The notes under the pieces are model-generated. The model was not told where the DNA came from and did not search any database. It saw only the letters and a list, made by a program, of their open reading frames with translations. A stretch of 64,000 bases of DNA from Pseudomonadota bacterium (GTDB taxonomy: Bacteria > Pseudomonadota > Alphaproteobacteria > Rhizobiales > Beijerinckiaceae), in contig JAKAJL010000002.1 of the NCBI GenBank assembly GCA_021813805.1, positions 1-64,000 on the forward strand, written 5' to 3'. A program made the position numbers and the translations under genes. The first letter of the stretch is position 1. Each line of letters starts with the position of its first letter. Below, in pieces: positions 1 to 64,000 of the stretch.

Positions 1-154
1 CGCCGCCGGCGCGGCCCGTCGCCAGGCCGCCGATCACCGCGCCGGTCGCGCCGCCGAGCGCGGCGCCCCCGACCGCCCGATCCTGGGGCGTGTAGCAGCC
101 GGAGAGGCCGAGGCACGTCGTCAGCGCGAGAGTCAACATCAGGCTCTTATTCAT
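1..154 (-). CDS. Small lipoprotein with glycine-rich segment (3' end beyond window)
   Basis: The first 51 codons are visible; the gene runs off the left edge. The start is MNKSLMLTLALTTCLGLSGC, a lipoprotein signal with the lipobox LSGC, so Cys20 should be lipidated and the protein anchored in the envelope. After it comes a Gly/Ala-rich stretch (GGAALGGATGAVIGG) like the glycine-zipper segments of small outer-membrane lipoproteins. A GAGGAG ribosome-binding site lies about 10 bases upstream of the ATG. Exact function is unknown. Confidence 0.7.
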   Translation of the reverse strand, partial: MNKSLMLTLALTTCLGLSGCYTPQDRAVGGAALGGATGAVIGGLATGRAGG

Positions 155-355
155 CGATCAGATACTCCTCGGCGTCCCCTCCTGGAGGCCGGCCGCAAGC
201 GAAAACCAAAGCAGAGGATGGACGGCCCGGGCGCGCCGCACAAGTGCAAAATTGCCACGATCCGCGCAACATTTCATGGGGCCGCGCCATACGCGGCCCG
301 CGCGCGGTCCCATCGCGATCGAACGAAATCCGCCCACGTCCCCAGGTCCCCTGTT

Positions 356-2845
356 TCAAGCCGCGGGGATGGCGTTCGTGCGGTCGTTGGGGACCAAGAT
401 TTTATCTAGCCTCACGCCGTCGGCGGAGCGCCGCAGGTCGATTTCATGCGGGCGCGACGGATCGAGGACCGCGGGGTAGCGCAGGTCAAAACGCCAGCCG
501 CCTTTTTTTTCCCGCACGGTTTCGGCACAGGCATAGGCCACGAAGGCGCCATCGACGATCACGTCGAGGCAGACCGGGGCTTTGCGAAGAGCCGTGTTGA
601 GCGCCCAGCCGGATACCCTCTCGCGGTCGCAATGTTCGATTTCGCCCAGCAGCGCGCCGAAATCCGTCGCGGTGGGATAGGCAAGCCCGGCCCGCCCGGC
701 GAGGCGTCGGCGAGCGCGGTCGAGGACAAAACCGTCCTCGACGCGCGGGGCGCAATAGACCGCCTGTTTCGCCGGCTCCTCGGGATAAAGTTTTCCGAAC
801 TCGTGGGCGTTCTGGAAGATGCCGCGGCTGTCGTCATCGACGAAGCTTTCCGAAAAGGCGCCTTCGGCGATCAGAACGTCGTGGGTTTCGAGTTCGAGGT
901 GGAAATAGTGAATGTCCTCGCCTGGCGGTTCCTGAACAATGCTGGCGCCGTTGACGAGATTCTCGGCCGGGATCAGGACGCCGTCGAGGAACATGGCGTG
1001 TTTCGGCGAGACCAGCAGGTCTCGCGCCGGAACGCTAGTCGCGAGAGAACCCGCCTTGAAGCGGATGGGCAGGAGATCGGGATTGTTGCCGGCGAAGCGG
1101 GCCGAATAGGATCGGGTTCCGATCCATTTCAGCGGTCGCAACGCGCCGAACATGGTTAGAACCCGGTCGCCGATCTTCAGGTGCTCCACGGCGACCTCGC
1201 CATCCGCCGTGGCGATCCGCGTCCCGGCGCAATAACAGGCGGTCGCCGTGAAAAAATAGGGATCGATCGACGCGCCGACAGTTCCGCCGCCGCCATCGGT
1301 GAGCTGAAAACTCGATGTGCCGGGGGTTCCGCTATGGTCGCGCAGAAAAGTGGCGTTCAGGATCGTGGCGGTGGAGCCATTGTCCTGATTCGACGCCGCG
1401 AAAGTGCCGTAAAACGTGTTTCCGATCGACGTCAGATCGTTGAAATCGCCGACATAGGGATCGAAGGTGGCAATTGGCGTGGCGTTGCTTTCCGTGCCCA
1501 GCAGGGTGTCGGTCGTACTGGCGAAGTCGTTGGATGTCGTCAGCAGATGCTGAGACAACTGGTTCGTGGAAGGATTGTAGCTGTCGTAAAGAAAACCGAT
1601 TGTCCCGTTGCTGAGAATGGACACCGCCGGCAAATCCGAGCGGACCGAGGTCGATGTGGTGAATTTCGTCGTCCAGCTCGCGCCGCCATCCGTGGATTCG
1701 GCGACCACGAGTTGCAACTGGCCCGAGTTGATCGCCCCGGGCGCGTTTTCATAGGCGACGACGACATGGTTGGAATTGTTGGGGTCCACGGCGATCGCCA
1801 ATCCGCCGCCGGTCCTCTCCTGCCCGAGCGTGAGCGAACCGTTCTCGTCGCTGGCGAAAGCCGAGATCGTCGCGGCCACCACCGTTCCGTGGCCGCTCGC
1901 GCCGAGGGCGCCGAACGAGTCGGCTCCGCCGTTGTCGGAGCGCACGACGACGATCTGAGCGCTATATCGGGTCTCCCCGGTGTTGTTGGTGTCGAGAACC
2001 GAGTTCCAGCGGGTGAAGGCGGCATAGACGACATTGCCGTTCACGGCGGTGCGCACCGAGGGCGCATCCTGGCCGGCGCCGGCGCCCACCTTGTCGATCA
2101 CTACCGGGGTGAAGGTGCTCCCGCCGTTGGTCGAGACATTGACCGAGGCGGTTCCGCCGTTGCCGACGCCATACAGATTCAGGTTGTTGTAGGCGACATA
2201 GATGTGGTTCGACGGCCCTGTGCGAATCCACGGCTGATCGAGATTGTCCGGATTGGCGGGCGCAAAATTGTTCGTCAGCTGGAAGGCGCTCGTCGTCGTG
2301 CCCGAATAGGTCTGGATATCGCCTGTAGGGGTAAGTATCGACGTCAGGAACTTGGAGCCGTCGGCGAGCCAGGCCATCGTCTTGTCGTCCGTGACCAGAT
2401 TGCCGTAATCCGCCCAGGTCGCGCCGCCGTTGGTCGTGTCGAAAAAGTCCGTCGTGACGCCGCTGCGCACGAAATTGCCGGTGAAGGCGCCGAGGACGAT
2501 CTGGTTGGGATTGCCGGGATTGACCGCTATACTGGTTTCCGAGTTCTGGTTGGTTTCGGCGCTGTCGCTCGCGGGGATGACATCGACGATGCTGACCGTG
2601 AGCGGCGCGCCGGCGCTGGACGCGACGGCTGCCGCCGGCGCGCCCGTGGCGCGTTGCGGCGCCGGCGCGCCCATAGAAGCCTGGTCTGCCAAAGCCGATA
2701 CGAAGGGAACGAGCGGTGCGAAGCGGGCGCCCGGATTCGCACAGTGAACCATTTGGGGCGGCGCCGCGAGGCTGAGCGGGAAACCCGAAAAATCGACGGC
2801 CTGAACGTCATCCTGGTTGTTGCGGTCGGACGGGGACGATGACAT
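356..2845 (-). CDS. Beta-propeller (BNR/Asp-box) protein with C-terminal Hint domain
   Basis: An 829-residue protein in three parts. Residues about 90-510 carry sialidase-type Asp-box repeats (TNGGATW near 140, STNGGSTF near 240, STDGGASW near 388), which indicate a beta-propeller. Residues about 535-670 form a Hint_2-type Hedgehog/intein domain that begins near Cys538 (CYCAGTRIA) and contains VEHLKIGDRVLT, ARDLLVSPKHAMF and AEGAFSESF. A C-terminal beta-rich domain (about 700-829) is of the kind that often trails Hint_2 in alphaproteobacteria. I chose the ATG at 2845 because GGAGG sits 5 bases upstream; a TTG at 2935 would add 30 unlikely residues. No signal peptide is visible, so export, if any, would use a non-Sec route such as type I secretion. 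Hint domains can self-cleave; whether this one does is unknown. Confidence 0.8.
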   Translation of the reverse strand: MSSSPSDRNNQDDVQAVDFSGFPLSLAAPPQMVHCANPGARFAPLVPFVSALADQASMGAPAPQRATGAPAAAVASSAGAPLTVSIVDVIPASDSAETNQNSETSIAVNPGNPNQIVLGAFTGNFVRSGVTTDFFDTTNGGATWADYGNLVTDDKTMAWLADGSKFLTSILTPTGDIQTYSGTTTSAFQLTNNFAPANPDNLDQPWIRTGPSNHIYVAYNNLNLYGVGNGGTASVNVSTNGGSTFTPVVIDKVGAGAGQDAPSVRTAVNGNVVYAAFTRWNSVLDTNNTGETRYSAQIVVVRSDNGGADSFGALGASGHGTVVAATISAFASDENGSLTLGQERTGGGLAIAVDPNNSNHVVVAYENAPGAINSGQLQLVVAESTDGGASWTTKFTTSTSVRSDLPAVSILSNGTIGFLYDSYNPSTNQLSQHLLTTSNDFASTTDTLLGTESNATPIATFDPYVGDFNDLTSIGNTFYGTFAASNQDNGSTATILNATFLRDHSGTPGTSSFQLTDGGGGTVGASIDPYFFTATACYCAGTRIATADGEVAVEHLKIGDRVLTMFGALRPLKWIGTRSYSARFAGNNPDLLPIRFKAGSLATSVPARDLLVSPKHAMFLDGVLIPAENLVNGASIVQEPPGEDIHYFHLELETHDVLIAEGAFSESFVDDDSRGIFQNAHEFGKLYPEEPAKQAVYCAPRVEDGFVLDRARRRLAGRAGLAYPTATDFGALLGEIEHCDRERVSGWALNTALRKAPVCLDVIVDGAFVAYACAETVREKKGGWRFDLRYPAVLDPSRPHEIDLRRSADGVRLDKILVPNDRTNAIPAA

Positions 2846-3030
2846 TGAGGCCTCCGGCAAACCAATTTCATTCGCAGCCTGCGGCGGGAAATCCCAACCG
2901 TTGCGGAACCCCGTGAGGCGGAGGCGCTCTATCAAATGGCGCAGCCTGTGTCTGAAGGGAACGGCTGAATTCGCGCCGAGTCAAGCGCGCCCTCGGAATG
3001 TCGCTCGCCTCGTGGACCGGATCAAAAAAC

Positions 3031-3058
3031 TTGACGCCCCCTGTCCGGCTGCTATGCG
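3031..3058 (+). promoter_or_regulatory. Promoter of rnpB
   Basis: TTGACG (3031-3036) and TATGCG (3053-3058) are separated by 16 bases. The predicted start about 6 bases downstream coincides with the first base of the RNase P P1 helix at 3064. This is a good match to a housekeeping sigma-70 promoter with the loose -10 typical of alphaproteobacteria. Confidence 0.65.
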
Positions 3059-3063
3059 AAAGG

Positions 3064-3430
3064 CGCCAGTCGGCCGGATGGCCGCCGCCCTTTCCGGGCG
3101 GAGGAAAGTCCGGGCTCCACGGAGAAACGGCGCCGGATAACGTCCGGCGGGGGCGACCCCAGGGAAAGCGCCACAGAAAGCAAACCGCCTTTGGTTCGCC
3201 AAAGGCAAGGGTGAAAGGGTGCGGCAAGAGCGCACCGCGCCGACGGCGACGTCGGCGGCACGGCAAGCCCCGCCGGGAGCAAAACCGAATAGGGACGACA
3301 GGGAAACCACCCTTCTCCGGGGCGTCGTCCGGGTTGGTTGCACGAGGCGGCCGGTAACGGCCGCCCCAGAGGAATGGCCATCGCGCGCCGAGAGGCGCTA
3401 TACAGAACCCGGCTTACAGGCCGACTGGCG
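3064..3430 (+). ncRNA. rnpB: RNase P RNA, bacterial type A
   Basis: Catalytic RNA of RNase P, which trims the 5' leaders of tRNA precursors. The ends pair as a perfect P1 helix: CGCCAGTCGGCC at 3064-3075 against GGCCGACTGGCG at 3419-3430. Conserved core blocks are visible: GAGGAAAGTCCGGGCTCC near 3110, CCACAGAAA near 3170, AGGGTGAAA near 3208, and ACAGAACCCGGCTTACAGG just before the 3' end. The length of 367 nt is normal for alphaproteobacteria. It lies directly upstream of the dcw operon, where mraZ would usually be found. No strong terminator follows. Confidence 0.95.
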
Positions 3431-3617
3431 CTTCAATGCGGCGTAAATGGGTTCTTAACGCTAACGGTGTTTTAATCGGGCCAAATGCATTTTCTCCAAG
3501 CCCGCCGCCATGCCGCATGCTCATCGAACGCCAAAGGCCGTCAGCACGGCGCCGCCGCGCTCCCGCGCCGCGCGCCGGGCCCACGGGCGATTCGCCCGTG
3601 GCGACGCGAGGCCGCGC

Positions 3618-4577
3618 ATGAGTGACGCGCAAGCGCCCCATGTTCCGGTGCTGGCGGCGGAAGCCGTCGCGGCCCTGGCGGTCGCGCCCGGCGGCCTCTA
3701 TCTCGACGGAACTTTCGGCGCCGGCGGCTATACGCGCCTCATTCTCGCGGCGGGCGGCCGCGTCCTCGCGCTCGACCGCGATCCGAGCGCGGTCCGCAAC
3801 GGCGCAGCCCTGGTCGAAGCGAGCGGCGGCCGGCTGACGCTGGCCCAAAGCCGTTTCTCGCTGATGGAAAACGCGGCGCGCGAAAAAGGGCTGGGACCTT
3901 TCGACGGGATCGTCCTCGACGTCGGCGTGTCGTCGATGCAGCTCGACGAGCCGGAGCGCGGCTTTTCCTTCCGTTATGACGGCCCCCTCGACATGCGCAT
4001 GGAAAAGTCCGGGCGCAGCGCCGCCGATTTCGTCAACGAGCTGGAGGAGGGGGCGCTCGCCGACCTGATCTACCAGTTCGGCGAGGAGCGGGCCTCGCGC
4101 CGCATCGCCCGCGCCATCGTGACCGAGCGCGCGAAGGCGCCGATCCTGACGACGGCCGCGCTGGCGCAGATCGTCGCCCGCGCCAATCCCGGCCGGCCCA
4201 ATGAAATCCATCCGGCGACACGGACCTTTCAGGCCTTGCGCATCGCGGTCAATGAGGAGCTGGACGAGCTCGCGCGGGCGCTGGAAGCGGCGGAACGCCT
4301 GCTGCGCCCGGGCGGACGGCTCGCGGTCGTGACGTTTCATTCGCTGGAAGACCGAATCGTCAAACAATTTTTCGCCGCCCGCGCGGGACGCGGACGCGCG
4401 CCTTCGCGCCTGCTGCCGGGCGAAATCGCGCCGCCGCCGCCGACTTTCCGACTGCTCGCGCCCCAACCGGTTGCGCCGGGCGCCGCGGAATGCGCCCGGA
4501 ACCCGCGCGCCCGCTCGGCCAAATTGCGCTGGGCGGAGCGAAACGACGCGCCCGCGCGCCAACCGGAGGAGGGCTGA
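3618..4577 (+). CDS. rsmH: 16S rRNA (cytosine1402-N4)-methyltransferase
   Basis: RsmH (MraW) methylates N4 of C1402 in 16S rRNA using SAM and is classically the first enzyme gene of the dcw cluster. The N-terminus [10 protein letters not shown] and the SAM-binding loop DGTFGAGGY (residues 30-38) are diagnostic. [12 protein letters not shown] and the C-terminal [12 protein letters not shown] motif are also present. At 319 residues it is full length. The open frame extends upstream to 3510, but that part is low-complexity Arg/Ala and lacks family similarity, so the ATG at 3618 is preferred. Its stop is one base from the ftsL start. No mraZ lies between rnpB and this gene. Confidence 0.95.
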
Positions 4578-4578
4578 C

Positions 4579-5001
4579 ATGCTGCGTCTGATGAATGTCA
4601 TCGCGGTCTTCGTCCTGATCGGGTCGGCGGTCTATGCCTATTCGATCAAATATTCGACGCTCTACCAGGTCGAGAAACTGACCAGGCTGAAGCGCCAGTT
4701 GCAGGCCGAAACCGATGGTCTCGCCATGGCGCGGGCGGAATGGGCCCATGTCGCAGCGCCGGTGCGGATCGAGGACCTCGCCGATCAATATCTCGGCGGG
4801 CAGGTGATGCAATTGTCGCAGATCGCTTCTCTTGCCAGCCTGCCGGACAAGGCGCCGGCGACCGACGCCATCGGCAATGCGCTGAAAGGCCTCGGCCTTG
4901 GCGCCGCGGCCAAAGGCCCGATGACTCCGGACGTGGCGAAAGGCCCGGCCGGAGGCCCGGCGACTCCGGTCGCGCCGGCGTCGCCGCGGACGGGGAGATA
5001 G
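4579..5001 (+). CDS. ftsL: Cell division protein FtsL-like
   Basis: A 140-residue single-pass membrane protein between rsmH and ftsI, the fixed position of ftsL. A short cytoplasmic N-terminus is followed by one transmembrane segment (about residues 4-22, VIAVFVLIGSAVYAYS). Next comes a heptad-like periplasmic stretch (VEKLTRLKRQLQAETD) ending in a segment with the conserved IEDLADQYL. The C-terminal 50 residues are Gly/Ala/Pro-rich and probably disordered. FtsL works with FtsB and FtsQ to activate FtsWI at the septum. The call rests on position plus topology because FtsL is poorly conserved in sequence. Confidence 0.8.
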   Translation: MLRLMNVIAVFVLIGSAVYAYSIKYSTLYQVEKLTRLKRQLQAETDGLAMARAEWAHVAAPVRIEDLADQYLGGQVMQLSQIASLASLPDKAPATDAIGNALKGLGLGAAAKGPMTPDVAKGPAGGPATPVAPASPRTGR

Positions 5002-5004
5002 GCC

Positions 5005-6942
5005 ATGCTGGGGGCGACCGCGCGGATCGAAGGCGAATTGGAGCTGGTTCAGGGTGAAATGCGCGTTGGCGCGCCGGCGCAAGCGGCGCCGTCGGAGGCT
5101 CCGTCGGATTTCGCGCGCGCACAAGCGCCTGTGGAGACGCCGGCTTTCGCGCAGGAGTCTCCGTGGCCCGCCAGTCCGGCGAAGCCCAGCAAGCCGCCGC
5201 GTCGCCGCTTCAGCCTGAAACGGGCGGTTTTCGCGATTTTCGTCACCCATCTGTCGAAGAGCGGCTTCCGCATCCGGCTGACGGCGGCGTTCTTCGGCGG
5301 GCTCTTCCTGCTGTTCATCGGCCGCCTCGCCTATCTCGGGACCAAGCCGAATCCGGACTCCCTGCGTCGCGAGGCCTCGCAGGCGGTCTCCGCCGCGCGG
5401 CCGGAAATCGTCGACCGCAATGGCCAGCTTATGGCGATGGACGTCAAGGTGATGTCGGTTTTCGCCGATCCGCGCGAGATCATCGACAAGGACGAGGCGA
5501 CCGAAGAGATCACCGCCATTCTTCCGGACCTCAACGCCCACGACCTCCGCGCGCGGCTTGGCGCCAAGAAAGGCTTCGTCTGGATCAAGCGCGACATTTC
5601 CCCCGCCCAGCAGCAGGCGATCTTCCGTCTCGGCCTGCCGGGCGTCGGCTTCCTGCCGGAGAACAAGCGCGTCTACCCCAACGGCCCGCTCGGCGCGCAT
5701 GTCCTGGGCTTCACCAACCCAGACAACCAGGGCATCGCGGGCATCGAGAAATATCTCGACGGCCAGGGCCTGTCCGACCTGCACGACGCCGGTTTCAAGC
5801 TGACGCGGGAAAATCTCGCGCCCGTCGCCTTGTCGCTCGACATGCGCGCCACCCATGCCGTGCGCGACGAACTCGTGCAGGCGATGCAGCGATTCTCGGC
5901 CAGAGCCGCCGCGGCCGCGATCATGGATGTCAACACCGGCGAAGTGGTCGCGGCGGAATCGCTGCCCGATTACGACCCCGCCAATCCGGTGGACGCGCTC
6001 AAGCCCGACGCGATCAACCAGCTTACGGTCGGCGTCCACGAAATGGGCTCGACCTTCAAGGCGCTGACCCTCGCCATGGCGCTTGAATCGGGCAAGGCGA
6101 CGCTCAACACGCGAATCGACGTCAGCAATCCGTTGCGCGCCGGCCATAATTACATCCATGATTTCGAGCCGCAGCATCGTCCGCTGTCGCTGCCCGAGAT
6201 CTTCACTTATTCCTCCAATATCGGCTCGGCCAAACTCGCCCTGGCCATTGGCGTCGAAGGGCACCAGGCCTTTTTGCGCAAGATGGGCGAGCTCACCCGC
6301 ATGCGCACCGAACTGCCGGAAAACTCCGCGCCCATTCTGCCGCGCCGCTGGAGCGAGGTCTCGACCATGACCATCGCCTTCGGCCACGGTCTGGCGGTCG
6401 CGCCGCTCCAGGCGATGATGGCGGTCGCCGCTTTGGTCAATGGCGGCTACCTGATCACGCCGACCTTCCTCAAGCGGCCCGAGGGGTTCGACAAGACGAG
6501 CGCCCCGCAGGTCGTCAAGCCGGCCACCAGCGAGGCGTTGCGCTATATCCTGCGGCTCAACGCCGTCGTCGGCACCGCGAAAAAGGCCAATATCCCCGGC
6601 TATTTCGTCGGCGGAAAGACAGGCACGGCGGAAAAGGTGGTCGCCGGCCATTATTCCAAGCACAAGGTGTTCACCACTTTCATGGCGGTCCTGCCGGCCG
6701 ACAAGCCGCGTTATCTGATCATGACCGTGATGGATGAGCCGAAGGGCCTGAAAGAGGATGGTTTCTGGGACACCGCCGCCTATAATTCCGGCTATGTCAC
6801 CGGCAGGCTGATCGAGCGCGTCACGCCTCTGCTCGGCCTCGCGCCGCGCCTCGACCTGCCGACTGAACCCTTCCCCCTGCTGGCGCGCATGGGCTATGGC
6901 TTCGCCAACGCCCCGCCGATCACGGGGCCGGGAGACCATTGA
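5005..6942 (+). CDS. ftsI: Septal peptidoglycan transpeptidase (penicillin-binding protein 3)
   Basis: FtsI cross-links septal peptidoglycan in the periplasm together with FtsW. All three active-site motifs of the transpeptidase fold are present: S349-T-F-K352 with nucleophile Ser349, S403-S-N405, and K538-T-G-T541. A transmembrane anchor lies at about residues 92-110, preceded by an unusually long Pro/Ala-rich cytoplasmic tail of about 85 residues. The PBP dimerisation domain follows (RPEIVDRNGQLMA, MDVKVMSVFADP). The ATG at 5005 has GGGGAGA upstream. The stop overlaps the murE start by one base. At 645 residues it is slightly longer than average because of the N-terminal tail. Confidence 0.95.
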   Translation: MLGATARIEGELELVQGEMRVGAPAQAAPSEAPSDFARAQAPVETPAFAQESPWPASPAKPSKPPRRRFSLKRAVFAIFVTHLSKSGFRIRLTAAFFGGLFLLFIGRLAYLGTKPNPDSLRREASQAVSAARPEIVDRNGQLMAMDVKVMSVFADPREIIDKDEATEEITAILPDLNAHDLRARLGAKKGFVWIKRDISPAQQQAIFRLGLPGVGFLPENKRVYPNGPLGAHVLGFTNPDNQGIAGIEKYLDGQGLSDLHDAGFKLTRENLAPVALSLDMRATHAVRDELVQAMQRFSARAAAAAIMDVNTGEVVAAESLPDYDPANPVDALKPDAINQLTVGVHEMGSTFKALTLAMALESGKATLNTRIDVSNPLRAGHNYIHDFEPQHRPLSLPEIFTYSSNIGSAKLALAIGVEGHQAFLRKMGELTRMRTELPENSAPILPRRWSEVSTMTIAFGHGLAVAPLQAMMAVAALVNGGYLITPTFLKRPEGFDKTSAPQVVKPATSEALRYILRLNAVVGTAKKANIPGYFVGGKTGTAEKVVAGHYSKHKVFTTFMAVLPADKPRYLIMTVMDEPKGLKEDGFWDTAAYNSGYVTGRLIERVTPLLGLAPRLDLPTEPFPLLARMGYGFANAPPITGPGDH

Positions 6943-8384
6943 TGCGCCTTGCCGACCTCCTGCCCGACGTCCCGGAAAAATGGCGTGACCTCGACGTGGC
7001 CGGCGTGACGGCGGACAGCCGCGCCGTCACGCCCGGCGCGCTGTTTTTCGCGCTGGCCGGCGCAAGGGCCGACGGCATGCTTTTCGCCGCTCAGGCTATG
7101 GCCGCAGGGGCCGTGGCGGCGGTGGGCGAAAAGGCCCCGCCGCCGGATCTGGCCGGCGCGCCTTACATCCAGGTCGCCGATGCGCGAAAAAGCCTGTCCC
7201 TGGCGGCGGCGGCGCTCTTTCCCCGCCAGCCGGAAAAGATCGTCGCGGTCACCGGCACGTCGGGCAAAACCTCGGTGGCGGATTTCATCCGCCAGATTTT
7301 CGCCTTTTGCGGCTTTGCCGCGGCCTCGCTTGGCACGATTGGCGTGGTCAAGCCCGGTGGCGCGGCTTACGGTTCGCTGACGACCCCAGATCCGGTGACC
7401 CTGCACAAGACCCTCGACGCTCTGGCGGGCGAGGGCGTGACGCATCTGGCGATGGAGGCCTCCTCGCACGGCCTCGACCAGCGCCGGCTCGACGGCGTGC
7501 GCCTGACGGCGGCCGGATTCACCAATCTCTCGCGCGATCATCTCGATTATCACGCCGATCTCGGCGATTATCTCGCCGCCAAGCTGCGGCTGTTCACGGA
7601 TTTGCTCAAACCCGGCCAGACGGCAGTCGTCGCCGCCGACGGAGATCATGCCAGGCAGGTGATCGAAGCCTGCCGCGCCCGGGGCCTGAACCTGTTCACG
7701 GTCGGCGCCAAAGGCGAGTCCCTGCGCCTGAAGGAAGCTCGCGCGGAAAATTTCGCATTGCGGCTCGATCTGGTTTTCGAGGGTCGCGACATCGCGGTCA
7801 GATTGCCGCTCGCCGGACTGTTCCAGGCGGAGAACGCGCTGGTCGCGGCGGGCCTCGCGCTTGCCGCCGGGGCGCCGGCGGAAAAGGTCTTTGCCGCGCT
7901 GGAGATTCTGCAAGGCGCGCCAGGGCGTCTTGAGCGCGTCGGCGACAGAAGGGGCGCGCCGGTTTTCGTCGATTACGCCCACAAGCCCGACGCGCTGGAA
8001 AAAGCTCTCGCCGCCTTGCGGCCCTTCGCCAAGCGGCGCCTTGTCGTCGTCTTCGGCTGCGGCGGCGACCGCGACACGGGCAAGCGCCCGATCATGGGCG
8101 AGATCGCCACGCGCGGCGCCGATGTGGTCATCGTCACCGACGACAATCCGCGCAGCGAGGACCCCGCAATGATCCGGGCGCAGATTCTCGCCTCAGCGCC
8201 AGGCGCCAGCGAGATCGGCGACCGCGCCCGGGCCATTCGCGCCGGAATCGCGCTGCTTGGCGAGGGCGACCTGCTGCTCATCGCCGGCAAAGGCCACGAA
8301 ACCGGGCAGATCGTCGGCGGAAACGTGCTGCCCTTTTCCGATCAGGACGAGGCGCGCGCCGCTCTGAAGGAGCTGTCCCCATGA
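6942..8384 (+). CDS. murE: UDP-MurNAc-L-Ala-D-Glu:meso-diaminopimelate ligase
   Basis: MurE adds meso-diaminopimelate to the nucleotide precursor in the cytoplasm with ATP. Visible motifs: SRAVTPGALFFA at the N-terminus, the ATP loop TGTSGKTS (about residues 101-108), the substrate segment MEASSHGLDQRRLDG, and VFVDYAHKPDALEKAL. D401-N-P-R404 is the signature that selects diaminopimelate over lysine. The length of 480 residues is typical. The ATG at 6942 shares a base with the ftsI stop; a TTG one codon earlier is less likely. Its end overlaps murF by four bases (ATGA), which suggests translational coupling. Confidence 0.96.
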   Translation: MRLADLLPDVPEKWRDLDVAGVTADSRAVTPGALFFALAGARADGMLFAAQAMAAGAVAAVGEKAPPPDLAGAPYIQVADARKSLSLAAAALFPRQPEKIVAVTGTSGKTSVADFIRQIFAFCGFAAASLGTIGVVKPGGAAYGSLTTPDPVTLHKTLDALAGEGVTHLAMEASSHGLDQRRLDGVRLTAAGFTNLSRDHLDYHADLGDYLAAKLRLFTDLLKPGQTAVVAADGDHARQVIEACRARGLNLFTVGAKGESLRLKEARAENFALRLDLVFEGRDIAVRLPLAGLFQAENALVAAGLALAAGAPAEKVFAALEILQGAPGRLERVGDRRGAPVFVDYAHKPDALEKALAALRPFAKRRLVVVFGCGGDRDTGKRPIMGEIATRGADVVIVTDDNPRSEDPAMIRAQILASAPGASEIGDRARAIRAGIALLGEGDLLLIAGKGHETGQIVGGNVLPFSDQDEARAALKELSP

Positions 8385-9835
8385 GCGAAATTCTCTGGAG
8401 CGGCCTCGGTCTCGTCGCGCCCTTGCGGGCGAGGGTGCTCGGCCTGCCGCCGCAGGGCGTGACCGGCGTTTCGATCGACACCCGCACCCTTCAGCCAGGC
8501 GACCTTTTCTTCGCGATTCAGGGCGAGCGCAGCGACGGCCACGATTTTGTCGGCGCGGCTTTCGAGCGCGGCGCGCTCGCTGCTGTGGTGGACGAGGCCC
8601 ACGCCGATGCGCTGAAACATTTCGGGACGCTCTACGTCGTTCGTGACGTGCTCAAGGCCATGGAGGGTCTCGGCCGCGCGGCGCGCAAGCGCAGCAAGGC
8701 GCGGATCATCGCGGTGACCGGCTCGGTGGGCAAGACCTCGACCAAGGAAATGCTGCGAAAAGTCCTGTCCGACGCGGGGCCGACGCACGCCTCGGACAAG
8801 TCCTACAACAATCACTGGGGCGTGCCGCTCACCCTCGCCCGCCTGCCGGAGAGCGCGCGCTACGCCGTGTTCGAGATTGGCATGAATCACGCGGGCGAGA
8901 TCGCGGCCCTGGTCGATATGGTCCGCCCGCATGTCGCCGTCGTCACCCATGTCGCGCCGGTCCATCTCGAACATTTCGCCGGCGTCGAGGATATCGCCCG
9001 CGCCAAGGCCGAGATTTTTTCAGGCGTCGTCAAAGGCGGAGTCGCCATCATCAATCGCGATGTTGAGACTTTCCCGATCCTCAAGGCGGCGGCCGAGGCC
9101 TCGCCCGCCCGCTATGTCCTGAGTTTCGGCGAAGATGTCGCCGCCGACGCCCATTTGACCCGGTTCGATGCCGAGGCGACGTTCTCGCGGGTTTCCGCGC
9201 GCCTGCTGGGGCAGGACCTTCATTTCCGGCTCGGCGCGCCGGGACGCCACATGGCGGTCAATGCGCTCGCCGTCCTGCTCGCCGCCCGCGCGGCGGGCGT
9301 CGATTTCCCGGCGATCGCCGCCTCGCTCGCCGAGGTCGCGCCGGCGCAGGGACGGGGCTCGCGCGAAGTCCTGCGCCGCGACCGCGACGACGCCGCGAGC
9401 GCCTTCCTGCTGATCGACGAGAGCTACAACGCCAATCCCGCTTCGATGCGCGCGGCGATCGACCTGCTGGGCGCGGCCAAGCCCTCGGGCAAGGGCCTGC
9501 GCATCGCGGTGCTCGGCGACATGCTGGAGCTGGGGACGGCCGCGCCCGAACTGCATGTCGCGCTCAAGGACGACCTGGAGCGCAACAATGTCGATCTCAT
9601 TTTCGCCGCCGGGCCGCTGACGCGCCATCTTTTCGACGCGCTGCCACCGCAGAAGCGCGGCGCCTGGGCCGAATCGGCCGCCGCGCTGGAGCCGATGGTC
9701 GCCGAAACCCTTGGGGCGGGCGACGTGGTCATGGTGAAGGGCTCCAACGGTTCGAAACTTCATGCGCTCGCCGCCGGGCTGAAGAGCCGCTTCGCGGCGC
9801 CCGAACCGCAACAAGTCGAGGAATCCCGATGCTGA
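8381..9835 (+). CDS. murF: UDP-MurNAc-tripeptide:D-Ala-D-Ala ligase
   Basis: MurF completes the UDP-MurNAc-pentapeptide by adding D-Ala-D-Ala. It shows the Mur-ligase ATP loop [11 protein letters not shown] (near residue 114), [17 protein letters not shown], the segment [12 protein letters not shown], and the C-terminal [15 protein letters not shown], all characteristic of MurF. The length of 484 residues is normal. The start ATGA overlaps the murE stop, and the stop lies inside the first codons of mraY (7-base overlap). Confidence 0.96.
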
Positions 9836-10971
9836 TCTGGCTCGCGGCGCTGTCCCATCATTTCAGCCCGCTGAACGTTTTCCGCTACATCACCTTCCGG
9901 GCCGCCGGCGCCACCGCGACCGCGCTGTTGTTCGTGTTCTTCTTCGGCCCGTCGATCATCGCCTCGCTGCGGATCAAACAGGGCAAGGGCCAGCCGATCC
10001 GGACCGACGGCCCGCAGTCCCACCTCGCCAAGAGGGGCACGCCGACCATGGGCGGGCTGATGATCATTTCCGGCGTGACGGCCTCGACCGTGCTGTGGGC
10101 CAATCCGCGCAGCGCCTACGTCTGGATCGTGCTGTTCGTGACCCTGGGCTTCGGCGCGATCGGCTTCTACGACGATTATCTCAAGGTCACCAAGCAGAGC
10201 CACAAGGGCTATTCCGGCCGCGCCCGTCTCGGCGCCGAGGCGGGGGTCGCCATGCTCGCCGCTTATTTCATGATGTGCGCCTCGGCCACCGGGCCAGTGG
10301 CCAGCCTCGGCGATTTCTTCGCCGCCCTGGCCGCGCCCTTCACGGCGGCGGCGCCGGCGACCAAGCTGGCCGCGCCGTTCATCCACGGCTGGATCGTCGA
10401 TCTCTCCTGGATCTTCCTGCCCTTCGCCGCTTTCGTCATGGTCGGCGCCGGCAATGCGGTCAATCTCACCGACGGGCTCGACGGCCTCGCCATCGTGCCG
10501 GTGATGATCGCCTCGGCGGCCTTCGGCATTATCGCCTATCTCGCCGGCAACGACATTTTCGCCCATTATCTCGGCATCAATTACGTGCCCGGCGCCGGCG
10601 AACTGACGGTAATGACCGGCGCGATGATCGGCGCCGGCCTCGGCTTCCTTTGGTTCAACGCCCCGCCGGCCCAGATCTTCATGGGCGACACCGGCTCGCT
10701 GGCCCTGGGCGGCATGCTCGGCGCCATCGCGGTGGCGATCAAGCACGAGATCGTGCTGGCCATTGTCGGAGGCCTGTTCGTGATGGAGGCGCTCTCGGTC
10801 ATCGTCCAGGTGGCGTCGTTCAAGATGACCGGCAAGCGCGTTTTCAAGATGGCGCCAATCCACCATCATTTCGAGCAATTGGGCTGGGCCGAGCCCCAGG
10901 TCGTGGTGCGGTTCTGGATCATCGCCTTCGTCCTGGCCCTGATCGGCCTCACCACGCTGAAGGTGCGCTGA
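9829..10971 (+). CDS. mraY: Phospho-MurNAc-pentapeptide transferase (lipid I synthase)
   Basis: An integral membrane enzyme that transfers phospho-MurNAc-pentapeptide from UDP to undecaprenyl phosphate, forming lipid I. It has about ten hydrophobic helices and the family signatures [19 protein letters not shown] (the aspartate pair near residue 113), [13 protein letters not shown], and [12 protein letters not shown], followed by the histidine-rich PIHHHFE loop near the C-terminus. At 380 residues it is slightly longer than the E. coli enzyme. It overlaps murF by 7 bases and murD by 1 base. Confidence 0.96.
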
Positions 10972-12392
10972 TGATCCCGATCACCTCTTTCGCCGGCCAG
11001 TCGGTCGCTCTTTTCGGCCTCGGCGGCTCCGGACTGTCCACGGCGAAAGCGCTTGCCGCCGGCGGCGCCCAGGTGAGCGCCTGGGACGATTCGTCCGCCG
11101 CGCTCGAAAAGGCTTCCGCCGAGGGGATCCGCCTCGACGATCTGCATCAGGCCGACTGGTCCTCATTCAAGGCGCTCATCCTCGCGCCGGGCGCGCCGCT
11201 CACCCATCCAGCGCCGCATTGGAGCGCGGCCAAGGCGATCGCCGCGGGCGTCCCGGTGATCGGCGACATCGAATTGTTCTGCCGCGAGCGAGCGCTTCAT
11301 GCGCCCGGCGCGCCTTTGGTCGCGATCACCGGCACCAACGGCAAGAGCACCACCACGGCGCTGATCGCCCACATTCTGCGCGAGGCCGGCGCCGACGCGC
11401 AGCTCGGCGGCAATATCGGGACGCCGATCCTCGATCTGGAGCCGCCGTCGCCCGAGCGCGTGCATGTCGTCGAATGTTCGAGCTTCCAGATCGATCTCGC
11501 GCCCTCGCTCAACCCCAGCGTCGGTATTTTGCTCAACCTGACTCCGGACCACCTCGACCGCCACGGGACGATGGAGAATTACGCGGCGATCAAGCGGCGG
11601 CTGGTCGAATCGTCCGATTTCGCCGTCGTCGGACGCGACGACGGCTGGTGCGAGGCGATCTTCCAATATCTCAAGGGCGCGGGCCATGCGGTGGTCGGCG
11701 TGTCAAACACTCGGCCCAACGCTCTGGGCAGCGTCAGCCTCGACGCGGGCCATCTGCGCCGCACCTTCGCTCTGCCAATGCTGAGGACGCTCGAGGAAAA
11801 TCTGTTCGATCTGTCGCGCGCGCCGGCCCTGCGCGGCGCCCATAACGCGCAGAACGCGGGCGCAGCTTTCGCCGCCTGCGAGCGGCTCGGCCTTCCCCAT
11901 GACGAGATCGGTCTTGGCATGCGCTCCTTCCCCGGCCTCGCCCATCGCATGGAGCAGGTGGGACACAGGGACAAGGTCCTGTTCGTCAACGACAGCAAGG
12001 CGACCAACGCCGACGCGGCGGAAAAGGCCCTGCTGAGCTTCGACGACATTTTCTGGATCCTTGGCGGCAAGGCCAAGGCCGGGGGGATCGAGCCGCTGCG
12101 GCCGTTGTTCGGCAGAATCCGCAAGGCTTATCTGATCGGCGAGGCGGCGCGGGAATTCGCCGCCACGCTCGAAGGCGCGGTCGCTTACGAAAAATGCGGG
12201 ACGCTGGACGTCGCGGTCGCCGCGGCCGCGCGCGATGCGCAGACGAGCGCGGCGGGCGAGCCGGTCGTGCTGCTGTCGCCGGCCTGCGCGTCGTTCGACC
12301 AGTTCGCCAATTTCGAGAAGCGCGGCGACGCCTTCCGAGGTTACGTGGCCGGCCTGCTGGCGGAAGACGCCGTGCAGGGGGCGTTGTTGTGA
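10971..12392 (+). CDS. murD: UDP-MurNAc-L-alanine:D-glutamate ligase
   Basis: MurD adds D-glutamate to UDP-MurNAc-L-Ala in the cytoplasm. The N-terminal Rossmann region [17 protein letters not shown], the ATP loop [14 protein letters not shown], the ECSSFQID segment, [17 protein letters not shown], and the C-terminal [17 protein letters not shown] are classic MurD features. The length is 473 residues. The reading frame is open well upstream inside mraY, but similarity begins only at the ATG at 10971, which shares the last base of the mraY stop. A 75-base gap then precedes ftsW. Confidence 0.95.
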
Positions 12393-12467
12393 ACGGGGGC
12401 GGCGAAGCGTCGAACCGATCCGAGAGGCGTCGTCGCGCAAGCGATCGCAAGAATGAGGAAACTCGCC

Positions 12468-13637
12468 ATGATTTCTCGCGCGGAACGCTCGGCGATCGCC
12501 GACTGGTGGTGGACGGTCGACCGCTGGCTGCTTCTGGGCGTCGGCGCCCTGATCGTGCTTGGCCTGGTGCTGGTGATGGGCGGCAGCCCGCCGGTGGCTG
12601 ACCGGCTTCATCTGCCGCCGTTCCATTTCGTCAATCATCAGGCCGAATTCCTCGTCCCGACGGTCGTCATCATGCTGTCGCTGTCCTTCCTGCCGCCGCG
12701 TCTGGTTCGGCGCGCGGCGCTGGGGGTCTATGTCGCGTCCATGGGGCTGATATTCGCGGCGCTGATGTTCGGCCACGAAGTGAAGGGCGCGAAGCGCTGG
12801 ATTTTCGGCATCCAGCCGTCGGAATTCCTCAAGCCCGCTTTTGTCGTTCTCGCCGCCTGGGCGATTTCCGAAGGCGCCAAACGCCGTGACCTTCCGGCCA
12901 ACTGGATCGCGATCCTGCTCTTTCCGGCGACGGTGGTCCCGCTCATTCTCCAGCCGGATTTCGGTCAGACCATGCTTCTGTCGCTGGTCTGGGGCGCGTT
13001 GTTCTTCATGGCCGGCCTGCACTGGTTCTGGCTCGGCGGACTCGGCGCCGGCGGCGCCGTTTCGGTGGTTCTGGCCTATAGATTCGTGCCTCATGTGCGC
13101 GCGCGCATCATGCATTTCCTCGACCCCGGCCAGATGGGCGGCGTCTCCGACACGTTCCAGGTCGACACGGCGCGCGACAGCTTCATCTCCGGAGGCTGGT
13201 TCGGGAAAGGGCCGGGCGAGGGCGTCTTCAAGCAGATCCTCCCCGACGCCCACACCGATTTCATCTTCGCCGTCACCGGCGAGGAGTTCGGTCTGCTGTT
13301 CTGTATGTTCATCGTCGGGATCTACGCCTTCATCGTGCTGCGCGCCCTGCTCAAGGCGTCGCGCGACGACGATCCGTTCTGTCGTTTCGCCACGGCCGGC
13401 CTCGCGCTTCTTTTCGGCATTCAGGCCTCGATCAACATGGCGGTAAACCTCCATTTGATGCCGGCCAAGGGCATGACCTTGCCGTTCATTTCCTATGGCG
13501 GTTCGTCGCTGATCTCGCTCGGGATCACCATCGGCTTTCTGCTCGCGGTCACCCGCAGGCGGCCGAAATCCGCCATCCTGTTCGACCGCGCCGAGCCTGA
13601 GTCCGCCAGCCAGCCGATGGGAGTCCCGGCGGAATGA
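12468..13637 (+). CDS. ftsW: Septal peptidoglycan glycosyltransferase FtsW (SEDS family)
   Basis: FtsW polymerises lipid II glycan strands at the division site and pairs with FtsI. It is an integral membrane protein of 389 residues with about ten hydrophobic segments. SEDS signatures visible are KGAKRWI with the following QPSEFLKPAF, LQPDFGQTML, GWFGKGPGEGVFKQILPDAHTD (split here by family loops), and LPFISYGGSSL near the C-terminus. I chose the ATG at 12468 because GAGGAA sits about 7 bases upstream; an in-frame ATG at 12453 would add five residues and lacks a good ribosome-binding site. The end overlaps murG by ATGA. Confidence 0.95.
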   Translation: MISRAERSAIADWWWTVDRWLLLGVGALIVLGLVLVMGGSPPVADRLHLPPFHFVNHQAEFLVPTVVIMLSLSFLPPRLVRRAALGVYVASMGLIFAALMFGHEVKGAKRWIFGIQPSEFLKPAFVVLAAWAISEGAKRRDLPANWIAILLFPATVVPLILQPDFGQTMLLSLVWGALFFMAGLHWFWLGGLGAGGAVSVVLAYRFVPHVRARIMHFLDPGQMGGVSDTFQVDTARDSFISGGWFGKGPGEGVFKQILPDAHTDFIFAVTGEEFGLLFCMFIVGIYAFIVLRALLKASRDDDPFCRFATAGLALLFGIQASINMAVNLHLMPAKGMTLPFISYGGSSLISLGITIGFLLAVTRRRPKSAILFDRAEPESASQPMGVPAE

Positions 13638-14743
13638 GCCGCGAGGAAACGAAGGGCGATCTCGTTTTGGTCGCCGCCGGGGGAACCGGCGGCCATCTCT
13701 TTCCCGCCCAGGCGCTCGCGCAAGCAATTCGTGCGCGAGGGATTCGCGTCCAGCTTGCCACAGACGAGCGCGCCCTGCGCTATGGCGGTGATTTTCCCGC
13801 CGAGGAAATTCACGAAATCGCCTCGGCGACGCCGACGTCGCGCGGGCTCGGCGCCAAAATCTCGGCGGCGCTGGTCCTTGGCAAAGGCGTCGTCGAGGCC
13901 TATCGGCTCCTCGGCGCGATAAAACCCCGCGTGGTTGTGTCCTTCGGCGGCTATCCCACCGTGCCGCCGGCTCTGGCCGCTTCCCTGCGCGCGGTTCCGC
14001 TGATCCTGCACGAGCAGAACGCGGTGATGGGCCGCGCCAACCGCTTTCTGGCGAGACGCGCGGATCGAATCGCCTGCGGCTTTCCAACCCTCGAAGGCCT
14101 GCCGGAATCTCTATGCGACCGCGTCGTCCAGGTCGGCAATCCTGTCCGCCCGGCGGTGCTGGAGGCGGCCCGCCTGTCCTATCCCGGCTTCGACGACGGG
14201 CGCCTGCGCCTCCTGGTCACCGGCGGCTCGCAGGGCGCGCGGATCATGTCCGACGTGGTGCCGGCGGCGATAGAACGTCTCGCGCTGGAGCAACGGGCGC
14301 GGCTGGTCATCGTGCAGCAGGCGCGCGGCGAGGATCTCGCGCGGGTCCGCGAGGTTTATCTGCGTCTAGGCGTGAATTTCGAGGCCGCGGCCTTTTTCCC
14401 CGATCTGCCCCTGCGCATGGCAAAGGCGCATCTGGTGCTGGCGCGCTCCGGCGCCTCGACGGTTTCGGAACTGGCGGTTGTCGGCCGCCCGTCGATTCTC
14501 GTGCCTTTCCCTCATGCGCTGGACGCCGATCAGGCGGCCAACGCGAGGCATCTGGAAAAGGCCGGCGCGGCCGAAGTGATGCGCCAGACGGGCTTCACCC
14601 CGGAATGGCTGGCGGAGAGGCTTGCCCGCGCGCTCGACGAGCCAAGGGACTTGACGCGGCGCGCCCAAGCGGCCAAGAGCGCCGGCGTTCCCGACGCCGC
14701 CGAACGTCTGGCCGATCTGGCCCTCAAGACCGCCGGGCTTTAG
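13634..14743 (+). CDS. murG: UDP-GlcNAc:undecaprenyl-PP-MurNAc-pentapeptide GlcNAc transferase (lipid II synthase)
   Basis: MurG adds GlcNAc to lipid I on the inner face of the membrane, giving lipid II. The glycine loop AAGGTGGHLFPAQALA, the SFGGYPTVPP loop, HEQNAVMGRANRFLA, and the C-terminal sugar-nucleotide region (VTGGSQGARIM; ARSGASTVSELAVVGRPSI; DADQAANARHLEKAGAA) are all present. The length of 369 residues is normal. It starts with ATGA overlapping the ftsW stop. A 30-base spacer with TGGAG precedes murC. Confidence 0.96.
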   Translation: MSREETKGDLVLVAAGGTGGHLFPAQALAQAIRARGIRVQLATDERALRYGGDFPAEEIHEIASATPTSRGLGAKISAALVLGKGVVEAYRLLGAIKPRVVVSFGGYPTVPPALAASLRAVPLILHEQNAVMGRANRFLARRADRIACGFPTLEGLPESLCDRVVQVGNPVRPAVLEAARLSYPGFDDGRLRLLVTGGSQGARIMSDVVPAAIERLALEQRARLVIVQQARGEDLARVREVYLRLGVNFEAAAFFPDLPLRMAKAHLVLARSGASTVSELAVVGRPSILVPFPHALDADQAANARHLEKAGAAEVMRQTGFTPEWLAERLARALDEPRDLTRRAQAAKSAGVPDAAERLADLALKTAGL

Positions 14744-14773
14744 AACCCGCGTGGCATTCCTGGAGTTTCGCCA

Positions 14774-16183
14774 ATGAAATTGCCGAGCAAACTTGGGCCC
14801 ATCCATTTCGTCGGAATCGGCGGCATCGGCATGTCGGGCATCGCCGAAGTCCTGCTCAATCTCGGTTATGACGTCCAGGGCTCTGACGCCTCCGACAACG
14901 CCAATGTGAAGCGCCTGCGGGAAAAGGGCGCGCGGGTCTTCGTCGGCCACAACGCCCGCAACCTCGGCGAGGCGGCGGTCGTCGTGGTCTCGACCGCGAT
15001 CAAGCGCGACAACCCGGAACTGGCGGCTGCGCGCGAAAAACGCCTGCCGGTGGTGCGGCGCGCCGAAATGCTGGCCGAGTTGATGCGGCTCAAGCAATGC
15101 GTCGCCATAGCAGGAACCCATGGCAAGACCACCACGACCTCGCTGGTTTCGACCCTGCTCGACGCCGGCGGGCTCGACCCGACCGTGATCAACGGCGGCA
15201 TCATCAACGCCTATGGCACAAACGGCCGGCTTGGCGGCGGCGACTGGATGGTGGTCGAAGCGGATGAGAGCGACGGCACGTTCCTGAAACTGCCCGCCGA
15301 TGTCGCGGTGGTCACCAATATCGACGCCGAGCACCTCGACCATTTCAAGACTTATGACGCGGTCAAGGAAGCCTTCCGCGCCTTCGTCGAGAATCTGCCT
15401 TTTTACGGTTTCGCGGTGATGTGCCTCGACCATCCGGCCGTGCAGGAGCTGGTCGGCAAGATTGAGGACCGTCATGTCATCACCTATGGCGAAAACCCGC
15501 AGGCCGACGCGCTGCTCTCCAATATCGACCTGACCGGCGGCGTGTCGCGCTTCACCGTCACGCTTCGCGACCGCCAGCAGGGCCGCGAGACCGTCCTGTC
15601 GGACCTGACCCTGCCCATGCCAGGCCATCACAACGCGCTGAACGCCACCGCCGCGATCGTCGTCGCCCACAGGCTCGGCGTGAGCGTCGAGAATATCCGG
15701 AAGGGCCTGGCCTCGTTCGGCGGGGTCAAGCGGCGTTTCACCCGCGCCGGCGAATGGAACGGCGTGGCGATCTTCGACGATTACGGCCACCATCCGGTAG
15801 AAATCGCGGCGGTGCTGCGCGCCGCCCGCGCCTCGACCCCGAACAAGGTGATCGCCGTGGCCCAGCCGCATCGCTACACCCGCCTCCAGTCGCTGTTCGA
15901 CCAGTTCGCGACCTGTTTCAACGACGCCGACGTGGTGATCGTGGCCGATGTCTATCCCGCGGGCGAGGCGCCGATCGAAGGCGTCGACAAGGACGCTCTG
16001 GTCGCGGCGATCAAGGCCCACGGCCATCGCCAGGCGATCGCCTTGCCAAGCCCCGACGATCTGCCGGACATGATCCGCAAAATCGCCGCGCCGGGGGATT
16101 ATGTCGTGATGCTCGGCGCCGGCAACATCACCCAATGGGCCTATGCCTTGCCCGGCCAGCTCGCCGCGGGGGACGCCGCATGA
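14774..16183 (+). CDS. murC: UDP-N-acetylmuramate:L-alanine ligase
   Basis: MurC attaches the first amino acid, L-alanine, to UDP-MurNAc. Visible motifs are [20 protein letters not shown] at the N-terminus, the ATP loop [37 protein letters not shown], and the C-terminal [11 protein letters not shown] typical of MurC. It is full length at 469 residues. TGGAG lies upstream of the ATG. Its stop overlaps the start of the embedded glutamine amidotransferase gene (ATGA), so the two are likely translationally coupled. Confidence 0.96.
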
Positions 16184-16881
16184 CCCGCTCCTGTCTCGTC
16201 ATTCGTCACGTCGCCTTCGAGGATCTGGGCGTTCTGGGGGCGCTCCTGCCCGAGCTTGGCTTCGCGATTCGCTATTTCGAGGCCGGGGTCGAGCCTTTTC
16301 CTGTCGAAGAAATGCAGAACTGCGATCTGCTGGTCGTGCTCGGCGGCCCGATCGGCGTTTACGAGGTCGAGGCCTATCCGTGGCTGGTCGATGAAACGGC
16401 GGCGATCGGCGACCGCCTGCGCGCGAAAAAGCCGACGCTCGGCATCTGCCTCGGCGCGCAATTGATGGCGGCCTCGCTCGGGGCGCGGGTCGGGCCGGGT
16501 CCGGCGAAGGAAATCGGCTACGCGCCGCTCAATCTCACGCCGACGGGCCTGAACTCCGTGCTCGCGCCGCTCGATAACCAGCCGGTGCTGCACTGGCATG
16601 GAGACAATTTCGACCTGCCGCGCGGTTCGGTGCGTCTGGCTTTCACCGCACGCTGTCCCAACCAGGCTTTCGCCATCGGCTCTTTTGCGCTCGGCCTGCA
16701 ATTCCATGTCGAGCTCGCGCCGGAATGCATCGAAAGCTGGCTCATTGGCCATGCCGTCGAATTGTCCGCGGCGAAAATCCGGCCAGCGACGCTGCGCAAG
16801 CAGGCGGCGCAATTGGGCCCGGCGACAGCGGCGCTCGGCGCCGAAATCGTGACGGCCTGGCTCGAAGGCGCCTTCGCGTGA
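16180..16881 (+). CDS. Class I glutamine amidotransferase embedded between murC and murB
   Basis: A 233-residue stand-alone GATase1-fold protein of the GuaA/YfeJ-like group (COG0518). The nucleophile elbow GICLGAQ carries the presumed catalytic Cys (near residue 89), and [12 protein letters not shown] supplies the catalytic His and Glu. The fold would release ammonia from glutamine, but no acceptor domain is attached. It overlaps murC upstream (ATGA) and murB downstream (GTGA), so it is expressed as an internal member of the dcw operon. That position suggests a job linked to cell-wall precursors, for example amidation, but this is inference. It could equally be a passenger with unrelated metabolism. 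Confidence 0.85.
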
Positions 16882-17837
16882 CGGCCGTCCTTTCCGGTCT
16901 GGCGGCGCGCATTTCCGCCGCCGCTCCCGAACTGCGCGGACGGCTGACGCCCGAGGTCGAGCTTGCGCCCTTCACCTGGTTTCGCGTCGGCGGGCCGGCT
17001 GAAGTTCTGTTCAATCCGGCCGACGAGGCCGATCTTTCCTACCTCCTGAAAAACCTCCCTTCCGAAATTCCGGTCACCACCATCGGACTCGGCTCCAATC
17101 TGATCGTGCGCGACGGCGGCGTCGAAGGCGTGGTGATCCGTCTCGGCGGCAAGGTTTTCGGCGAGATCGCGGTGGAACAAGGTTTCCGGCTGCGCGCCGG
17201 CGCGGCGGCGCCGGACATGCGAGTCGCCAAAGTCGCAGCCGAGGCCGGAATCGACGGCCTCGCCTTCCTGCGCGGCATTCCCGGCGCCATCGGCGGCGCG
17301 CTGCGGATGAACGCCGGCGCCCATGGCGGCGAAACCAAGGATGTTCTGGTGTCCGCGCGCGGCGTCAACGGCAGGGGCGAGATCGTCGAATACACCGTCG
17401 AAGAACTCCACATGACTTACCGCCATAGCGAGGCGCCGGAGGACGTGATCTTCACCAGCGCCCTGTTTCAGGGCCGGCCGGGCGAGCCCGAAAAAATCCT
17501 CGCCGAAATGGAGCGGATCACCGAGGCGCGCGAGCAATCTCAGCCGATCCGTGAAAAGACCGGCGGCTCGACCTTCAAGAACCCGCCCGGCCAGAAAGCC
17601 TGGCAGTTGATCGACCGCGCCGGCTGTCGCGGACTCGTCCTCGGCGACGCGCAGGTTTCGCAAATGCACTGCAATTTCCTGATCAACCGCGGCGCGGCCA
17701 CCGCCGCCGACATCGAAAATCTTGGCGAGGAGGTCCGCGCCAGGGTTTTGGCCGCGACCGGCGTCGAACTGCAATGGGAAATCAAGCGGATCGGGGTGAA
17801 GGGCGCTCGCCCGCAACATTCGGGAATATTCGCATGA
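16878..17837 (+). CDS. murB: UDP-N-acetylenolpyruvoylglucosamine reductase
   Basis: MurB is the FAD- and NADPH-dependent reductase that makes UDP-MurNAc. [50 protein letters not shown] (split across the FAD-binding loop), YRHSEAPED, and the C-terminal [18 protein letters not shown] are diagnostic. The start is a GTG at 16878 overlapping the amidotransferase stop as GTGA; the open frame upstream of it is not coding. The length of 319 residues is normal. It ends with an ATGA overlap into ddl. Confidence 0.94.
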
Positions 17838-18757
17838 CCAAGCATGTCGCGGTCCTGATGGGCGGTTTTTCCAGCGAGCGGGGGGTCTCCCTGCGCTCGG
17901 GCGAGGCCTGCGCCAAGGCGCTCGAAGGCCAGGGCTACAAAGTTACGCGAGTCGATGTCGGACGCGACGTCGCCGAGGTTCTGGCGAGACTCAAGCCTGA
18001 CGCCGCGCTCAACGCCCTGCACGGGCCGGGCGGCGAGGACGGAATCATTCAGGGCGTTCTGGAGCTGTTGCGCATCCCCTACAGCCATTCCGGCGTGCTG
18101 GCGTCGGCGCTCGCCGCCAACAAGGACAAGGCCAAGCTGGTCATGGCGGCGGCCGGCGTCCCGGTCGCTCCGGGCAGGGTGGTCTCGCGTTTCGAGGCGG
18201 CCAAGGCGCATGTCATGCCGCCGCCCTATGTGTTGAAGCCGGTGGCCGAAGGCTCATCCTACGGCGTGTTCATCGTCCAAGAGGGAACGTCTTATCCGCC
18301 GCAGGAACTGCTGCGGCGGGACTGGGCCTATGGCGACCAGATGCTGGCGGAAAAATACATCGCCGGCCGCGAGCTGACCTGCGCGGTCATGGGCGACCGG
18401 GCGCTGGGCGTCATCGAGATCAAGGCCGCCGGCGGCGGCTGGTACGACTTCGAGGCGAAATACGCGCCGGGCGGGTCAATTCATGAACTTCCGGCAAAAG
18501 TTAAAGAAAATATTTACCAACTTGTTCAAGATTTGGCGTTGAAGGCGCACAGGGCGCTCGGATGCCGCGGCATGAGCCGAACCGACTTCCGCTACGACGA
18601 CCGCCCCGGAGGTACGGGCGAAATCGTTGTTCTGGAAGTGAATACTCAGCCGGGAATGACCGAGACTTCCCTTGCGCCCGAAATGGCCGCTTATGCCGGC
18701 GTTCCGTTCGGTGAGCTTGTGAAATGGATGGTGGAAGACGCCTCCTGCGACCGGTAG
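17834..18757 (+). CDS. ddl: D-alanine:D-alanine ligase
   Basis: Makes D-Ala-D-Ala for MurF using ATP (ATP-grasp fold, cytoplasm). Motifs: [45 protein letters not shown], the metal-binding [10 protein letters not shown] and [13 protein letters not shown]. Length 307 residues, typical of DdlB. It overlaps murB by four bases. The stretch 18481-18540 is only about 33% GC with unusual codons for this genome, although the protein stays conserved there; see findings. The 3' end overlaps the likely ftsQ start by 34 bases. Confidence 0.95.
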
Positions 18758-19725
18758 ATGGGCTTGATCCAGCCCTCGCGTCGTCGCGCGCCGGGCTCTC
18801 TGGCGCCGTGGCCAGCCCTTTTCACGGATTTTCCTTTTTCCATCCGCGCGCCTTGGCCGCGCCCAAGACCGTGGCCAAGTCAGCGCCTCGCCGCAGGCCC
18901 CGGCGCCACGAGGAAAGCGGCGCGCTCACGACCTTTCTCAGGCTGCCGGGCCTCGGTTCCGTCCTCGCCGTCGCCTTCCTCTCCGGGGTCGGCCTGCTCA
19001 GCGCGATCGCAAACGGTCAATATGCCGCTTTCGTGCACGATTATGGCGCGCCCGCCGACATTATGGCGCGCGCGCTCGGTTTCAGGATCGATTCGGTCAC
19101 CATCGCCGGCCAGCATGAGGTGAGCGACGGGCAGATTCTCGCGATCGTCGGGGTCGATTCCCGACAGTCGCTGCTGTTCCTGGACGCCGGCGCGCTGCGC
19201 AACCGCCTGCTCGCCGTGCCGCTGATCAAGAACGCCAGCATCCGCAAGTTTTTCCCCGACCGCCTCGTGATCGAGATCACCGAGCGCAAGCCTTATGGTC
19301 TGTGGCAGAGGGGCGGCGCGGTCTCGATCATCGCCGCCGACGGCGCGCCGATCGACAAGCTCGACAATCCGAAATTCGAATCCCTGCCTTTCGTCGTCGG
19401 CGACGGCGCCGGCGAGCGGATCGGCGAATATGTCGCGCTGCTCGAGGCGGCAGGCGATCTGCGCGGCAAGATCCGCGCCGGCGTGCTGGTGTCGCGGCGG
19501 CGCTGGAACCTCAAGATGACCTCGGGCGTGGATGTGCTGCTGCCCGAGGCGGATCCGCAAAAGGCCGTCGCCCTTCTGGCGCGACTCGAAGCCGAATCCG
19601 GCCTGATCGAAAAGGCGGTCGTTTCGCTCGACCTGCGCGTTCCCGGCAAGCTTTACGCGCGCCTGACCGAAGAGGCGGCCGCCGCGCGCGCCGCCCAGTC
19701 GCACGCTAGGGGAGCGCGCAAATGA
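18724..19725 (+). CDS. ftsQ: Cell division protein FtsQ
   Basis: FtsQ is a bitopic divisome protein that recruits FtsL and FtsB. A long basic cytoplasmic tail (about 70 residues, PRRRPRRHEES) is followed by a transmembrane helix (about residues 73-95, LGSVLAVAFLSGVGLLSA). A POTRA domain (FRIDSVTIAGQHEVSDGQIL) and the FtsQ beta domain follow (IRKFFPDRLVIEITERKPYGLWQ). It lies between ddl and ftsA as expected. The start is uncertain: the ATG at 18724 lies inside ddl, and an in-frame GTG near 18808 would give a shorter tail. It ends in an ATGA overlap with ftsA. Confidence 0.9.
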   Translation: MDGGRRLLRPVDGLDPALASSRAGLSGAVASPFHGFSFFHPRALAAPKTVAKSAPRRRPRRHEESGALTTFLRLPGLGSVLAVAFLSGVGLLSAIANGQYAAFVHDYGAPADIMARALGFRIDSVTIAGQHEVSDGQILAIVGVDSRQSLLFLDAGALRNRLLAVPLIKNASIRKFFPDRLVIEITERKPYGLWQRGGAVSIIAADGAPIDKLDNPKFESLPFVVGDGAGERIGEYVALLEAAGDLRGKIRAGVLVSRRRWNLKMTSGVDVLLPEADPQKAVALLARLEAESGLIEKAVVSLDLRVPGKLYARLTEEAAAARAAQSHARGARK

Positions 19726-21035
19726 TCGCTTCCGTCCACCTGCCGCGCATAAAACCCATCTCCACGCGGAAAAGCTCGATTCTCTGCGTGCTCGACGTCG
19801 GCGCCTCCAAGGTGGTGTGCCTGATCGCGAAGCTGGTTCCGGCTGAGCCCTCCGACCTTCTGCGCGGCCGCACCCACCGCACCCGCATCCTCGGCATCGG
19901 CCACCAGCGCTCGCGCGGCATCAAGGGCGGCGTGGTCATCGACATGGACGAGGCCGAGACCGCGATCCGCCTCGCGGTGGACGCTGCTGAGCGCATGGCC
20001 AAGGCGCAGGTCGAAAGCGTGATCGTCGCCAATCACGGCGGCCGCCTCGGCTCGGCCTATTTCCACGCCCATGTGCCGGTCGCGCGCAGCGTCTCGGAAA
20101 ACGACATCCATCGCGTGCTGGAGGCGACCAGCTTGCGCACCGCCCAGCAGGGCCGCGCGATCCTGCACAGCCTGCCGACCGGGTTCACCCTCGACGGCGC
20201 TGGCGGCATACGCGATCCCAAGGGCATGATGGGCGAGGCGCTCGGCGCCGACCTTCATGTCGTCAGCGCCGACGCGGCGGCGCTCAGCAATCTTCTGCTC
20301 GCGGTCGAGCGCTGCCATCTCTCCATCGAGGCGGTCGTCGCGACCCCCTACGCTTCCGGCCTCGCGGTTCTCGTGGACGACGAGGCGGTGCTCGGCGCGA
20401 CCGTACTCGACCTCGGCGGCGGATCGGTCGGCGTCGGCGTCTTCCGCGACGGCAAGCTGCTGCACGGCGACGCCTTTGCTGTGGGCGGCAAGCACATCAC
20501 CATGGACATCGCGCGCGGCCTCAACACGAAGCTCGCCGACGCCGAGCGGCTCAAGACGCTCTATGGCAGCGCCATCTCCTCGCCGTCCGACGATCGCGAA
20601 ACCCTCAATGTTCCGCAGGTGGGCGACGACGGCGATGGCGCGATTCATATTTCCAAGTCGCAGCTGACGCGGATCATTCGCCCCCGCGTCGAGGAAATTC
20701 TCGAACTGGCGCGCGACCGCCTCAAGGCCGCGGGTTTCGCGCCGACCTCCGGCTGCCGAATCGTCCTGACCGGCGGCGCGAGCCAGCTCACCGGCCTGCC
20801 GGAAGCGGCGCGGCGAATCCTGGGCGGCCAGATCCGCGTCGGGCGTCCGCTCGGCGTCCAGGGGATGCCGGAATCGGCGAAGAGCCCCGGCTTCTCGGCC
20901 TCGGTCGGGCTGCTGGTTTATCCCCAGTTCTCGAATGTCGAATATTTCGAGCCGAGCCGGTCCAGCGGAGGCGGGGAACGGCGGTCGGCGGGCTATTTCG
21001 GCCGGGTCGGGCGCTGGATCAAGGACAGTTTCTGA
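19722..21035 (+). CDS. ftsA: Cell division protein FtsA (actin-like membrane tether of FtsZ)
   Basis: An actin-fold ATPase that anchors the Z-ring to the membrane and recruits later divisome proteins. The first phosphate loop is [14 protein letters not shown], the second [15 protein letters not shown], and the adenosine motif [16 protein letters not shown]. The 1C domain follows the first loop ([17 protein letters not shown]). The C-terminus [16 protein letters not shown] looks like the amphipathic membrane-targeting helix. At 437 residues it is normal for alphaproteobacteria. An 89-base gap separates it from ftsZ. Confidence 0.95.
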
Positions 21036-21124
21036 AGGTGAAAGGCGAGGCCGCCATCCGGCGGCGGGGTTCAAAAGCGAGGGGCGCGAGCGCTCAAGCT
21101 CCAGGGAACAAGAGGACAGAAAGA

Positions 21125-22876
21125 ATGACCATCAACTTGAAAGCGCCGGAATTGCGTGAACTCAAGCCCCGCATCATGGTGTGCGGCGTGGGAGGCGCGG
21201 GCGGCAACGCGGTCAACAACATGATCGCCTCCGGCCTCGCCGGGGTCGATTTCATCGTCGCCAACACCGACGCCCAGGCGCTGACCAGTTCCAGGGCCGA
21301 GCGCATCATCCAGATGGGCCTGCAGGTGACCGAGGGCCTCGGCGCCGGCTCGCAGCCGGAAGTCGGCCGCGCCTCGGCGGAGGAAGCGATCGAGGAGATC
21401 CGCGATCATCTCGCCGGCGCCCATATGGTCTTCGTCACCGCCGGCATGGGCGGCGGCACCGGCACCGGCGCGGCCCCGGTGATCGCCCGCACCGCGCGCG
21501 ACATGGGCATCCTCACCGTCGGCGTCGTCACCAAGCCATTCCAGTTCGAGGGCATCCGCCGCATGCGCATCGCGGATCTGGGTATCGAGGAATTGCACAA
21601 GTCGGTCGACACCCTGATCGTCATCCCGAACCAAAACCTGTTCCGCGTCGCCAATGAGAAGACGACCTTCGCCGACGCCTTCTCCATGGCCGACCAGGTG
21701 CTCTATTCCGGCGTCGCCTGCATCACCGACCTGATGGTGCGCGAAGGGCTGATCAATCTCGATTTCGCCGACGTGCGCGCCATCATGCGCGACATGGGCA
21801 AGGCGATGATGGGCACCGGCGAGGCCACCGGCGATCGCCGCGCCATCCTTGCCGCCGAGGCGGCCATCGCCAACCCTCTGCTCGACGAAGTGTCGATGAA
21901 GGGCGCCAAGGGCCTGCTGATCTCGATCACCGGCGGCAACGACCTCACCCTCTATGAGGTGGACGAGGCCGCGAGCCGCATCCGCCAGGAAGTGGACGAG
22001 GACGCCAACATCATCCTCGGCGCGACCTTCGACCACGGCCTGGAAGGCGTGATCCGCGTCTCCGTGGTCGCCACCGGCATCGACAAGCCCGCCGGCGCCT
22101 CCGAGCTGAACGAGCAGCGCGTTGCCGCCGAAGCGGCGGAGCGCCTGCGCCTCCAGGCCGCGGCCCGCCATGCCGAGGTTCTGCAGCCCACGCGTCCTGC
22201 GGCGCCGGCGCCGGCGCCGGAAGCCTATTATGCGCCTCAGCCCGTCGAGCCGGCGCCGCAGCCGGTCCAGGCCTATACGCCGCCGCCGGCCCCCGAGCAG
22301 ACCTATGCGCCGCATCATCCCGACGTGCAGATCAAACGCATGGCGCCGCCGCCGCCGGCCTACCAGGAGCCCCCGGCCGCGCCCGCGCGCCGCATAGAGG
22401 CGCCGGCGCCCGCCGAACCTTTCGTTCCGCCGCCGGCAGAACAGCCGTTGCGCGCTCCGCGCATGCCCAGCATCGACGAACTGCCGCTGCCGGGCCAGAA
22501 CCTGATGCGCGGCGTCCAGCAGAACGCCGCCCCGCCGGAAACGCGCCGCCGCACCCTGCTTGAGCGTCTCGCCACTTTCGGCATGAGCCGCGCCGAGGAA
22601 CAGTTCGGCGCCGCGTCCGGGCTCCCGGCTCCCGTCCACGCGCCCATGCAGGCGTCCATGCAGGCGCATGGCCAGGCTCCCGTGCAAGCGCATGGCCAGG
22701 CTCCCGCGGGCTATGCGCCGCGCCCGGCCCAGCCTTCGCCGGCTCACGCCGAATATGCGAAGCGCCCGCCGGCGCAGCGACCGGCCGCCACGATCGACGC
22801 CAGCGGCCGCGGCTATCCGCGCGCGGAGGAGGATCATCTCGAAATTCCCGCTTTCCTGCGCCGTCAATCGAGCTGA
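21125..22876 (+). CDS. ftsZ: Cell division GTPase FtsZ
   Basis: Tubulin-like GTPase that forms the Z-ring. The GTP-binding signature [10 protein letters not shown] is near residue 110, with [14 protein letters not shown] at the N-terminus and the T7-loop region following FADVRAIM. After the globular domain (about residue 320) comes a roughly 245-residue Pro/Ala/Gln-rich linker, ending in the conserved C-terminal peptide [11 protein letters not shown] that binds FtsA. Long linkers are common in alphaproteobacteria. The ATG at 21125 matches the conserved N-terminus MTINLKAPE; a GTG at 21038 would add 29 unlikely residues. Confidence 0.96.
22661..22708 (+). repeat. Two 24-bp tandem repeats in the FtsZ linker
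   Basis: Two adjacent 24-base units, nearly identical, encode QAHGQAPV and QAHGQAPA. A shorter related unit (CATGCAGGCG) precedes them. The repeats stay in frame and fall in the disordered linker, where length change is tolerated. Confidence 0.85.
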
Positions 22877-22905
22877 CAAAAGCCGCAATTGTGGCGCAAG
22901 ACACG

Positions 22906-22931
22906 AAAAACCCGCCGAAAGGCGGGTTTTT
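22906..22931 (+). terminator. Intrinsic terminator of the dcw operon
   Basis: CCCGCC (22911-22916), a GAAA loop and GGCGGG (22921-22926), with an A-run before and a T-run after the stem. It lies 30 bases after the ftsZ stop. The A and T runs extend the pairing, and it could also act on the other strand. Confidence 0.9.
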
Positions 22932-23235
22932 ATCGTCAAGACGTCCCCGATCGGAGCGGAGTTTGACGTTTGATTGAGGCGATCGCGTCGAAAATGAGGT
23001 TAATTTGTAACAGGGGCGTAAGAAAGAGTGATTTGTGGCGACAGCCCGCGCCAAGTACCTTCAATTCATGGCGAATCCATGGTTTCCGTGGCCGTGAGGC
23101 ATGTCGGTTTCGTGTATTGGAGGTTCGCCGCGCCACTTTCGGATGGCGTTTTCGGGGCGGCGGGACAATGTCGTGGCCAAACCGGGGCGCGACCGCGATA
23201 TTCCCGTGACCCACACGGGACGAGCAAACGGAAAC
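22932..23235 (+). promoter_or_regulatory. Leader region of lpxC, no gene seen
   Basis: A 304-base stretch between the ftsZ terminator and lpxC. I see no credible gene. It should hold the lpxC promoter, but no clear -35/-10 pair stands out. Two small hairpins are possible: CATGG/CCATG around 23070-23085, and CCCGTG (23203-23208) with CACGGG (23214-23219) just upstream of the start codon. Confidence 0.45.
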
Positions 23236-24189
23236 ATGATGAAACAGCGCTTTCAGACCACGCTCCGCCAACGCATCGTTCTGGCTGGAGGGATCGGCGT
23301 TCATTCGGGCAAGCCTGTTCGTCTCGTTCTCAATCCCAGCGAAGCCGACGCCGGCCTTGTGTTCCTGCGCAGCGGCCTCCCCGATGGCGGCAGCCGCGTC
23401 ATCGAGGCCAACTGGTCCAAGGTGACCATGACCGAGCTTTGCACCGTCATCGGCGACGGCGCCCAGCATATGGTCGCCACCATCGAGCATCTGGTCGCCG
23501 CTTTGCATGGCCTCGGCGTGGATAACTGCCTCGTCGAGGTCGACGGCCCCGAAGTTCCGATCATGGACGGCTCGGCCGCCGCTTTCGTCGAGGCGATCGA
23601 CCGCGCGGGGATTGTCCAGCTCGACGCCCCGCGCCGCTATCTCAAGCTTCTCAAGCCGGTTCGCGTCGAGCAGGGCCGCGCGTTCGCCGAGCTTCTTCCA
23701 GCGGAAAAGGGCTTCCGCCTCGATGTCGAGATCGATTTCAAGAGCGAGGCGATCGGCCGCCAGCGCAAAGGTCTCGATCTCGACCCGGCTTCGTTCCGCC
23801 GCGACCTGGCGCGCGCGCGCACCTTCGGCTTTCTCTCGGACGTCAAGCGGCTGGTCACGGCCGGTTTCGCGCTGGGCGCGTCCCTCGAAAATTCCGTCGG
23901 CATCGACGAGGACCGCATCCTCAACCCCGAAGGCCTGCGCTATTCCGACGAATTCGTCCGTCACAAGATGCTCGACGCGGTGGGCGACCTCGCGCTGGCG
24001 GGCGCCCCGATCATCGGCGCCTACCGCTCCTATTGCGGCGGCCACAAGCTGAATGTCGCCGTACTCTCCGCCCTGTTCGCCGACCGTTCGGCCTATCGTT
24101 TCATCGATTATGCGCCGGTCCCGCGCGAAGGCGCGCGCGCCGACCTCGGTCTGGTCGCGGCTCCGGTTTATATGGCGGAGCGCAACTGA
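23236..24189 (+). CDS. lpxC: UDP-3-O-acyl-N-acetylglucosamine deacetylase
   Basis: Zinc enzyme of the committed step in lipid A synthesis. GIGVHSGKPVRLVL at the N-terminus, MVATIEHLVAALHGLGVDN with the first zinc His, VDGPEVPIMDGSA, RHKMLDAVGDLALAG with the other zinc His and Asp, and GHKLN near the end are all present. At 317 residues it is normal. The start was placed at MMKQRFQTTL because family similarity begins there; the frame is open 135 bases further upstream. In many Gram-negatives lpxC follows ftsZ, as here. Confidence 0.95.
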   Translation: MMKQRFQTTLRQRIVLAGGIGVHSGKPVRLVLNPSEADAGLVFLRSGLPDGGSRVIEANWSKVTMTELCTVIGDGAQHMVATIEHLVAALHGLGVDNCLVEVDGPEVPIMDGSAAAFVEAIDRAGIVQLDAPRRYLKLLKPVRVEQGRAFAELLPAEKGFRLDVEIDFKSEAIGRQRKGLDLDPASFRRDLARARTFGFLSDVKRLVTAGFALGASLENSVGIDEDRILNPEGLRYSDEFVRHKMLDAVGDLALAGAPIIGAYRSYCGGHKLNVAVLSALFADRSAYRFIDYAPVPREGARADLGLVAAPVYMAERN

Positions 24190-24400
24190 CCCTGGCGGGG
24201 CGTCTTGCGACGTCCGTCCAGAGATGGGCTATCGGCGGCCGGGTCTTAAAATTGCCTCAAAAGGCCGCTTTTGCTTTTAGGCGCGCGCCGCGCTATGCGT
24301 TGGCGGCGGCGCTCGCCAAATGCGCCGCCATGGCGCTTTCGCCGCCAAATGGCTGAACCTTTCCGGGCCCGGCGCGCCCGCGTGATCACGAGCGTGTTGG

Positions 24401-25282
24401 ATGAACGATTCGCATTCCCTTGGCCTCAGGACTTTCCGCGCCCTCATTCTCGCCGGGGCCGCATTGACCGTCAGCGCGCATTCGGCCTTCTGCTTTTCGC
24501 TGGAGGATCTCAATCCCTTCGGCAAGAAGAAATACGAGATGAAGCTCGATCCGGACGTCCCGCCGGACCGCATTTATAACGAGGGCCTGATCAAGATCGA
24601 CCATCATGATTACGAGGTCGCCGCCAAGCAGTTCGCAAGCCTGCAGAAGCAGTATCCATTCAGCGAATGGGCGCGCAAAGGCCTGGTGATGGAGGTCTAC
24701 GCCAATTATCTGAACCATTCCTATGTCGACGCCTCCACGGCCGCCGACCGCTATATCTCGATCTATCCCAATACCGACGACGCGCCTTATGTGAACTACC
24801 TCGCCGGGCAGGCGATGTATGGCGACATGCCCGACGTCGAGCGCGATCAGGACCGCGTCATCAAGGCGCTGAAATATTACCAGACCATTGTCGACAAATA
24901 TCCCAAGTCGAAATACGCCGCGGACTCCCGTCTCAAGATCGATGTATGCCGAGACCAGCTCGCAGGCCACGAACTGGAGATCGGGCGCTACTATCTGAAG
25001 CGCGACAACTACCCCGCCGCGATCAACCGCTTCCATGAAGTGCTGGCCAAATATCAGAACACGCGCGAGGTCGAGGAGGCGCTGGAGCGCTTGACTGAGG
25101 CCTATCTCGCCATGGGAATCACTCAGGAAGCCGAGACCGCCGCCGCGATTCTGGGTGCGAACTACCCCAATTCGCAATGGTACAAGGACGCCTATGAGCG
25201 TCTCAAGTCGAACGGCCTGTCGCCGCACGAACACACGGATTCGTGGATATCCAAAGCCTTCAAGAAGGTCGGATTGAGCTGA
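24401..25282 (+). CDS. bamD: Outer-membrane assembly protein BamD
   Basis: BamD (ComL) is the essential TPR-type partner of BamA in outer-membrane protein insertion. It has an N-terminal signal segment, then FSLEDLNPFGKKKYEM as in alphaproteobacterial BamD, and TPR helices such as RIYNEGLIKIDHHDYEVAAK, QYPFSEWARKGLVM, DKYPKSKYAADSRLKI and GRYYLKRDNYPAAINRF. At 293 residues it is full length. The lipobox is odd: the Cys is preceded by SAF instead of a small residue at -1. It sits between lpxC and recN, a common alphaproteobacterial order. Confidence 0.92.
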   Translation: MNDSHSLGLRTFRALILAGAALTVSAHSAFCFSLEDLNPFGKKKYEMKLDPDVPPDRIYNEGLIKIDHHDYEVAAKQFASLQKQYPFSEWARKGLVMEVYANYLNHSYVDASTAADRYISIYPNTDDAPYVNYLAGQAMYGDMPDVERDQDRVIKALKYYQTIVDKYPKSKYAADSRLKIDVCRDQLAGHELEIGRYYLKRDNYPAAINRFHEVLAKYQNTREVEEALERLTEAYLAMGITQEAETAAAILGANYPNSQWYKDAYERLKSNGLSPHEHTDSWISKAFKKVGLS

Positions 25283-25343
25283 GGCGCGTTTCCGTTTATT
25301 CCTGCGAAGCCGGGGGCGAAAAGCCCCTGTCGAGGCGGGGTCC

Positions 25344-29133
<3,790 letters not shown>

Positions 29134-29328
29134 GGGCGCTCCCAATTCGGGACGAAGCCGATGAGCGGAAAACGGTCTCCGCCAGAGGGCGGGATTTGCG
29201 TGGTAAACGCTCAAGGTGGCGACCGGCCCCCTACGGGAGAGCTCGCTGGATGGATTTGAAAAACTCCCCGCTCTTGTCAGGGTGCGGAGCGCGCTCTATC
29301 TCTGCGAAACGGGGCGCGCCAGAAAACC

Positions 29329-29763
29329 ATGTTCGACGACATATACAACCGCAAGATCCTTGAGCTCGCCGGCAATATTCCGCGGCTCGGCCGGCTGGCG
29401 GCGCCGCAGGCCTCGGCAGAGGCCCATTCGCGACTGTGCGGCTCCTCGATCGTCGTCGATCTATCGCTGCGGGACGGCCTGGTGTCCGATTACGCCCAGG
29501 AGGTGAAGGCCTGCGCGCTCGGCCAGGCGGCGTCCTCTGTCATGGGGCGCAACATCATCGGCGCGAAGCCGGAAGAACTGCGGAGTTTACGCGAAACCAT
29601 GCGCAGGATGCTCAAGGAAAACGGCCCGCCGCCTCAGGGCCGCTTCGCCGACGCCGGCGTGCTGGAGCCCGCCCGCGACTACAAGGCGCGCCACGCTTCG
29701 ATCCTGCTGGTGTTCGACGCGGTCGCCGAGGCTCTGGACAAGGTCAAGCAAAATGACGCCTGA
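29329..29763 (+). CDS. IscU/NifU-like iron-sulfur scaffold protein
   Basis: A 144-residue member of the NifU N-terminal family (COG0822). The N-terminus MFDDIYNRKILELAGNIPR, LCGSSIVVDLSL with the first Cys, and VKACALGQAASSVM with the second are visible. A canonical IscU has a third Cys near the C-terminus; here the corresponding region (RDYKARHASILLVF) has His instead. This is the variant form common in Hyphomicrobiales, so the role in cluster assembly or transfer is not certain. The downstream hsp20 promoter region begins almost at its stop. Confidence 0.85.
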   Translation: MFDDIYNRKILELAGNIPRLGRLAAPQASAEAHSRLCGSSIVVDLSLRDGLVSDYAQEVKACALGQAASSVMGRNIIGAKPEELRSLRETMRRMLKENGPPPQGRFADAGVLEPARDYKARHASILLVFDAVAEALDKVKQNDA

Positions 29764-29771
29764 TCGCGTCA

Positions 29772-29820
29772 ATGATCCTGATCAATGCATTTTCTGACCA
29801 ATATCGTATTTTATTGCTTA
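29772..29820 (+). promoter_or_regulatory. FNR/FixK-type promoter upstream of hsp20
   Basis: ATGATCCTGATCAA (29772-29785) matches the FNR/FixK consensus TTGAT-N4-ATCAA at nine of ten positions. A -10-like TATTTT lies at 29807-29812, so transcription would start near 29820. That puts the centre of the box at about -41.5, the class II activator position. Both elements are read from sequence; the start site is inferred. Confidence 0.5.
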
Positions 29821-29824
29821 TCGA

Positions 29825-29924
29825 GGGGTCCGACCCCGCGGAGTGCGAAGGGCAGGATCTTCTCGTCGAGACGTCCCGCAGAAAGCGAAGCCCAAGTGGC
29901 CGAGCGGAGGACGTCGAGGAGGAT
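29825..29924 (+). promoter_or_regulatory. Structured 5' leader of hsp20, candidate RNA thermometer
   Basis: The leader can fold into GGGGT-CCG-ACCCC (29825-29837), then a long stem in which ATCTTCT (29857-29863) pairs with GGAGGAT (29918-29924) and ACGTCC (29871-29876) pairs with GGACGT (29909-29914). Two small hairpins fit inside: CGC-AGAAA-GCG and GCC-CAAGT-GGC. The outer stem hides the Shine-Dalgarno sequence and has G-U wobbles, as expected for a heat-melting element. Confidence 0.45.
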
Positions 29925-29927
29925 GTC

Positions 29928-30425
29928 ATGAAAACGCTGCTTCCGGATCTCTGGACGCCCGAATTTCTGACAGATCCCTTCCGCGCCTTCGAAAGGGATA
30001 TGTTTGGGCGCGAATTTCAGAAAATGTTCCAGACGCCCGCCATGAAGGAAGCCATGGCGCCGGTGCCGGCGATGAACATCGCCGAAACCGAGACCGCCAT
30101 CGAAGCGACCCTCGAAATTCCGGGTGTCGAGGAAAAGGACATCAAGGTTCGCGTCGAGGGCGACCGTCTGATCGTCTCCGGCGAGAAAAACTGGGAGAGC
30201 AAACGCGAGGAGAAAGATTGGCACGTGACGGAACGTCGTTTCGGCTCGTTCTATCGGACGGTGGCGCTGCCGTTCGAACCTGCGGCGGATGCGATTACCG
30301 CCCATTATGACAAGGGCGTTCTCCATCTGAAAGTTCAGAAACCCGCCGCCAAGGTGACGACCGCCAAGACCATTCCCGTAATGTCTGGCGCGCCGAAGGC
30401 CGAAGAACCGCCGAAAGTCCAGTAA
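29928..30425 (+). CDS. Small heat-shock protein (Hsp20/alpha-crystallin family)
   Basis: A 165-residue ATP-independent chaperone that holds unfolding proteins. The alpha-crystallin domain spans about residues 43-140 (MNIAETETAIEATLEIPGV, VRVEGDRLIVSGEK, FGSFYRTVALPFE, YDKGVLHLKV). The C-terminal tail has KTIPVM, a variant of the I-x-I anchoring motif. The ATG at 29928 is preferred because GGAGGA sits four bases upstream; an upstream ATG at 29772 falls inside the putative operator. The leader carries a possible FixK-like box and a hairpin over the ribosome-binding site. Confidence 0.92.
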   Translation: MKTLLPDLWTPEFLTDPFRAFERDMFGREFQKMFQTPAMKEAMAPVPAMNIAETETAIEATLEIPGVEEKDIKVRVEGDRLIVSGEKNWESKREEKDWHVTERRFGSFYRTVALPFEPAADAITAHYDKGVLHLKVQKPAAKVTTAKTIPVMSGAPKAEEPPKVQ

Positions 30426-30456
30426 CGGCGTCAATGTAAATCGAGAAGCAACCCGG

Positions 30457-30487
30457 CCGGCCCCCTCAAATGGGGGCCGGAGCTTTT
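30457..30487 (+). terminator. Terminator between convergent hsp20 and xth
   Basis: CCGGCCCCC (30457-30465), loop TCAAAT, GGGGGCCGG (30472-30480), followed by AGCTTTT. It is a strong 9-bp stem with a short T-run, 31 bases after hsp20. It lies between two convergent genes and may work in both directions. Confidence 0.75.
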
Positions 30488-30503
30488 GGGGGACACGGTT
30501 GCG

Positions 30504-31283
30504 TCAATCCTTCAAATCCACCCGCACCGGCACATGGTCCGAAGGCTTGTCCTTTGCCCTCATCTCGCGGTCGATCGTCACACTTTGCAACCGGTCGGCG
30601 GCCTGGGGCGAGAGCAGGAGGTGGTCGATGCGCAACCCGTGGTTTTTCGGCCACGCGCCGGCCTGATAATCCCAGAATGTATATTGCTCGTCGGCGTCGG
30701 TGGTGGCGCGCAAGGCGTCGGTGAAGCCGAGCGCCAGCAGTTCGCGGAATTTCTGGCGGGTCGGCGGCGCGTAAAGCGCGTCGCCGAGCCAGGCTTCAGG
30801 ATCGTAGACGTCGCGCGCTTCGGGGATGACGTTGAAATCGCCGCATAGAACCAGCCGCTCCTCATAGGTCAGCAGCTTTTTGGCATGGGCGATCAGCCGG
30901 TCCATCCAGGTGAGCTTGTAGGCGTATTTATCCGTGCCGAGCGGATTGCCGTTGGGCAGATAGAGGCAGCCGACGCGCAGCACGGTCTTGCCCCAGGGGA
31001 TCATTGCCTCGATATAGCGCGATTGCGCGTCGCCTTCGTCGCCCGGCAGGCCGACGGCGATCTCCATCGGCGCCTTGGACAGGATTGCGACGCCATTGTA
31101 GCTCTTCTGGCCATGGATCGCGACATTATAGCCCTCGGCCTCGATTTCGAGGCGCGGGAATTGCTCCTCCAGGCATTTCAGCTCCTGAAGGCAGAGAACG
31201 TCCGGCTTGATCTCGCGCAGATAGGAAACCAGCGCCTCGACGCGCTGGCGCACCGAATTGACGTTCCAGGTCGAGACGCGCAA
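30504..31283 (-). CDS. xth: Exodeoxyribonuclease III
   Basis: AP endonuclease and 3'-exonuclease of the EEP fold, used in base-excision repair. MRVSTWNVNSVRQRVEAL, the metal ligand segment CLQELKC, YNGVAILSK, LCGDFNVIPEARDVYDP and the C-terminal SDHVPVRVDL with the catalytic His are present. At 259 residues it is full length. It is convergent with hsp20. Upstream, the ubiH-type gene ends only three bases before its start, so the two are probably co-transcribed. Confidence 0.94.
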   Translation of the reverse strand: MRVSTWNVNSVRQRVEALVSYLREIKPDVLCLQELKCLEEQFPRLEIEAEGYNVAIHGQKSYNGVAILSKAPMEIAVGLPGDEGDAQSRYIEAMIPWGKTVLRVGCLYLPNGNPLGTDKYAYKLTWMDRLIAHAKKLLTYEERLVLCGDFNVIPEARDVYDPEAWLGDALYAPPTRQKFRELLALGFTDALRATTDADEQYTFWDYQAGAWPKNHGLRIDHLLLSPQAADRLQSVTIDREMRAKDKPSDHVPVRVDLKD

Positions 31284-31286
31284 GCC

Positions 31287-32651
31287 TCAGCTCCGTCGCG
31301 CCGAGGCGCGCTCGGGAGGGGAGGCGCGCATCAGTTTCGGCGTCGGGCCATGAGGGGTCACGCCTTCGCGCATTAGAGCGCGGCGCAGCGGCCCCACCGC
31401 CGAGAAGAAATTGAGGGCGAAAGCGCGGGCGAAATCGACCGGAAGGGCGTGGACCAGCAGCGACCGGTTGAGAACGTCGATGCTGCGCAGCCGCAGGCCG
31501 ATGTCGCGAGCGCGCTGGCGTTCGTATCGCTCCAGCCCGCGCGCGATGTCGTCGGCCTCGTCGAGATTCACCCCTTCGAGGCAATCGACCAGGTTGGCGA
31601 TGTCGCGCAGGCTCAGGTTGAGCCCTTGCGCGCCGATCGGCGGGAAGAGATGGGCCGATTCGCCGATCAGCGCCATGCGCGTGCCTGTGACCCGCGAGGT
31701 TTTCAGCGCGCCCATCGGGAAAGAGCCGAGCGGGCCGTCCAGCGTGATCTTGCCGAGCAGGCCGTGGGAGGCGTCCTCGATCTCGGCGGCAAGCTCCTCC
31801 GGCGACAGCGCCTGCAGGCGCAGGGCGTCGCGCGGCGACACCAGCCAGACCAGGCTGGAGCGGTAGGGCGCGCCCTCGCGCCCGCGCAGCGGCACGAAGG
31901 TGAAGGGGCCGGAGCGCTTGTGAAACTCGGTCGAAATCTGATGATGCGGCTTTTCGTGGACGAGCAGGGCGGTCAGCGCGACCTGGGGATAGGACCAGGT
32001 GGCGACGGTGATGCCCGCGATCTGCCGCGCCTGGGAGTTGCGCCCCTCGCCCGCGACGATGAACTTGGCGTCGATCCAGCCGCCGGAGGCGAGTCGCGCC
32101 CGCGCGCCGGAAAAATTCAGCTCGAACAGGTCGATCAGATCTTCGATCAAAGTAATGGCGGGATTTTCGCGCGCGGCTTGCGCCAGTTCGGCGACCAAGG
32201 CGTTGTTCTCGATATTTTCGCCGAAGGCGTCGAGGTCGATTTCGCGCGAGCGGAACTCTTTCGGACTGGTGGGGAAGATCGAGCCGGTGTCGTCGATCAT
32301 CCTGATGCCCTCCATCGGGGCGGAATGTTCGGCGAGGCGCGGCCACAGGCCGAGGGCGCGGTAGAAGCGCAGCGAGCCCTCGAATAGGGCGACGGTGCGG
32401 CCGGCGAGATGGGTCTCGATCTTGCCTGCCACGACGACCCTGCGGCCTTGCGCCGCGAAGGCGTGCGCCGCCGAAAGCCCCGCCGAGCCAGCCCCCGCGA
32501 CCAGAACGTCGCACTCAATACGCTCGAGCGGTTGGCGCACGCCAGAGCGAGAGCCCTCGTTCATTTCGAGCGGTTGGCGCACGCCAGAGCGAGAGCCCTC
32601 CACATCGCTCTCATTCTGCTTGGCCTTCGCCGGACGTTTCGCTGGACTCAT
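31287..32651 (-). CDS. UbiH/UbiF-family FAD monooxygenase with N-terminal tandem repeat
   Basis: A 454-residue flavoprotein hydroxylase, probably in ubiquinone ring hydroxylation. The FAD-binding GAGSAGLSAAHAFAAQG follows CDVLVAG, and the second FAD motif GESAHLFPPIGAQGLNLSLRD is typical of UbiH/COQ6. Before the Rossmann fold sits an insertion in which EGSRSGVRQPLE occurs twice, 14 residues apart. The ATG at 32651 has GAGGA seven bases upstream. Which ring position it acts on cannot be told from sequence alone. Confidence 0.85.
   Translation of the reverse strand: MSPAKRPAKAKQNESDVEGSRSGVRQPLEMNEGSRSGVRQPLERIECDVLVAGAGSAGLSAAHAFAAQGRRVVVAGKIETHLAGRTVALFEGSLRFYRALGLWPRLAEHSAPMEGIRMIDDTGSIFPTSPKEFRSREIDLDAFGENIENNALVAELAQAARENPAITLIEDLIDLFELNFSGARARLASGGWIDAKFIVAGEGRNSQARQIAGITVATWSYPQVALTALLVHEKPHHQISTEFHKRSGPFTFVPLRGREGAPYRSSLVWLVSPRDALRLQALSPEELAAEIEDASHGLLGKITLDGPLGSFPMGALKTSRVTGTRMALIGESAHLFPPIGAQGLNLSLRDIANLVDCLEGVNLDEADDIARGLERYERQRARDIGLRLRSIDVLNRSLLVHALPVDFARAFALNFFSAVGPLRRALMREGVTPHGPTPKLMRASPPERASARRS
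32524..32600 (-). repeat. 42-bp in-frame tandem duplication in the UbiH-type gene
   Basis: Two identical 35-bp copies at 32524-32558 and 32566-32600, with period 42 (14 codons). Each copy contains the imperfect palindrome TGGCG-CA-CGCCA. The unit codes for EGSRSGVRQPLE and keeps the reading frame. Confidence 0.9.
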
Positions 32652-32777
32652 GGCCCAATCCTCTTTTCTGTCTCGGTCATTTTACGGCCCGGCGATTTGG
32701 AAGGGCAAGCGGACTCTGCGAACAAGTCGAAACGCGGCGTCCATGGCGCGTTAACGGCTTCGCGCCACTATGCGCGT

Positions 32778-33335
32778 ATGAGCGAAACGACTGAAACGCA
32801 GATCGACCGCCGCGGAATCCTGTTCGGCGCGGGGATGGCCGCCGCCTTGGCGGGCGTCCCCCTGCTGGCCTGGCGTCATCCGGGTCTGAGGGCGCGGCTG
32901 TTCAATCCTTTTCGCGCTGATCGTTTCGACCTGGCGGCCCTTCCCGGGCTGAAGGACGCCTCGGGCGCTGCGGTTCCAGGCTTTTCCTCTGCGAGCATCG
33001 CCGGGCGGGCGGTTTACCTCAACGCCTTCGCCTCCTGGTGTCCGTCATGCCGGGAGGAGCACCGGGCCCTGATGGACTTCGCGGCCTCGGGCGCCAGCAT
33101 CTTCGGCGTGGCGTCGCTCGACCAGCCGGAAAAGACGCTGGCCTTCCTGCGGGAGCATGGAAATCCATTCGCCAGGCTCGGGCTGGACCGTCACGGCTAT
33201 CTGTTGCGCGTGCTGGGCGCGCGCGGCGTTCCGGCGCATTTCGTGTTCGCGCCGGCGCCAAACTTGGCTCTGGTCGAACAAGGCCCGATGACTTTCGCTG
33301 ATCTACGGGCGAAAATCCTGCCAGCGCTCGCTTGA
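32778..33335 (+). CDS. TlpA/DsbE-like thioredoxin-fold protein
   Basis: A 185-residue periplasmic redox protein. An N-terminal segment with twin Arg (DRRGILFGAGMAAALAGVPLL) serves as export signal or membrane anchor. The active site WCPSC lies in FASWCPSCREEHRALM, and the cis-Pro loop is GARGVPAHFVF. The CcmG/DsbE type reduces apocytochrome c or other periplasmic disulfides; no cytochrome c maturation genes are nearby, so the partner is unknown. It converges on the next gene with an 8-base gap. Confidence 0.85.
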   Translation: MSETTETQIDRRGILFGAGMAAALAGVPLLAWRHPGLRARLFNPFRADRFDLAALPGLKDASGAAVPGFSSASIAGRAVYLNAFASWCPSCREEHRALMDFAASGASIFGVASLDQPEKTLAFLREHGNPFARLGLDRHGYLLRVLGARGVPAHFVFAPAPNLALVEQGPMTFADLRAKILPALA

Positions 33336-33343
33336 CCCGCCGG

Positions 33344-34018
33344 TCAATCTCCCCGCGCGGCGATGGCGATCTTGGGCGGGTTGCCGAGGCGCTTGTCGAG
33401 ATAGGCGCCGACCTTCCCGATCAGGTCGTCCACGCGGTCCTCGAAGAAATGATTGGCGCCTTCGACCACCGAATGTTCGATGACGATGCCTTTCTGGGTC
33501 TTGAGCTTCTCGATGACGCTGGTGACGTCCTTGATCGGCGCGACGCGATCCTGGTCGCCGTGGACGAACAGGCCCGAGGATGGGCAGGGCGCGAGAAAGG
33601 TGAAGTCGAACCGGTTGGCGGGCGGCGCGATCGAGATGAAGCCCTCGATTTCCGGCCGGCGCATGAGCAGCTGCATGCCGATCCACGAGCCGAAGGACAC
33701 GCCGGCGATCCAGCACGAGCGCGCCTCCGGACTGATCGCCTGCGCCCAGTCGAGCGCGGCGGCCGCGTCCGACAATTCGCCCTGGCCATGGTCGAAGGAG
33801 CCCTGGGAGCGGCCGACGCCGCGGAAATTGAAGCGAAGCACGGAAAATCCGCGTTCGGCGAAGGCGTAATAGAGGTGATAGACGATCTGATTGTTCATCG
33901 TCCCGCCGAACTGCGGGTGCGGATGAAGAATGATCGCGATGGGCGCGCCGCGCTGCTTGGACGGATGGAAGCGTCCTTCGAGACGGCCGGCGGGTCCGTT
34001 GAATATCACCTCGGGCAT
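33344..34018 (-). CDS. Alpha/beta hydrolase (COG2945-like)
   Basis: A 224-residue cytoplasmic hydrolase. HPHPQFGGTMNNQIVY is the oxyanion-loop segment of this family; the nucleophile elbow is GVSFGSWIG, the acid is in HGDQDRV and the His in VEGANHFF. Complete Ser-Asp-His triad. The substrate is unknown; members of this conserved group are often called serine aminopeptidase-like or esterase. Confidence 0.88.
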   Translation of the reverse strand: MPEVIFNGPAGRLEGRFHPSKQRGAPIAIILHPHPQFGGTMNNQIVYHLYYAFAERGFSVLRFNFRGVGRSQGSFDHGQGELSDAAAALDWAQAISPEARSCWIAGVSFGSWIGMQLLMRRPEIEGFISIAPPANRFDFTFLAPCPSSGLFVHGDQDRVAPIKDVTSVIEKLKTQKGIVIEHSVVEGANHFFEDRVDDLIGKVGAYLDKRLGNPPKIAIAARGD

Positions 34019-34141
34019 GGTCTTGCTCTTGAACTTCTCATATGAACGGCCTTCTTACCCAAGCGCGGGCTTTCAAGGCAAACTTTTTCGACATAATTTT
34101 TTAGCGCCGTCGCGCCGAGACGGCAGGGACCGGAGAATCGC

Positions 34142-34447
34142 TTGCTGCTCGCCTCTCGCGCCTTCTGGCTCATGCTTGCCGCCGTCGCCGCGCATATCCA
34201 GGACGGGCTGGCCTTTCCGACCCTGGTTCTGGCCGCCCTGATCGGATGGCGCGGTTGGCGGCCCTGGTGGATCGTCCCCGTATTCGTCGCCGAGGCGATC
34301 TATGCGTCGGACCTTTTCGCGCGGGCCGGCGGCGCCGGCAAATTGCCCGGCGCGATGAGCAATGTGTTCTTTCAACTCATCGTGTTCGCTTTTCTCGCGC
34401 TGGTCGGTCTGGGGCTCGGCTGGGCGCTCAGACGTCCACGCCTTTGA
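34142..34447 (+). CDS. Small hypothetical membrane protein
   Basis: A 101-residue hydrophobic protein with about three transmembrane segments (MLAAVAAHIQDGLAFPTLVLAAL; WWIVPVFVAEAIYA; FFQLIVFAFLALVGLGLGWAL, given here only as segments). The start is TTG with GGAG six bases upstream. It is divergent from the hydrolase gene. No family recognised; weak evidence beyond its clean hydrophobic pattern. Confidence 0.55.
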   Translation: MLLASRAFWLMLAAVAAHIQDGLAFPTLVLAALIGWRGWRPWWIVPVFVAEAIYASDLFARAGGAGKLPGAMSNVFFQLIVFAFLALVGLGLGWALRRPRL

Positions 34448-34466
34448 AGAGGCGCCCCGGCGAGGC

Positions 34467-34733
34467 TCACCATTCGAAGCCGAGATCGGGGCCGACGGGA
34501 ACGATGTTGCCGACCGGTTCGGCGACCAGACGGACATAATCGTAATTGCCGGTCACGCGATGCCGCGTGCGGACCGGCCCGGCGTAGAGCCAATAATGGC
34601 TGGAGGTCACGAAAAAGGGCAGGGGAACGCCCGAGCGGGGATGGACCGTCAGCCTCCTCATGGCTGAAGTCGGACCGGCGGAACCAATGGCGAAAACCAG
34701 CGCCGCGCCGATCGCCAATATTCGCTTAGACAT
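34467..34733 (-). CDS. Small secreted protein, paralogue of 34827-35096
   Basis: An 88-residue exported protein. The signal peptide is MSKRILAIGAALVFAIGSAG. The mature part has the motifs LTVHPRSGVPLP, VTSSHYWL and VRLVAEPVGNIVPVGPDLG, which recur in the neighbouring gene. The ATG at 34733 has GGAGG five bases upstream, so the longer frame to 34769 is rejected. Function unknown; it looks like a small periplasmic or surface protein. Confidence 0.75.
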   Translation of the reverse strand: MSKRILAIGAALVFAIGSAGPTSAMRRLTVHPRSGVPLPFFVTSSHYWLYAGPVRTRHRVTGNYDYVRLVAEPVGNIVPVGPDLGFEW

Positions 34734-34826
34734 GCGCGCCTCCAGGCTTGGCGGGGCCATAATCCTCATCTGGCGATTTTCAGTTGAAATTTCAAGCCTC
34801 TGGCGCGCGCTCGCCGATCGGGCCGG

Positions 34827-35096
34827 CTATTGCCACGGCGCCGGGCCAAGATCTGGGCCCACCGGGACGATATTGCTGATCGGGTCCTCGACCAGCCGGG
34901 CGTAATTGTTGCTCGGATCGCGACCCGTGGGAATGGCGTTGCCCGGATTGAGCCAGTCGTCGCTCGACGTGACATAAGACGGCAGGGGAATGCCGCGGTT
35001 CGGATGGACCGTCAGCGTGGACTGGGCCAGGACCGGACCGAAGGCCGCGAGGACGCCGATGCAGGCGGCGCCCAGGACCCAAACACTTTTGCGCAT
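34827..35096 (-). CDS. Small secreted protein, paralogue of 34467-34733
   Basis: An 89-residue exported protein with a signal peptide (VWVLGAACIGVLAAFGPVLA). The mature part has LTVHPNRGIPLPSYVTSS and ARLVEDPISNIVPVGPDLG, clearly related to its downstream neighbour. The two lie in tandem on the same strand, 93 bases apart, so a tandem duplication is likely. Function unknown. Confidence 0.75.
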   Translation of the reverse strand: MRKSVWVLGAACIGVLAAFGPVLAQSTLTVHPNRGIPLPSYVTSSDDWLNPGNAIPTGRDPSNNYARLVEDPISNIVPVGPDLGPAPWQ

Positions 35097-35131
35097 CTCA
35101 ACCTCGTTTCAAGCGTCGCGGGACGCGCGGG

Positions 35132-35590
35132 TCACCTTTGGGTGGAAGGCGCGAAGGAATGCAGGAGCACGGCGAAACTATGCCTCTGGGCGGCGTCCAT
35201 GCTGGCGAACAGCGGGGCGGCGGCCTCCGCGACCTTCTGGAGTTCTTCGCCGCGCGCGACGAGGTCCTTGGAAGCGAGCTTCATGCCGGAGACGACATCG
35301 TCCTTGTCGCGGAACGCGGCGGCTTCCTTCACGGCTTCCTTCTGGCGCTCGGCCCGTGCGGCGATGACCTGGCGGGCGACCTTTTCCAGATTGTCCCAGT
35401 CCTTTTCCTGGGCCGGCGTCAGGCGCAGCCCGGCCTTGATCGCAGCGATGCGCGCGTCGACGATGGTCGCGCGATCGGCCTCGGATTGCTCCGTCTGGGC
35501 CGGAGCTTGCAACGGATCGGCGGCCGCCGGGCGCTGCGGGGAGAAGGCGAGCAGAGCCGCCGTCAAGGCGAAGAGGAAATGTCTGTTCAT
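35132..35590 (-). CDS. LTXXQ-motif periplasmic protein (Spy/CpxP-like)
   Basis: A 152-residue exported protein: signal peptide MNRHFLFALTAALLAFSP, then an all-helical mature part with the motif RLTPAQEKDWDNLEK. Such proteins resemble Spy/CpxP periplasmic chaperones or stress sensors. The start at 35590 is chosen because the signal peptide begins there; the frame is open to 35665. No regulator is next to it. Confidence 0.78.
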   Translation of the reverse strand: MNRHFLFALTAALLAFSPQRPAAADPLQAPAQTEQSEADRATIVDARIAAIKAGLRLTPAQEKDWDNLEKVARQVIAARAERQKEAVKEAAAFRDKDDVVSGMKLASKDLVARGEELQKVAEAAAPLFASMDAAQRHSFAVLLHSFAPSTQR

Positions 35591-35671
35591 GGAGCCCTTC
35601 TGCTTTCGGCTTTCGATTGGGGCCGAACATGCCTCGATTTGCCGGCTTCCACAAGCCAAGCCCATGCGATG

Positions 35672-36232
35672 TCAGGGCAGCATGATCACCGGCGTGCCGA
35701 CATGGACGCGATTGTAAAGGTCGATCACGTCCTCGTTGTACATGCGGATGCAGCCATGCGAAGCGGCGCCGCCTATGGTGGCGCGCATCCTCCGGGTCGA
35801 TCCGTGGATTGCGACTTCGGAGCGATCCAGAGTGATGGCGCGCGCGCCCATCGGATTGTTCGCCGCGCCGCCGCGCACGTGGCGCGGCAGGAATGGCTCT
35901 TCCTCCAGGACTTCCGGCGGCGGAACCCAATCGGGCCGCACATATTTCCCGTTGACATAGGCGCTTCCCGACCATTCCCAGCCGCGCTTGGGCACGCCGA
36001 CCGGATATTCGATCGCCCGCCCGTCGCCGAGGACGAAGAACAGGCGGCGCCGCGCCGTGTCGATCACGACGGTCCCCGGCTCGGCGCCGGTCTCGTAGCG
36101 CACGAACTGCTTGGCCTGCGCCGCAGGCGCCGCCAAAAGCGGCGCGATAACAAAAAGCGCTGCGAACAGGCGCTTGCGAAAGCCGGCGATCGGGCTCAGA
36201 TTTCCAAAGGTTGACGGGAGGAAATCCGCCAT
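35672..36232 (-). CDS. L,D-transpeptidase (YkuD/ErfK family)
   Basis: A 186-residue exported enzyme that makes 3-3 peptidoglycan cross-links or attaches proteins. The signal segment KRLFAALFVIAPLLAAPAAQA is near residue 21-41. The YkuD core shows VVIDTARRRLFFVLGDGRAI, and the active site is IHGSTRRMRATIGGAASHGC with catalytic His and Cys, followed by IRMYNEDV. The start codon overlaps the divergent gene start by two bases (CATG), an unusual arrangement. A second, unrelated-looking L,D-transpeptidase lies at 52502-53485. Confidence 0.88.
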   Translation of the reverse strand: MADFLPSTFGNLSPIAGFRKRLFAALFVIAPLLAAPAAQAKQFVRYETGAEPGTVVIDTARRRLFFVLGDGRAIEYPVGVPKRGWEWSGSAYVNGKYVRPDWVPPPEVLEEEPFLPRHVRGGAANNPMGARAITLDRSEVAIHGSTRRMRATIGGAASHGCIRMYNEDVIDLYNRVHVGTPVIMLP

Positions 36233-36794
36233 GTTCACGCGCGCCCTGGTTATCGCCACGATTGCGCTCGCCTGCCGCGCCGCCCCGGTCGCCGCATCCA
36301 CGCTGGAGGGCGTCAAGGATATCGCGCTCCACGCCAGGGACGGCAAGACCGTCGTGATCGGGCGCGCGATTTTCATCCCGGAGGGCGACAGGGCGCGTTT
36401 CGCAATCGAGCTCGACAGCAAAAAATTCACCCAATATTTCCTTTCGATGCGCGAGTTCAAATGCGTCGAGGCTCGGGAAATCCTGTGCCACGTGCCCTAT
36501 CCCTATGCCAATCCCGATGTTGTGACCGCATCAGACCCATCCTGGCTCGAACATGCCTTGCTGTTCTTTTACAAGAGCCCCGCCGATTATGGCGCGAAAA
36601 TGTCGCACGGGATCATTTTCACCCTGACCGCGACGAAGGACGGCTTCCTTGGCAAGGCGCAGTCGATCGACCTCGACGAAATCGCCATTCCGCCCGACGA
36701 CCGGAGCAAGGCCTTCTTCACCCCCGACCATCGCTATGACATCCAGCCGGGGGAGCGCTGGTTCGAAAGCCTCACCATCGAGCCGCATCGTTGA
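36231..36794 (+). CDS. Hypothetical exported protein
   Basis: A 187-residue protein with signal peptide MFTRALVIATIALACRAAPVAA and no family I recognise. It has two Cys (FKCVEAREILCHV), possibly a disulfide, and ends in a charged region. GGGAGGAA lies eight bases upstream of the ATG. The start codon overlaps the start of the divergent L,D-transpeptidase gene. Confidence 0.7.
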   Translation: MFTRALVIATIALACRAAPVAASTLEGVKDIALHARDGKTVVIGRAIFIPEGDRARFAIELDSKKFTQYFLSMREFKCVEAREILCHVPYPYANPDVVTASDPSWLEHALLFFYKSPADYGAKMSHGIIFTLTATKDGFLGKAQSIDLDEIAIPPDDRSKAFFTPDHRYDIQPGERWFESLTIEPHR

Positions 36795-36873
36795 CCCGCC
36801 GCAAGGCGAAAACGCGTCCGAGCGCCTATATAAGTCGAGGACAATCCAAGGGAGCGGCGCGCGCCGGACGAAG

Positions 36874-37314
36874 ATGCGCACTATTGACGACACCAATCCC
36901 GCCATGCCGGAGATCAATCCGCAAAAGGTCTGCTTCATCGCCGCCAAGGCGCGGGAATTGCTCAGCGAGGACGAAGGCGCCAGGCCCGACGCCTCCAACG
37001 CCACCGACGACGGGGAGCGATCGATCCTCACCGACGCCGCTTATGGCCCGATTCGCGCGGAGCTGGAGCAATTCATCGCCGATCTCGACGAGGACGAGGC
37101 GGCGGCGATGGTCGCGCTGATGTGGATCGGGCGCGGCGATTTCGAGGCCAAAGACTGGGAGGAAGCCGTGGCCCAGGCGAGGGAACGGCGCCAGTCGCCG
37201 GCGGCCCATTATCTCCTCGGCGAGCCCTTGCTTCCCGATTATCTGGAAGACGCTCTCGCCGCCTATGGCCATTCCTGCCGCGATTTCGACACTGGACCGG
37301 ACGCCGAGGTTTGA
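36874..37314 (+). CDS. DUF3775 protein
   Basis: A 146-residue acidic cytoplasmic protein. The family motifs are ALMWIGRGDFEAKDWEEAVAQARE and AHYLLGEPLLPDYLEDALAAYG. Function is unknown; these are conserved single-domain proteins of alphaproteobacteria. The ATG at 36874 is preferred, with an alternative ATG at 36904. Confidence 0.8.
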   Translation: MRTIDDTNPAMPEINPQKVCFIAAKARELLSEDEGARPDASNATDDGERSILTDAAYGPIRAELEQFIADLDEDEAAAMVALMWIGRGDFEAKDWEEAVAQARERRQSPAAHYLLGEPLLPDYLEDALAAYGHSCRDFDTGPDAEV

Positions 37315-37374
37315 GTTGCGCGCGGCCGGCGCCCATGCCAGTTTCACCGAAGCTCATTCGGAGCCGAGGCGCTC

Positions 37375-37776
37375 ATGACTTCTTTTCGAATCGAAAAACT
37401 GGCCAGATTCGCGTCCCTGGCGCTGCTGCTGGCGCTCGGCGCCTGCGTCAGCACGCCGCCCACCGGACCGACGGTGAGCGCGGTCGCAGGCTCCAATATT
37501 TCCGACCGGAAATTCGCGCGCGACGATTCGGCGTGCCGGACAAAAGCCTATGCGGCGACCTCCAGATCGGCCGCCGCGGGTCAGTTCGGCCTGCAGGATC
37601 AGTATAATTCCATCTATTCCGATTGCATGCTCAACCGCGGATACGAAATTTCCCAAACTGTCGTGCATTACGTTTATGGACCGGGTCCCTATTATTATGG
37701 CGGACCCTATTATTATGGCGGACCCTATTATGGATGGGGCTGGGGCGGCGGCGTCGGATGGGGCGGCGCCTGGTAA
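37375..37776 (+). CDS. Lipoprotein with Gly/Tyr-rich C-terminal repeats
   Basis: A 133-residue lipoprotein: signal with LALGAC lipobox, a middle region with paired Cys (DDSACRTKAYA and YSDCMLNRGYEI), and a tail of tandem PYYYGG repeats ending in GWGWGGGVGWGGAW. Anchored in the envelope; function unknown. It converges on cysN with only 10 bases between. Confidence 0.78.
   Translation: MTSFRIEKLARFASLALLLALGACVSTPPTGPTVSAVAGSNISDRKFARDDSACRTKAYAATSRSAAAGQFGLQDQYNSIYSDCMLNRGYEISQTVVHYVYGPGPYYYGGPYYYGGPYYGWGWGGGVGWGGAW
37687..37737 (+). repeat. 18-bp tandem repeat coding PYYYGG
   Basis: Two identical units CCCTATTATTATGGCGGA (37687-37704 and 37705-37722) and a partial third. It is in frame and AT-richer than the surroundings, within the lipoprotein tail. 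Confidence 0.85.
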
Positions 37777-37786
37777 AGAGGGCAGG

Positions 37787-39394
37787 TCAAATCCCGCCGC
37801 CGCTGTCGAGCCTTTCCTCGCTGGGAGCAGCCGCGTTCGCCCGGTTCAGGCGATGGTCGGCGTAAACGCTTCGCGCGAAGGGGCGCAGAAGTGCGTCGGC
37901 GAAGCCAAGAAGCAGTCCCGTCGCCGGGCTCGCGCCGAGCGCAACGGCGCCTGCTCCGACGCAGAACCCGCTGAACAAGGCCGAGGCCAGCCGAGCCGGC
38001 GGACGCAGCCGCGAGCGAGGCCTTTGCGGACGAGCGGCGGCCCGCTCCCCTTCGGACGCTTCTTCGTTTTCCTGAGCCGGGCGCCGGTCAATCAGGCCGA
38101 AGGCCACCGTCTCATTGGTGATGCGGTCGATCAGGATGAAGCCGCCGAGATCGCGATTGTCGCAATAGTCGCCGATGATCATCGGGCGGTCGAAACGCAC
38201 CGTGGCGAGCGCGATCTCGTTGAGGCGGATGGGCCGCGCCGCCGCCGGCGCGAAGGTGTGAATGTCGATCAGATGATGGATGTCCGCGACCGTCGCATTG
38301 GCCGTGCGCGCGCCGAGCTTGACGATATAGGACGCGCCGGGGTGCATGTCGGTCTCGGCCGTCCACAGCAATCGCGCGCGGGCCTGCGAGGCGACCTGCG
38401 GCCGCTTTTCGGCCGCGACCAGGACGTCGCCGCGCGAGGCGTCGATTTCGTCGGCGAGCGTCAAGGTGACCGACTGGCCCGCGAGCGCCGCGTCGAGGTC
38501 GCCGTCCTGGGTGACGATTCTATGGACTCGGCTGGCCTTGCCCGAGGGCAGGGAGACGATTTCGTCGCCGACGCGGATCGCGCCGGCGGCGACCCAACCG
38601 GAAAAGCCGCGGAAATCGAGATCGGGGCGGTTAACCCATTGCACCGGGAAGCGGAAAGGCTCCTCATGGTCTTGCGCGCACGCGGTTTCGATATTTTCGA
38701 GCAAGGGCAGCAGCGCTTCGCCCAGGAACCACGGCGTGCGCTCTGAAAGCGCGGCGATATTGTCGCCGTTCAGCGCCGAGATCGGCAGCGGCGCGACGGT
38801 GCGGAAATTCAGCTCGCGCGCCATGTCGTGGAACGCGGCGACGATTTCGTTGAAACGCGCCTCGCTGTAATCGACGAGGTCCATCTTGTTGATCGCCAGA
38901 GCCACGTCGCGCACGCCGAGCATCGAAACGATGAAGGCGTGCCGCCGTGTCTGCGGCAAAATGCCCTTGCGCGCGTCGATCAGAAGAATCGCCAAATCAG
39001 CGGTCGAGGCGCCGGTCGCCATATTGCGGGTATATTGCTCGTGGCCGGGCGTGTCGGCGACGATGAAGGCGCGCTTGTCGGTGCGGAAATAGCGATAGGC
39101 GACATCGATGGTGATGCCCTGTTCGCGCTCGGCGGCGAGACCGTCGACCAGAAGCGCGAAATCGAGCGCGCCATTCTGCGTGCCGAATTTTTTTGAATCG
39201 CGGTCGAGCGCGGCGATCTGGTCCTCGGCGATTGCGCGCGCGTCAAGGAGCATCCGGCCGATCAGGGTCGATTTGCCGTCGTCCACCGAGCCGCAGGTGA
39301 TGAAGCGCAGCAGGGCTTTTTCACTCGCGTGAGACGCGACCAGCGGCGCGGGCGCGCCGGGCGCAAAGTCCTGTTCGGCAAAGGCGTAAGCCAT
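37787..39394 (-). CDS. cysN: Sulfate adenylyltransferase subunit 1 with hydrophobic C-terminal tail
   Basis: CysN is the GTPase subunit of ATP sulfurylase; with CysD it makes adenosine phosphosulfate (APS). The GTP site is complete: G35SVDDGKS42, D114TPGH118 and NKMD. The elongation-factor-like domains end near residue 436. The last 99 residues are not CysN and not APS kinase: a charged linker, then a hydrophobic region (ALFSGFCVGAGAVALGASP, TGLLLGFADALLRPF). It vaguely resembles DUF2061 but this is a weak match. Overlaps the cysD stop by one base. Confidence 0.93.
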   Translation of the reverse strand: MAYAFAEQDFAPGAPAPLVASHASEKALLRFITCGSVDDGKSTLIGRMLLDARAIAEDQIAALDRDSKKFGTQNGALDFALLVDGLAAEREQGITIDVAYRYFRTDKRAFIVADTPGHEQYTRNMATGASTADLAILLIDARKGILPQTRRHAFIVSMLGVRDVALAINKMDLVDYSEARFNEIVAAFHDMARELNFRTVAPLPISALNGDNIAALSERTPWFLGEALLPLLENIETACAQDHEEPFRFPVQWVNRPDLDFRGFSGWVAAGAIRVGDEIVSLPSGKASRVHRIVTQDGDLDAALAGQSVTLTLADEIDASRGDVLVAAEKRPQVASQARARLLWTAETDMHPGASYIVKLGARTANATVADIHHLIDIHTFAPAAARPIRLNEIALATVRFDRPMIIGDYCDNRDLGGFILIDRITNETVAFGLIDRRPAQENEEASEGERAAARPQRPRSRLRPPARLASALFSGFCVGAGAVALGASPATGLLLGFADALLRPFARSVYADHRLNRANAAAPSEERLDSGGGI

Positions 39395-40296
39395 CAGAAA
39401 TAGCCTTCCTGCTTCTTCTGTTCCATCGACGCGGAGCCGTCGTGGTCGATGATGCGGCCTTCGCGCTCCGAGACTTTAGAGGCGCGCATCTCGGCGATGA
39501 TGTCGGGCAAGGTCGCCGCCGTGCTCTCGATGGCGCCCGTGAGCGGATAGCAGCCGAGCGTGCGGAAGCGGACGCTCAAATGCTCGACCTCTTCGCCGGG
39601 GCGCAAGGCCATGCGCTCGTCGTCGCGCATGATCAGCGCGCCGTCGCGGCGCACGACGGGTCGCGTCTTGGCGAAATAAAGCGAAGGAATGGGGATGTTT
39701 TCCTTCGCGATATAGTCCCAGACATCGGCCTCGGTCCAGTTCGAGAGCGGGAAGACCCTGAAGCTTTCGCCGGGGCGCTTGCGGGTGTTGTAGAGCCGCC
39801 AGGGCTCGGGGCGTTGCGTCTTGGGGTCCCAGCGGTGCTCCTTCGAGCGCAGCGAGAACACCCGCTCCTTGGCCCGCGACTTTTCCTCATCGCGCCGCGC
39901 GCCGCCGAAAGCCGCGTCGAAGCCATATCTGTCGAGCGCCTGTTTCAGTCCCTGCGTCTTCATCACGTCGGTATGGAGGCGCGAGCCGGACTCGAACGGA
40001 TTCACGCCCGCATTCACGCCGTCCTCATTGATATGGACCAGAAGCTCAAGCCCGAGCTCGCCGGCGCGGCGGTCGCGGAATTCGATCATCTCGCGGAACT
40101 TCCACGTCGTATCGACATGGAGCAGCGGGAAGGGCGGACGCGACGGATAGAACGCCTTTTGCGCCAGATGAAGCAGGACCGCCGAATCCTTGCCGATCGA
40201 ATAGAGCAGCACCGGCTTTTCGCATTCCGCCGCGACCTCGCGGAAGATATGGATGGATTCGGCTTCGAGCCTTTGCAAATGGGTGAGCTGGATCAT
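39394..40296 (-). CDS. cysD: Sulfate adenylyltransferase subunit 2
   Basis: The catalytic subunit of ATP sulfurylase, an ATP pyrophosphatase-fold enzyme. [20 protein letters not shown] is the PP-loop. [28 protein letters not shown] and [16 protein letters not shown] are conserved. The length is 300 residues. The ATG at 40296 starts the conserved [17 protein letters not shown]; the frame extends upstream to 40470 without similarity. It lies between cysH and cysN in the operon. Confidence 0.95.
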
Positions 40297-40321
40297 CAAT
40301 TCGCCAGTTCTCTCGCGTGCT

Positions 40322-41044
40322 TCATTCCGCGGCGGCGACGTGTAGGCCGCATTCCTTCTTGTCTTCGCTTTCCCACCACCAGCGTCCAGCCCGCTCCGGT
40401 TCGCCGGGGAGCAGCGCGCGGGTGCAGGGGGCGCAGCCGATCGACAGGAATCCGCGCTCATGCAGGTCATTGACAGGGACCTGATTATCCGCGCAGAAAT
40501 CGGCGATCGCTTCGCGCGAGAAATCGAGCAGGGGGCTCGCCTTGATCAGGCTTCTGCCTTCGTCGAATTCCGCGAACGGCATGCCGGAGCGATGGCCCGA
40601 CTGGTCGCCGCGCAGGCCGGCGATCCAGCCTTGCGCGCCGGAAAGCGCGCGGGCCAAAGGCTCGATCTTGCGCACGCCGCAGCAGGCCTTGCGCAGGTCG
40701 AGGCCATGGTAGAAGCCGTTGATCCCCTGCTTGGCGGTGAGCGCCTGCACCGCCTCGGCGTCGGGATAGAAGGCCTTGATGCGCACGCCATATTTCTGTT
40801 CCGTGCGCGCCCAGAGGTCATAGGTCTCGGGAAACAGCCGGCCGGTGTCGAGCGTGGCGAATTCGATGTTGAGATTTTCGGATCGAATCGCGTGGGTCAG
40901 CGCCTGGTCCTCGATCCCGAAACTGGTGGTGAAGACGATGCGGCCGGGCACGTTCTGGCGCAGGAAAACCAGGCGCTCGCTGAGACTTTTCTGCGGGAAG
41001 CGGGCGTTGAGCGGATTGGGAAGGGTGCGAAGGAATTCAGACAT
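40322..41044 (-). CDS. cysH: Assimilatory adenylylsulfate (APS) reductase
   Basis: Reduces activated sulfate to sulfite. [15 protein letters not shown] is the substrate loop; [15 protein letters not shown] follows. Two Cys pairs, [11 protein letters not shown] and IGCAPCTR, bind a [4Fe-4S] cluster, the mark of the APS-reducing type. Accordingly no APS kinase gene is present. The ATG at 41044 is preferred over a TTG at 41059. The C-terminus has the catalytic Cys in KKECGLH. 240 residues. Confidence 0.94.
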
Positions 41045-41540
41045 GGGCGGCTCTCGCAAGGCGTTGTTCGGGGATGCTGTCCGTGGCGCCGTAATCGCGC
41101 TGGTAGAGGAAGCTGATGCGCTTCAGGGCCTCCATCCAATGCTCGACCGGCTGGCGGGCCGCGCTAGCGCCGATGATTTCGACCTCGTCGAAGCCGCAGG
41201 CGAGCGCCTGGGGAAACTGGTCGGAAATCAAAGGCCCGAAGGCGCGCAGAACTCCCTTGAAGCCGGCCTGGCGAAGCTGACGCGCGACCGAAAAGCCGCG
41301 GCCGTCGGCGGCGCTGGGGAAATGGATCACGATCAGGTCGAGCCGGTCGAAGAAGGACGCGACCTCGTCGAGCGCGCGATCGGGCTCCAGCAGGGCGCCG
41401 AGCCTGAGTTCGCTGTCGACCAGCGGGGACTCGGCGATGGCGCCGAAAGGCGCGAGCACAAAATTGGTTTCGGCCTGGCAGAGATATTCGGCCCGCTCCC
41501 ACACATCCTCTTTGGGGCCATGACGATCAAGCAACAGCAT
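41037..41540 (-). CDS. DUF934 protein of the sulfite-reduction operon
   Basis: A 167-residue protein of the DUF934 family, nearly always next to cysI in alpha- and betaproteobacteria. Motifs: DRLDLIVIHFPSAADGRGFSVARQLR and ALACGFDEVEI. The exact role is unknown; an accessory job in sulfite reduction is inferred from synteny. It overlaps cysI upstream (14 bases) and cysH downstream (8 bases). Confidence 0.88.
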   Translation of the reverse strand: MLLLDRHGPKEDVWERAEYLCQAETNFVLAPFGAIAESPLVDSELRLGALLEPDRALDEVASFFDRLDLIVIHFPSAADGRGFSVARQLRQAGFKGVLRAFGPLISDQFPQALACGFDEVEIIGASAARQPVEHWMEALKRISFLYQRDYGATDSIPEQRLARAAHV

Positions 41541-43197
41541 CGGCGATCTCCTTGAAAGCGGTTTTGAACGGCGCAAGGCCGAGACGGCGGGTGGTTTCGA
41601 TAAAAGTCTCGTCGGGCTGGCGCCGGGCGAGATAGACGGCGACGAGGCGCTCGACGGCCTCGGGAACTTTTTCGGCGGGCAGGCCCGGCCCCAGCAGCTC
41701 GCCGAGGGCGTAGGAATCGCCCGGGTCGCCGCCGAGGGTGAACTGGTAGGATTCCGCCCCTTTCTTTTCGAGGCCGAGTATGCCGATGGCGCCGACATGG
41801 TGATGGCCGCACGCGTTGATGCAGCCGGAAATCTTGATGCTCAGCTCGCCGATGTCCTTTTGGCGCGCCGGATCGGCGAAGGTCTGCGCCAGCGCCTGGG
41901 CGATCGGAATCGAGCGCGCGGTGGCGAGCCCGCAATAATCGAGGCCGGGGCAGCTGACGATGTCGGTGATCAGGCCGACATTGGCGCTGGCGAGGCCTTG
42001 CTCTTTCAGCCGGGCGAAAATATGAGGCACATCGCCGAGCCGCACATGGGGCAGGACGAGATTCTGGGCGTAGGTGACGCGCGCTTCGTCGAAGGAATAT
42101 TGTTCCGCCAGATCGGCGACGACGCGCATCTGATCGGAGCTGATGTCGCCCGGGATGCCGCCGACGGGTTTGAGCGAAATCGTCAGGGCCGCATAGCCCT
42201 TGCGCTTGTGGCGGGTGAGATTGTGCTCGACGAAACGCGCAAGCTCCTCGTCCCGCGCGATACTCCGTTCCAGCTTGCGCGAGACTCCAGGCAGGTTTTC
42301 ATAGGGCGGGGCGGCGAAAAAGGCGGCGATGCGCGCCTCTTCCGCCGGACGCGCATTGGTCTTGGCCTTGTCGATCCGGGCGAATTCGTCTTCGACCTGG
42401 GCGCGAAATGCCTCGACGCCGATGTCATGGACGAGGAATTTGATCCGCGCCTTCCATTTGTTGTCGCGCCGCCCGGCGAGATTATAGACGCGCAGCGCGG
42501 CTTCGAGGTAGGCGAGGAGATCTTGGCGTGGGAGGAAATCGCGCAGGATCTGGGCTTCCATCGGCGAGCGGCCGAGACCGCCGCCGACGAGGATGCGATA
42601 GCCGATTTCGCCGCTCGCCGCGTCGCGGACGATGCGGACGCCGAGATCGTGCGATTTCATCACCGTGCGGTCCTGCGCGGCGCCGGAGACGGCGATCTTG
42701 AATTTGCGCGCCAGCCATTCGAATTCGGGATGCAGGCTCGACCATTGCCGGATCAGTTCGGCGACGGGGCGGGGGTCCTCGATCTCGTCAAAGGCGACTC
42801 CGGCGAAAGGATCGGCGGTGACATTGCGGATGCAATTGCCGGAGGTCTGGATGCAATGCATGCCGGCGTCGGCGAGCAGGCCGAGAACGGTCGGAACGTC
42901 CTTCAGCCTGGCCCAGTGGAACTGGAGATTGGTGCGGGTGGTGAAATGGCCGTAGCCGCGGTCATGGACATCCGCGATGAAGCCAAGCTGCCGCAACTGC
43001 CGCGCATTGAGCGCGCCATAGGGAATGGCGACGCGCAGCATGTAGGAATGAAGCTGAAGATAGAGGCCGTTTTTCAGGCGCAGAGGCCGGAATTCGTCCT
43101 CGGTCAGGGCGCCTGAGAGGCGGCGTTCGACCTGGCTGGCGAATTGCGCCACGCGCTCACGCACCAGCCGCTCGTCGAATTCGTCGTAAAGGTACAT
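41527..43197 (-). CDS. cysI: Sulfite reductase hemoprotein (nitrite/sulfite reductase family)
   Basis: Six-electron reduction of sulfite to sulfide with siroheme and [4Fe-4S]. The cluster/siroheme ligands are in CPGLDYCGLA and GCINACGHHH. RTNLQFHWARLKDVP and SGNCIRNVTADPFAG are N-terminal substrate motifs. The length is 556 residues, close to the ferredoxin-type enzyme. No flavoprotein CysJ lies nearby, so the electron donor is probably ferredoxin or another small carrier. Siroheme synthase (cysG) is not in this operon. Confidence 0.93.
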   Translation of the reverse strand: MYLYDEFDERLVRERVAQFASQVERRLSGALTEDEFRPLRLKNGLYLQLHSYMLRVAIPYGALNARQLRQLGFIADVHDRGYGHFTTRTNLQFHWARLKDVPTVLGLLADAGMHCIQTSGNCIRNVTADPFAGVAFDEIEDPRPVAELIRQWSSLHPEFEWLARKFKIAVSGAAQDRTVMKSHDLGVRIVRDAASGEIGYRILVGGGLGRSPMEAQILRDFLPRQDLLAYLEAALRVYNLAGRRDNKWKARIKFLVHDIGVEAFRAQVEDEFARIDKAKTNARPAEEARIAAFFAAPPYENLPGVSRKLERSIARDEELARFVEHNLTRHKRKGYAALTISLKPVGGIPGDISSDQMRVVADLAEQYSFDEARVTYAQNLVLPHVRLGDVPHIFARLKEQGLASANVGLITDIVSCPGLDYCGLATARSIPIAQALAQTFADPARQKDIGELSIKISGCINACGHHHVGAIGILGLEKKGAESYQFTLGGDPGDSYALGELLGPGLPAEKVPEAVERLVAVYLARRQPDETFIETTRRLGLAPFKTAFKEIADAVA

Positions 43198-43208
43198 GGC
43201 GCGTCACT

Positions 43209-43529
43209 TCAGAGCGGGAAATCGGCCTGTTTGCCGAGGTCGGGGCGCACGCTGGGGCCAAGCGCCCGCAGGGCTTCGCGGTAATGGCGGGGGCGGGGCG
43301 CGCCCTCGGCGTTCTCGATGGCGACGAGTTGAGGATCGACCACTCTGGCGCGCAGGAATTCCTTCGCGCCGAAATCTCGCAGCGCCTCGGCCGCGCGCTC
43401 GTCCTGGACGACCAGCGCCCGACGCGGGTCGCGCGTCCAGCCTTCGAGCGTCGCGAAGACCACTTCGCCTTCGCGGAGATCGTTGGCGACCAGGATCGCC
43501 GGGAGTTCGGGGCGCTTTGCGGCGGCCAT
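43209..43529 (-). CDS. DUF2849 protein, first gene of the cys operon
   Basis: A 106-residue protein of the DUF2849 family, usually upstream of cysI in alphaproteobacteria. Motifs: ILVANDLREGEVVFAT and RDPRRALVVQDERAAEAL. The function is not established. The start is 11 bases upstream of cysI and 300 bases from the divergent hpnA. Confidence 0.88.
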   Translation of the reverse strand: MAAAKRPELPAILVANDLREGEVVFATLEGWTRDPRRALVVQDERAAEALRDFGAKEFLRARVVDPQLVAIENAEGAPRPRHYREALRALGPSVRPDLGKQADFPL

Positions 43530-43835
43530 TGTCTAACCTCTTCGCGCGCCGCGAGGCGTCGTCGTCGTCTGGAAAAGCGCGAAGGACTTCTTCCGCGCCG
43601 TTGTGAAAAGGATAGGTCCGCGGGAATCACGTTGCAACGCAAAAAAAAAGAATTTTATGGCGAATATAGCGACATAAACAGAACAAATAACTACATATTC
43701 AAAAATTGAAAAGCGAAAATGAGAAAAATATTCTCTTTTGTCGATTATCAATCGCCACACCGCGCCAGCGTTTTCGCCGTTCAGGCGCGCGCCGCGCCGT
43801 GCTAGGAGGGGGGCGAGGAGAAAGGCGGGAAGCGC
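43530..43835. promoter_or_regulatory. AT-rich divergent regulatory region between cys operon and hpnA
   Basis: 306 bases without a gene. The central part (about 43630-43745) is strikingly AT-rich and holds inverted repeats TTCAA-AAA-TTGAA (43698-43710) and GAGAA-AAATA-TTCTC (43721-43735). It must carry promoters for both directions. I cannot identify the regulator; a LysR-type Cys regulator is possible. hpnA has a purine-rich Shine-Dalgarno region (AGGAGGGG, GAGGAGAAAGG). Confidence 0.5.
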
Positions 43836-44837
43836 ATGGCGCCGTCAGGCAAAACGCTTGTGACCGGGGCGACCGGCTTTGTCGGCGCGGCGGTCGCCCG
43901 CGCCCTGATCGCGCGGGGCGAAAGGGTCATGTTGTTGGCGCGCAAAAATTCGGCGCGCGGCAATATCGAGGGGCTGGACGCCGAAGTCGCGATCGGCGAC
44001 CTGCGCGACGCCGAATCTTTGCGCCGCGCCTTGAGCGGGGTCGAGCGGCTCTATCATGTCGCCGCCGATTATCGGATGTGGGCGTCGGACCCCAAGGAGA
44101 TCATCGAGGCCAATCGCCTCGGGACCGCCAATATCATGTCCGAGGCCTGGCGCGCCGGGGTCGGCCGCATCGTCTACTGCTCCTCTGTGGCGACGCTCAA
44201 ACTGCGGGACAACGGCCGTCCGGCGGACGAGACTTGGCCGGCGGCGCCGCATGAGGCGATCGGGGCCTACAAGAAAAGCAAGACCATCGCCGAAAGGCTG
44301 GTCGAGAAAATGGTCGCGGAGCAGGGGCTGCCGGCGGTGATCGTGAACCCATCCACCCCCATCGGCCCGCGCGACATCAAGCCGACTCCCACCGGCCGCA
44401 TCATTGTCGAGGCTGCGAACGGCAAAATGCCGGGCTATGTCGATACCGGGCTCAATCTCGTCCATGTGGACGATGTCGCCGCCGGCCATCTCGCGGCCAT
44501 GGACAAAGGCCGGATCGGCGAGCGCTATATTCTCGGCGGACAGGATGTCCCGCTGGGGACGATGCTCGCCGAAATCGCCTCTTTGGCCGGGCGCCGGCCG
44601 CCGAAACTGAAAATGCCGCGAACGCCCCTGTTTCCGCTGGCTTTCGCCGCGGAAGCGATTGCGCTGGTCACTCGCAAGGAGCCGTTCCTTACCGCCGACG
44701 CCCTGCGCATGGCGAAATATCGCATGTATTTCTCCTCGGCCAAGGCCGAGCGCGAACTCGACTATCAGGCGCGACCCTATGCGCAGGCCCTGGCGGACGC
44801 GGTCGAATGGTTCCGCGAAAAAGGCATGATCCGGTGA
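43836..44837 (+). CDS. hpnA: Hopanoid-associated sugar epimerase HpnA
   Basis: A 333-residue NAD-dependent epimerase/dehydratase. TLVTGATGFVGAAVARALIA is the Rossmann loop, YHVAADYRMWASDP is typical of HpnA, and the catalytic Tyr/Lys are in GAYKKSKTIAE. First gene of the hopanoid block, with GTGA overlap to hpnB. In the family it is linked to hopanoid head-group chemistry, although its exact reaction is not settled. Confidence 0.93.
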   Translation: MAPSGKTLVTGATGFVGAAVARALIARGERVMLLARKNSARGNIEGLDAEVAIGDLRDAESLRRALSGVERLYHVAADYRMWASDPKEIIEANRLGTANIMSEAWRAGVGRIVYCSSVATLKLRDNGRPADETWPAAPHEAIGAYKKSKTIAERLVEKMVAEQGLPAVIVNPSTPIGPRDIKPTPTGRIIVEAANGKMPGYVDTGLNLVHVDDVAAGHLAAMDKGRIGERYILGGQDVPLGTMLAEIASLAGRRPPKLKMPRTPLFPLAFAAEAIALVTRKEPFLTADALRMAKYRMYFSSAKAERELDYQARPYAQALADAVEWFREKGMIR

Positions 44838-46006
44838 TCGGGCTCGGCGTCCTGGTGCTGGCGATCTGGCTGTTCCTGATGTTCGGGCGCGGCGGCTTTT
44901 GGCGCTGCCGCGACCGCGACGATGTTGACGCGCCGCCGGCGCTGAGCGCTTGGCCGAGCGTCGTCGCGGTGGTTCCGGCGCGCGACGAGGCGGCGCTGAT
45001 CGCCAAAAGCCTTGGCTCGCTGCTGGCGCAGGATTATCCGGGCGATTTTCGCGTCGTTCTGGTCGACGACCAAAGCAGTGACGGCACTGTGGACAAGGCG
45101 CGCGAGGCGGCGGCCGCCTCGCCCCATTCATACCGCCTGACCGTTTTGCCTGGCGCGCCCTTGCCGGCGGGGTGGACCGGAAAGGTCTGGGCGATGGCGC
45201 AGGGCGAAATTTTCGCGCGGAAACATTCTTCGCCCGATTATCTTCTCTTCACCGACGCCGATATTTTTCACGCGCCCGGAAACATGCGCGCCGTGGCCGC
45301 GCGGGCGGAGAGCGGCGCCTATGGGCTGGTTTCGCTGATGGCGGCCTGGCGCTGCGAGAGCGCGGCGGAAAAATGGCTGATCCCCGCCTTCACCTATTTT
45401 TTCCAGCTGATCTATCCCTTCCGCTGGGTCTCCGATTCGCGCCGGAAGACGGCCGCCGCCGCCGGCAATCTCATGCTGGCGCGCGCCGATCTTCTGGCGA
45501 AGGCGGGCGGCGTCGCCGCAATCTCCAACGCCTTGATCGACGATTGCGCCTTCGGCGCCCTGATGAAAGGCGTCGGGCCCGTCTGGCTCGGCCTGAGCAA
45601 GCGCCTGCGCTCGCTGCGCGCCTATCCGCGTTTCGCCGACATCGGCCGCATGGTGTCGCGCTCGGCCTTCGCGCAACTGCGCTTTTCATACCCGCTGTTG
45701 GCGCTGACCAGCCTTGGCCTGGTCCTGACCTTTTTCGTTCCGGTCCTGCTCGCCTTTTTCGCCGATGGCCCCGCGGGCGTTCTGGGGATCGCCGCTTTTA
45801 TCCTGATGAGCGTGAGCTTCGCGCCGGTCCAGCGCTTTTACGGCCTCCCCCGCTGGCGGGCGGCGACATTGCCGCTTATCGCCGCGCCCTATTTGCTTTA
45901 TACGCTCGAATCCGCCTGGGCCTATAGCCGCGGGCGCGGCGGCATGTGGAAGGGTCGCGCGCAGGCGCATCTGGCGCGCACGGAAATCGAGACGGAAAGG
46001 CCATGA
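44834..46006 (+). CDS. hpnB: Hopene-associated glycosyltransferase HpnB
   Basis: A family 2 glycosyltransferase of 390 residues with an N-terminal transmembrane segment (IGLGVLVLAIWLFLMFG) and C-terminal membrane helices. VVAVVPARDEAALIAKSL, VLVDDQSSDGT and the catalytic DAD in LLFTDADIFHAP are visible. The GTG at 44834 overlaps the hpnA stop as GTGA. Family name comes from gene neighbourhood; the sugar transferred is unknown. Confidence 0.92.
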   Translation: MIGLGVLVLAIWLFLMFGRGGFWRCRDRDDVDAPPALSAWPSVVAVVPARDEAALIAKSLGSLLAQDYPGDFRVVLVDDQSSDGTVDKAREAAAASPHSYRLTVLPGAPLPAGWTGKVWAMAQGEIFARKHSSPDYLLFTDADIFHAPGNMRAVAARAESGAYGLVSLMAAWRCESAAEKWLIPAFTYFFQLIYPFRWVSDSRRKTAAAAGNLMLARADLLAKAGGVAAISNALIDDCAFGALMKGVGPVWLGLSKRLRSLRAYPRFADIGRMVSRSAFAQLRFSYPLLALTSLGLVLTFFVPVLLAFFADGPAGVLGIAAFILMSVSFAPVQRFYGLPRWRAATLPLIAAPYLLYTLESAWAYSRGRGGMWKGRAQAHLARTEIETERP

Positions 46007-46890
46007 GCGCCGCTGTGAAACAAGTCGAGCCCACGCCGGTGACGGCGGAAAGTTTTCGCTCGGGCAAAAGCGGGAGCGACGAGAATTTCCCGGTCGCCTC
46101 GCTGCTGATCGCCGCGCCTTTTCGCCCGGTGATCCTCGCCTTTTACGATTTCGTGCGCGCGGGCGACGATGTCGCCGACAACCCCGACCTCGCGCCCGGC
46201 CAAAAACACGCTTTGCTCGACCAGCTCGACCGCAGCCTGGTGGGCTTGAGCGACGCTGAGCCGCTCGGCGTGAGACTTCGGCAAAAACTTGGCGAGCGCG
46301 GCCTCGCCGACCGCCATGCCCGCGATCTGCTCGACGCCTTCCGTCGCGATGTAGACAAGAATCGATACGCGAGCTGGGACGAACTGATCGATTATTGCCG
46401 GCTCTCGGCCATGCCGGTGGGGCGCTTTCTGCTCGACGTCCATGGCGAGAGCCGCGACTTGTGGACGGCGTCCGACGCCATCTGCGCCGCGTTGCAAATC
46501 AACAACCATCTGCAGGACTGCGGCAAGGATTTTTCCGTCCTGAACCGCGTCTATGTTCCCCAGGACACGCTCGACGCGGCGGGCGCTCGGATCGAGGACC
46601 TGGGCGCGGCAAAAGCGACGCCGGCCTTGCGCGTCTGTCTGCGCAACCTCGCCGCGCGCAATCGCGCGCTGCTGGAACAGGGCATGAGCCTGCCGCATGA
46701 CATCAAGGATTTGCGGCTGGGCATGGAGATTGCGGTGGTCCTGCGTCACGCCTTCAGCATCGCCGATCTCCTGATCGCGCGCGACCCGCTGAGCGAGAAT
46801 GTGAAGCTTTCCAGAAGCGAAATGTTGTTGGGCGCCGCGATCGCCGCCCTGAGCGAAGCATTCTCACGTTTGCAGCGGAGGGCGGCGTGA
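46003..46890 (+). CDS. hpnC: Hydroxysqualene synthase HpnC
   Basis: A 295-residue trans-isoprenyl diphosphate synthase-like enzyme. With HpnD and HpnE it converts two farnesyl diphosphates to squalene; HpnC turns presqualene diphosphate into hydroxysqualene. Asp-rich motifs: FVRAGDDVADNPDL and INNHLQDCGKDFS. ENFPVASLLIAAPFRP is the HpnC N-terminus. The ATGA start overlaps hpnB. The end overlaps hpnD (GTGA). Confidence 0.93.
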   Translation: MSAAVKQVEPTPVTAESFRSGKSGSDENFPVASLLIAAPFRPVILAFYDFVRAGDDVADNPDLAPGQKHALLDQLDRSLVGLSDAEPLGVRLRQKLGERGLADRHARDLLDAFRRDVDKNRYASWDELIDYCRLSAMPVGRFLLDVHGESRDLWTASDAICAALQINNHLQDCGKDFSVLNRVYVPQDTLDAAGARIEDLGAAKATPALRVCLRNLAARNRALLEQGMSLPHDIKDLRLGMEIAVVLRHAFSIADLLIARDPLSENVKLSRSEMLLGAAIAALSEAFSRLQRRAA

Positions 46891-47726
46891 CGGCCGCGCT
46901 CGATCTTTCCGCCGAACGCGCGCGTGATCGCGCGCGCAAAAGCTCGTTCTACCGCGCCATGGCGATTCTGCCGCGCGAGAAGCGCGACGCCATGTTCGAG
47001 ATCTATTCCTTCTGCCGCGCGGTGGATGACATCGCTGACGAGGGCGGCGACAAGGCGACGAAAAAGGCCGGTCTCGAAACCTGGCGGCGCGCCATAGACG
47101 CGCTTTATGCGGGCGACGGCGCGGGGCTTGCCTCGGGCCTTGCCGCGCCCCTGCGCCGCTTCGGGTTTTCGCGCGAGGATTTTCTGGCTGTGATCGACGG
47201 CATGGAAATGGATGTCGAGTCCGACATTGTCGCGCCGAGCGCCGCGACGCTCGACCTCTATTGCGACCGTGTGGCGAGCGCGGTCGGGCGCCTGTCGGTG
47301 CGCGTCTTCGGCATGCCGGAAAAAGAGGGGGTCGCGCTCTCCTATCATCTCGGCCGCGCGCTCCAGATCACCAATATCCTGCGCGACATCGACGAGGACG
47401 CCGGCATCGGCCGGCTCTATCTGCCGCGCGAAAATCTTCTGGCGGCCGGCATTTCCGACCCGACGCCGGAAAGAGTCGTCAATCTCGACGATCTCGACGC
47501 TGTCTGCCGGCCGCTGCTGCTTCAGGCCAAGGCGCATTTCGACGCCGCGAACGCGATCATGGCGACACAGCCGCGTGAAAGAATCCGGGCGCCGAAAATC
47601 ATGAGCCTCGCCTATGGCGCGATCTGGCGCCGGCTCGACAAGCGAGGCTTCAAAAAGCCGCGTGAAAGAATCGGCACGCCGAAACTCACCTTGATCGGCG
47701 CCATCCTGCGCTACGGATTTTTCTGA
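46887..47726 (+). CDS. hpnD: Presqualene diphosphate synthase HpnD
   Basis: A 279-residue squalene/phytoene synthase-family enzyme that condenses two farnesyl diphosphates to presqualene diphosphate. Asp-rich motifs: YSFCRAVDDIADEG and ITNILRDIDEDAGIGR, followed by LYLPRENL. GTG start overlapping the hpnC stop. The C-terminus ends in LKLTLIGAILRYGFF-like sequence. Directly abuts hpnE with no gap. Confidence 0.94.
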   Translation: MTAALDLSAERARDRARKSSFYRAMAILPREKRDAMFEIYSFCRAVDDIADEGGDKATKKAGLETWRRAIDALYAGDGAGLASGLAAPLRRFGFSREDFLAVIDGMEMDVESDIVAPSAATLDLYCDRVASAVGRLSVRVFGMPEKEGVALSYHLGRALQITNILRDIDEDAGIGRLYLPRENLLAAGISDPTPERVVNLDDLDAVCRPLLLQAKAHFDAANAIMATQPRERIRAPKIMSLAYGAIWRRLDKRGFKKPRERIGTPKLTLIGAILRYGFF

Positions 47727-48965
47727 ATGGCGCGGGTTCACATCATCGGCGCGGGGCTCGCCGGCCTTTCGGCGGCGGTGGAGCTTGCCGGCGCGCATGA
47801 GGTTTCCCTCTACGAGGCCGCGCCGCAGGCAGGCGGCCGGTGCCGGTCATATTTCGACGTCAGCCTCAACATGACGATCGACAATGGCAATCACCTGCTG
47901 CTGTCCGGGAACCACGCCGCTCTGGCTTATGCCAGGAAAATCGGCGGCGACGGCCGGCTGGCGGGACCGGATGAGGCGTCGTTCGATTTTTGCGATCTTG
48001 AACGGCGGATACGCTGGACGCTGCGGCCCAACGCCGGGAAATTCCCGTGGTGGATTCTGGCGCCCGACCGCCGTGTGCCGAATACGGCGGGCCTCGATTA
48101 TCTGGCCCTGGTCAAGCTGCTGTTCGCGCGCTCCGACCAGACCTTGCGGCCCTTTCTGGGAAATGGCGAGATCGCGCGAAACCTGTGGAATCCTCTGTTC
48201 GTTTCGGCCCTGAACACCGATCCGGGCGAGGCCTCGGCCGCGCTCGCCGGCGCCGTCGTGCGCGAGACTTTCGCCCAAGGTGGCGCGGCTTGCCGGCCGG
48301 TGGTGGCGGTCGATGGACTGTCGGCGGCCTTTGTCGATCCGGCGCTGGATTTTTTGCGCGGCAAGGGGGCGGACATCCGTTTCGGCGCCAAATTGCGTTC
48401 GATCGAATTCCAAGGCGATCGCGCGGCGGCGCTGGATTTCGGCGACGAGAGGATCGCGCTCGCGGAGGACGAAAAAGTCGTTCTGGCGGCGCCGGCGCCG
48501 GTCGCGGCGGACCTGCTGCCGGGCCTTGCGGCGCCACACGAATTCCGCGCCATCGTCAACGCCCACTTCGCCTTTCCCGCGCCCAAGACGCTGCCGCTGC
48601 TCACAGGCGTGATCGGCGGGGCGACGGAATGGCTGTTCGGTTTTCACGACCGCCTGTCGGTGACGATCAGCGCCGCCGAGCGTTTTTTGGCCGCGCCGCG
48701 CGAAGAACTGGCCGAAAAACTCTGGTCCGAGGTCCAGGCGGTGGCGGGTTTTTCCGCCCCTCTGCCGGCCTGGCGGATCATCAAGGAAAAGCGCGCCACC
48801 TTCGCCGCGACTCCGGCGCAGGATTCCCTGAGGCCTGGCGCCGAAACACGCTGGCGCAATCTGTTCCTTGCCGGCGACTGGACCCAGACCGGCCTGCCCG
48901 CGACCATCGAGGGCGCGGTGCGTTCGGGCGTGAAGGCGGCGGGATTATGCGCGGGGGCTTCGTAA
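47727..48965 (+). CDS. hpnE: Hydroxysqualene dehydroxylase HpnE
   Basis: A 412-residue FAD-dependent amine-oxidase-fold protein that reduces hydroxysqualene to squalene. VHIIGAGLAGLSAAVEL is the dinucleotide loop, LYEAAPQAGGRCRSYF follows, and the C-terminal FAD motif is LFLAGDWTQTGLPATIEGAVRSG. The ATG follows the hpnD stop directly. The cyclase gene shc (hpnF) is not in this window, so squalene must be cyclised by a gene elsewhere. Confidence 0.94.
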   Translation: MARVHIIGAGLAGLSAAVELAGAHEVSLYEAAPQAGGRCRSYFDVSLNMTIDNGNHLLLSGNHAALAYARKIGGDGRLAGPDEASFDFCDLERRIRWTLRPNAGKFPWWILAPDRRVPNTAGLDYLALVKLLFARSDQTLRPFLGNGEIARNLWNPLFVSALNTDPGEASAALAGAVVRETFAQGGAACRPVVAVDGLSAAFVDPALDFLRGKGADIRFGAKLRSIEFQGDRAAALDFGDERIALAEDEKVVLAAPAPVAADLLPGLAAPHEFRAIVNAHFAFPAPKTLPLLTGVIGGATEWLFGFHDRLSVTISAAERFLAAPREELAEKLWSEVQAVAGFSAPLPAWRIIKEKRATFAATPAQDSLRPGAETRWRNLFLAGDWTQTGLPATIEGAVRSGVKAAGLCAGAS

Positions 48966-49052
48966 GGCGGGCGCCGAAATCCTGCGGAATTATGTAACCT
49001 CGCCGCCGGTTTGCGCGTATCCTCGGCAATCGCCAATTGCGGGACCGCACCG

Positions 49053-50882
49053 ATGAAGCTTCGGCATGTGCTTCTTCTCGCCCTGCTCCTCGCGCCGGAT
49101 TTGGCGCGGGCGGCGGACATCCGCCTGGTCGTTCCGGCGGGCTTTGGCGACGATCCTTTCGTGCGGGGTTTTCTCGCCAGCAAGGCGCTCGCGGAGGTAG
49201 GGCTGACCGTCGTTCAACAGCCGGTCGCCAACGGCGCCGACGCCATCGCGGCGCTGAAGCGCGGGGGGGCGGATCTCGGCGTGTTCGCGATTGGCGACAA
49301 GGACCGCGACGCGCTTGAGACTGAAGGCGCCGAGGCGCAAATCCTCAGCCGCCCCTATCTTTTCGAGTCAGCCAGGGAAGTGTTCATGATGCAGGACACT
49401 TTTCTCGGCGCGGTCGCCACCGCCGACGCGGGGCGCTCGGGCCTGTTCCCGCTGAAACTCTATTCCCACGCCATCGATTATCTGCTGACGACGGCGCCCT
49501 TGCGCAGGACGCAGGATTTCGAGCGGTTGCGGATGGCGTCTCCTGACGTCGTTTTGGCAGCGAGCAAAGGAAACGCGGTCGCGACCCGTCTCGACGACAA
49601 GACGCTCGCCTTCGCGAAGGATTTTTCCGGAAAACTCTACCTCACCGTCGGCAAGCCCGAGACGGGCCTGCTGGCGGCGGCGCCGGCCTTCTGGACGCAA
49701 GCGCCCGAAGCCGAGAAAAACGCGATTGCGAGGGTGGCGGACGAGGCGCGCACGGCGGCCAACGCCGAACTTTCCGCACGCGAAGAGGCCTTTCGCCGTC
49801 TGCCCAATGTCGAGACCAACCGCCTCGATCACGACACCCAAATGCATATGGCGATGAAGGAGGCCGGGGGCGAGGAGGCGATGAAGCGCGACATGATGCT
49901 GTGGCGCAAGGCCGGGGTCGAAGCCCACGGCAGGCCGGCGCCCGAGCTCGCCGCCGGGCCCATGCCCAAGATGGCGATGAATTCGCCGGTCTTCTTCGCC
50001 ACCGACCGCGACGACGAGGGCGGCGCGGATTACGCCAACCGTTTTGGCGCGCGCCGCCTCGATCCCGCACCGATGACCTGCGGTTTTCTGGCCGCGCCGG
50101 CGCGGCGCGCGCCTCCGCCGCCCCTGCCGCCGGCGCCGAGAAATCTCACCAAGGGCGTGGACTATTGCGCCCGGAAAATCGTCGCCGCGGCGCGCGCGGC
50201 GGGCGCCGCGAAAATTCTGGTTCTCATCCACGGCTTCAACAATTCATTCGGCGCGGTGGCGGACCGGGCGCTGGAGCTGGGCGCAGAGCTCGATTACGCC
50301 GGCGCGATTCTGGCCTGGAGCTGGCCCTCGGAGGGCTCCGCCTTCAGCTATCCCTATGACGAGGATTCCAGCGCGTGGAGCGAGCCGCATCTCGCCGATC
50401 TGGTGGAAAAAATTGCGGCGCTCGCCCCGGATTTGCGGATCGATTTCGTCGCCCACAGCATGGGCAATCGCATCCTGTTGCAGATGCTGCGCGATTTCGC
50501 GCTGGAGAAGGCGAATTTGCGCGTCGGCGTCGCCGTTTTGGCCGCGCCGGACGTGTCGCAGGACGTTTTCCGCCAGCAGTTGCCGCAGGTTCAAAAGATC
50601 GGCGCGCTGCGCACGCTCTATGCGTCGGAATATGACCGGGCGATCGAAATTTCCGAGTCCTATCACAGCGCGCCGCGCGCCGGCAGCGGCGGCGGCGCGA
50701 TCCTGGTCGCGCAGGGAATCGAGTCGGTCGACGCCAAGTTGTCGGGCCATTCCTATGTGTTCGACGAGCCCAAGGCGATGCGCGATTTCAAGCAGATCGT
50801 GAACCAGGAGCTCAAGGCGCCGCAGCGCGGCCTGCCCGAGCGGGAAAAGGCGGGCGCCGCCTATTGGCTGATCGAGCCGTGA
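49053..50882 (+). CDS. Secreted fusion of a DctP-like binding domain and a DUF900 alpha/beta hydrolase
   Basis: A 609-residue exported protein (signal peptide MKLRHVLLLALLLAPDLARA). Residues about 22-270 resemble TRAP-type solute-binding proteins (DctP): IRLVVPAGFGDDPFVRGF, ADAIAALKRGGADLGVFAIG, and the late helix PEAEKNAIARVADEARTAA. Residues about 310-590 are a DUF900/COG4782 hydrolase with LVLIHGFNNSF, nucleophile Ser469 in AHSMGNR, Asp in AAPDVSQDVF and His in SGHSYVF. It follows hpnE by 87 bases on the same strand. Substrate and partner are unknown; no TRAP permease lies nearby. Confidence 0.8.
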   Translation: MKLRHVLLLALLLAPDLARAADIRLVVPAGFGDDPFVRGFLASKALAEVGLTVVQQPVANGADAIAALKRGGADLGVFAIGDKDRDALETEGAEAQILSRPYLFESAREVFMMQDTFLGAVATADAGRSGLFPLKLYSHAIDYLLTTAPLRRTQDFERLRMASPDVVLAASKGNAVATRLDDKTLAFAKDFSGKLYLTVGKPETGLLAAAPAFWTQAPEAEKNAIARVADEARTAANAELSAREEAFRRLPNVETNRLDHDTQMHMAMKEAGGEEAMKRDMMLWRKAGVEAHGRPAPELAAGPMPKMAMNSPVFFATDRDDEGGADYANRFGARRLDPAPMTCGFLAAPARRAPPPPLPPAPRNLTKGVDYCARKIVAAARAAGAAKILVLIHGFNNSFGAVADRALELGAELDYAGAILAWSWPSEGSAFSYPYDEDSSAWSEPHLADLVEKIAALAPDLRIDFVAHSMGNRILLQMLRDFALEKANLRVGVAVLAAPDVSQDVFRQQLPQVQKIGALRTLYASEYDRAIEISESYHSAPRAGSGGGAILVAQGIESVDAKLSGHSYVFDEPKAMRDFKQIVNQELKAPQRGLPEREKAGAAYWLIEP

Positions 50883-51078
50883 CGGGCGCCGGCTCACCCG
50901 GTCGGCGAACATCGACACCCGTTGGATCGATAGGCGGAGGTGGGCCCAAATCGGAACGGCGGCGGCGTAGACCAGACGTCAAAGATTGATCGATCAGCGG
51001 AGGTTCATCGGCGCAAAATGACAGCGGCTTGCCGTTACGCATCAGCGCAGATGGCCCACCCTGTGCTATTCTGTCTGC

Positions 51079-51552
51079 ATGACGATCAAAATCTACATTG
51101 ACGCCGACGCCTGCCCGGTAAAGGAGGAAACCTATAAAGTCGCCCTCCGCTATGGATTGCGGACCTTCGTGGTCTCCAACAGCTTCATGCAGATCCCGAT
51201 ATCGCCACTGATCGCGCGGGTTGTGGTCGACGCCGGGGCTGACGTCGCCGACGACTGGATTGCCGACCATGTCGTTTCCGGCGATGTCGTCGTCACGAAT
51301 GATATTCCCCTGGCGGCGCGCGTCCTGGCAAGGGCAGCCCACGCAGTCGCGCCCCATGGGCGCGCGTTTACTCACGATTCGATCGGCATGGCTCTGGCGC
51401 AGCGCGCGCTGATGGAGCATATCCGCTCGACGGGCGAGACGACGGGCGGCCCTCCGCCCTTTATGCCGGCGGACCGCTCCCGCTTCCTCCAGGTTCTGGA
51501 TCAGACGATCAACCGAGAGCGACGCAAGCGCCTGCTGTCGGCGCCCCCGTGA
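51079..51552 (+). CDS. UPF0178/DUF188 protein (YaiI family)
   Basis: A 157-residue conserved protein. IYIDADACPVKEETYKVA, FVVSNSFM, VVDAGADVADDWIADHV and the NDIPLAARVL segment are family motifs with the acidic residues of a PIN-like nuclease fold. Function is not established. No Shine-Dalgarno is visible, and TATTCT lies 7 bases before the ATG, so a leaderless transcript is possible. Confidence 0.9.
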   Translation: MTIKIYIDADACPVKEETYKVALRYGLRTFVVSNSFMQIPISPLIARVVVDAGADVADDWIADHVVSGDVVVTNDIPLAARVLARAAHAVAPHGRAFTHDSIGMALAQRALMEHIRSTGETTGGPPPFMPADRSRFLQVLDQTINRERRKRLLSAPP

Positions 51553-51582
51553 GGCCATGCCTGACTCGTTTGAGAGGCGATC

Positions 51583-52263
51583 GTGATACCCTGGGAGTTG
51601 ATCGACACGGCGCAAATACCCGGGGGCGGCGGACATCTGCGGCTCAAGCGGCGGGGCGCGGAATTCTCGATCATGCTGGGCGACAATGAATTGATGAACT
51701 CGCGCTTGAGCGGGTCGGAGCAGGCGCTGGCCACGCTCTCCTGGGAGCGCATTCGATCCCGTCCCGGCCCGCGCGTCCTGATCGGGGGACTGGGGATGGG
51801 CTTTACCTTGCGCGCCGCGCTCGCGGTCCTCGGCCCGCGGGCGCGCGTCATCGTCGCCGAACTCGTGCCCGCGGTCGTCGCCTGGGCGCGCGGACCCATG
51901 ACGTCTTTGCACGGGGCGAGCCTGACCGATCCGCGCGTCTCTATCCGTGAAGCGGATGTCGGCCTTCTGATCCGCGAGGCGCGCGGATTCTATGATGCTA
52001 TCCTCCTCGATGTCGACAATGGCCCCGACGGGCTGACGCGGGAAGCCAACGATGGCCTTTATCAAAGGGCGGGTTTGAACGCGGCCAGGGAGGCCTTGCG
52101 TCCCGGCGGCGTCCTTGCCGTCTGGTCGTCCGCTCCGGATCAGGATTTCACCGAACGTCTTCGCCGGGCCGGCTTCGGCGTCGAGGAAATCAAGGTTCGC
52201 GCCAACGGCAAAAAAGGCGGCGCGCGGCACGTCGTTTGGATCGCGACACGCAGCGGTCCCTGA
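51583..52263 (+). CDS. Spermidine-synthase-like SAM-fold protein
   Basis: A 226-residue protein of the polyamine aminopropyltransferase-like group. RVLIGGLGMGFTLRAAL is the SAM/dcSAM-binding loop, VIVAELVPAVVAWA ends in the acidic residue that binds ribose, and AILLDVDNGPDGLT is the next motif. It lacks the N-terminal domain of true spermidine synthase, so methyltransferase activity is also possible. GTG start at 51583. Confidence 0.8.
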   Translation: MIPWELIDTAQIPGGGGHLRLKRRGAEFSIMLGDNELMNSRLSGSEQALATLSWERIRSRPGPRVLIGGLGMGFTLRAALAVLGPRARVIVAELVPAVVAWARGPMTSLHGASLTDPRVSIREADVGLLIREARGFYDAILLDVDNGPDGLTREANDGLYQRAGLNAAREALRPGGVLAVWSSAPDQDFTERLRRAGFGVEEIKVRANGKKGGARHVVWIATRSGP

Positions 52264-52501
52264 GCGCGCCGCCAAGTCTGGTCGAGAACGGATCTGATCG
52301 AGAATGGGGTCTGATCAGGAAATGGCCCGATCGAAAACGTGACGCGGCGCTCGCGCCTCGGTCCCATTCGGCGCCAGCGGCGGCGCAATCATGGCTTGCG
52401 CTGCGGACCCCTTCTCCCTCCAAACCGCCCCTTCGTCATGGGGCCGCCTTCCGCCCACAGTCGCCTTCCATCCTTGGGAACGAAGCCGTGGAATTTCTCC
52501 G

Positions 52502-53485
52502 CTACCGCCGGCAGAGCGGCAAAGGCTGCGGCGGCGGGCGCGGGTGGTCGCGCTCGTAGCGGGCAAGGATGGGGCCGAGGACTCCTTGCGACCAGTATTT
52601 CGGCGCGCGAATTTCCTTCAGGCAGAAGGCGTTCCAATAGGCGCCGGCCTTGTCCGGCGAACGGCCGGCCTTCACCGCCCGCGCCACCGCCTCGATGTCC
52701 TCGGACTCGGGATAGATGTAAAGCGTGGTCGGATCGTCCTTCATGATTGGGATGACCAGTCCGGCGTCTTCGGGCGACCAGGAGGTGCAGCCGTTGCTGC
52801 GGCCCCCGGCGTAGAACACCAGATTGCCGAAGGCCACGTAGCCGTCGCTGTCGGCGTGGGGATCGCCGGGCGCCTTGCGCCGGCACATGTTCCGCAAAAG
52901 TTCGGCGGCATGGCCGCCGATCACGCGCTCCCGCGCGTTGGCCGTGTCGCCCTCGCCGTCGAACTGCACGAAAGAGCGGTAGAGGGGGGTGTGATGGCTT
53001 GAACCGACCGGATAATAGCCTTTGAACGAGGTCTTGATCTCGCGGGTGACATAGGGGCCGCCGGTGGTGAGCTTGGAATTCTCGGCATTGCCGAAATTTC
53101 TGGCGCAGACGCGGCCGTTCTCGAAATCGGCGAGGCCCTTCAGGTCGCGCCCGCCCCCATGGCCGGCGGCAATGGCGCGGAAAACCTGCCGGCGTTCGCA
53201 GATCACGTAGAAGCGCCGTCCGAGATTGCCGCGACCAAGATCGTTGGGGCGGGTGGCGTCCATGGCGAAATAGCAGGGATTGCGAATTTCGCCGGCGCGC
53301 AATTTATGGAAATAGAGCGACCGCGCCCGGCGCAGCACGACGGGCGCGATCTGGCCCTCGCCAGCGCCGACATGGCCTTGCAGCCAGGACGGCAAGTCCT
53401 GGGATTGCGCGAGGGCGGCGCCCGGCGCCGCCGACAGGGCGGCGACAAGGGTGAAAAGACGGGGAAGGGTTTTTCCTGACCGCAC
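52502..53485 (-). CDS. Murein L,D-transpeptidase-like protein (YkuD_2 type)
   Basis: A roughly 327-residue exported protein. The signal segment is RLFTLVAALSAAPGAALA. The active-site region is GGRSNGCTSWSPED, with the Cys of an L,D-transpeptidase. Upstream lie GGRDLKGLADFENGRVCARNFGN-type sequence and a His in GSSHHTPLY. The GTG at 53485 has AGGAG about 10 bases upstream; an ATG at 53521 is an alternative without a good site. The frame continues to 53818 but that part runs across the promoter of the divergent gene. Not closely similar to the LDT at 35672. Confidence 0.72.
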   Translation of the reverse strand: MRSGKTLPRLFTLVAALSAAPGAALAQSQDLPSWLQGHVGAGEGQIAPVVLRRARSLYFHKLRAGEIRNPCYFAMDATRPNDLGRGNLGRRFYVICERRQVFRAIAAGHGGGRDLKGLADFENGRVCARNFGNAENSKLTTGGPYVTREIKTSFKGYYPVGSSHHTPLYRSFVQFDGEGDTANARERVIGGHAAELLRNMCRRKAPGDPHADSDGYVAFGNLVFYAGGRSNGCTSWSPEDAGLVIPIMKDDPTTLYIYPESEDIEAVARAVKAGRSPDKAGAYWNAFCLKEIRAPKYWSQGVLGPILARYERDHPRPPPQPLPLCRR

Positions 53486-53560
53486 CGGATCAACTCTCCT
53501 GTCGAGGGGCGCGCCGATCATGCGGCGCCGCGGTAAAGAATCGATCACAAATCCAAAAAT

Positions 53561-53586
53561 CGGCGCGATCATGACCGATCGCGCCG
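53561..53586. repeat. 10-bp perfect inverted repeat in divergent promoter region
   Basis: CGGCGCGATC (53561-53570), spacer ATGACC, GATCGCGCCG (53577-53586). It lies between the divergent L,D-transpeptidase gene and the DksA-type gene, where an operator would sit. Confidence 0.7.
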
Positions 53587-53722
53587 TTCTTCGCCAGTCC
53601 CCGGTCGCGCGGGGCAGGAAACCTGGCGATGAAAACAGATTTGCATCTGCCGCGCGCAAGTCTAAGCTGTCGGCGAAAAGCGGGAGCTTCACGGACGCCC
53701 GATTGTTTTGGATCGACCGAAT

Positions 53723-54043
53723 ATGAACGAACATAAAGACATCGCCAGAAAGCTCGAACATCGCCTTGAGGAACTGACAGGCCACGTCGCGGAGATCGAC
53801 AGCGAATTGCGCTCCCAACTCGCCGCCGATTGGGAAGAGCAGGCGACCCAGCTCGAAGGCCAGGACGCGCTCGAAGGGCTGGAGAAGTCCAAACTACTGG
53901 AAATCAAGCAAATTCGCGCGGCCTTGCAGCGCATCGCCAAAGGCGAATATGGCGTCTGCGTGCGCTGCGGCGAGCCGATCGATCCGAAGCGGCTCAAGGC
54001 GCTCCCAACGGCCCTGACCTGTATCGCCTGTGCCAGCAAGTGA
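53723..54043 (+). CDS. TraR/DksA-type zinc-finger protein
   Basis: A 106-residue protein with an N-terminal coiled coil (KLEHRLEELTGHVAEID) and a four-Cys zinc finger CVRCGEPIDPKRL and CIAC near the C-terminus. Members bind the RNA polymerase secondary channel, some with ppGpp. It is shorter than E. coli DksA. The ATG at 53723 is preferred over TTG at 53708. It converges with the RND pump. Confidence 0.85.
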   Translation: MNEHKDIARKLEHRLEELTGHVAEIDSELRSQLAADWEEQATQLEGQDALEGLEKSKLLEIKQIRAALQRIAKGEYGVCVRCGEPIDPKRLKALPTALTCIACASK

Positions 54044-54062
54044 CGCGGCCGGACCCGGCGCC

Positions 54063-57000
54063 TCAGGCTTCCGCCGCGTGCGCCTTGTCCGGCGCGTATG
54101 ACGGCGGCGGCGCGTCGGAAATCTCGTCGCGCCCGTGCCGGCGCGCGAGCAGGGAATAGACCGCAGGGGTGACGAAAAGCGTGAAGATGGTGCCGACGCT
54201 CATGCCGGCGCCGATGACGATCCCGATCGCCGCGCGGCTGCGGGCGCCGGCGCCCGAAGCGACGATCAGCGGGATCATGCCGACGACCATGGCGGCGGTG
54301 GTCATCAGGATCGGGCGCAGGCGAACGCCGGCGGCATGCTCGATCGCCTCGCGCGGTGAAAGACCTTCGCGGCGCTGCATCTGATTGGCGAAATCGACCA
54401 TCAATATGCCGTGCTTGGAGATCAGGCCGATCAGGGTCATCAGGCCGATCTGGGTATAGATGTTGATCGAGGCCGCGCCGATCACGCCGAGGATGTTGAG
54501 CGGCAGCAGCGCGCCGAACATCGAGGTCGGCAAGGCGATCAGCACGATGAAGGGATCGCGAAAACTCTCGAACTGGCCCGCCAGCACCAGATAGATCACG
54601 ACCAGCGAGAAGATGAAGGCGAAGGCGAGCACATTGCCTTCCTGCATGAATTGCCGGCTCTCGCCCTGGAAATCGTATGAATAGCCCTCGGGGAAGGTTT
54701 TCCGCGCGGTATCTTCGAGGAAGCCTAGGACCTCGCCGAGCGTATGGCCGGGGAAGGGCACGCCGGACAGTGTCGCGGCGTTGAGTTGCTGGAAGCTGGT
54801 CAGCGCGTTGGGCTGGGTCTTTTCCGTGATCGTGACCACGGTCGAAAGCGGGATCAGCGCGCCGCTCGACGTACGCAACTGATAGCGCATCAGCCAGTTG
54901 GCGTTCAGGCGAAAATCGCGCGGCGCCTCGGGGATGACCTCGTAGGAGCGTCCGGCGAGATTGAAGCGGTTGACATAGTTGCCGCCGAGGAACGTCGCCA
55001 GCGTCGCGCCGATGTCCTGCATGGTGATCCCGAGGCTCGACGCCTTCGCGGCGTCGATCTTCACCTCAAGCTGCGGCGTGTCGAATTTCAGGTCGCCGTC
55101 GGTGAAAATGAACAGGCCGCTCTTGCGCGCCTGCTCCAGCACTTCGTCCAGCACGCGGGCGAGGGTGAGATAGTCGCCGGCGGTGCGGATGACGAATTGC
55201 ACCGGCGGGCCGCCGGTCGAACCGGGGAGCGAAGGCAAGGCGAAGGAGAAGATTTTTGCGCCGGTCTGGTCCGCGAGCAACGGCTGCAGGCTTTGCAGGA
55301 TCTCGGCCTGGCTGCGCTTGCGCTCGCTCCACGGCTTGAGCAGCATGCCGGCGAAGGCGCTGTTGACGCCCTGCGAGCCGTTGATGACGAAGACATGCTC
55401 CTTTTCCGCCACCTTGTCGAAGACGTTTTTCTGCAGGCGGCCAGTGACATTTTCGAGGTAATCGAGATTGGCGTATTGCGGTGTCTTGACCATGGTCAGG
55501 ATCAGGCCCTGGTCTTCTTCCGGCGCCAGTTCGCGCGGCGTTGTGACATAGAGCAGGCCGGTCAGCGTCAGCACCCCGACCAGAATGAGGATGGTCAGGG
55601 CGCGGAAATTGAGGGTGCGATGGAGCAGGCGCTCATAGCGCCGCCTCAAGCCCTCGAAGGCGTCGTCGAGAAATTCGACCATGCCGCGCCGGCCCTCGCG
55701 CCCGCCACCCGGTAAATGGCGCTCGTGCGGGCGCAAAAGCTTGGAACACATCATCGGCGACAAAGTCAGCGCGATGAAGCCGGAGACGATGACCGAGCCG
55801 GCAAGGGTGAAGGCGAATTCCTTGAACAGGGCGCCGGACAGGCCGCCGACAAAGCCGATCGGGGCATAGACGGCCGCGAGCGTTATGGTCATGCCGACCA
55901 CGGGCAGGGCGATTTCCCGGGCGCCGAGCATCGCCGCCTCGCGCGGCGGATGGCCCTCCTCGATATGGCGATAGATGTTTTCGACCACGACGATGGCGTC
56001 GTCCACGACGAGGCCGATCGCCAGCACGAAGGCGAGCAGGGTCAGAAGATTGATCGAATAGCCGAGCAGCAGCATGAAGATCATGACGCCGATCAGCGAC
56101 AGGGGGATGGTGACGATCGGAACAAACGTCGAGCGCAGGTCGCCCAGGAACAGGAAGATCACGATGACGACGATGACTCCGGCCTCGACCAGGGTCTTGG
56201 CGACCTCATGGATCGAGGCGCGGATGAATTCGGTCGCGTCATAGGCGATGGCGCCCGTCATGCCCGTGGGCAGCCCGGCTTCGATCGAGGGAAAGGCTTT
56301 GCGCACGTCGGCGATCACGCTCAGCGGATTGGCGGTCGGCGTCGCGTAAACGCCGATGAACACCGCCTTGAGGCCGTCGAACACGGCCGAGGAATCGACG
56401 CTTTCGGGGCCAAGGTCGATGCGCGCGACGTCGCCGAGCTTCACCAGCGCGTCGCCTTTGTTGAAGATCACGAGTTGGGCGAAAGCCCTCGCGGTTTCCA
56501 GCGAGGTCAGGGCGTTGATGCTGGTTTGGGTGAAATCGCTTTTGATCTGGCCGGCGGCGGAGGTGAAATTGTTGGCGAGCAGGGCGTTGCGAATGTCCGC
56601 CGCCGTCACGCCGCGCGCCGCCATGCGATCGGGGTCGAGCCAGACGCGCATGGCGAAATTCCGCCCGCCGATGATCGTGGCGCTGGCGACCCCGTCGATG
56701 GTCTGCAGGCGCGGCTGGATGACGCGGGTGATGTAATCGGTGATCTGCGCCTCGCTCAGCGAGTCGGAATTGAACGACATGTAAAGCAGGGCCGTGCCCT
56801 GGCCGGTCTGCTTGACCACCACCGGATCGTTGGCCTCCTTCGGCAGCAGATATTTGACCTGCGCCACCTTGGCCAGCACGTCGGTCATGGCGCGGTCGGC
56901 GTTGGCGTTGAGGCGCAGGTTGAGCGTGACGGTCGAGACGTTCTGCTGCGAATTGGAGACCAGAGTGTCCACGCCTTCCGCGCTCGCCACCGCCTGTTCG

Positions 57001-57203
57001 ATCGGGGTGGTGATGAAGCCCTTGATCAGGTCGGCGTTGGCCCCCGGATAGGTGGTAGTGATGACGATGCTCGCCGAGGACAGGGCCGGATATTGCCGGA
57101 TCTGCAATTTGAACCCGGCTTGCGCGCCGACGAGCAGGATCAGAAGGCTGACGACGATCGACAGCACGGGCCGGCGGATGAAGAGGTCGGTGAAAGCGCC
57201 CAT
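54063..57203 (-). CDS. RND multidrug efflux permease (AcrB/MexB-like)
   Basis: A 1046-residue proton-driven inner-membrane transporter. N-terminal FIRRPVLSIVVSLLILLVG, the periplasmic porter segments, and the transmembrane-4 acidic pair VVDDAIVVVENIYRHIEEG are characteristic of the hydrophobe/amphiphile efflux family. SGFIALTLSPMMCSKLL precedes the central loop. The second half has LIGLISKHGILMVDFAN. It is the second gene after its adaptor. No outer-membrane channel gene is adjacent. The ATG at 57203 is preferred over TTG at 57218. Confidence 0.93.
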   Translation of the reverse strand: MGAFTDLFIRRPVLSIVVSLLILLVGAQAGFKLQIRQYPALSSASIVITTTYPGANADLIKGFITTPIEQAVASAEGVDTLVSNSQQNVSTVTLNLRLNANADRAMTDVLAKVAQVKYLLPKEANDPVVVKQTGQGTALLYMSFNSDSLSEAQITDYITRVIQPRLQTIDGVASATIIGGRNFAMRVWLDPDRMAARGVTAADIRNALLANNFTSAAGQIKSDFTQTSINALTSLETARAFAQLVIFNKGDALVKLGDVARIDLGPESVDSSAVFDGLKAVFIGVYATPTANPLSVIADVRKAFPSIEAGLPTGMTGAIAYDATEFIRASIHEVAKTLVEAGVIVVIVIFLFLGDLRSTFVPIVTIPLSLIGVMIFMLLLGYSINLLTLLAFVLAIGLVVDDAIVVVENIYRHIEEGHPPREAAMLGAREIALPVVGMTITLAAVYAPIGFVGGLSGALFKEFAFTLAGSVIVSGFIALTLSPMMCSKLLRPHERHLPGGGREGRRGMVEFLDDAFEGLRRRYERLLHRTLNFRALTILILVGVLTLTGLLYVTTPRELAPEEDQGLILTMVKTPQYANLDYLENVTGRLQKNVFDKVAEKEHVFVINGSQGVNSAFAGMLLKPWSERKRSQAEILQSLQPLLADQTGAKIFSFALPSLPGSTGGPPVQFVIRTAGDYLTLARVLDEVLEQARKSGLFIFTDGDLKFDTPQLEVKIDAAKASSLGITMQDIGATLATFLGGNYVNRFNLAGRSYEVIPEAPRDFRLNANWLMRYQLRTSSGALIPLSTVVTITEKTQPNALTSFQQLNAATLSGVPFPGHTLGEVLGFLEDTARKTFPEGYSYDFQGESRQFMQEGNVLAFAFIFSLVVIYLVLAGQFESFRDPFIVLIALPTSMFGALLPLNILGVIGAASINIYTQIGLMTLIGLISKHGILMVDFANQMQRREGLSPREAIEHAAGVRLRPILMTTAAMVVGMIPLIVASGAGARSRAAIGIVIGAGMSVGTIFTLFVTPAVYSLLARRHGRDEISDAPPPSYAPDKAHAAEA

Positions 57204-57220
57204 ATGTCGTTCGCCCAAAG

Positions 57221-57275
57221 CAGCGTGCGGAAAAGCGGATGCCGGTTTTTCGCAAAAAGCGCTGCGGAAAAAAGG
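57221..57275. repeat. Possible interspersed repeat (CCGGTTTTTCGC type) between adaptor and permease
   Basis: GGAAAAGCGGATGCCGGTTTTTCGCAAAAAGCG-type sequence, given here only by position, resembles the common GTGGAnnCCGGTTTTCG intergenic repeats of Hyphomicrobiales. The likeness is from memory and unverified. Confidence 0.4.
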
Positions 57276-57279
57276 AATT

Positions 57280-57319
57280 TAGACCCGATGGCGATTTGGC
57301 CGAATCGCCATCGGGTCTA
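57280..57319 (-). terminator. 17-bp perfect hairpin at the adaptor stop codon
   Basis: TAGACCCGATGGCGATT (57280-57296), loop TGGCCG, and its perfect complement (57303-57319), which contains the adaptor stop codon. On the minus strand a T-run (TTTTTT at 57269-57274 complement) follows a few bases after the stem. It could be an attenuator between the two operon genes, or a palindromic repeat. Confidence 0.65.
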
Positions 57320-58447
57320 GGGGAAGGGCCGCACGGCCGGCGGCGTCATCGCCGCGCCGGTTTCGATGCGCACGTGCGCGCCAGGCTGAAGCTTGATCTG
57401 GCCCTCCGTCACGATTTTTTCGCCGGGCGCGACGCCCGACAGGATCACGACGCGGTCGCCCTGCGCGTCGCCGACCCTGACCGAGCGCCGCTCGACATGG
57501 AGCGGGCCTTCGAAGCCTTTGTTCTTGTCGTCGGGGACGACGACATAGACCGAATCGCCGTAGAGCGAATAATCGACCGATGTGCGCGGCGCGGTGACCA
57601 CGGGCGCCGGCTTTCCCGCGGAAAAATCGACATGGCCAAACATGCCGGGCAGGATTTTCTTGTCCGGATTGGCGAATTCCGCGCGAACCAGAATGGCGCG
57701 GGTGGCGGGATCGACCCGCGCGTCTATGTTGCTGATCCTGCCAAGGAAATGCTTTCCAGGAAAGGCGTCGAGCAGCGCGGAGACCGGCTGGCCGATGGCG
57801 AGATCGGAGAAATTCTGCTCCGGAACCGGAAAGTCGAGATAGATCGGGTCGAGCCGCTGGAGCGACACCATGGGCGCGCCCGCCGCGACATACTGGCCAA
57901 TGTCGATCTTGCGGATGCCGAGCCGACCCGAAAAAGGCGCGACCAGGATTTTCTGCGCGATCAGGGCGCGGGTCTTTTCGACCGAACCGGCGGCTTGGTC
58001 GCGCGCGGCCTGGGCGAGGTCGAAATTCGAGCGCGCCGAAACGCCGCGCGCCTCCAGGGTCCGCTGGCGGTCGAAGGCGGACTGGGCGTTTTTCATCAGC
58101 GCCATATTGGCGTTGAGGTCCGCCTCTTCGGTCGAATCGTCGAGCCTGACCAGCAGCGCGCCCTTTTCGATGTCCTGGCCGTTCTCGAAGGCGATCTGGG
58201 CCACGACGCCCGAGACCTGGCTGGCGACGTCGATGCCGGGCACGGCCTTGAACGTGCCGATGGCCGCGACATGGGGCGCCCAGTCTTCGGAACGCGCCGC
58301 CACGACCGCGACGCCCGCCGGAGGCGGCTTCATCGCGGAAATGGCGACGCGCGCCATTTCCGGCTTGAGATGCAAATGGAAGAACCCGGCGCCGCCGATC
58401 AGCGCGGCGAGCAGGAAGAAGACAAGGCCGAAAACCAAATTGCGCAT
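57317..58447 (-). CDS. RND efflux adaptor (membrane fusion protein)
   Basis: A 376-residue periplasmic adaptor. N-terminal membrane anchor (LVFGLVFFLLAALIGGAGF) without lipobox. The biotinyl-lipoyl half-motifs are IDVASQVSGVVAQIAFENGQ and ILVAPFSGRLGIRKIDIGQY, flanking a hairpin. Beta-barrel and membrane-proximal domains follow (RISNIDARVDPATRAILV, GMFGHVDF). It precedes the permease gene, and the two are separated by 114 bases that hold the hairpin above. Confidence 0.92.
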   Translation of the reverse strand: MRNLVFGLVFFLLAALIGGAGFFHLHLKPEMARVAISAMKPPPAGVAVVAARSEDWAPHVAAIGTFKAVPGIDVASQVSGVVAQIAFENGQDIEKGALLVRLDDSTEEADLNANMALMKNAQSAFDRQRTLEARGVSARSNFDLAQAARDQAAGSVEKTRALIAQKILVAPFSGRLGIRKIDIGQYVAAGAPMVSLQRLDPIYLDFPVPEQNFSDLAIGQPVSALLDAFPGKHFLGRISNIDARVDPATRAILVRAEFANPDKKILPGMFGHVDFSAGKPAPVVTAPRTSVDYSLYGDSVYVVVPDDKNKGFEGPLHVERRSVRVGDAQGDRVVILSGVAPGEKIVTEGQIKLQPGAHVRIETGAAMTPPAVRPFP

Positions 58448-58587
58448 GTGCCGGACCGTTTGGGCGCGAGGCCGCGAAGGCCGCCGGGGTTTTAGCGCCC
58501 GCCGGTTCTCGACGCAAACGGCAATGGCGCAACCGTGAATTTCGCCGGATGGATCCGCGCGAAACCTTGCGGCGCGACCTGATTTGC

Positions 58588-58626
58588 GCTTCGCTTGGGC
58601 CCGGCCGCTCGCGCGAGCGGCGAAGC
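58588..58626. repeat. Nested palindrome upstream of the SulP gene
   Basis: The inner 18-bp perfect palindrome GCCGCTCGCGCGAGCGGC (58604-58621) is flanked by GCTTCG (58588-58593) and CGAAGC (58621-58626). It lies about 35 bases before the SulP start, in the divergent region shared with the efflux adaptor. Confidence 0.65.
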
Positions 58627-58660
58627 CTTAATCGAAATGCCGGTCGAGGGTCGCCCGCTA

Positions 58661-60349
58661 ATGAGTTTCAGGATTCTGCAAGGCCTGTTGCCGTTGAAGC
58701 CGCGCGAGGCGCTGAAAGACGCCGCCGCCGGCCTGACCCTGGCGTCGATGAACGTGCCGCAGGTTCTGGGCTACACGCGCATCGCCGGCACGCCCGTCGT
58801 CACTGGCCTTTACACGGTTCTGCTGCCTCTGGTCGGCTTCGCCCTGTTCGGCTCGTCGCGCCATCTCGTCGTCGCGGCCGATTCCGCCACGGCGGCCATT
58901 TTTTCCAGCTCGCTGTCGCATATGGCGGCGGTGGGAAGCGAAAAATACATGGCCCTGGTCGCCATGCTTACATTGCTGACGGCTTTTTTCCTGTTGCTGG
59001 CGCGAGTCTTCAAGCTCGGCTTTCTTGCCGATTTCCTTTCGCGGACGGCCTTGGTCGGCTTCCTGACAGGCGTCGGCGTTCAGGTCGGCGTCGCCATGGC
59101 CCCCGACATGTTCGGCGTCGAAGCCGATTCGCGCCGCACCCTGATCCAGGCTTGGGACGTGCTGATCGGCCTGCCGCATCTTCATCGCCTCGACCTCGCC
59201 CTGTCCGCGATCGTCGTCGCGGCCATCCTGCTCGGGCGGCGTTTCACGCCGCATTTCCCGATGTCGCTTGTGGTCGTCGTCGGCATGATCGCCGCGAGCG
59301 CCGGCCTCGATTTCGCCGGACACGGAATCGCGACGATCGGCCAGGTTCCCGGGGGCCTGCCGTCATTGCGCTGGCCGGACGTGAGCTGGGAGGAGACGCT
59401 CGCGCTCCTGCCCGTCGCCGGCTCCTGTTTCGTGATGATCATCGCGCAGAGCGCCGCGACCTCGCGCGTCTATGCGCTGCGCCACAGGGAGCGGGTGGAC
59501 GAGAACGCCGACATTCTCGGCCTCGCCGCCGCCAACGCCGGCGCGGCGCTCACCGGCGCCTTCGTCGTCAACGGCAGCCCGACCCAGACGGCCATGGCCG
59601 GCAACGCCGGGGCGCGCAGCCAGTTCGCGCAGCTGGTTTTCGCGGGCGTGGTCGTCATCGTGCTCGTCGCCCTGACCGGGCCGCTGCGTTACCTGCCGCA
59701 TTGCGTTCTCGCCAGCATCGTCTTCACCATCGCCGTCGGCATGATCGACGTCAAAGGGCTGAAGGCCATAAGGCGCGAAAGCGCGGGCGAATTGAGCCTG
59801 GCCCTTGTCACCGCCGCCGCCGTGCCCTGCATCGGAGTCGAGCAGGGCATCCTGCTGGCCATCGGCCTGTCGCTGGTGCGGCATGTGCGTCACTCCTACC
59901 GGCCGCATATCATGATCCTCGCGCCGAGCGCCCTGGGACCGTGGGAGCCGAGAGAGGCGGCGCCGGGCATGGAGACGGCGCCGGGACTCATCGTCTATCG
60001 CTTCGGCGCCGATCTTTTTTACGCTAACGCCGATCGTTTCGTGGACGCGGCGCGCGAATTGATCGACCATGCGCCGTCGTCGACGCGGCGCTTCGTCATC
60101 GACGCCGGCGCGATCACGGATATCGATTTTTCGGCGGCCGGCGCCTTGCGCGACCTGCTCGCCGAATTGAAGGAAAGGCGGATCGAGGTGGCGATGGGCC
60201 GCGTCAGCGAGGCGCTGCGCGCCGATCTCGAACGGCATGGCGTCGTCGAGGCGCTCGGCGCGGAAAAGATTTTCCCGAGGCTGCATAACGCTCTGGAGGC
60301 CGTCGGAATCGATTTGAGCGCGGCGGCGTCGGAGCCTATTCGCCAATAG
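58661..60349 (+). CDS. SulP-family anion transporter with STAS domain
   Basis: A 562-residue transporter with about 12-14 hydrophobic helices. The N-terminal SulP motif ALKDAAAGLTLASMNVPQVLGY and NGSPTQTAMAGNAGARSQ are family signatures. The C-terminal STAS domain (residues about 440-550) contains VIDAGAITDIDFSAAGALRDLL. Sulfate, bicarbonate or dicarboxylate could be the substrate; the distance from the cys operon gives no direction. Start at 58661; an ATG at 58637 is an alternative. Confidence 0.9.
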   Translation: MSFRILQGLLPLKPREALKDAAAGLTLASMNVPQVLGYTRIAGTPVVTGLYTVLLPLVGFALFGSSRHLVVAADSATAAIFSSSLSHMAAVGSEKYMALVAMLTLLTAFFLLLARVFKLGFLADFLSRTALVGFLTGVGVQVGVAMAPDMFGVEADSRRTLIQAWDVLIGLPHLHRLDLALSAIVVAAILLGRRFTPHFPMSLVVVVGMIAASAGLDFAGHGIATIGQVPGGLPSLRWPDVSWEETLALLPVAGSCFVMIIAQSAATSRVYALRHRERVDENADILGLAAANAGAALTGAFVVNGSPTQTAMAGNAGARSQFAQLVFAGVVVIVLVALTGPLRYLPHCVLASIVFTIAVGMIDVKGLKAIRRESAGELSLALVTAAAVPCIGVEQGILLAIGLSLVRHVRHSYRPHIMILAPSALGPWEPREAAPGMETAPGLIVYRFGADLFYANADRFVDAARELIDHAPSSTRRFVIDAGAITDIDFSAAGALRDLLAELKERRIEVAMGRVSEALRADLERHGVVEALGAEKIFPRLHNALEAVGIDLSAAASEPIRQ

Positions 60350-60416
60350 GCAAAATCGGCGCGCAAGATCCCGTCCGGGTGGACTCTTGGTCGCGTTTCG
60401 GAGAAAGTTCCGCTCC

Positions 60417-61223
60417 ATGCGCGCTTCAGTTCATTTTCAGCTCCAGGTCTCCTTCGCCGAGCCGATTCGCGGCCTGAATCAGATTCTCCGGCTCAGCCCC
60501 CGAGGCTTCGACAGCCAGCGCGTCATGGATTGGCGAATCGACGTGTCGCCGGAGGCCGCCTTGCGGCGCGGCGAGGACGCCAACGGCAATCTCGTCGACG
60601 CCTGTTCGCACGACGGCCCGCTCGACGGCCTGACGATTTCGGCGGGAGGCGTGGTCGAAATTCATGACGCGGACGGCGTCCTGCGTGGGCTGGCCGAAAA
60701 GCTTCCACCCGAGGCCTTCCTTCGCGATGCGCCGGCGAGCCAGGCCGACAGGGATCTGGCCTTCTTTGCGCGCAACGCCGCAGCCGATGAGGGCGACAGG
60801 CTCGAACAGATGCATCTTCTGATGGGCGCGCTGCACAAGGCCCTGGCCTTCACGCCGGGCGAGACCGAGGCGCCGCGGCCGGCCGCCGAGGTATTCGCCG
60901 CGCGCGCCGGCTCGGCCCGCGAACTGGCGCAAGTCTTCGTCGCGGCGGCGCGGGCCTTAAGCGTTCCAGCGCGTTTCGTTTCCGGCTTCCACCTCGGCGC
61001 CGATGGGCTAAGCATGTCCGGCGCCCATCACGCCTGGGCGGAAATCTTTTTCGATCCCATCGGCTGGATCGGCTTCGATCCCGCCCTGGGATATTCCCCG
61101 CGTGAAAAACATCTGCGCCTCGCCACGGGGCTCGATTTCTTCGCCGCCGCGCCCCGGCGCGCCGTCTGCCTCACCCCGGCCCGCGAGGAAAGGCGCGCGG
61201 TTTTGACCGTGGAGGCGGGGTGA
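60417..61223 (+). CDS. Transglutaminase-like protein without the catalytic cysteine
   Basis: A 268-residue protein with the bacterial transglutaminase N-terminal region (LQVSFAEPIRGLNQILRLSP) and the papain-like core (SVPARFVSGFHLG; HAWAEIFFDPIGWIGFDPALG). The catalytic His205 and Asp221 are kept, but the usual Cys is replaced: the position aligned to GVCQDFA reads GSARELA, with Ala167. The enzyme is therefore probably inactive, or it is a binding protein. The ATG at 60417 is preferred over one at 60387. Confidence 0.85.
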   Translation: MRASVHFQLQVSFAEPIRGLNQILRLSPRGFDSQRVMDWRIDVSPEAALRRGEDANGNLVDACSHDGPLDGLTISAGGVVEIHDADGVLRGLAEKLPPEAFLRDAPASQADRDLAFFARNAAADEGDRLEQMHLLMGALHKALAFTPGETEAPRPAAEVFAARAGSARELAQVFVAAARALSVPARFVSGFHLGADGLSMSGAHHAWAEIFFDPIGWIGFDPALGYSPREKHLRLATGLDFFAAAPRRAVCLTPAREERRAVLTVEAG

Positions 61224-61276
61224 CCGACGGGCTGGCGGATCGCGCATGACTCTCACCGCGCGGAAGGAGGCGGATT

Positions 61277-61762
61277 GTGGCGCACGAGACCTTGGACGCG
61301 ATCGACCGCAAGATCCTGACGGCGCTCCAGGCGAACGCCAATATCGCGGTCGCCGATCTTGCGCGCGAGGTCGGCCTGTCGCCCACGCCCTGCTGGAAAC
61401 GGGTGCAGAAGCTCGAAAAATCCGGCGTCATCACCGGGCGGGTGGCCCTGGTCGATCCCCAGAAGATCGGTCTTGGCCTCACCGTTTTCGTTTCGATCGA
61501 GACCGACGACCATTCCCAGGCCTGGCTCGCGCGTTTCGCGCAGGCGGTCTCCTCCATGCCGGAGGTGATGGATGTCTACCGCATGGCCGGCGACGTCGAT
61601 TACCTGCTGCGCGTGGTGGTCGAGGACACGGCGGCCTATGACGGGTTCTACCGGCGTCTGATCGCGGCGGCGCCGCTGAAAAAGGTCACCTCGCGTTTCG
61701 CCATGGAGCGGATCAAGGCCAGTTCGGCCTTTCGTATTCCGGAACCTCCATCGCCGCGCTGA
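61277..61762 (+). CDS. Lrp/AsnC-family transcriptional regulator
   Basis: A 161-residue regulator: winged HTH (IDRKILTALQANANIAVADLA; GLSPTPCWKRVQKLEKSGVI) and an AsnC ligand-binding domain (VMDVYRMAGDVDYLLRVVV). GTG start with AGGAGG nine bases upstream. Its targets and amino-acid effector are unknown; it follows the transglutaminase-like gene by 53 bases. Confidence 0.92.
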   Translation: MAHETLDAIDRKILTALQANANIAVADLAREVGLSPTPCWKRVQKLEKSGVITGRVALVDPQKIGLGLTVFVSIETDDHSQAWLARFAQAVSSMPEVMDVYRMAGDVDYLLRVVVEDTAAYDGFYRRLIAAAPLKKVTSRFAMERIKASSAFRIPEPPSPR

Positions 61763-62404
61763 CTTTGCGTTGAATCAATTGCAGCCGGCGGCGGATTTGC
61801 TATCCGTTTCTGTGGAATAGGTGGGGCGAAAACGACAGCCCGTGGAACCGGCTGAAGACCGGAAGCGGGGGCTTGGCAAGCGGCGCAAGTCCGCGCAAGC
61901 GTCAGAAGCGTGTTCCATTCAAAACTCATAATGAACGGTCCGGCGGCCTTTTGAATCCGGACCGGCGGTTTAGCGCGGCTCGCGATGATCCGTTTGGTCA
62001 ATTGGTATGGGATGAGGGGAGATCAGGCGTTTCGGAAGAGCGCGGTCCTGACCGGAAGATTCGATTCCCCCGGTGCGCTGGCTGGGCATGGCGTAAACCG
62101 GGAAGGGCGGTGGAACGTCACCGCGGAATTTGCCGGCGTCGCGCCCGTTTTGAACTCGAGCCAGCCGAAAACGACGCCTTCATGCGTCAAGGCGCGGAGA
62201 ACGGCCGAAGAGCCGTGAGCGTTGTGGGGGGCGGGGCTCCAGCTTCCGAGACGACCTGCTTTATATGGCGCCGCACACTCAAGCGCGGCGCCGGAGGCGG
62301 CGTCGAAAAGCCGTCGCCAACTCACGCCGGCCCTTCGGGGTCGGCGATTTTATTTTGGCTGCTCGGCAACGCGCCGGGAACACGACGATGCAATGAGTCT
62401 CCGC
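61763..62404. other. 642-base stretch with no credible gene
   Basis: Frames are open here on both strands (for example 61873-62424 plus, 62023-62325 minus), but none has a recognisable family, good start site or consistent codon use. A 7-bp stem GGTCCGG (61937-61943) and CCGGACC (61957-61963) might be a weak Lrp terminator. It may hold a decayed gene, an RNA or regulatory sequence for the minus-strand gene end; I cannot tell. Confidence 0.5.
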
Positions 62405-62941
62405 CTATTTTTTTGCCGGCCTGACCGTTCTTACGAAGTCCGGATCGGTGTCGAGCCAGGCGCCGCCGATCAGTTCGACGCAATAGGGAATGGCGGGAAA
62501 GACCGCCTTGAGGCACAGGTCGATCGAGCGTGGGCTGCCGGGCAGGTTCACGATCAGGCAGGCGCCGCGATGGGCGGCGGTCTGGCGCGACAATATGGCG
62601 GTCGGCGTCTGCTCCAGGCTTTTCATCCGCATCAATTCGCCGAAACCGGGCAATTCCCGGTTGCACGCCGCCAGCGTCGCTTCCGGCGTCAGGTCGCGCG
62701 GGGCGGGGCCGGTGCCGCCAGTGGTTAGAACGAGGCAGCAGCCGGCCTTGTCGGCCATGTCGATCAGTGTGTCGCGCACCCGTTCGAACCCATCGGGAAT
62801 GACCCGCCTGTCAAGTTCGAAGGGCACGGAAAGCGCTTTGCCGAGCCATTCGGCGATCGCGGGGCCGGAAATATCCTCGTAAGCTCCGGCGCTGGCGCGG
62901 TCGGAAACGGTCAGCACGCCGATTTTTGCCGGGGCGCTCAT
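62405..62941 (-). CDS. mog: MogA/MoaB-like molybdopterin adenylyltransferase
   Basis: A 178-residue cytoplasmic enzyme of molybdenum cofactor synthesis. IGVLTVSDRASAGAYEDISG at the N-terminus, LTTGGTGPAPRDLTPEAT as the MPT-binding loop, and LIVNLPGSPRSIDLCL at the C-terminus are diagnostic. The ATG at 62941 overlaps the stop of hpnN (ATGA), an odd partner. Confidence 0.92.
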   Translation of the reverse strand: MSAPAKIGVLTVSDRASAGAYEDISGPAIAEWLGKALSVPFELDRRVIPDGFERVRDTLIDMADKAGCCLVLTTGGTGPAPRDLTPEATLAACNRELPGFGELMRMKSLEQTPTAILSRQTAAHRGACLIVNLPGSPRSIDLCLKAVFPAIPYCVELIGGAWLDTDPDFVRTVRPAKK

Positions 62942-64000
62942 GGCGCGTCCCTGTTGACGCGCGGCGGGCCCATCAGCGCCGGCTGGAACAGGATCGCCGC
63001 GCAAAGCGTGGTGGCGAGCGACAAGGCCAGCAGCTTGCCCATGCTCGACGTGCCAGGATGGCTCGACGCCCACAAGCTGCCGAAGGCGGTGGCGGTGGTC
63101 AAGGCGCTGAAGAAGATCGCGCGGGTGAGGCCGGTGCGCAGCAATTTGGCCGAACCGGCGCGCCAAGCGATGACATAATAGATCTTGAAGGCCACGCCGA
63201 GGCCGAGCAGCAGCGGCAAAGCGATGATATTGGCGAAATTGAGCTTCAATCCGATCAAGGCGGAAATCTCCATCGTGTAGATCCCGGCGAGAGCCAGCGG
63301 CGCCAGGGTCAACGCGACGTCGCCGATCCGCCGCAAGGCGATGAACAGCAGGAGCGCGATCGAGACGAAAGCGAGGCCCCCGGCTTGGGCGAAGGCGCGC
63401 AGCACGGTATCGCCGGAGAAGAGAATTCCCACCGGCGCGCCCGAGGCGTTGGGCGCGACCTTCAGCACAGCATTCACAAAAGGCCGCATCAATCCGTAAT
63501 CGTTCTTGTCGCCGCGCGGCGCGACCTCCATCCGGGCGCGGCCATCCGACGCGATCCAGTCGCGGCGCAATGCCGCGGGCAGGTTGCCGAGCGTGACCGG
63601 CGCCGCCTGAAGGCTCAGGCGCACCTCCTCCAGAAGGATTTTCATTGGCGCGATCAGCAGCGCGCGGGCTCGGTCGCGAGCGGCCTCCGGCGCCCTGCCG
63701 AGGGCTTCGAGCGCGGCGCCGGCGCGCGCCAGCGCGGCCAAGGCGGGCTTGCCCTCGGCCGCCTTTTTCAGCGCCGCGCCCGCCTCGATCAGGGCGCGGG
63801 CGTCCTGCGCGTCGGTCGGCGGCGCCGGCGGATTGACCGGGTCGAGGCTGGGGCCGAGCAGGCTGCGCGCGTCGGCGATCATCGCGAGCTTGGCCGTCTG
63901 GTCGTCCGGGACGAAATCCGACAGGGTGGTCACGCTTTCCGCTTCCGGCAGCGACCGCAATTTCACCGCGAGCGCGTTGGCGTCGTCGAGCGAGGGCTCC
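62938..64000 (-). CDS. hpnN: Hopanoid-associated RND transporter HpnN (5' part beyond window)
   Basis: The C-terminal 353 residues of an MMPL/RND-type transporter. TLSDFVPDDQTAKLAMI matches the HpnN periplasmic region. The last 150 residues hold membrane helices (FVSIALLLFIALRRIG; LPLLLGLGVAFKIYYVI) and GTSSMGKLLALSLATTLCAAI. HpnN shuttles hopanoids to the outer membrane in Hyphomicrobiales. The start lies off the right edge. Its stop overlaps mog. It is about 14 kb from hpnABCDE. Confidence 0.88.
   Translation of the reverse strand, partial: EPSLDDANALAVKLRSLPEAESVTTLSDFVPDDQTAKLAMIADARSLLGPSLDPVNPPAPPTDAQDARALIEAGAALKKAAEGKPALAALARAGAALEALGRAPEAARDRARALLIAPMKILLEEVRLSLQAAPVTLGNLPAALRRDWIASDGRARMEVAPRGDKNDYGLMRPFVNAVLKVAPNASGAPVGILFSGDTVLRAFAQAGGLAFVSIALLLFIALRRIGDVALTLAPLALAGIYTMEISALIGLKLNFANIIALPLLLGLGVAFKIYYVIAWRAGSAKLLRTGLTRAIFFSALTTATAFGSLWASSHPGTSSMGKLLALSLATTLCAAILFQPALMGPPRVNRDAP

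Follow-up and report, generated by a model that had tools for sequence, protein, structure and literature searches.

The gene for a small heat-shock protein (hsp20) in the window, i.e. the whole 64,000-nucleotide stretch of DNA analyzed here, is preceded by a conserved FNR-type box with class II spacing and by a leader for which two successive hairpins are predicted. With moderate confidence we propose that hsp20 is activated at low oxygen by an FNR-type regulator acting in class II position, and that the two-hairpin leader shields the 5' end of its mRNA. The features of the locus are:

29772..29785, + strand: FNR/FixK-type box ATGATCCTGATCAA, centre at 29778.5, matching the consensus at 9/10 positions and kept in 10/10 orthologs.
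29807..29812, + strand: -10-like hexamer TATTTT, with TAnnnT at equal distance from the box in 9/10 orthologs.
29820..29927, + strand: predicted 5' leader of 108 nt, its start site placed by class II spacing.
29822..29865, + strand: predicted hairpin 1, 29822-29828 CGAGGGG with 29859-29865 CTTCTCG; two-hairpin fold in 10/10 orthologs, these basal pairs in clade A.
29870..29915, + strand: hairpin 2, 29870-29876 GACGTCC with 29909-29915 GGACGTC; 92.5% of cells paired, 0/500 shuffles as high.
29917..29922, + strand: Shine-Dalgarno sequence (SD) AGGAGG, invariant in 10/10 orthologs.
29928..30425, + strand: hsp20 coding sequence, 165 aa, start codon ATG at 29928, Pfam HSP20 at 2.1e-20.

Orthologs were searched in 11 Rhodoblastus genomes, counting the window genome (G000), and found in ten of them at 76-100% identity; the exception was G009 (91% complete), where this search found no hsp20 ortholog. 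The ten sequences, L001 (the window) to L010, form two clades, and the DNA upstream of the box in L007-L010 is unlike that in L001-L006, which implies that the promoter travels with hsp20. On the 3' side of the gene, the segment 30458-30487 reads CGGCCCCC-TCAAAT-GGGGGCCG followed by GAGCTTTT, by eye a terminator-like hairpin, and was left unflagged by a terminator scan that requires five T.

The box agrees with nine of the ten specified positions of TTGATNNNNATCAA, as the initial annotation had stated, and is one mismatch away from the FNR/FixK palindrome TTGAT-N4-ATCAA. None of the ten orthologs lacks it: each carries, at the homologous place, the form AATGA-N6-TCAATGC with at most one mismatch to TTGAYNNNNRTCAA. 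The mismatch common to all ten is an A at position 1, so that the upstream half reads ATGA and not TTGA, which counts against the assignment. In the 10-way alignment, 12 of 18 columns are invariant across the box (29771-29788), compared with 2 of 19 spacer columns and 0 of 7 in the DNA immediately preceding the box. The hexamer TATTTT, previously proposed as a class II -10 element, is borne out by its counterparts, which lie at the matching class II distance from the box in 10/10 orthologs within one base; the exception to exact spacing is L006, with TATATG one base further away. A scan for sigma-70 promoters in the 330 nt upstream of the ten orthologs returned no promoter-like site on the + strand, which fits a promoter whose -35 element is replaced by an activator. 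An RpoH-type promoter (pattern CTTG-N15-20-CYTAT) was considered and rejected, with no match in any of the ten 330-nt upstream regions.

Boxes of this type are frequent in the window genome. Sites with at most one mismatch number 97 in 3.67 Mb (about one per 38 kb) versus 7 for the reversed pattern, and perfect TTGAYNNNNRTCAA sites 28 versus 2. Given the 97 versus 7 sites and the presence of the box in all ten orthologs, the hsp20 box exceeds chance expectation. All 28 perfect sites were inspected for a downstream frame; several fall inside open frames and may be there by chance, and others precede genes for ccoN, ccoG, NosZ, a NarK-family protein and Cpn60 (groEL), with one at the start of a regulator gene, L102. 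Ten proteins were subjected to a domain scan, nine encoded behind boxes and one by the window gene upstream of hsp20. The ccoN and ccoG proteins scored above their NCBIfam cut-offs; the NosZ and NarK-family pieces, both cut by the end of their stretch, scored below (340 against 625 and 200 against 312). Above Pfam cut-offs were Cpn60, CBS-BON, CusF, ferrochelatase and DapD-like matches. The hsp20 box thus looks like part of an apparently working FNR-type regulon, as judged from sequence. At L096 and L097 (G000:C47, about 2.2-4.2 kb), perfect boxes stand before the Cpn60 (groEL) gene and before a frame of 140 aa close to it, and oxygen control may, on this pattern, extend to chaperones besides hsp20.

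As to the regulator, the genome yielded nine HTH_Crp_2 matches, eight above the cut-off, two of which (L102 and L103) were compared with NCBIfam. The L102 protein matched FnrL best (176.1 bits, below the cut-off of 300) and FixK at 136.2 bits; its N-terminal region contains CADCEIKGLSIC, which we take to be the FNR cysteine motif, and a box is positioned at its predicted start. L103 (G000:C13, about 95.3-96.6 kb) encodes a Crp/Fnr-type regulator nearest to FtrB with a GGDEF domain, and has two perfect boxes in front. Since FnrL is the best-scoring match of L102, which also carries the cysteine motif, an FnrL-type regulator is the likelier predicted activator at the hsp20 box, rather than FixK.

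Box conservation, promoter geometry and the genome's set of boxes together give good support to the prediction that hsp20 transcription is controlled by low oxygen via a class II site of the FNR/FixK family. From the earlier claim of oxygen control, the conserved FNR-family site is retained, while the label 'FixK' is better read as FNR-type.

Other hsp20 genes were scanned for boxes with at most one mismatch, beginning, wherever the locus reached that far, some 350 nt before the expected start. Among low-identity hsp20 paralogs of the genus, 0 of the 13 examined carried a box (14 in the list, with L079 left out). In the outgroup, perfect boxes precede the start of the match by 124 nt (L054) and 114 nt (L012), and lie further off in L015 (two, at 457 and 371) and L018 (one, at 353). 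L011, L013, L014, L016, L017, L019, L020, L021, L023, L027 and L028 were without a box, L019 and L028 overlapping each other; L022, L024 and L026 gave no match from which to start. An extended box, AATGAYNNNNRTCAATGC, was tried as a mark of the regulon and discarded: 19 of 119 family genomes contain it, at 22 sites in all against about 15 expected by chance (a hand estimate assuming equal base frequencies); four of these sites lie at hsp20, and the window genome has one site. As the reversed pattern had no site in any of the genomes listed, some of the other 18 sites may be real FNR sites.

The predicted leader measures 97-111 nt across the ten orthologs, and the two-hairpin fold is predicted in each of them when the leader is folded up to the SD. 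The z-scores of these folds range from -0.4 to -7.1, at or below -2.25 in eight sequences and not low in L001 (-0.97) and L006 (-0.4); the ordinary stability of the window leader itself counts against our proposal. A 121-nt stretch of the window is no more stable than its dinucleotide shuffles (z -0.39), and an architecture of two stems beginning by base 5 and ending at most 4 nt from the SD arises in 39-68 of 200 shuffles per sequence. Hairpin 2, which contains the inner stem noted previously (ACGTCC 29871-29876 with GGACGT 29909-29914), carries the comparative evidence. Its 92.5% is taken over 80 cells, including six double-change cells (CG->GC in four sequences and CG->UA in two), and 0/500 shuffles match it in cells paired, in double-change cells or in covariation score; shuffles are as high in 167/500 cases for pairs with a double change and in 475/500 for pair types. 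As the four and the two each follow a clade, these changes represent few events. The pairing of hairpin 2, and with it the inner stem, is supported by this alignment.

Hairpin 1 is more variable. Its clade A register is 82.9% paired, with six of the seven pairs formed in 6/6 clade A sequences and the seventh in 5/6; clade B uses a different register, and over the whole alignment shuffles are equal in cells paired in 248/500 cases, which counts against this stem. The first paired base of hairpin 1 falls among bases 1-5 of the predicted transcript in all ten orthologs, which lends weak support, because 133-178 of 200 shuffles also pair within their first five bases. Just past the predicted start site, CGAGGGG (29822-29828) is invariant in 5 of its 7 columns among the ten orthologs; the remainder of hairpin 1 is invariant in 3 of 36.

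A covariance model of the leader scored the ten hsp20 leaders at 82-103 bits. As it was built from these same leaders, their own scores are expected and the result is the gap below them: among the candidates scored in the genus search (150 of 10,162-14,861 first-look candidates per genome) the next match reached 28.6 bits, and none of 43 other loci exceeded 17.9 bits. On these comparative grounds we regard the predicted leader structure as real; in the open-licence literature, no report of this hsp20 leader was found.

A different role for the leader had been put forward in the initial annotation: two-layer control, with an FNR/FixK box governing transcription and a thermometer governing translation, in which an outer stem of ATCTTCT (29857-29863) and GGAGGAT (29918-29924) would cover the SD and melt on heating. 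Such a fold is possible and dominates the predicted ensemble of the window sequence, where, with 15 nt of coding sequence included, 0.83 of the structures sampled at 30 °C have the pyrimidine strand paired to the SD, and this fraction is 0.90 at 15 °C and declines to 0.66 at 50 °C; L003 likewise prefers strand-SD pairing (0.81 at 30 °C). The window ensemble thereby favours an SD-blocking fold, which also counts against our own proposal. With 60 nt of coding sequence, however, the trend in the window sequence is reversed (0.67 at 15 °C, 0.96 at 50 °C), and across the orthologs the predicted effects of temperature are slight or differ in sign. Relatives do not preserve the exact outer stem (68.6% of 70 cells paired, with 113/500 shuffles as high), and in most of them the ATCTTCT strand pairs with the 5' end of the leader, although not in the predicted ensemble of the window sequence.

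The Rfam models for ROSE (RF00435) and fourU gave no match above the gathering score in the window and none up to E 10 in 29700-30000, in keeping with the earlier remark that the fold is not an obvious ROSE element. The sole Rfam match above its cut-off in the window was a bacterial class A RNase P RNA at 3066-3432 (305.2 bits). Because the stem is not conserved, its strand pairs 5' in most relatives, and neither ROSE nor fourU matches, the sequence comparison lends no support to an ATCTTCT/GGAGGAT hairpin acting in heat control, and we consider the two-layer reading very improbable. Of the two features whose loss in related genomes the initial annotation had named as refuting it, the box is retained and the pairing is not. 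The folding itself yields no thermal claim for or against, because four ROSE-type leaders show no predicted opening either.

Those leaders belong to other genes. Within the genus, three of 11 genomes gave, among the 150 of 218-317 candidates per genome that were scored, at least four ROSE (RF00435) matches at E <= 0.001. Matches above the 45-bit cut-off came from G009 and, once, from G010; those in G000 (42.4 bits) and the second in G010 (36.6 bits) were below. They precede Hsp20-like frames beginning with MRNIDFDPF or MRQFDLSPL, i.e. other hsp20 genes, which we take to be IbpA-like. In the window genome, the 42.4-bit ROSE-like element (L090, G000:C86:2150-2244) stands before another Hsp20-like frame.

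A CsrA/RsmA site in the form GACA-GGAGGA-TGTC was also considered, after a weak RsmY match (8.4 bits, E 9.9) and in view of the CsrA consensus. It was rejected: CsrA was found in 0/11 genus genomes by a search whose control gave hits in E. coli, B. subtilis and one more of 14 known genomes, and L001 and L002 lack the GACA arm.

The predicted openness of the ribosome site varies with how much sequence is folded. At 30 °C and with 15 nt of coding sequence, hairpin 1 exceeds 0.9 in seven of the ten orthologs, and the ensemble of L008 divides 0.53/0.47. When 60 nt are included, strand-SD pairing is favoured in L001 (0.96), L003 (0.92) and L005 (0.59) and not in L008, and 3.6-5.1 of the six SD bases are paired in 10/10 orthologs, which speaks against a freely open site. 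These ensembles bear on two further readings. According to one, the 5' CGAGrGG and the true SD compete across hairpin 2 for a single pyrimidine strand (TCTTCTCG, CCCTCG, CCTTCG or CCTCCG), and open and closed states of the leader would be chosen by temperature, ribosomes, a sRNA or a ligand. The invariance of 5/7 CGAGGGG columns against 3/36 in the rest of hairpin 1 favours this three-strand arrangement, as do the populating of both states in L001, L003 and L008 (15 nt) or L003 and L005 (60 nt), and the RNAalifold result for the set, which picks hairpin 2 together with another register of the pyrimidine strand with the SD (38/38 cells paired). The SD being invariant, however, the closed state is beyond a covariation test (500/500 shuffles are equal), and the open state is the one exceeding 0.9 in 7/10 sequences at 15 nt. 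We therefore hold the competition of strands to be unlikely, and equally doubtful what it would amount to, a genus-specific RNA switch in Rhodoblastus hsp20 mRNA by which a second signal would gate translation of a chaperone induced by low oxygen.

The other reading has the ribosome site closed by the coding sequence, GGAGGATGTCATGAA pairing with codons 13-18 (..TTCATGACCGATCCCTTCC). One and the same hairpin topology is predicted for -11..+57 in 10/10 orthologs, and folding of the whole leader with 60 nt of coding sequence places SD pairing mainly downstream in 7/10, around codons 16-19. Against it, z-scores relative to synonymous shuffles are between -1.65 and +1.0 (mean about -0.8), the testable codons 13-19 are invariant in 3/4 cases versus 32/86 from codon 20 on, with other runs lower, and in L001 and L002 the stem lacks one of its pairs, that involving the U of the start codon. 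A closure of this kind appears improbable.

Under the explanation we prefer, FNR-type activation with a protective leader, falling oxygen would cause the FnrL-like regulator, its cysteine motif serving a Fe-S cluster, to bind the box at about -41.5 and to activate RNA polymerase as a class II activator. Transcription would start near 29820, and the leader of about 108 nt would fold into its two hairpins, hairpin 1 at the 5' end and hairpin 2 closing immediately ahead of the SD. Most probably this leader would shield the 5' end of the mRNA from decay and keep other RNA off the ribosome site, so that the chaperone would be abundant in low oxygen.

Stabilization by a 5'-terminal stem-loop is exemplified by the ompA mRNA. 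The window leader resembles such stabilizers in its predicted stem at base 1-5, followed by the SD, and differs in that its start site is a predicted one and that a 5' placement is common in shuffles. A published review describes the stabilization of a bacterial mRNA by a 5' hairpin (PMC3997798), in line with our proposal. Like ROSE (RF00435), the window leader is structured, precedes an hsp20 gene and extends to the SD; it differs in lacking a match to the model and in the partner of the SD, and the ROSE-type leaders of the genus precede other hsp20 genes.

Regarding transcription, the section on rlv_1399 in a study of Rhizobium leguminosarum describes about 50-fold microaerobic induction of this small Hsp gene, lost in the fnrN double mutant (PMC11784457). 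Like the window gene, rlv_1399 lies behind an FNR-family box. Counted from the start codon, its two anaeroboxes lie at -87.5 and -143.5, whereas window hsp20 has one, at -149.5, with ATGA as its left half; control of rlv_1399 is experimental and that of window hsp20 predicted, and, as far as the rlv_1399 section goes, a structured leader is described for window hsp20 alone (PMC11784457). For Bradyrhizobium diazoefficiens, a table in a paper on FixK2 assigns hspC2 (blr4637) a FixK-type box TTGAGCAAAATCAA at -86; the groEL gene beside it in that table also has a box, as in the window genome, but hspC2 belongs to the FixK2 network, whereas the best regulator candidate for window hsp20 is FnrL-type (PMC9104804). 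The Hsp20 protein blr7961 is listed in a table of a Bradyrhizobium microoxia study (PMC6515984), and a tabulation of predicted FNR/FixK/DNR regulons includes an Hsp20 (PMC2908626). A search of the open-licence literature found nothing that joins an RNA thermometer, Hsp20 and FNR, and for heat-shock proteins in Rhodoblastus only a paper whose title places it in snail toxicology.

FNR-type control of small Hsps is thus already published, and window hsp20 adds another case, by which the predicted control, described for rhizobia, would be extended to free-living purple bacteria. Within one genome, the findings suggest a division of labour in which ROSE-type leaders would serve the response to heat and the FNR box that to oxygen, with the conserved leader of hsp20 as a compact RNA element.
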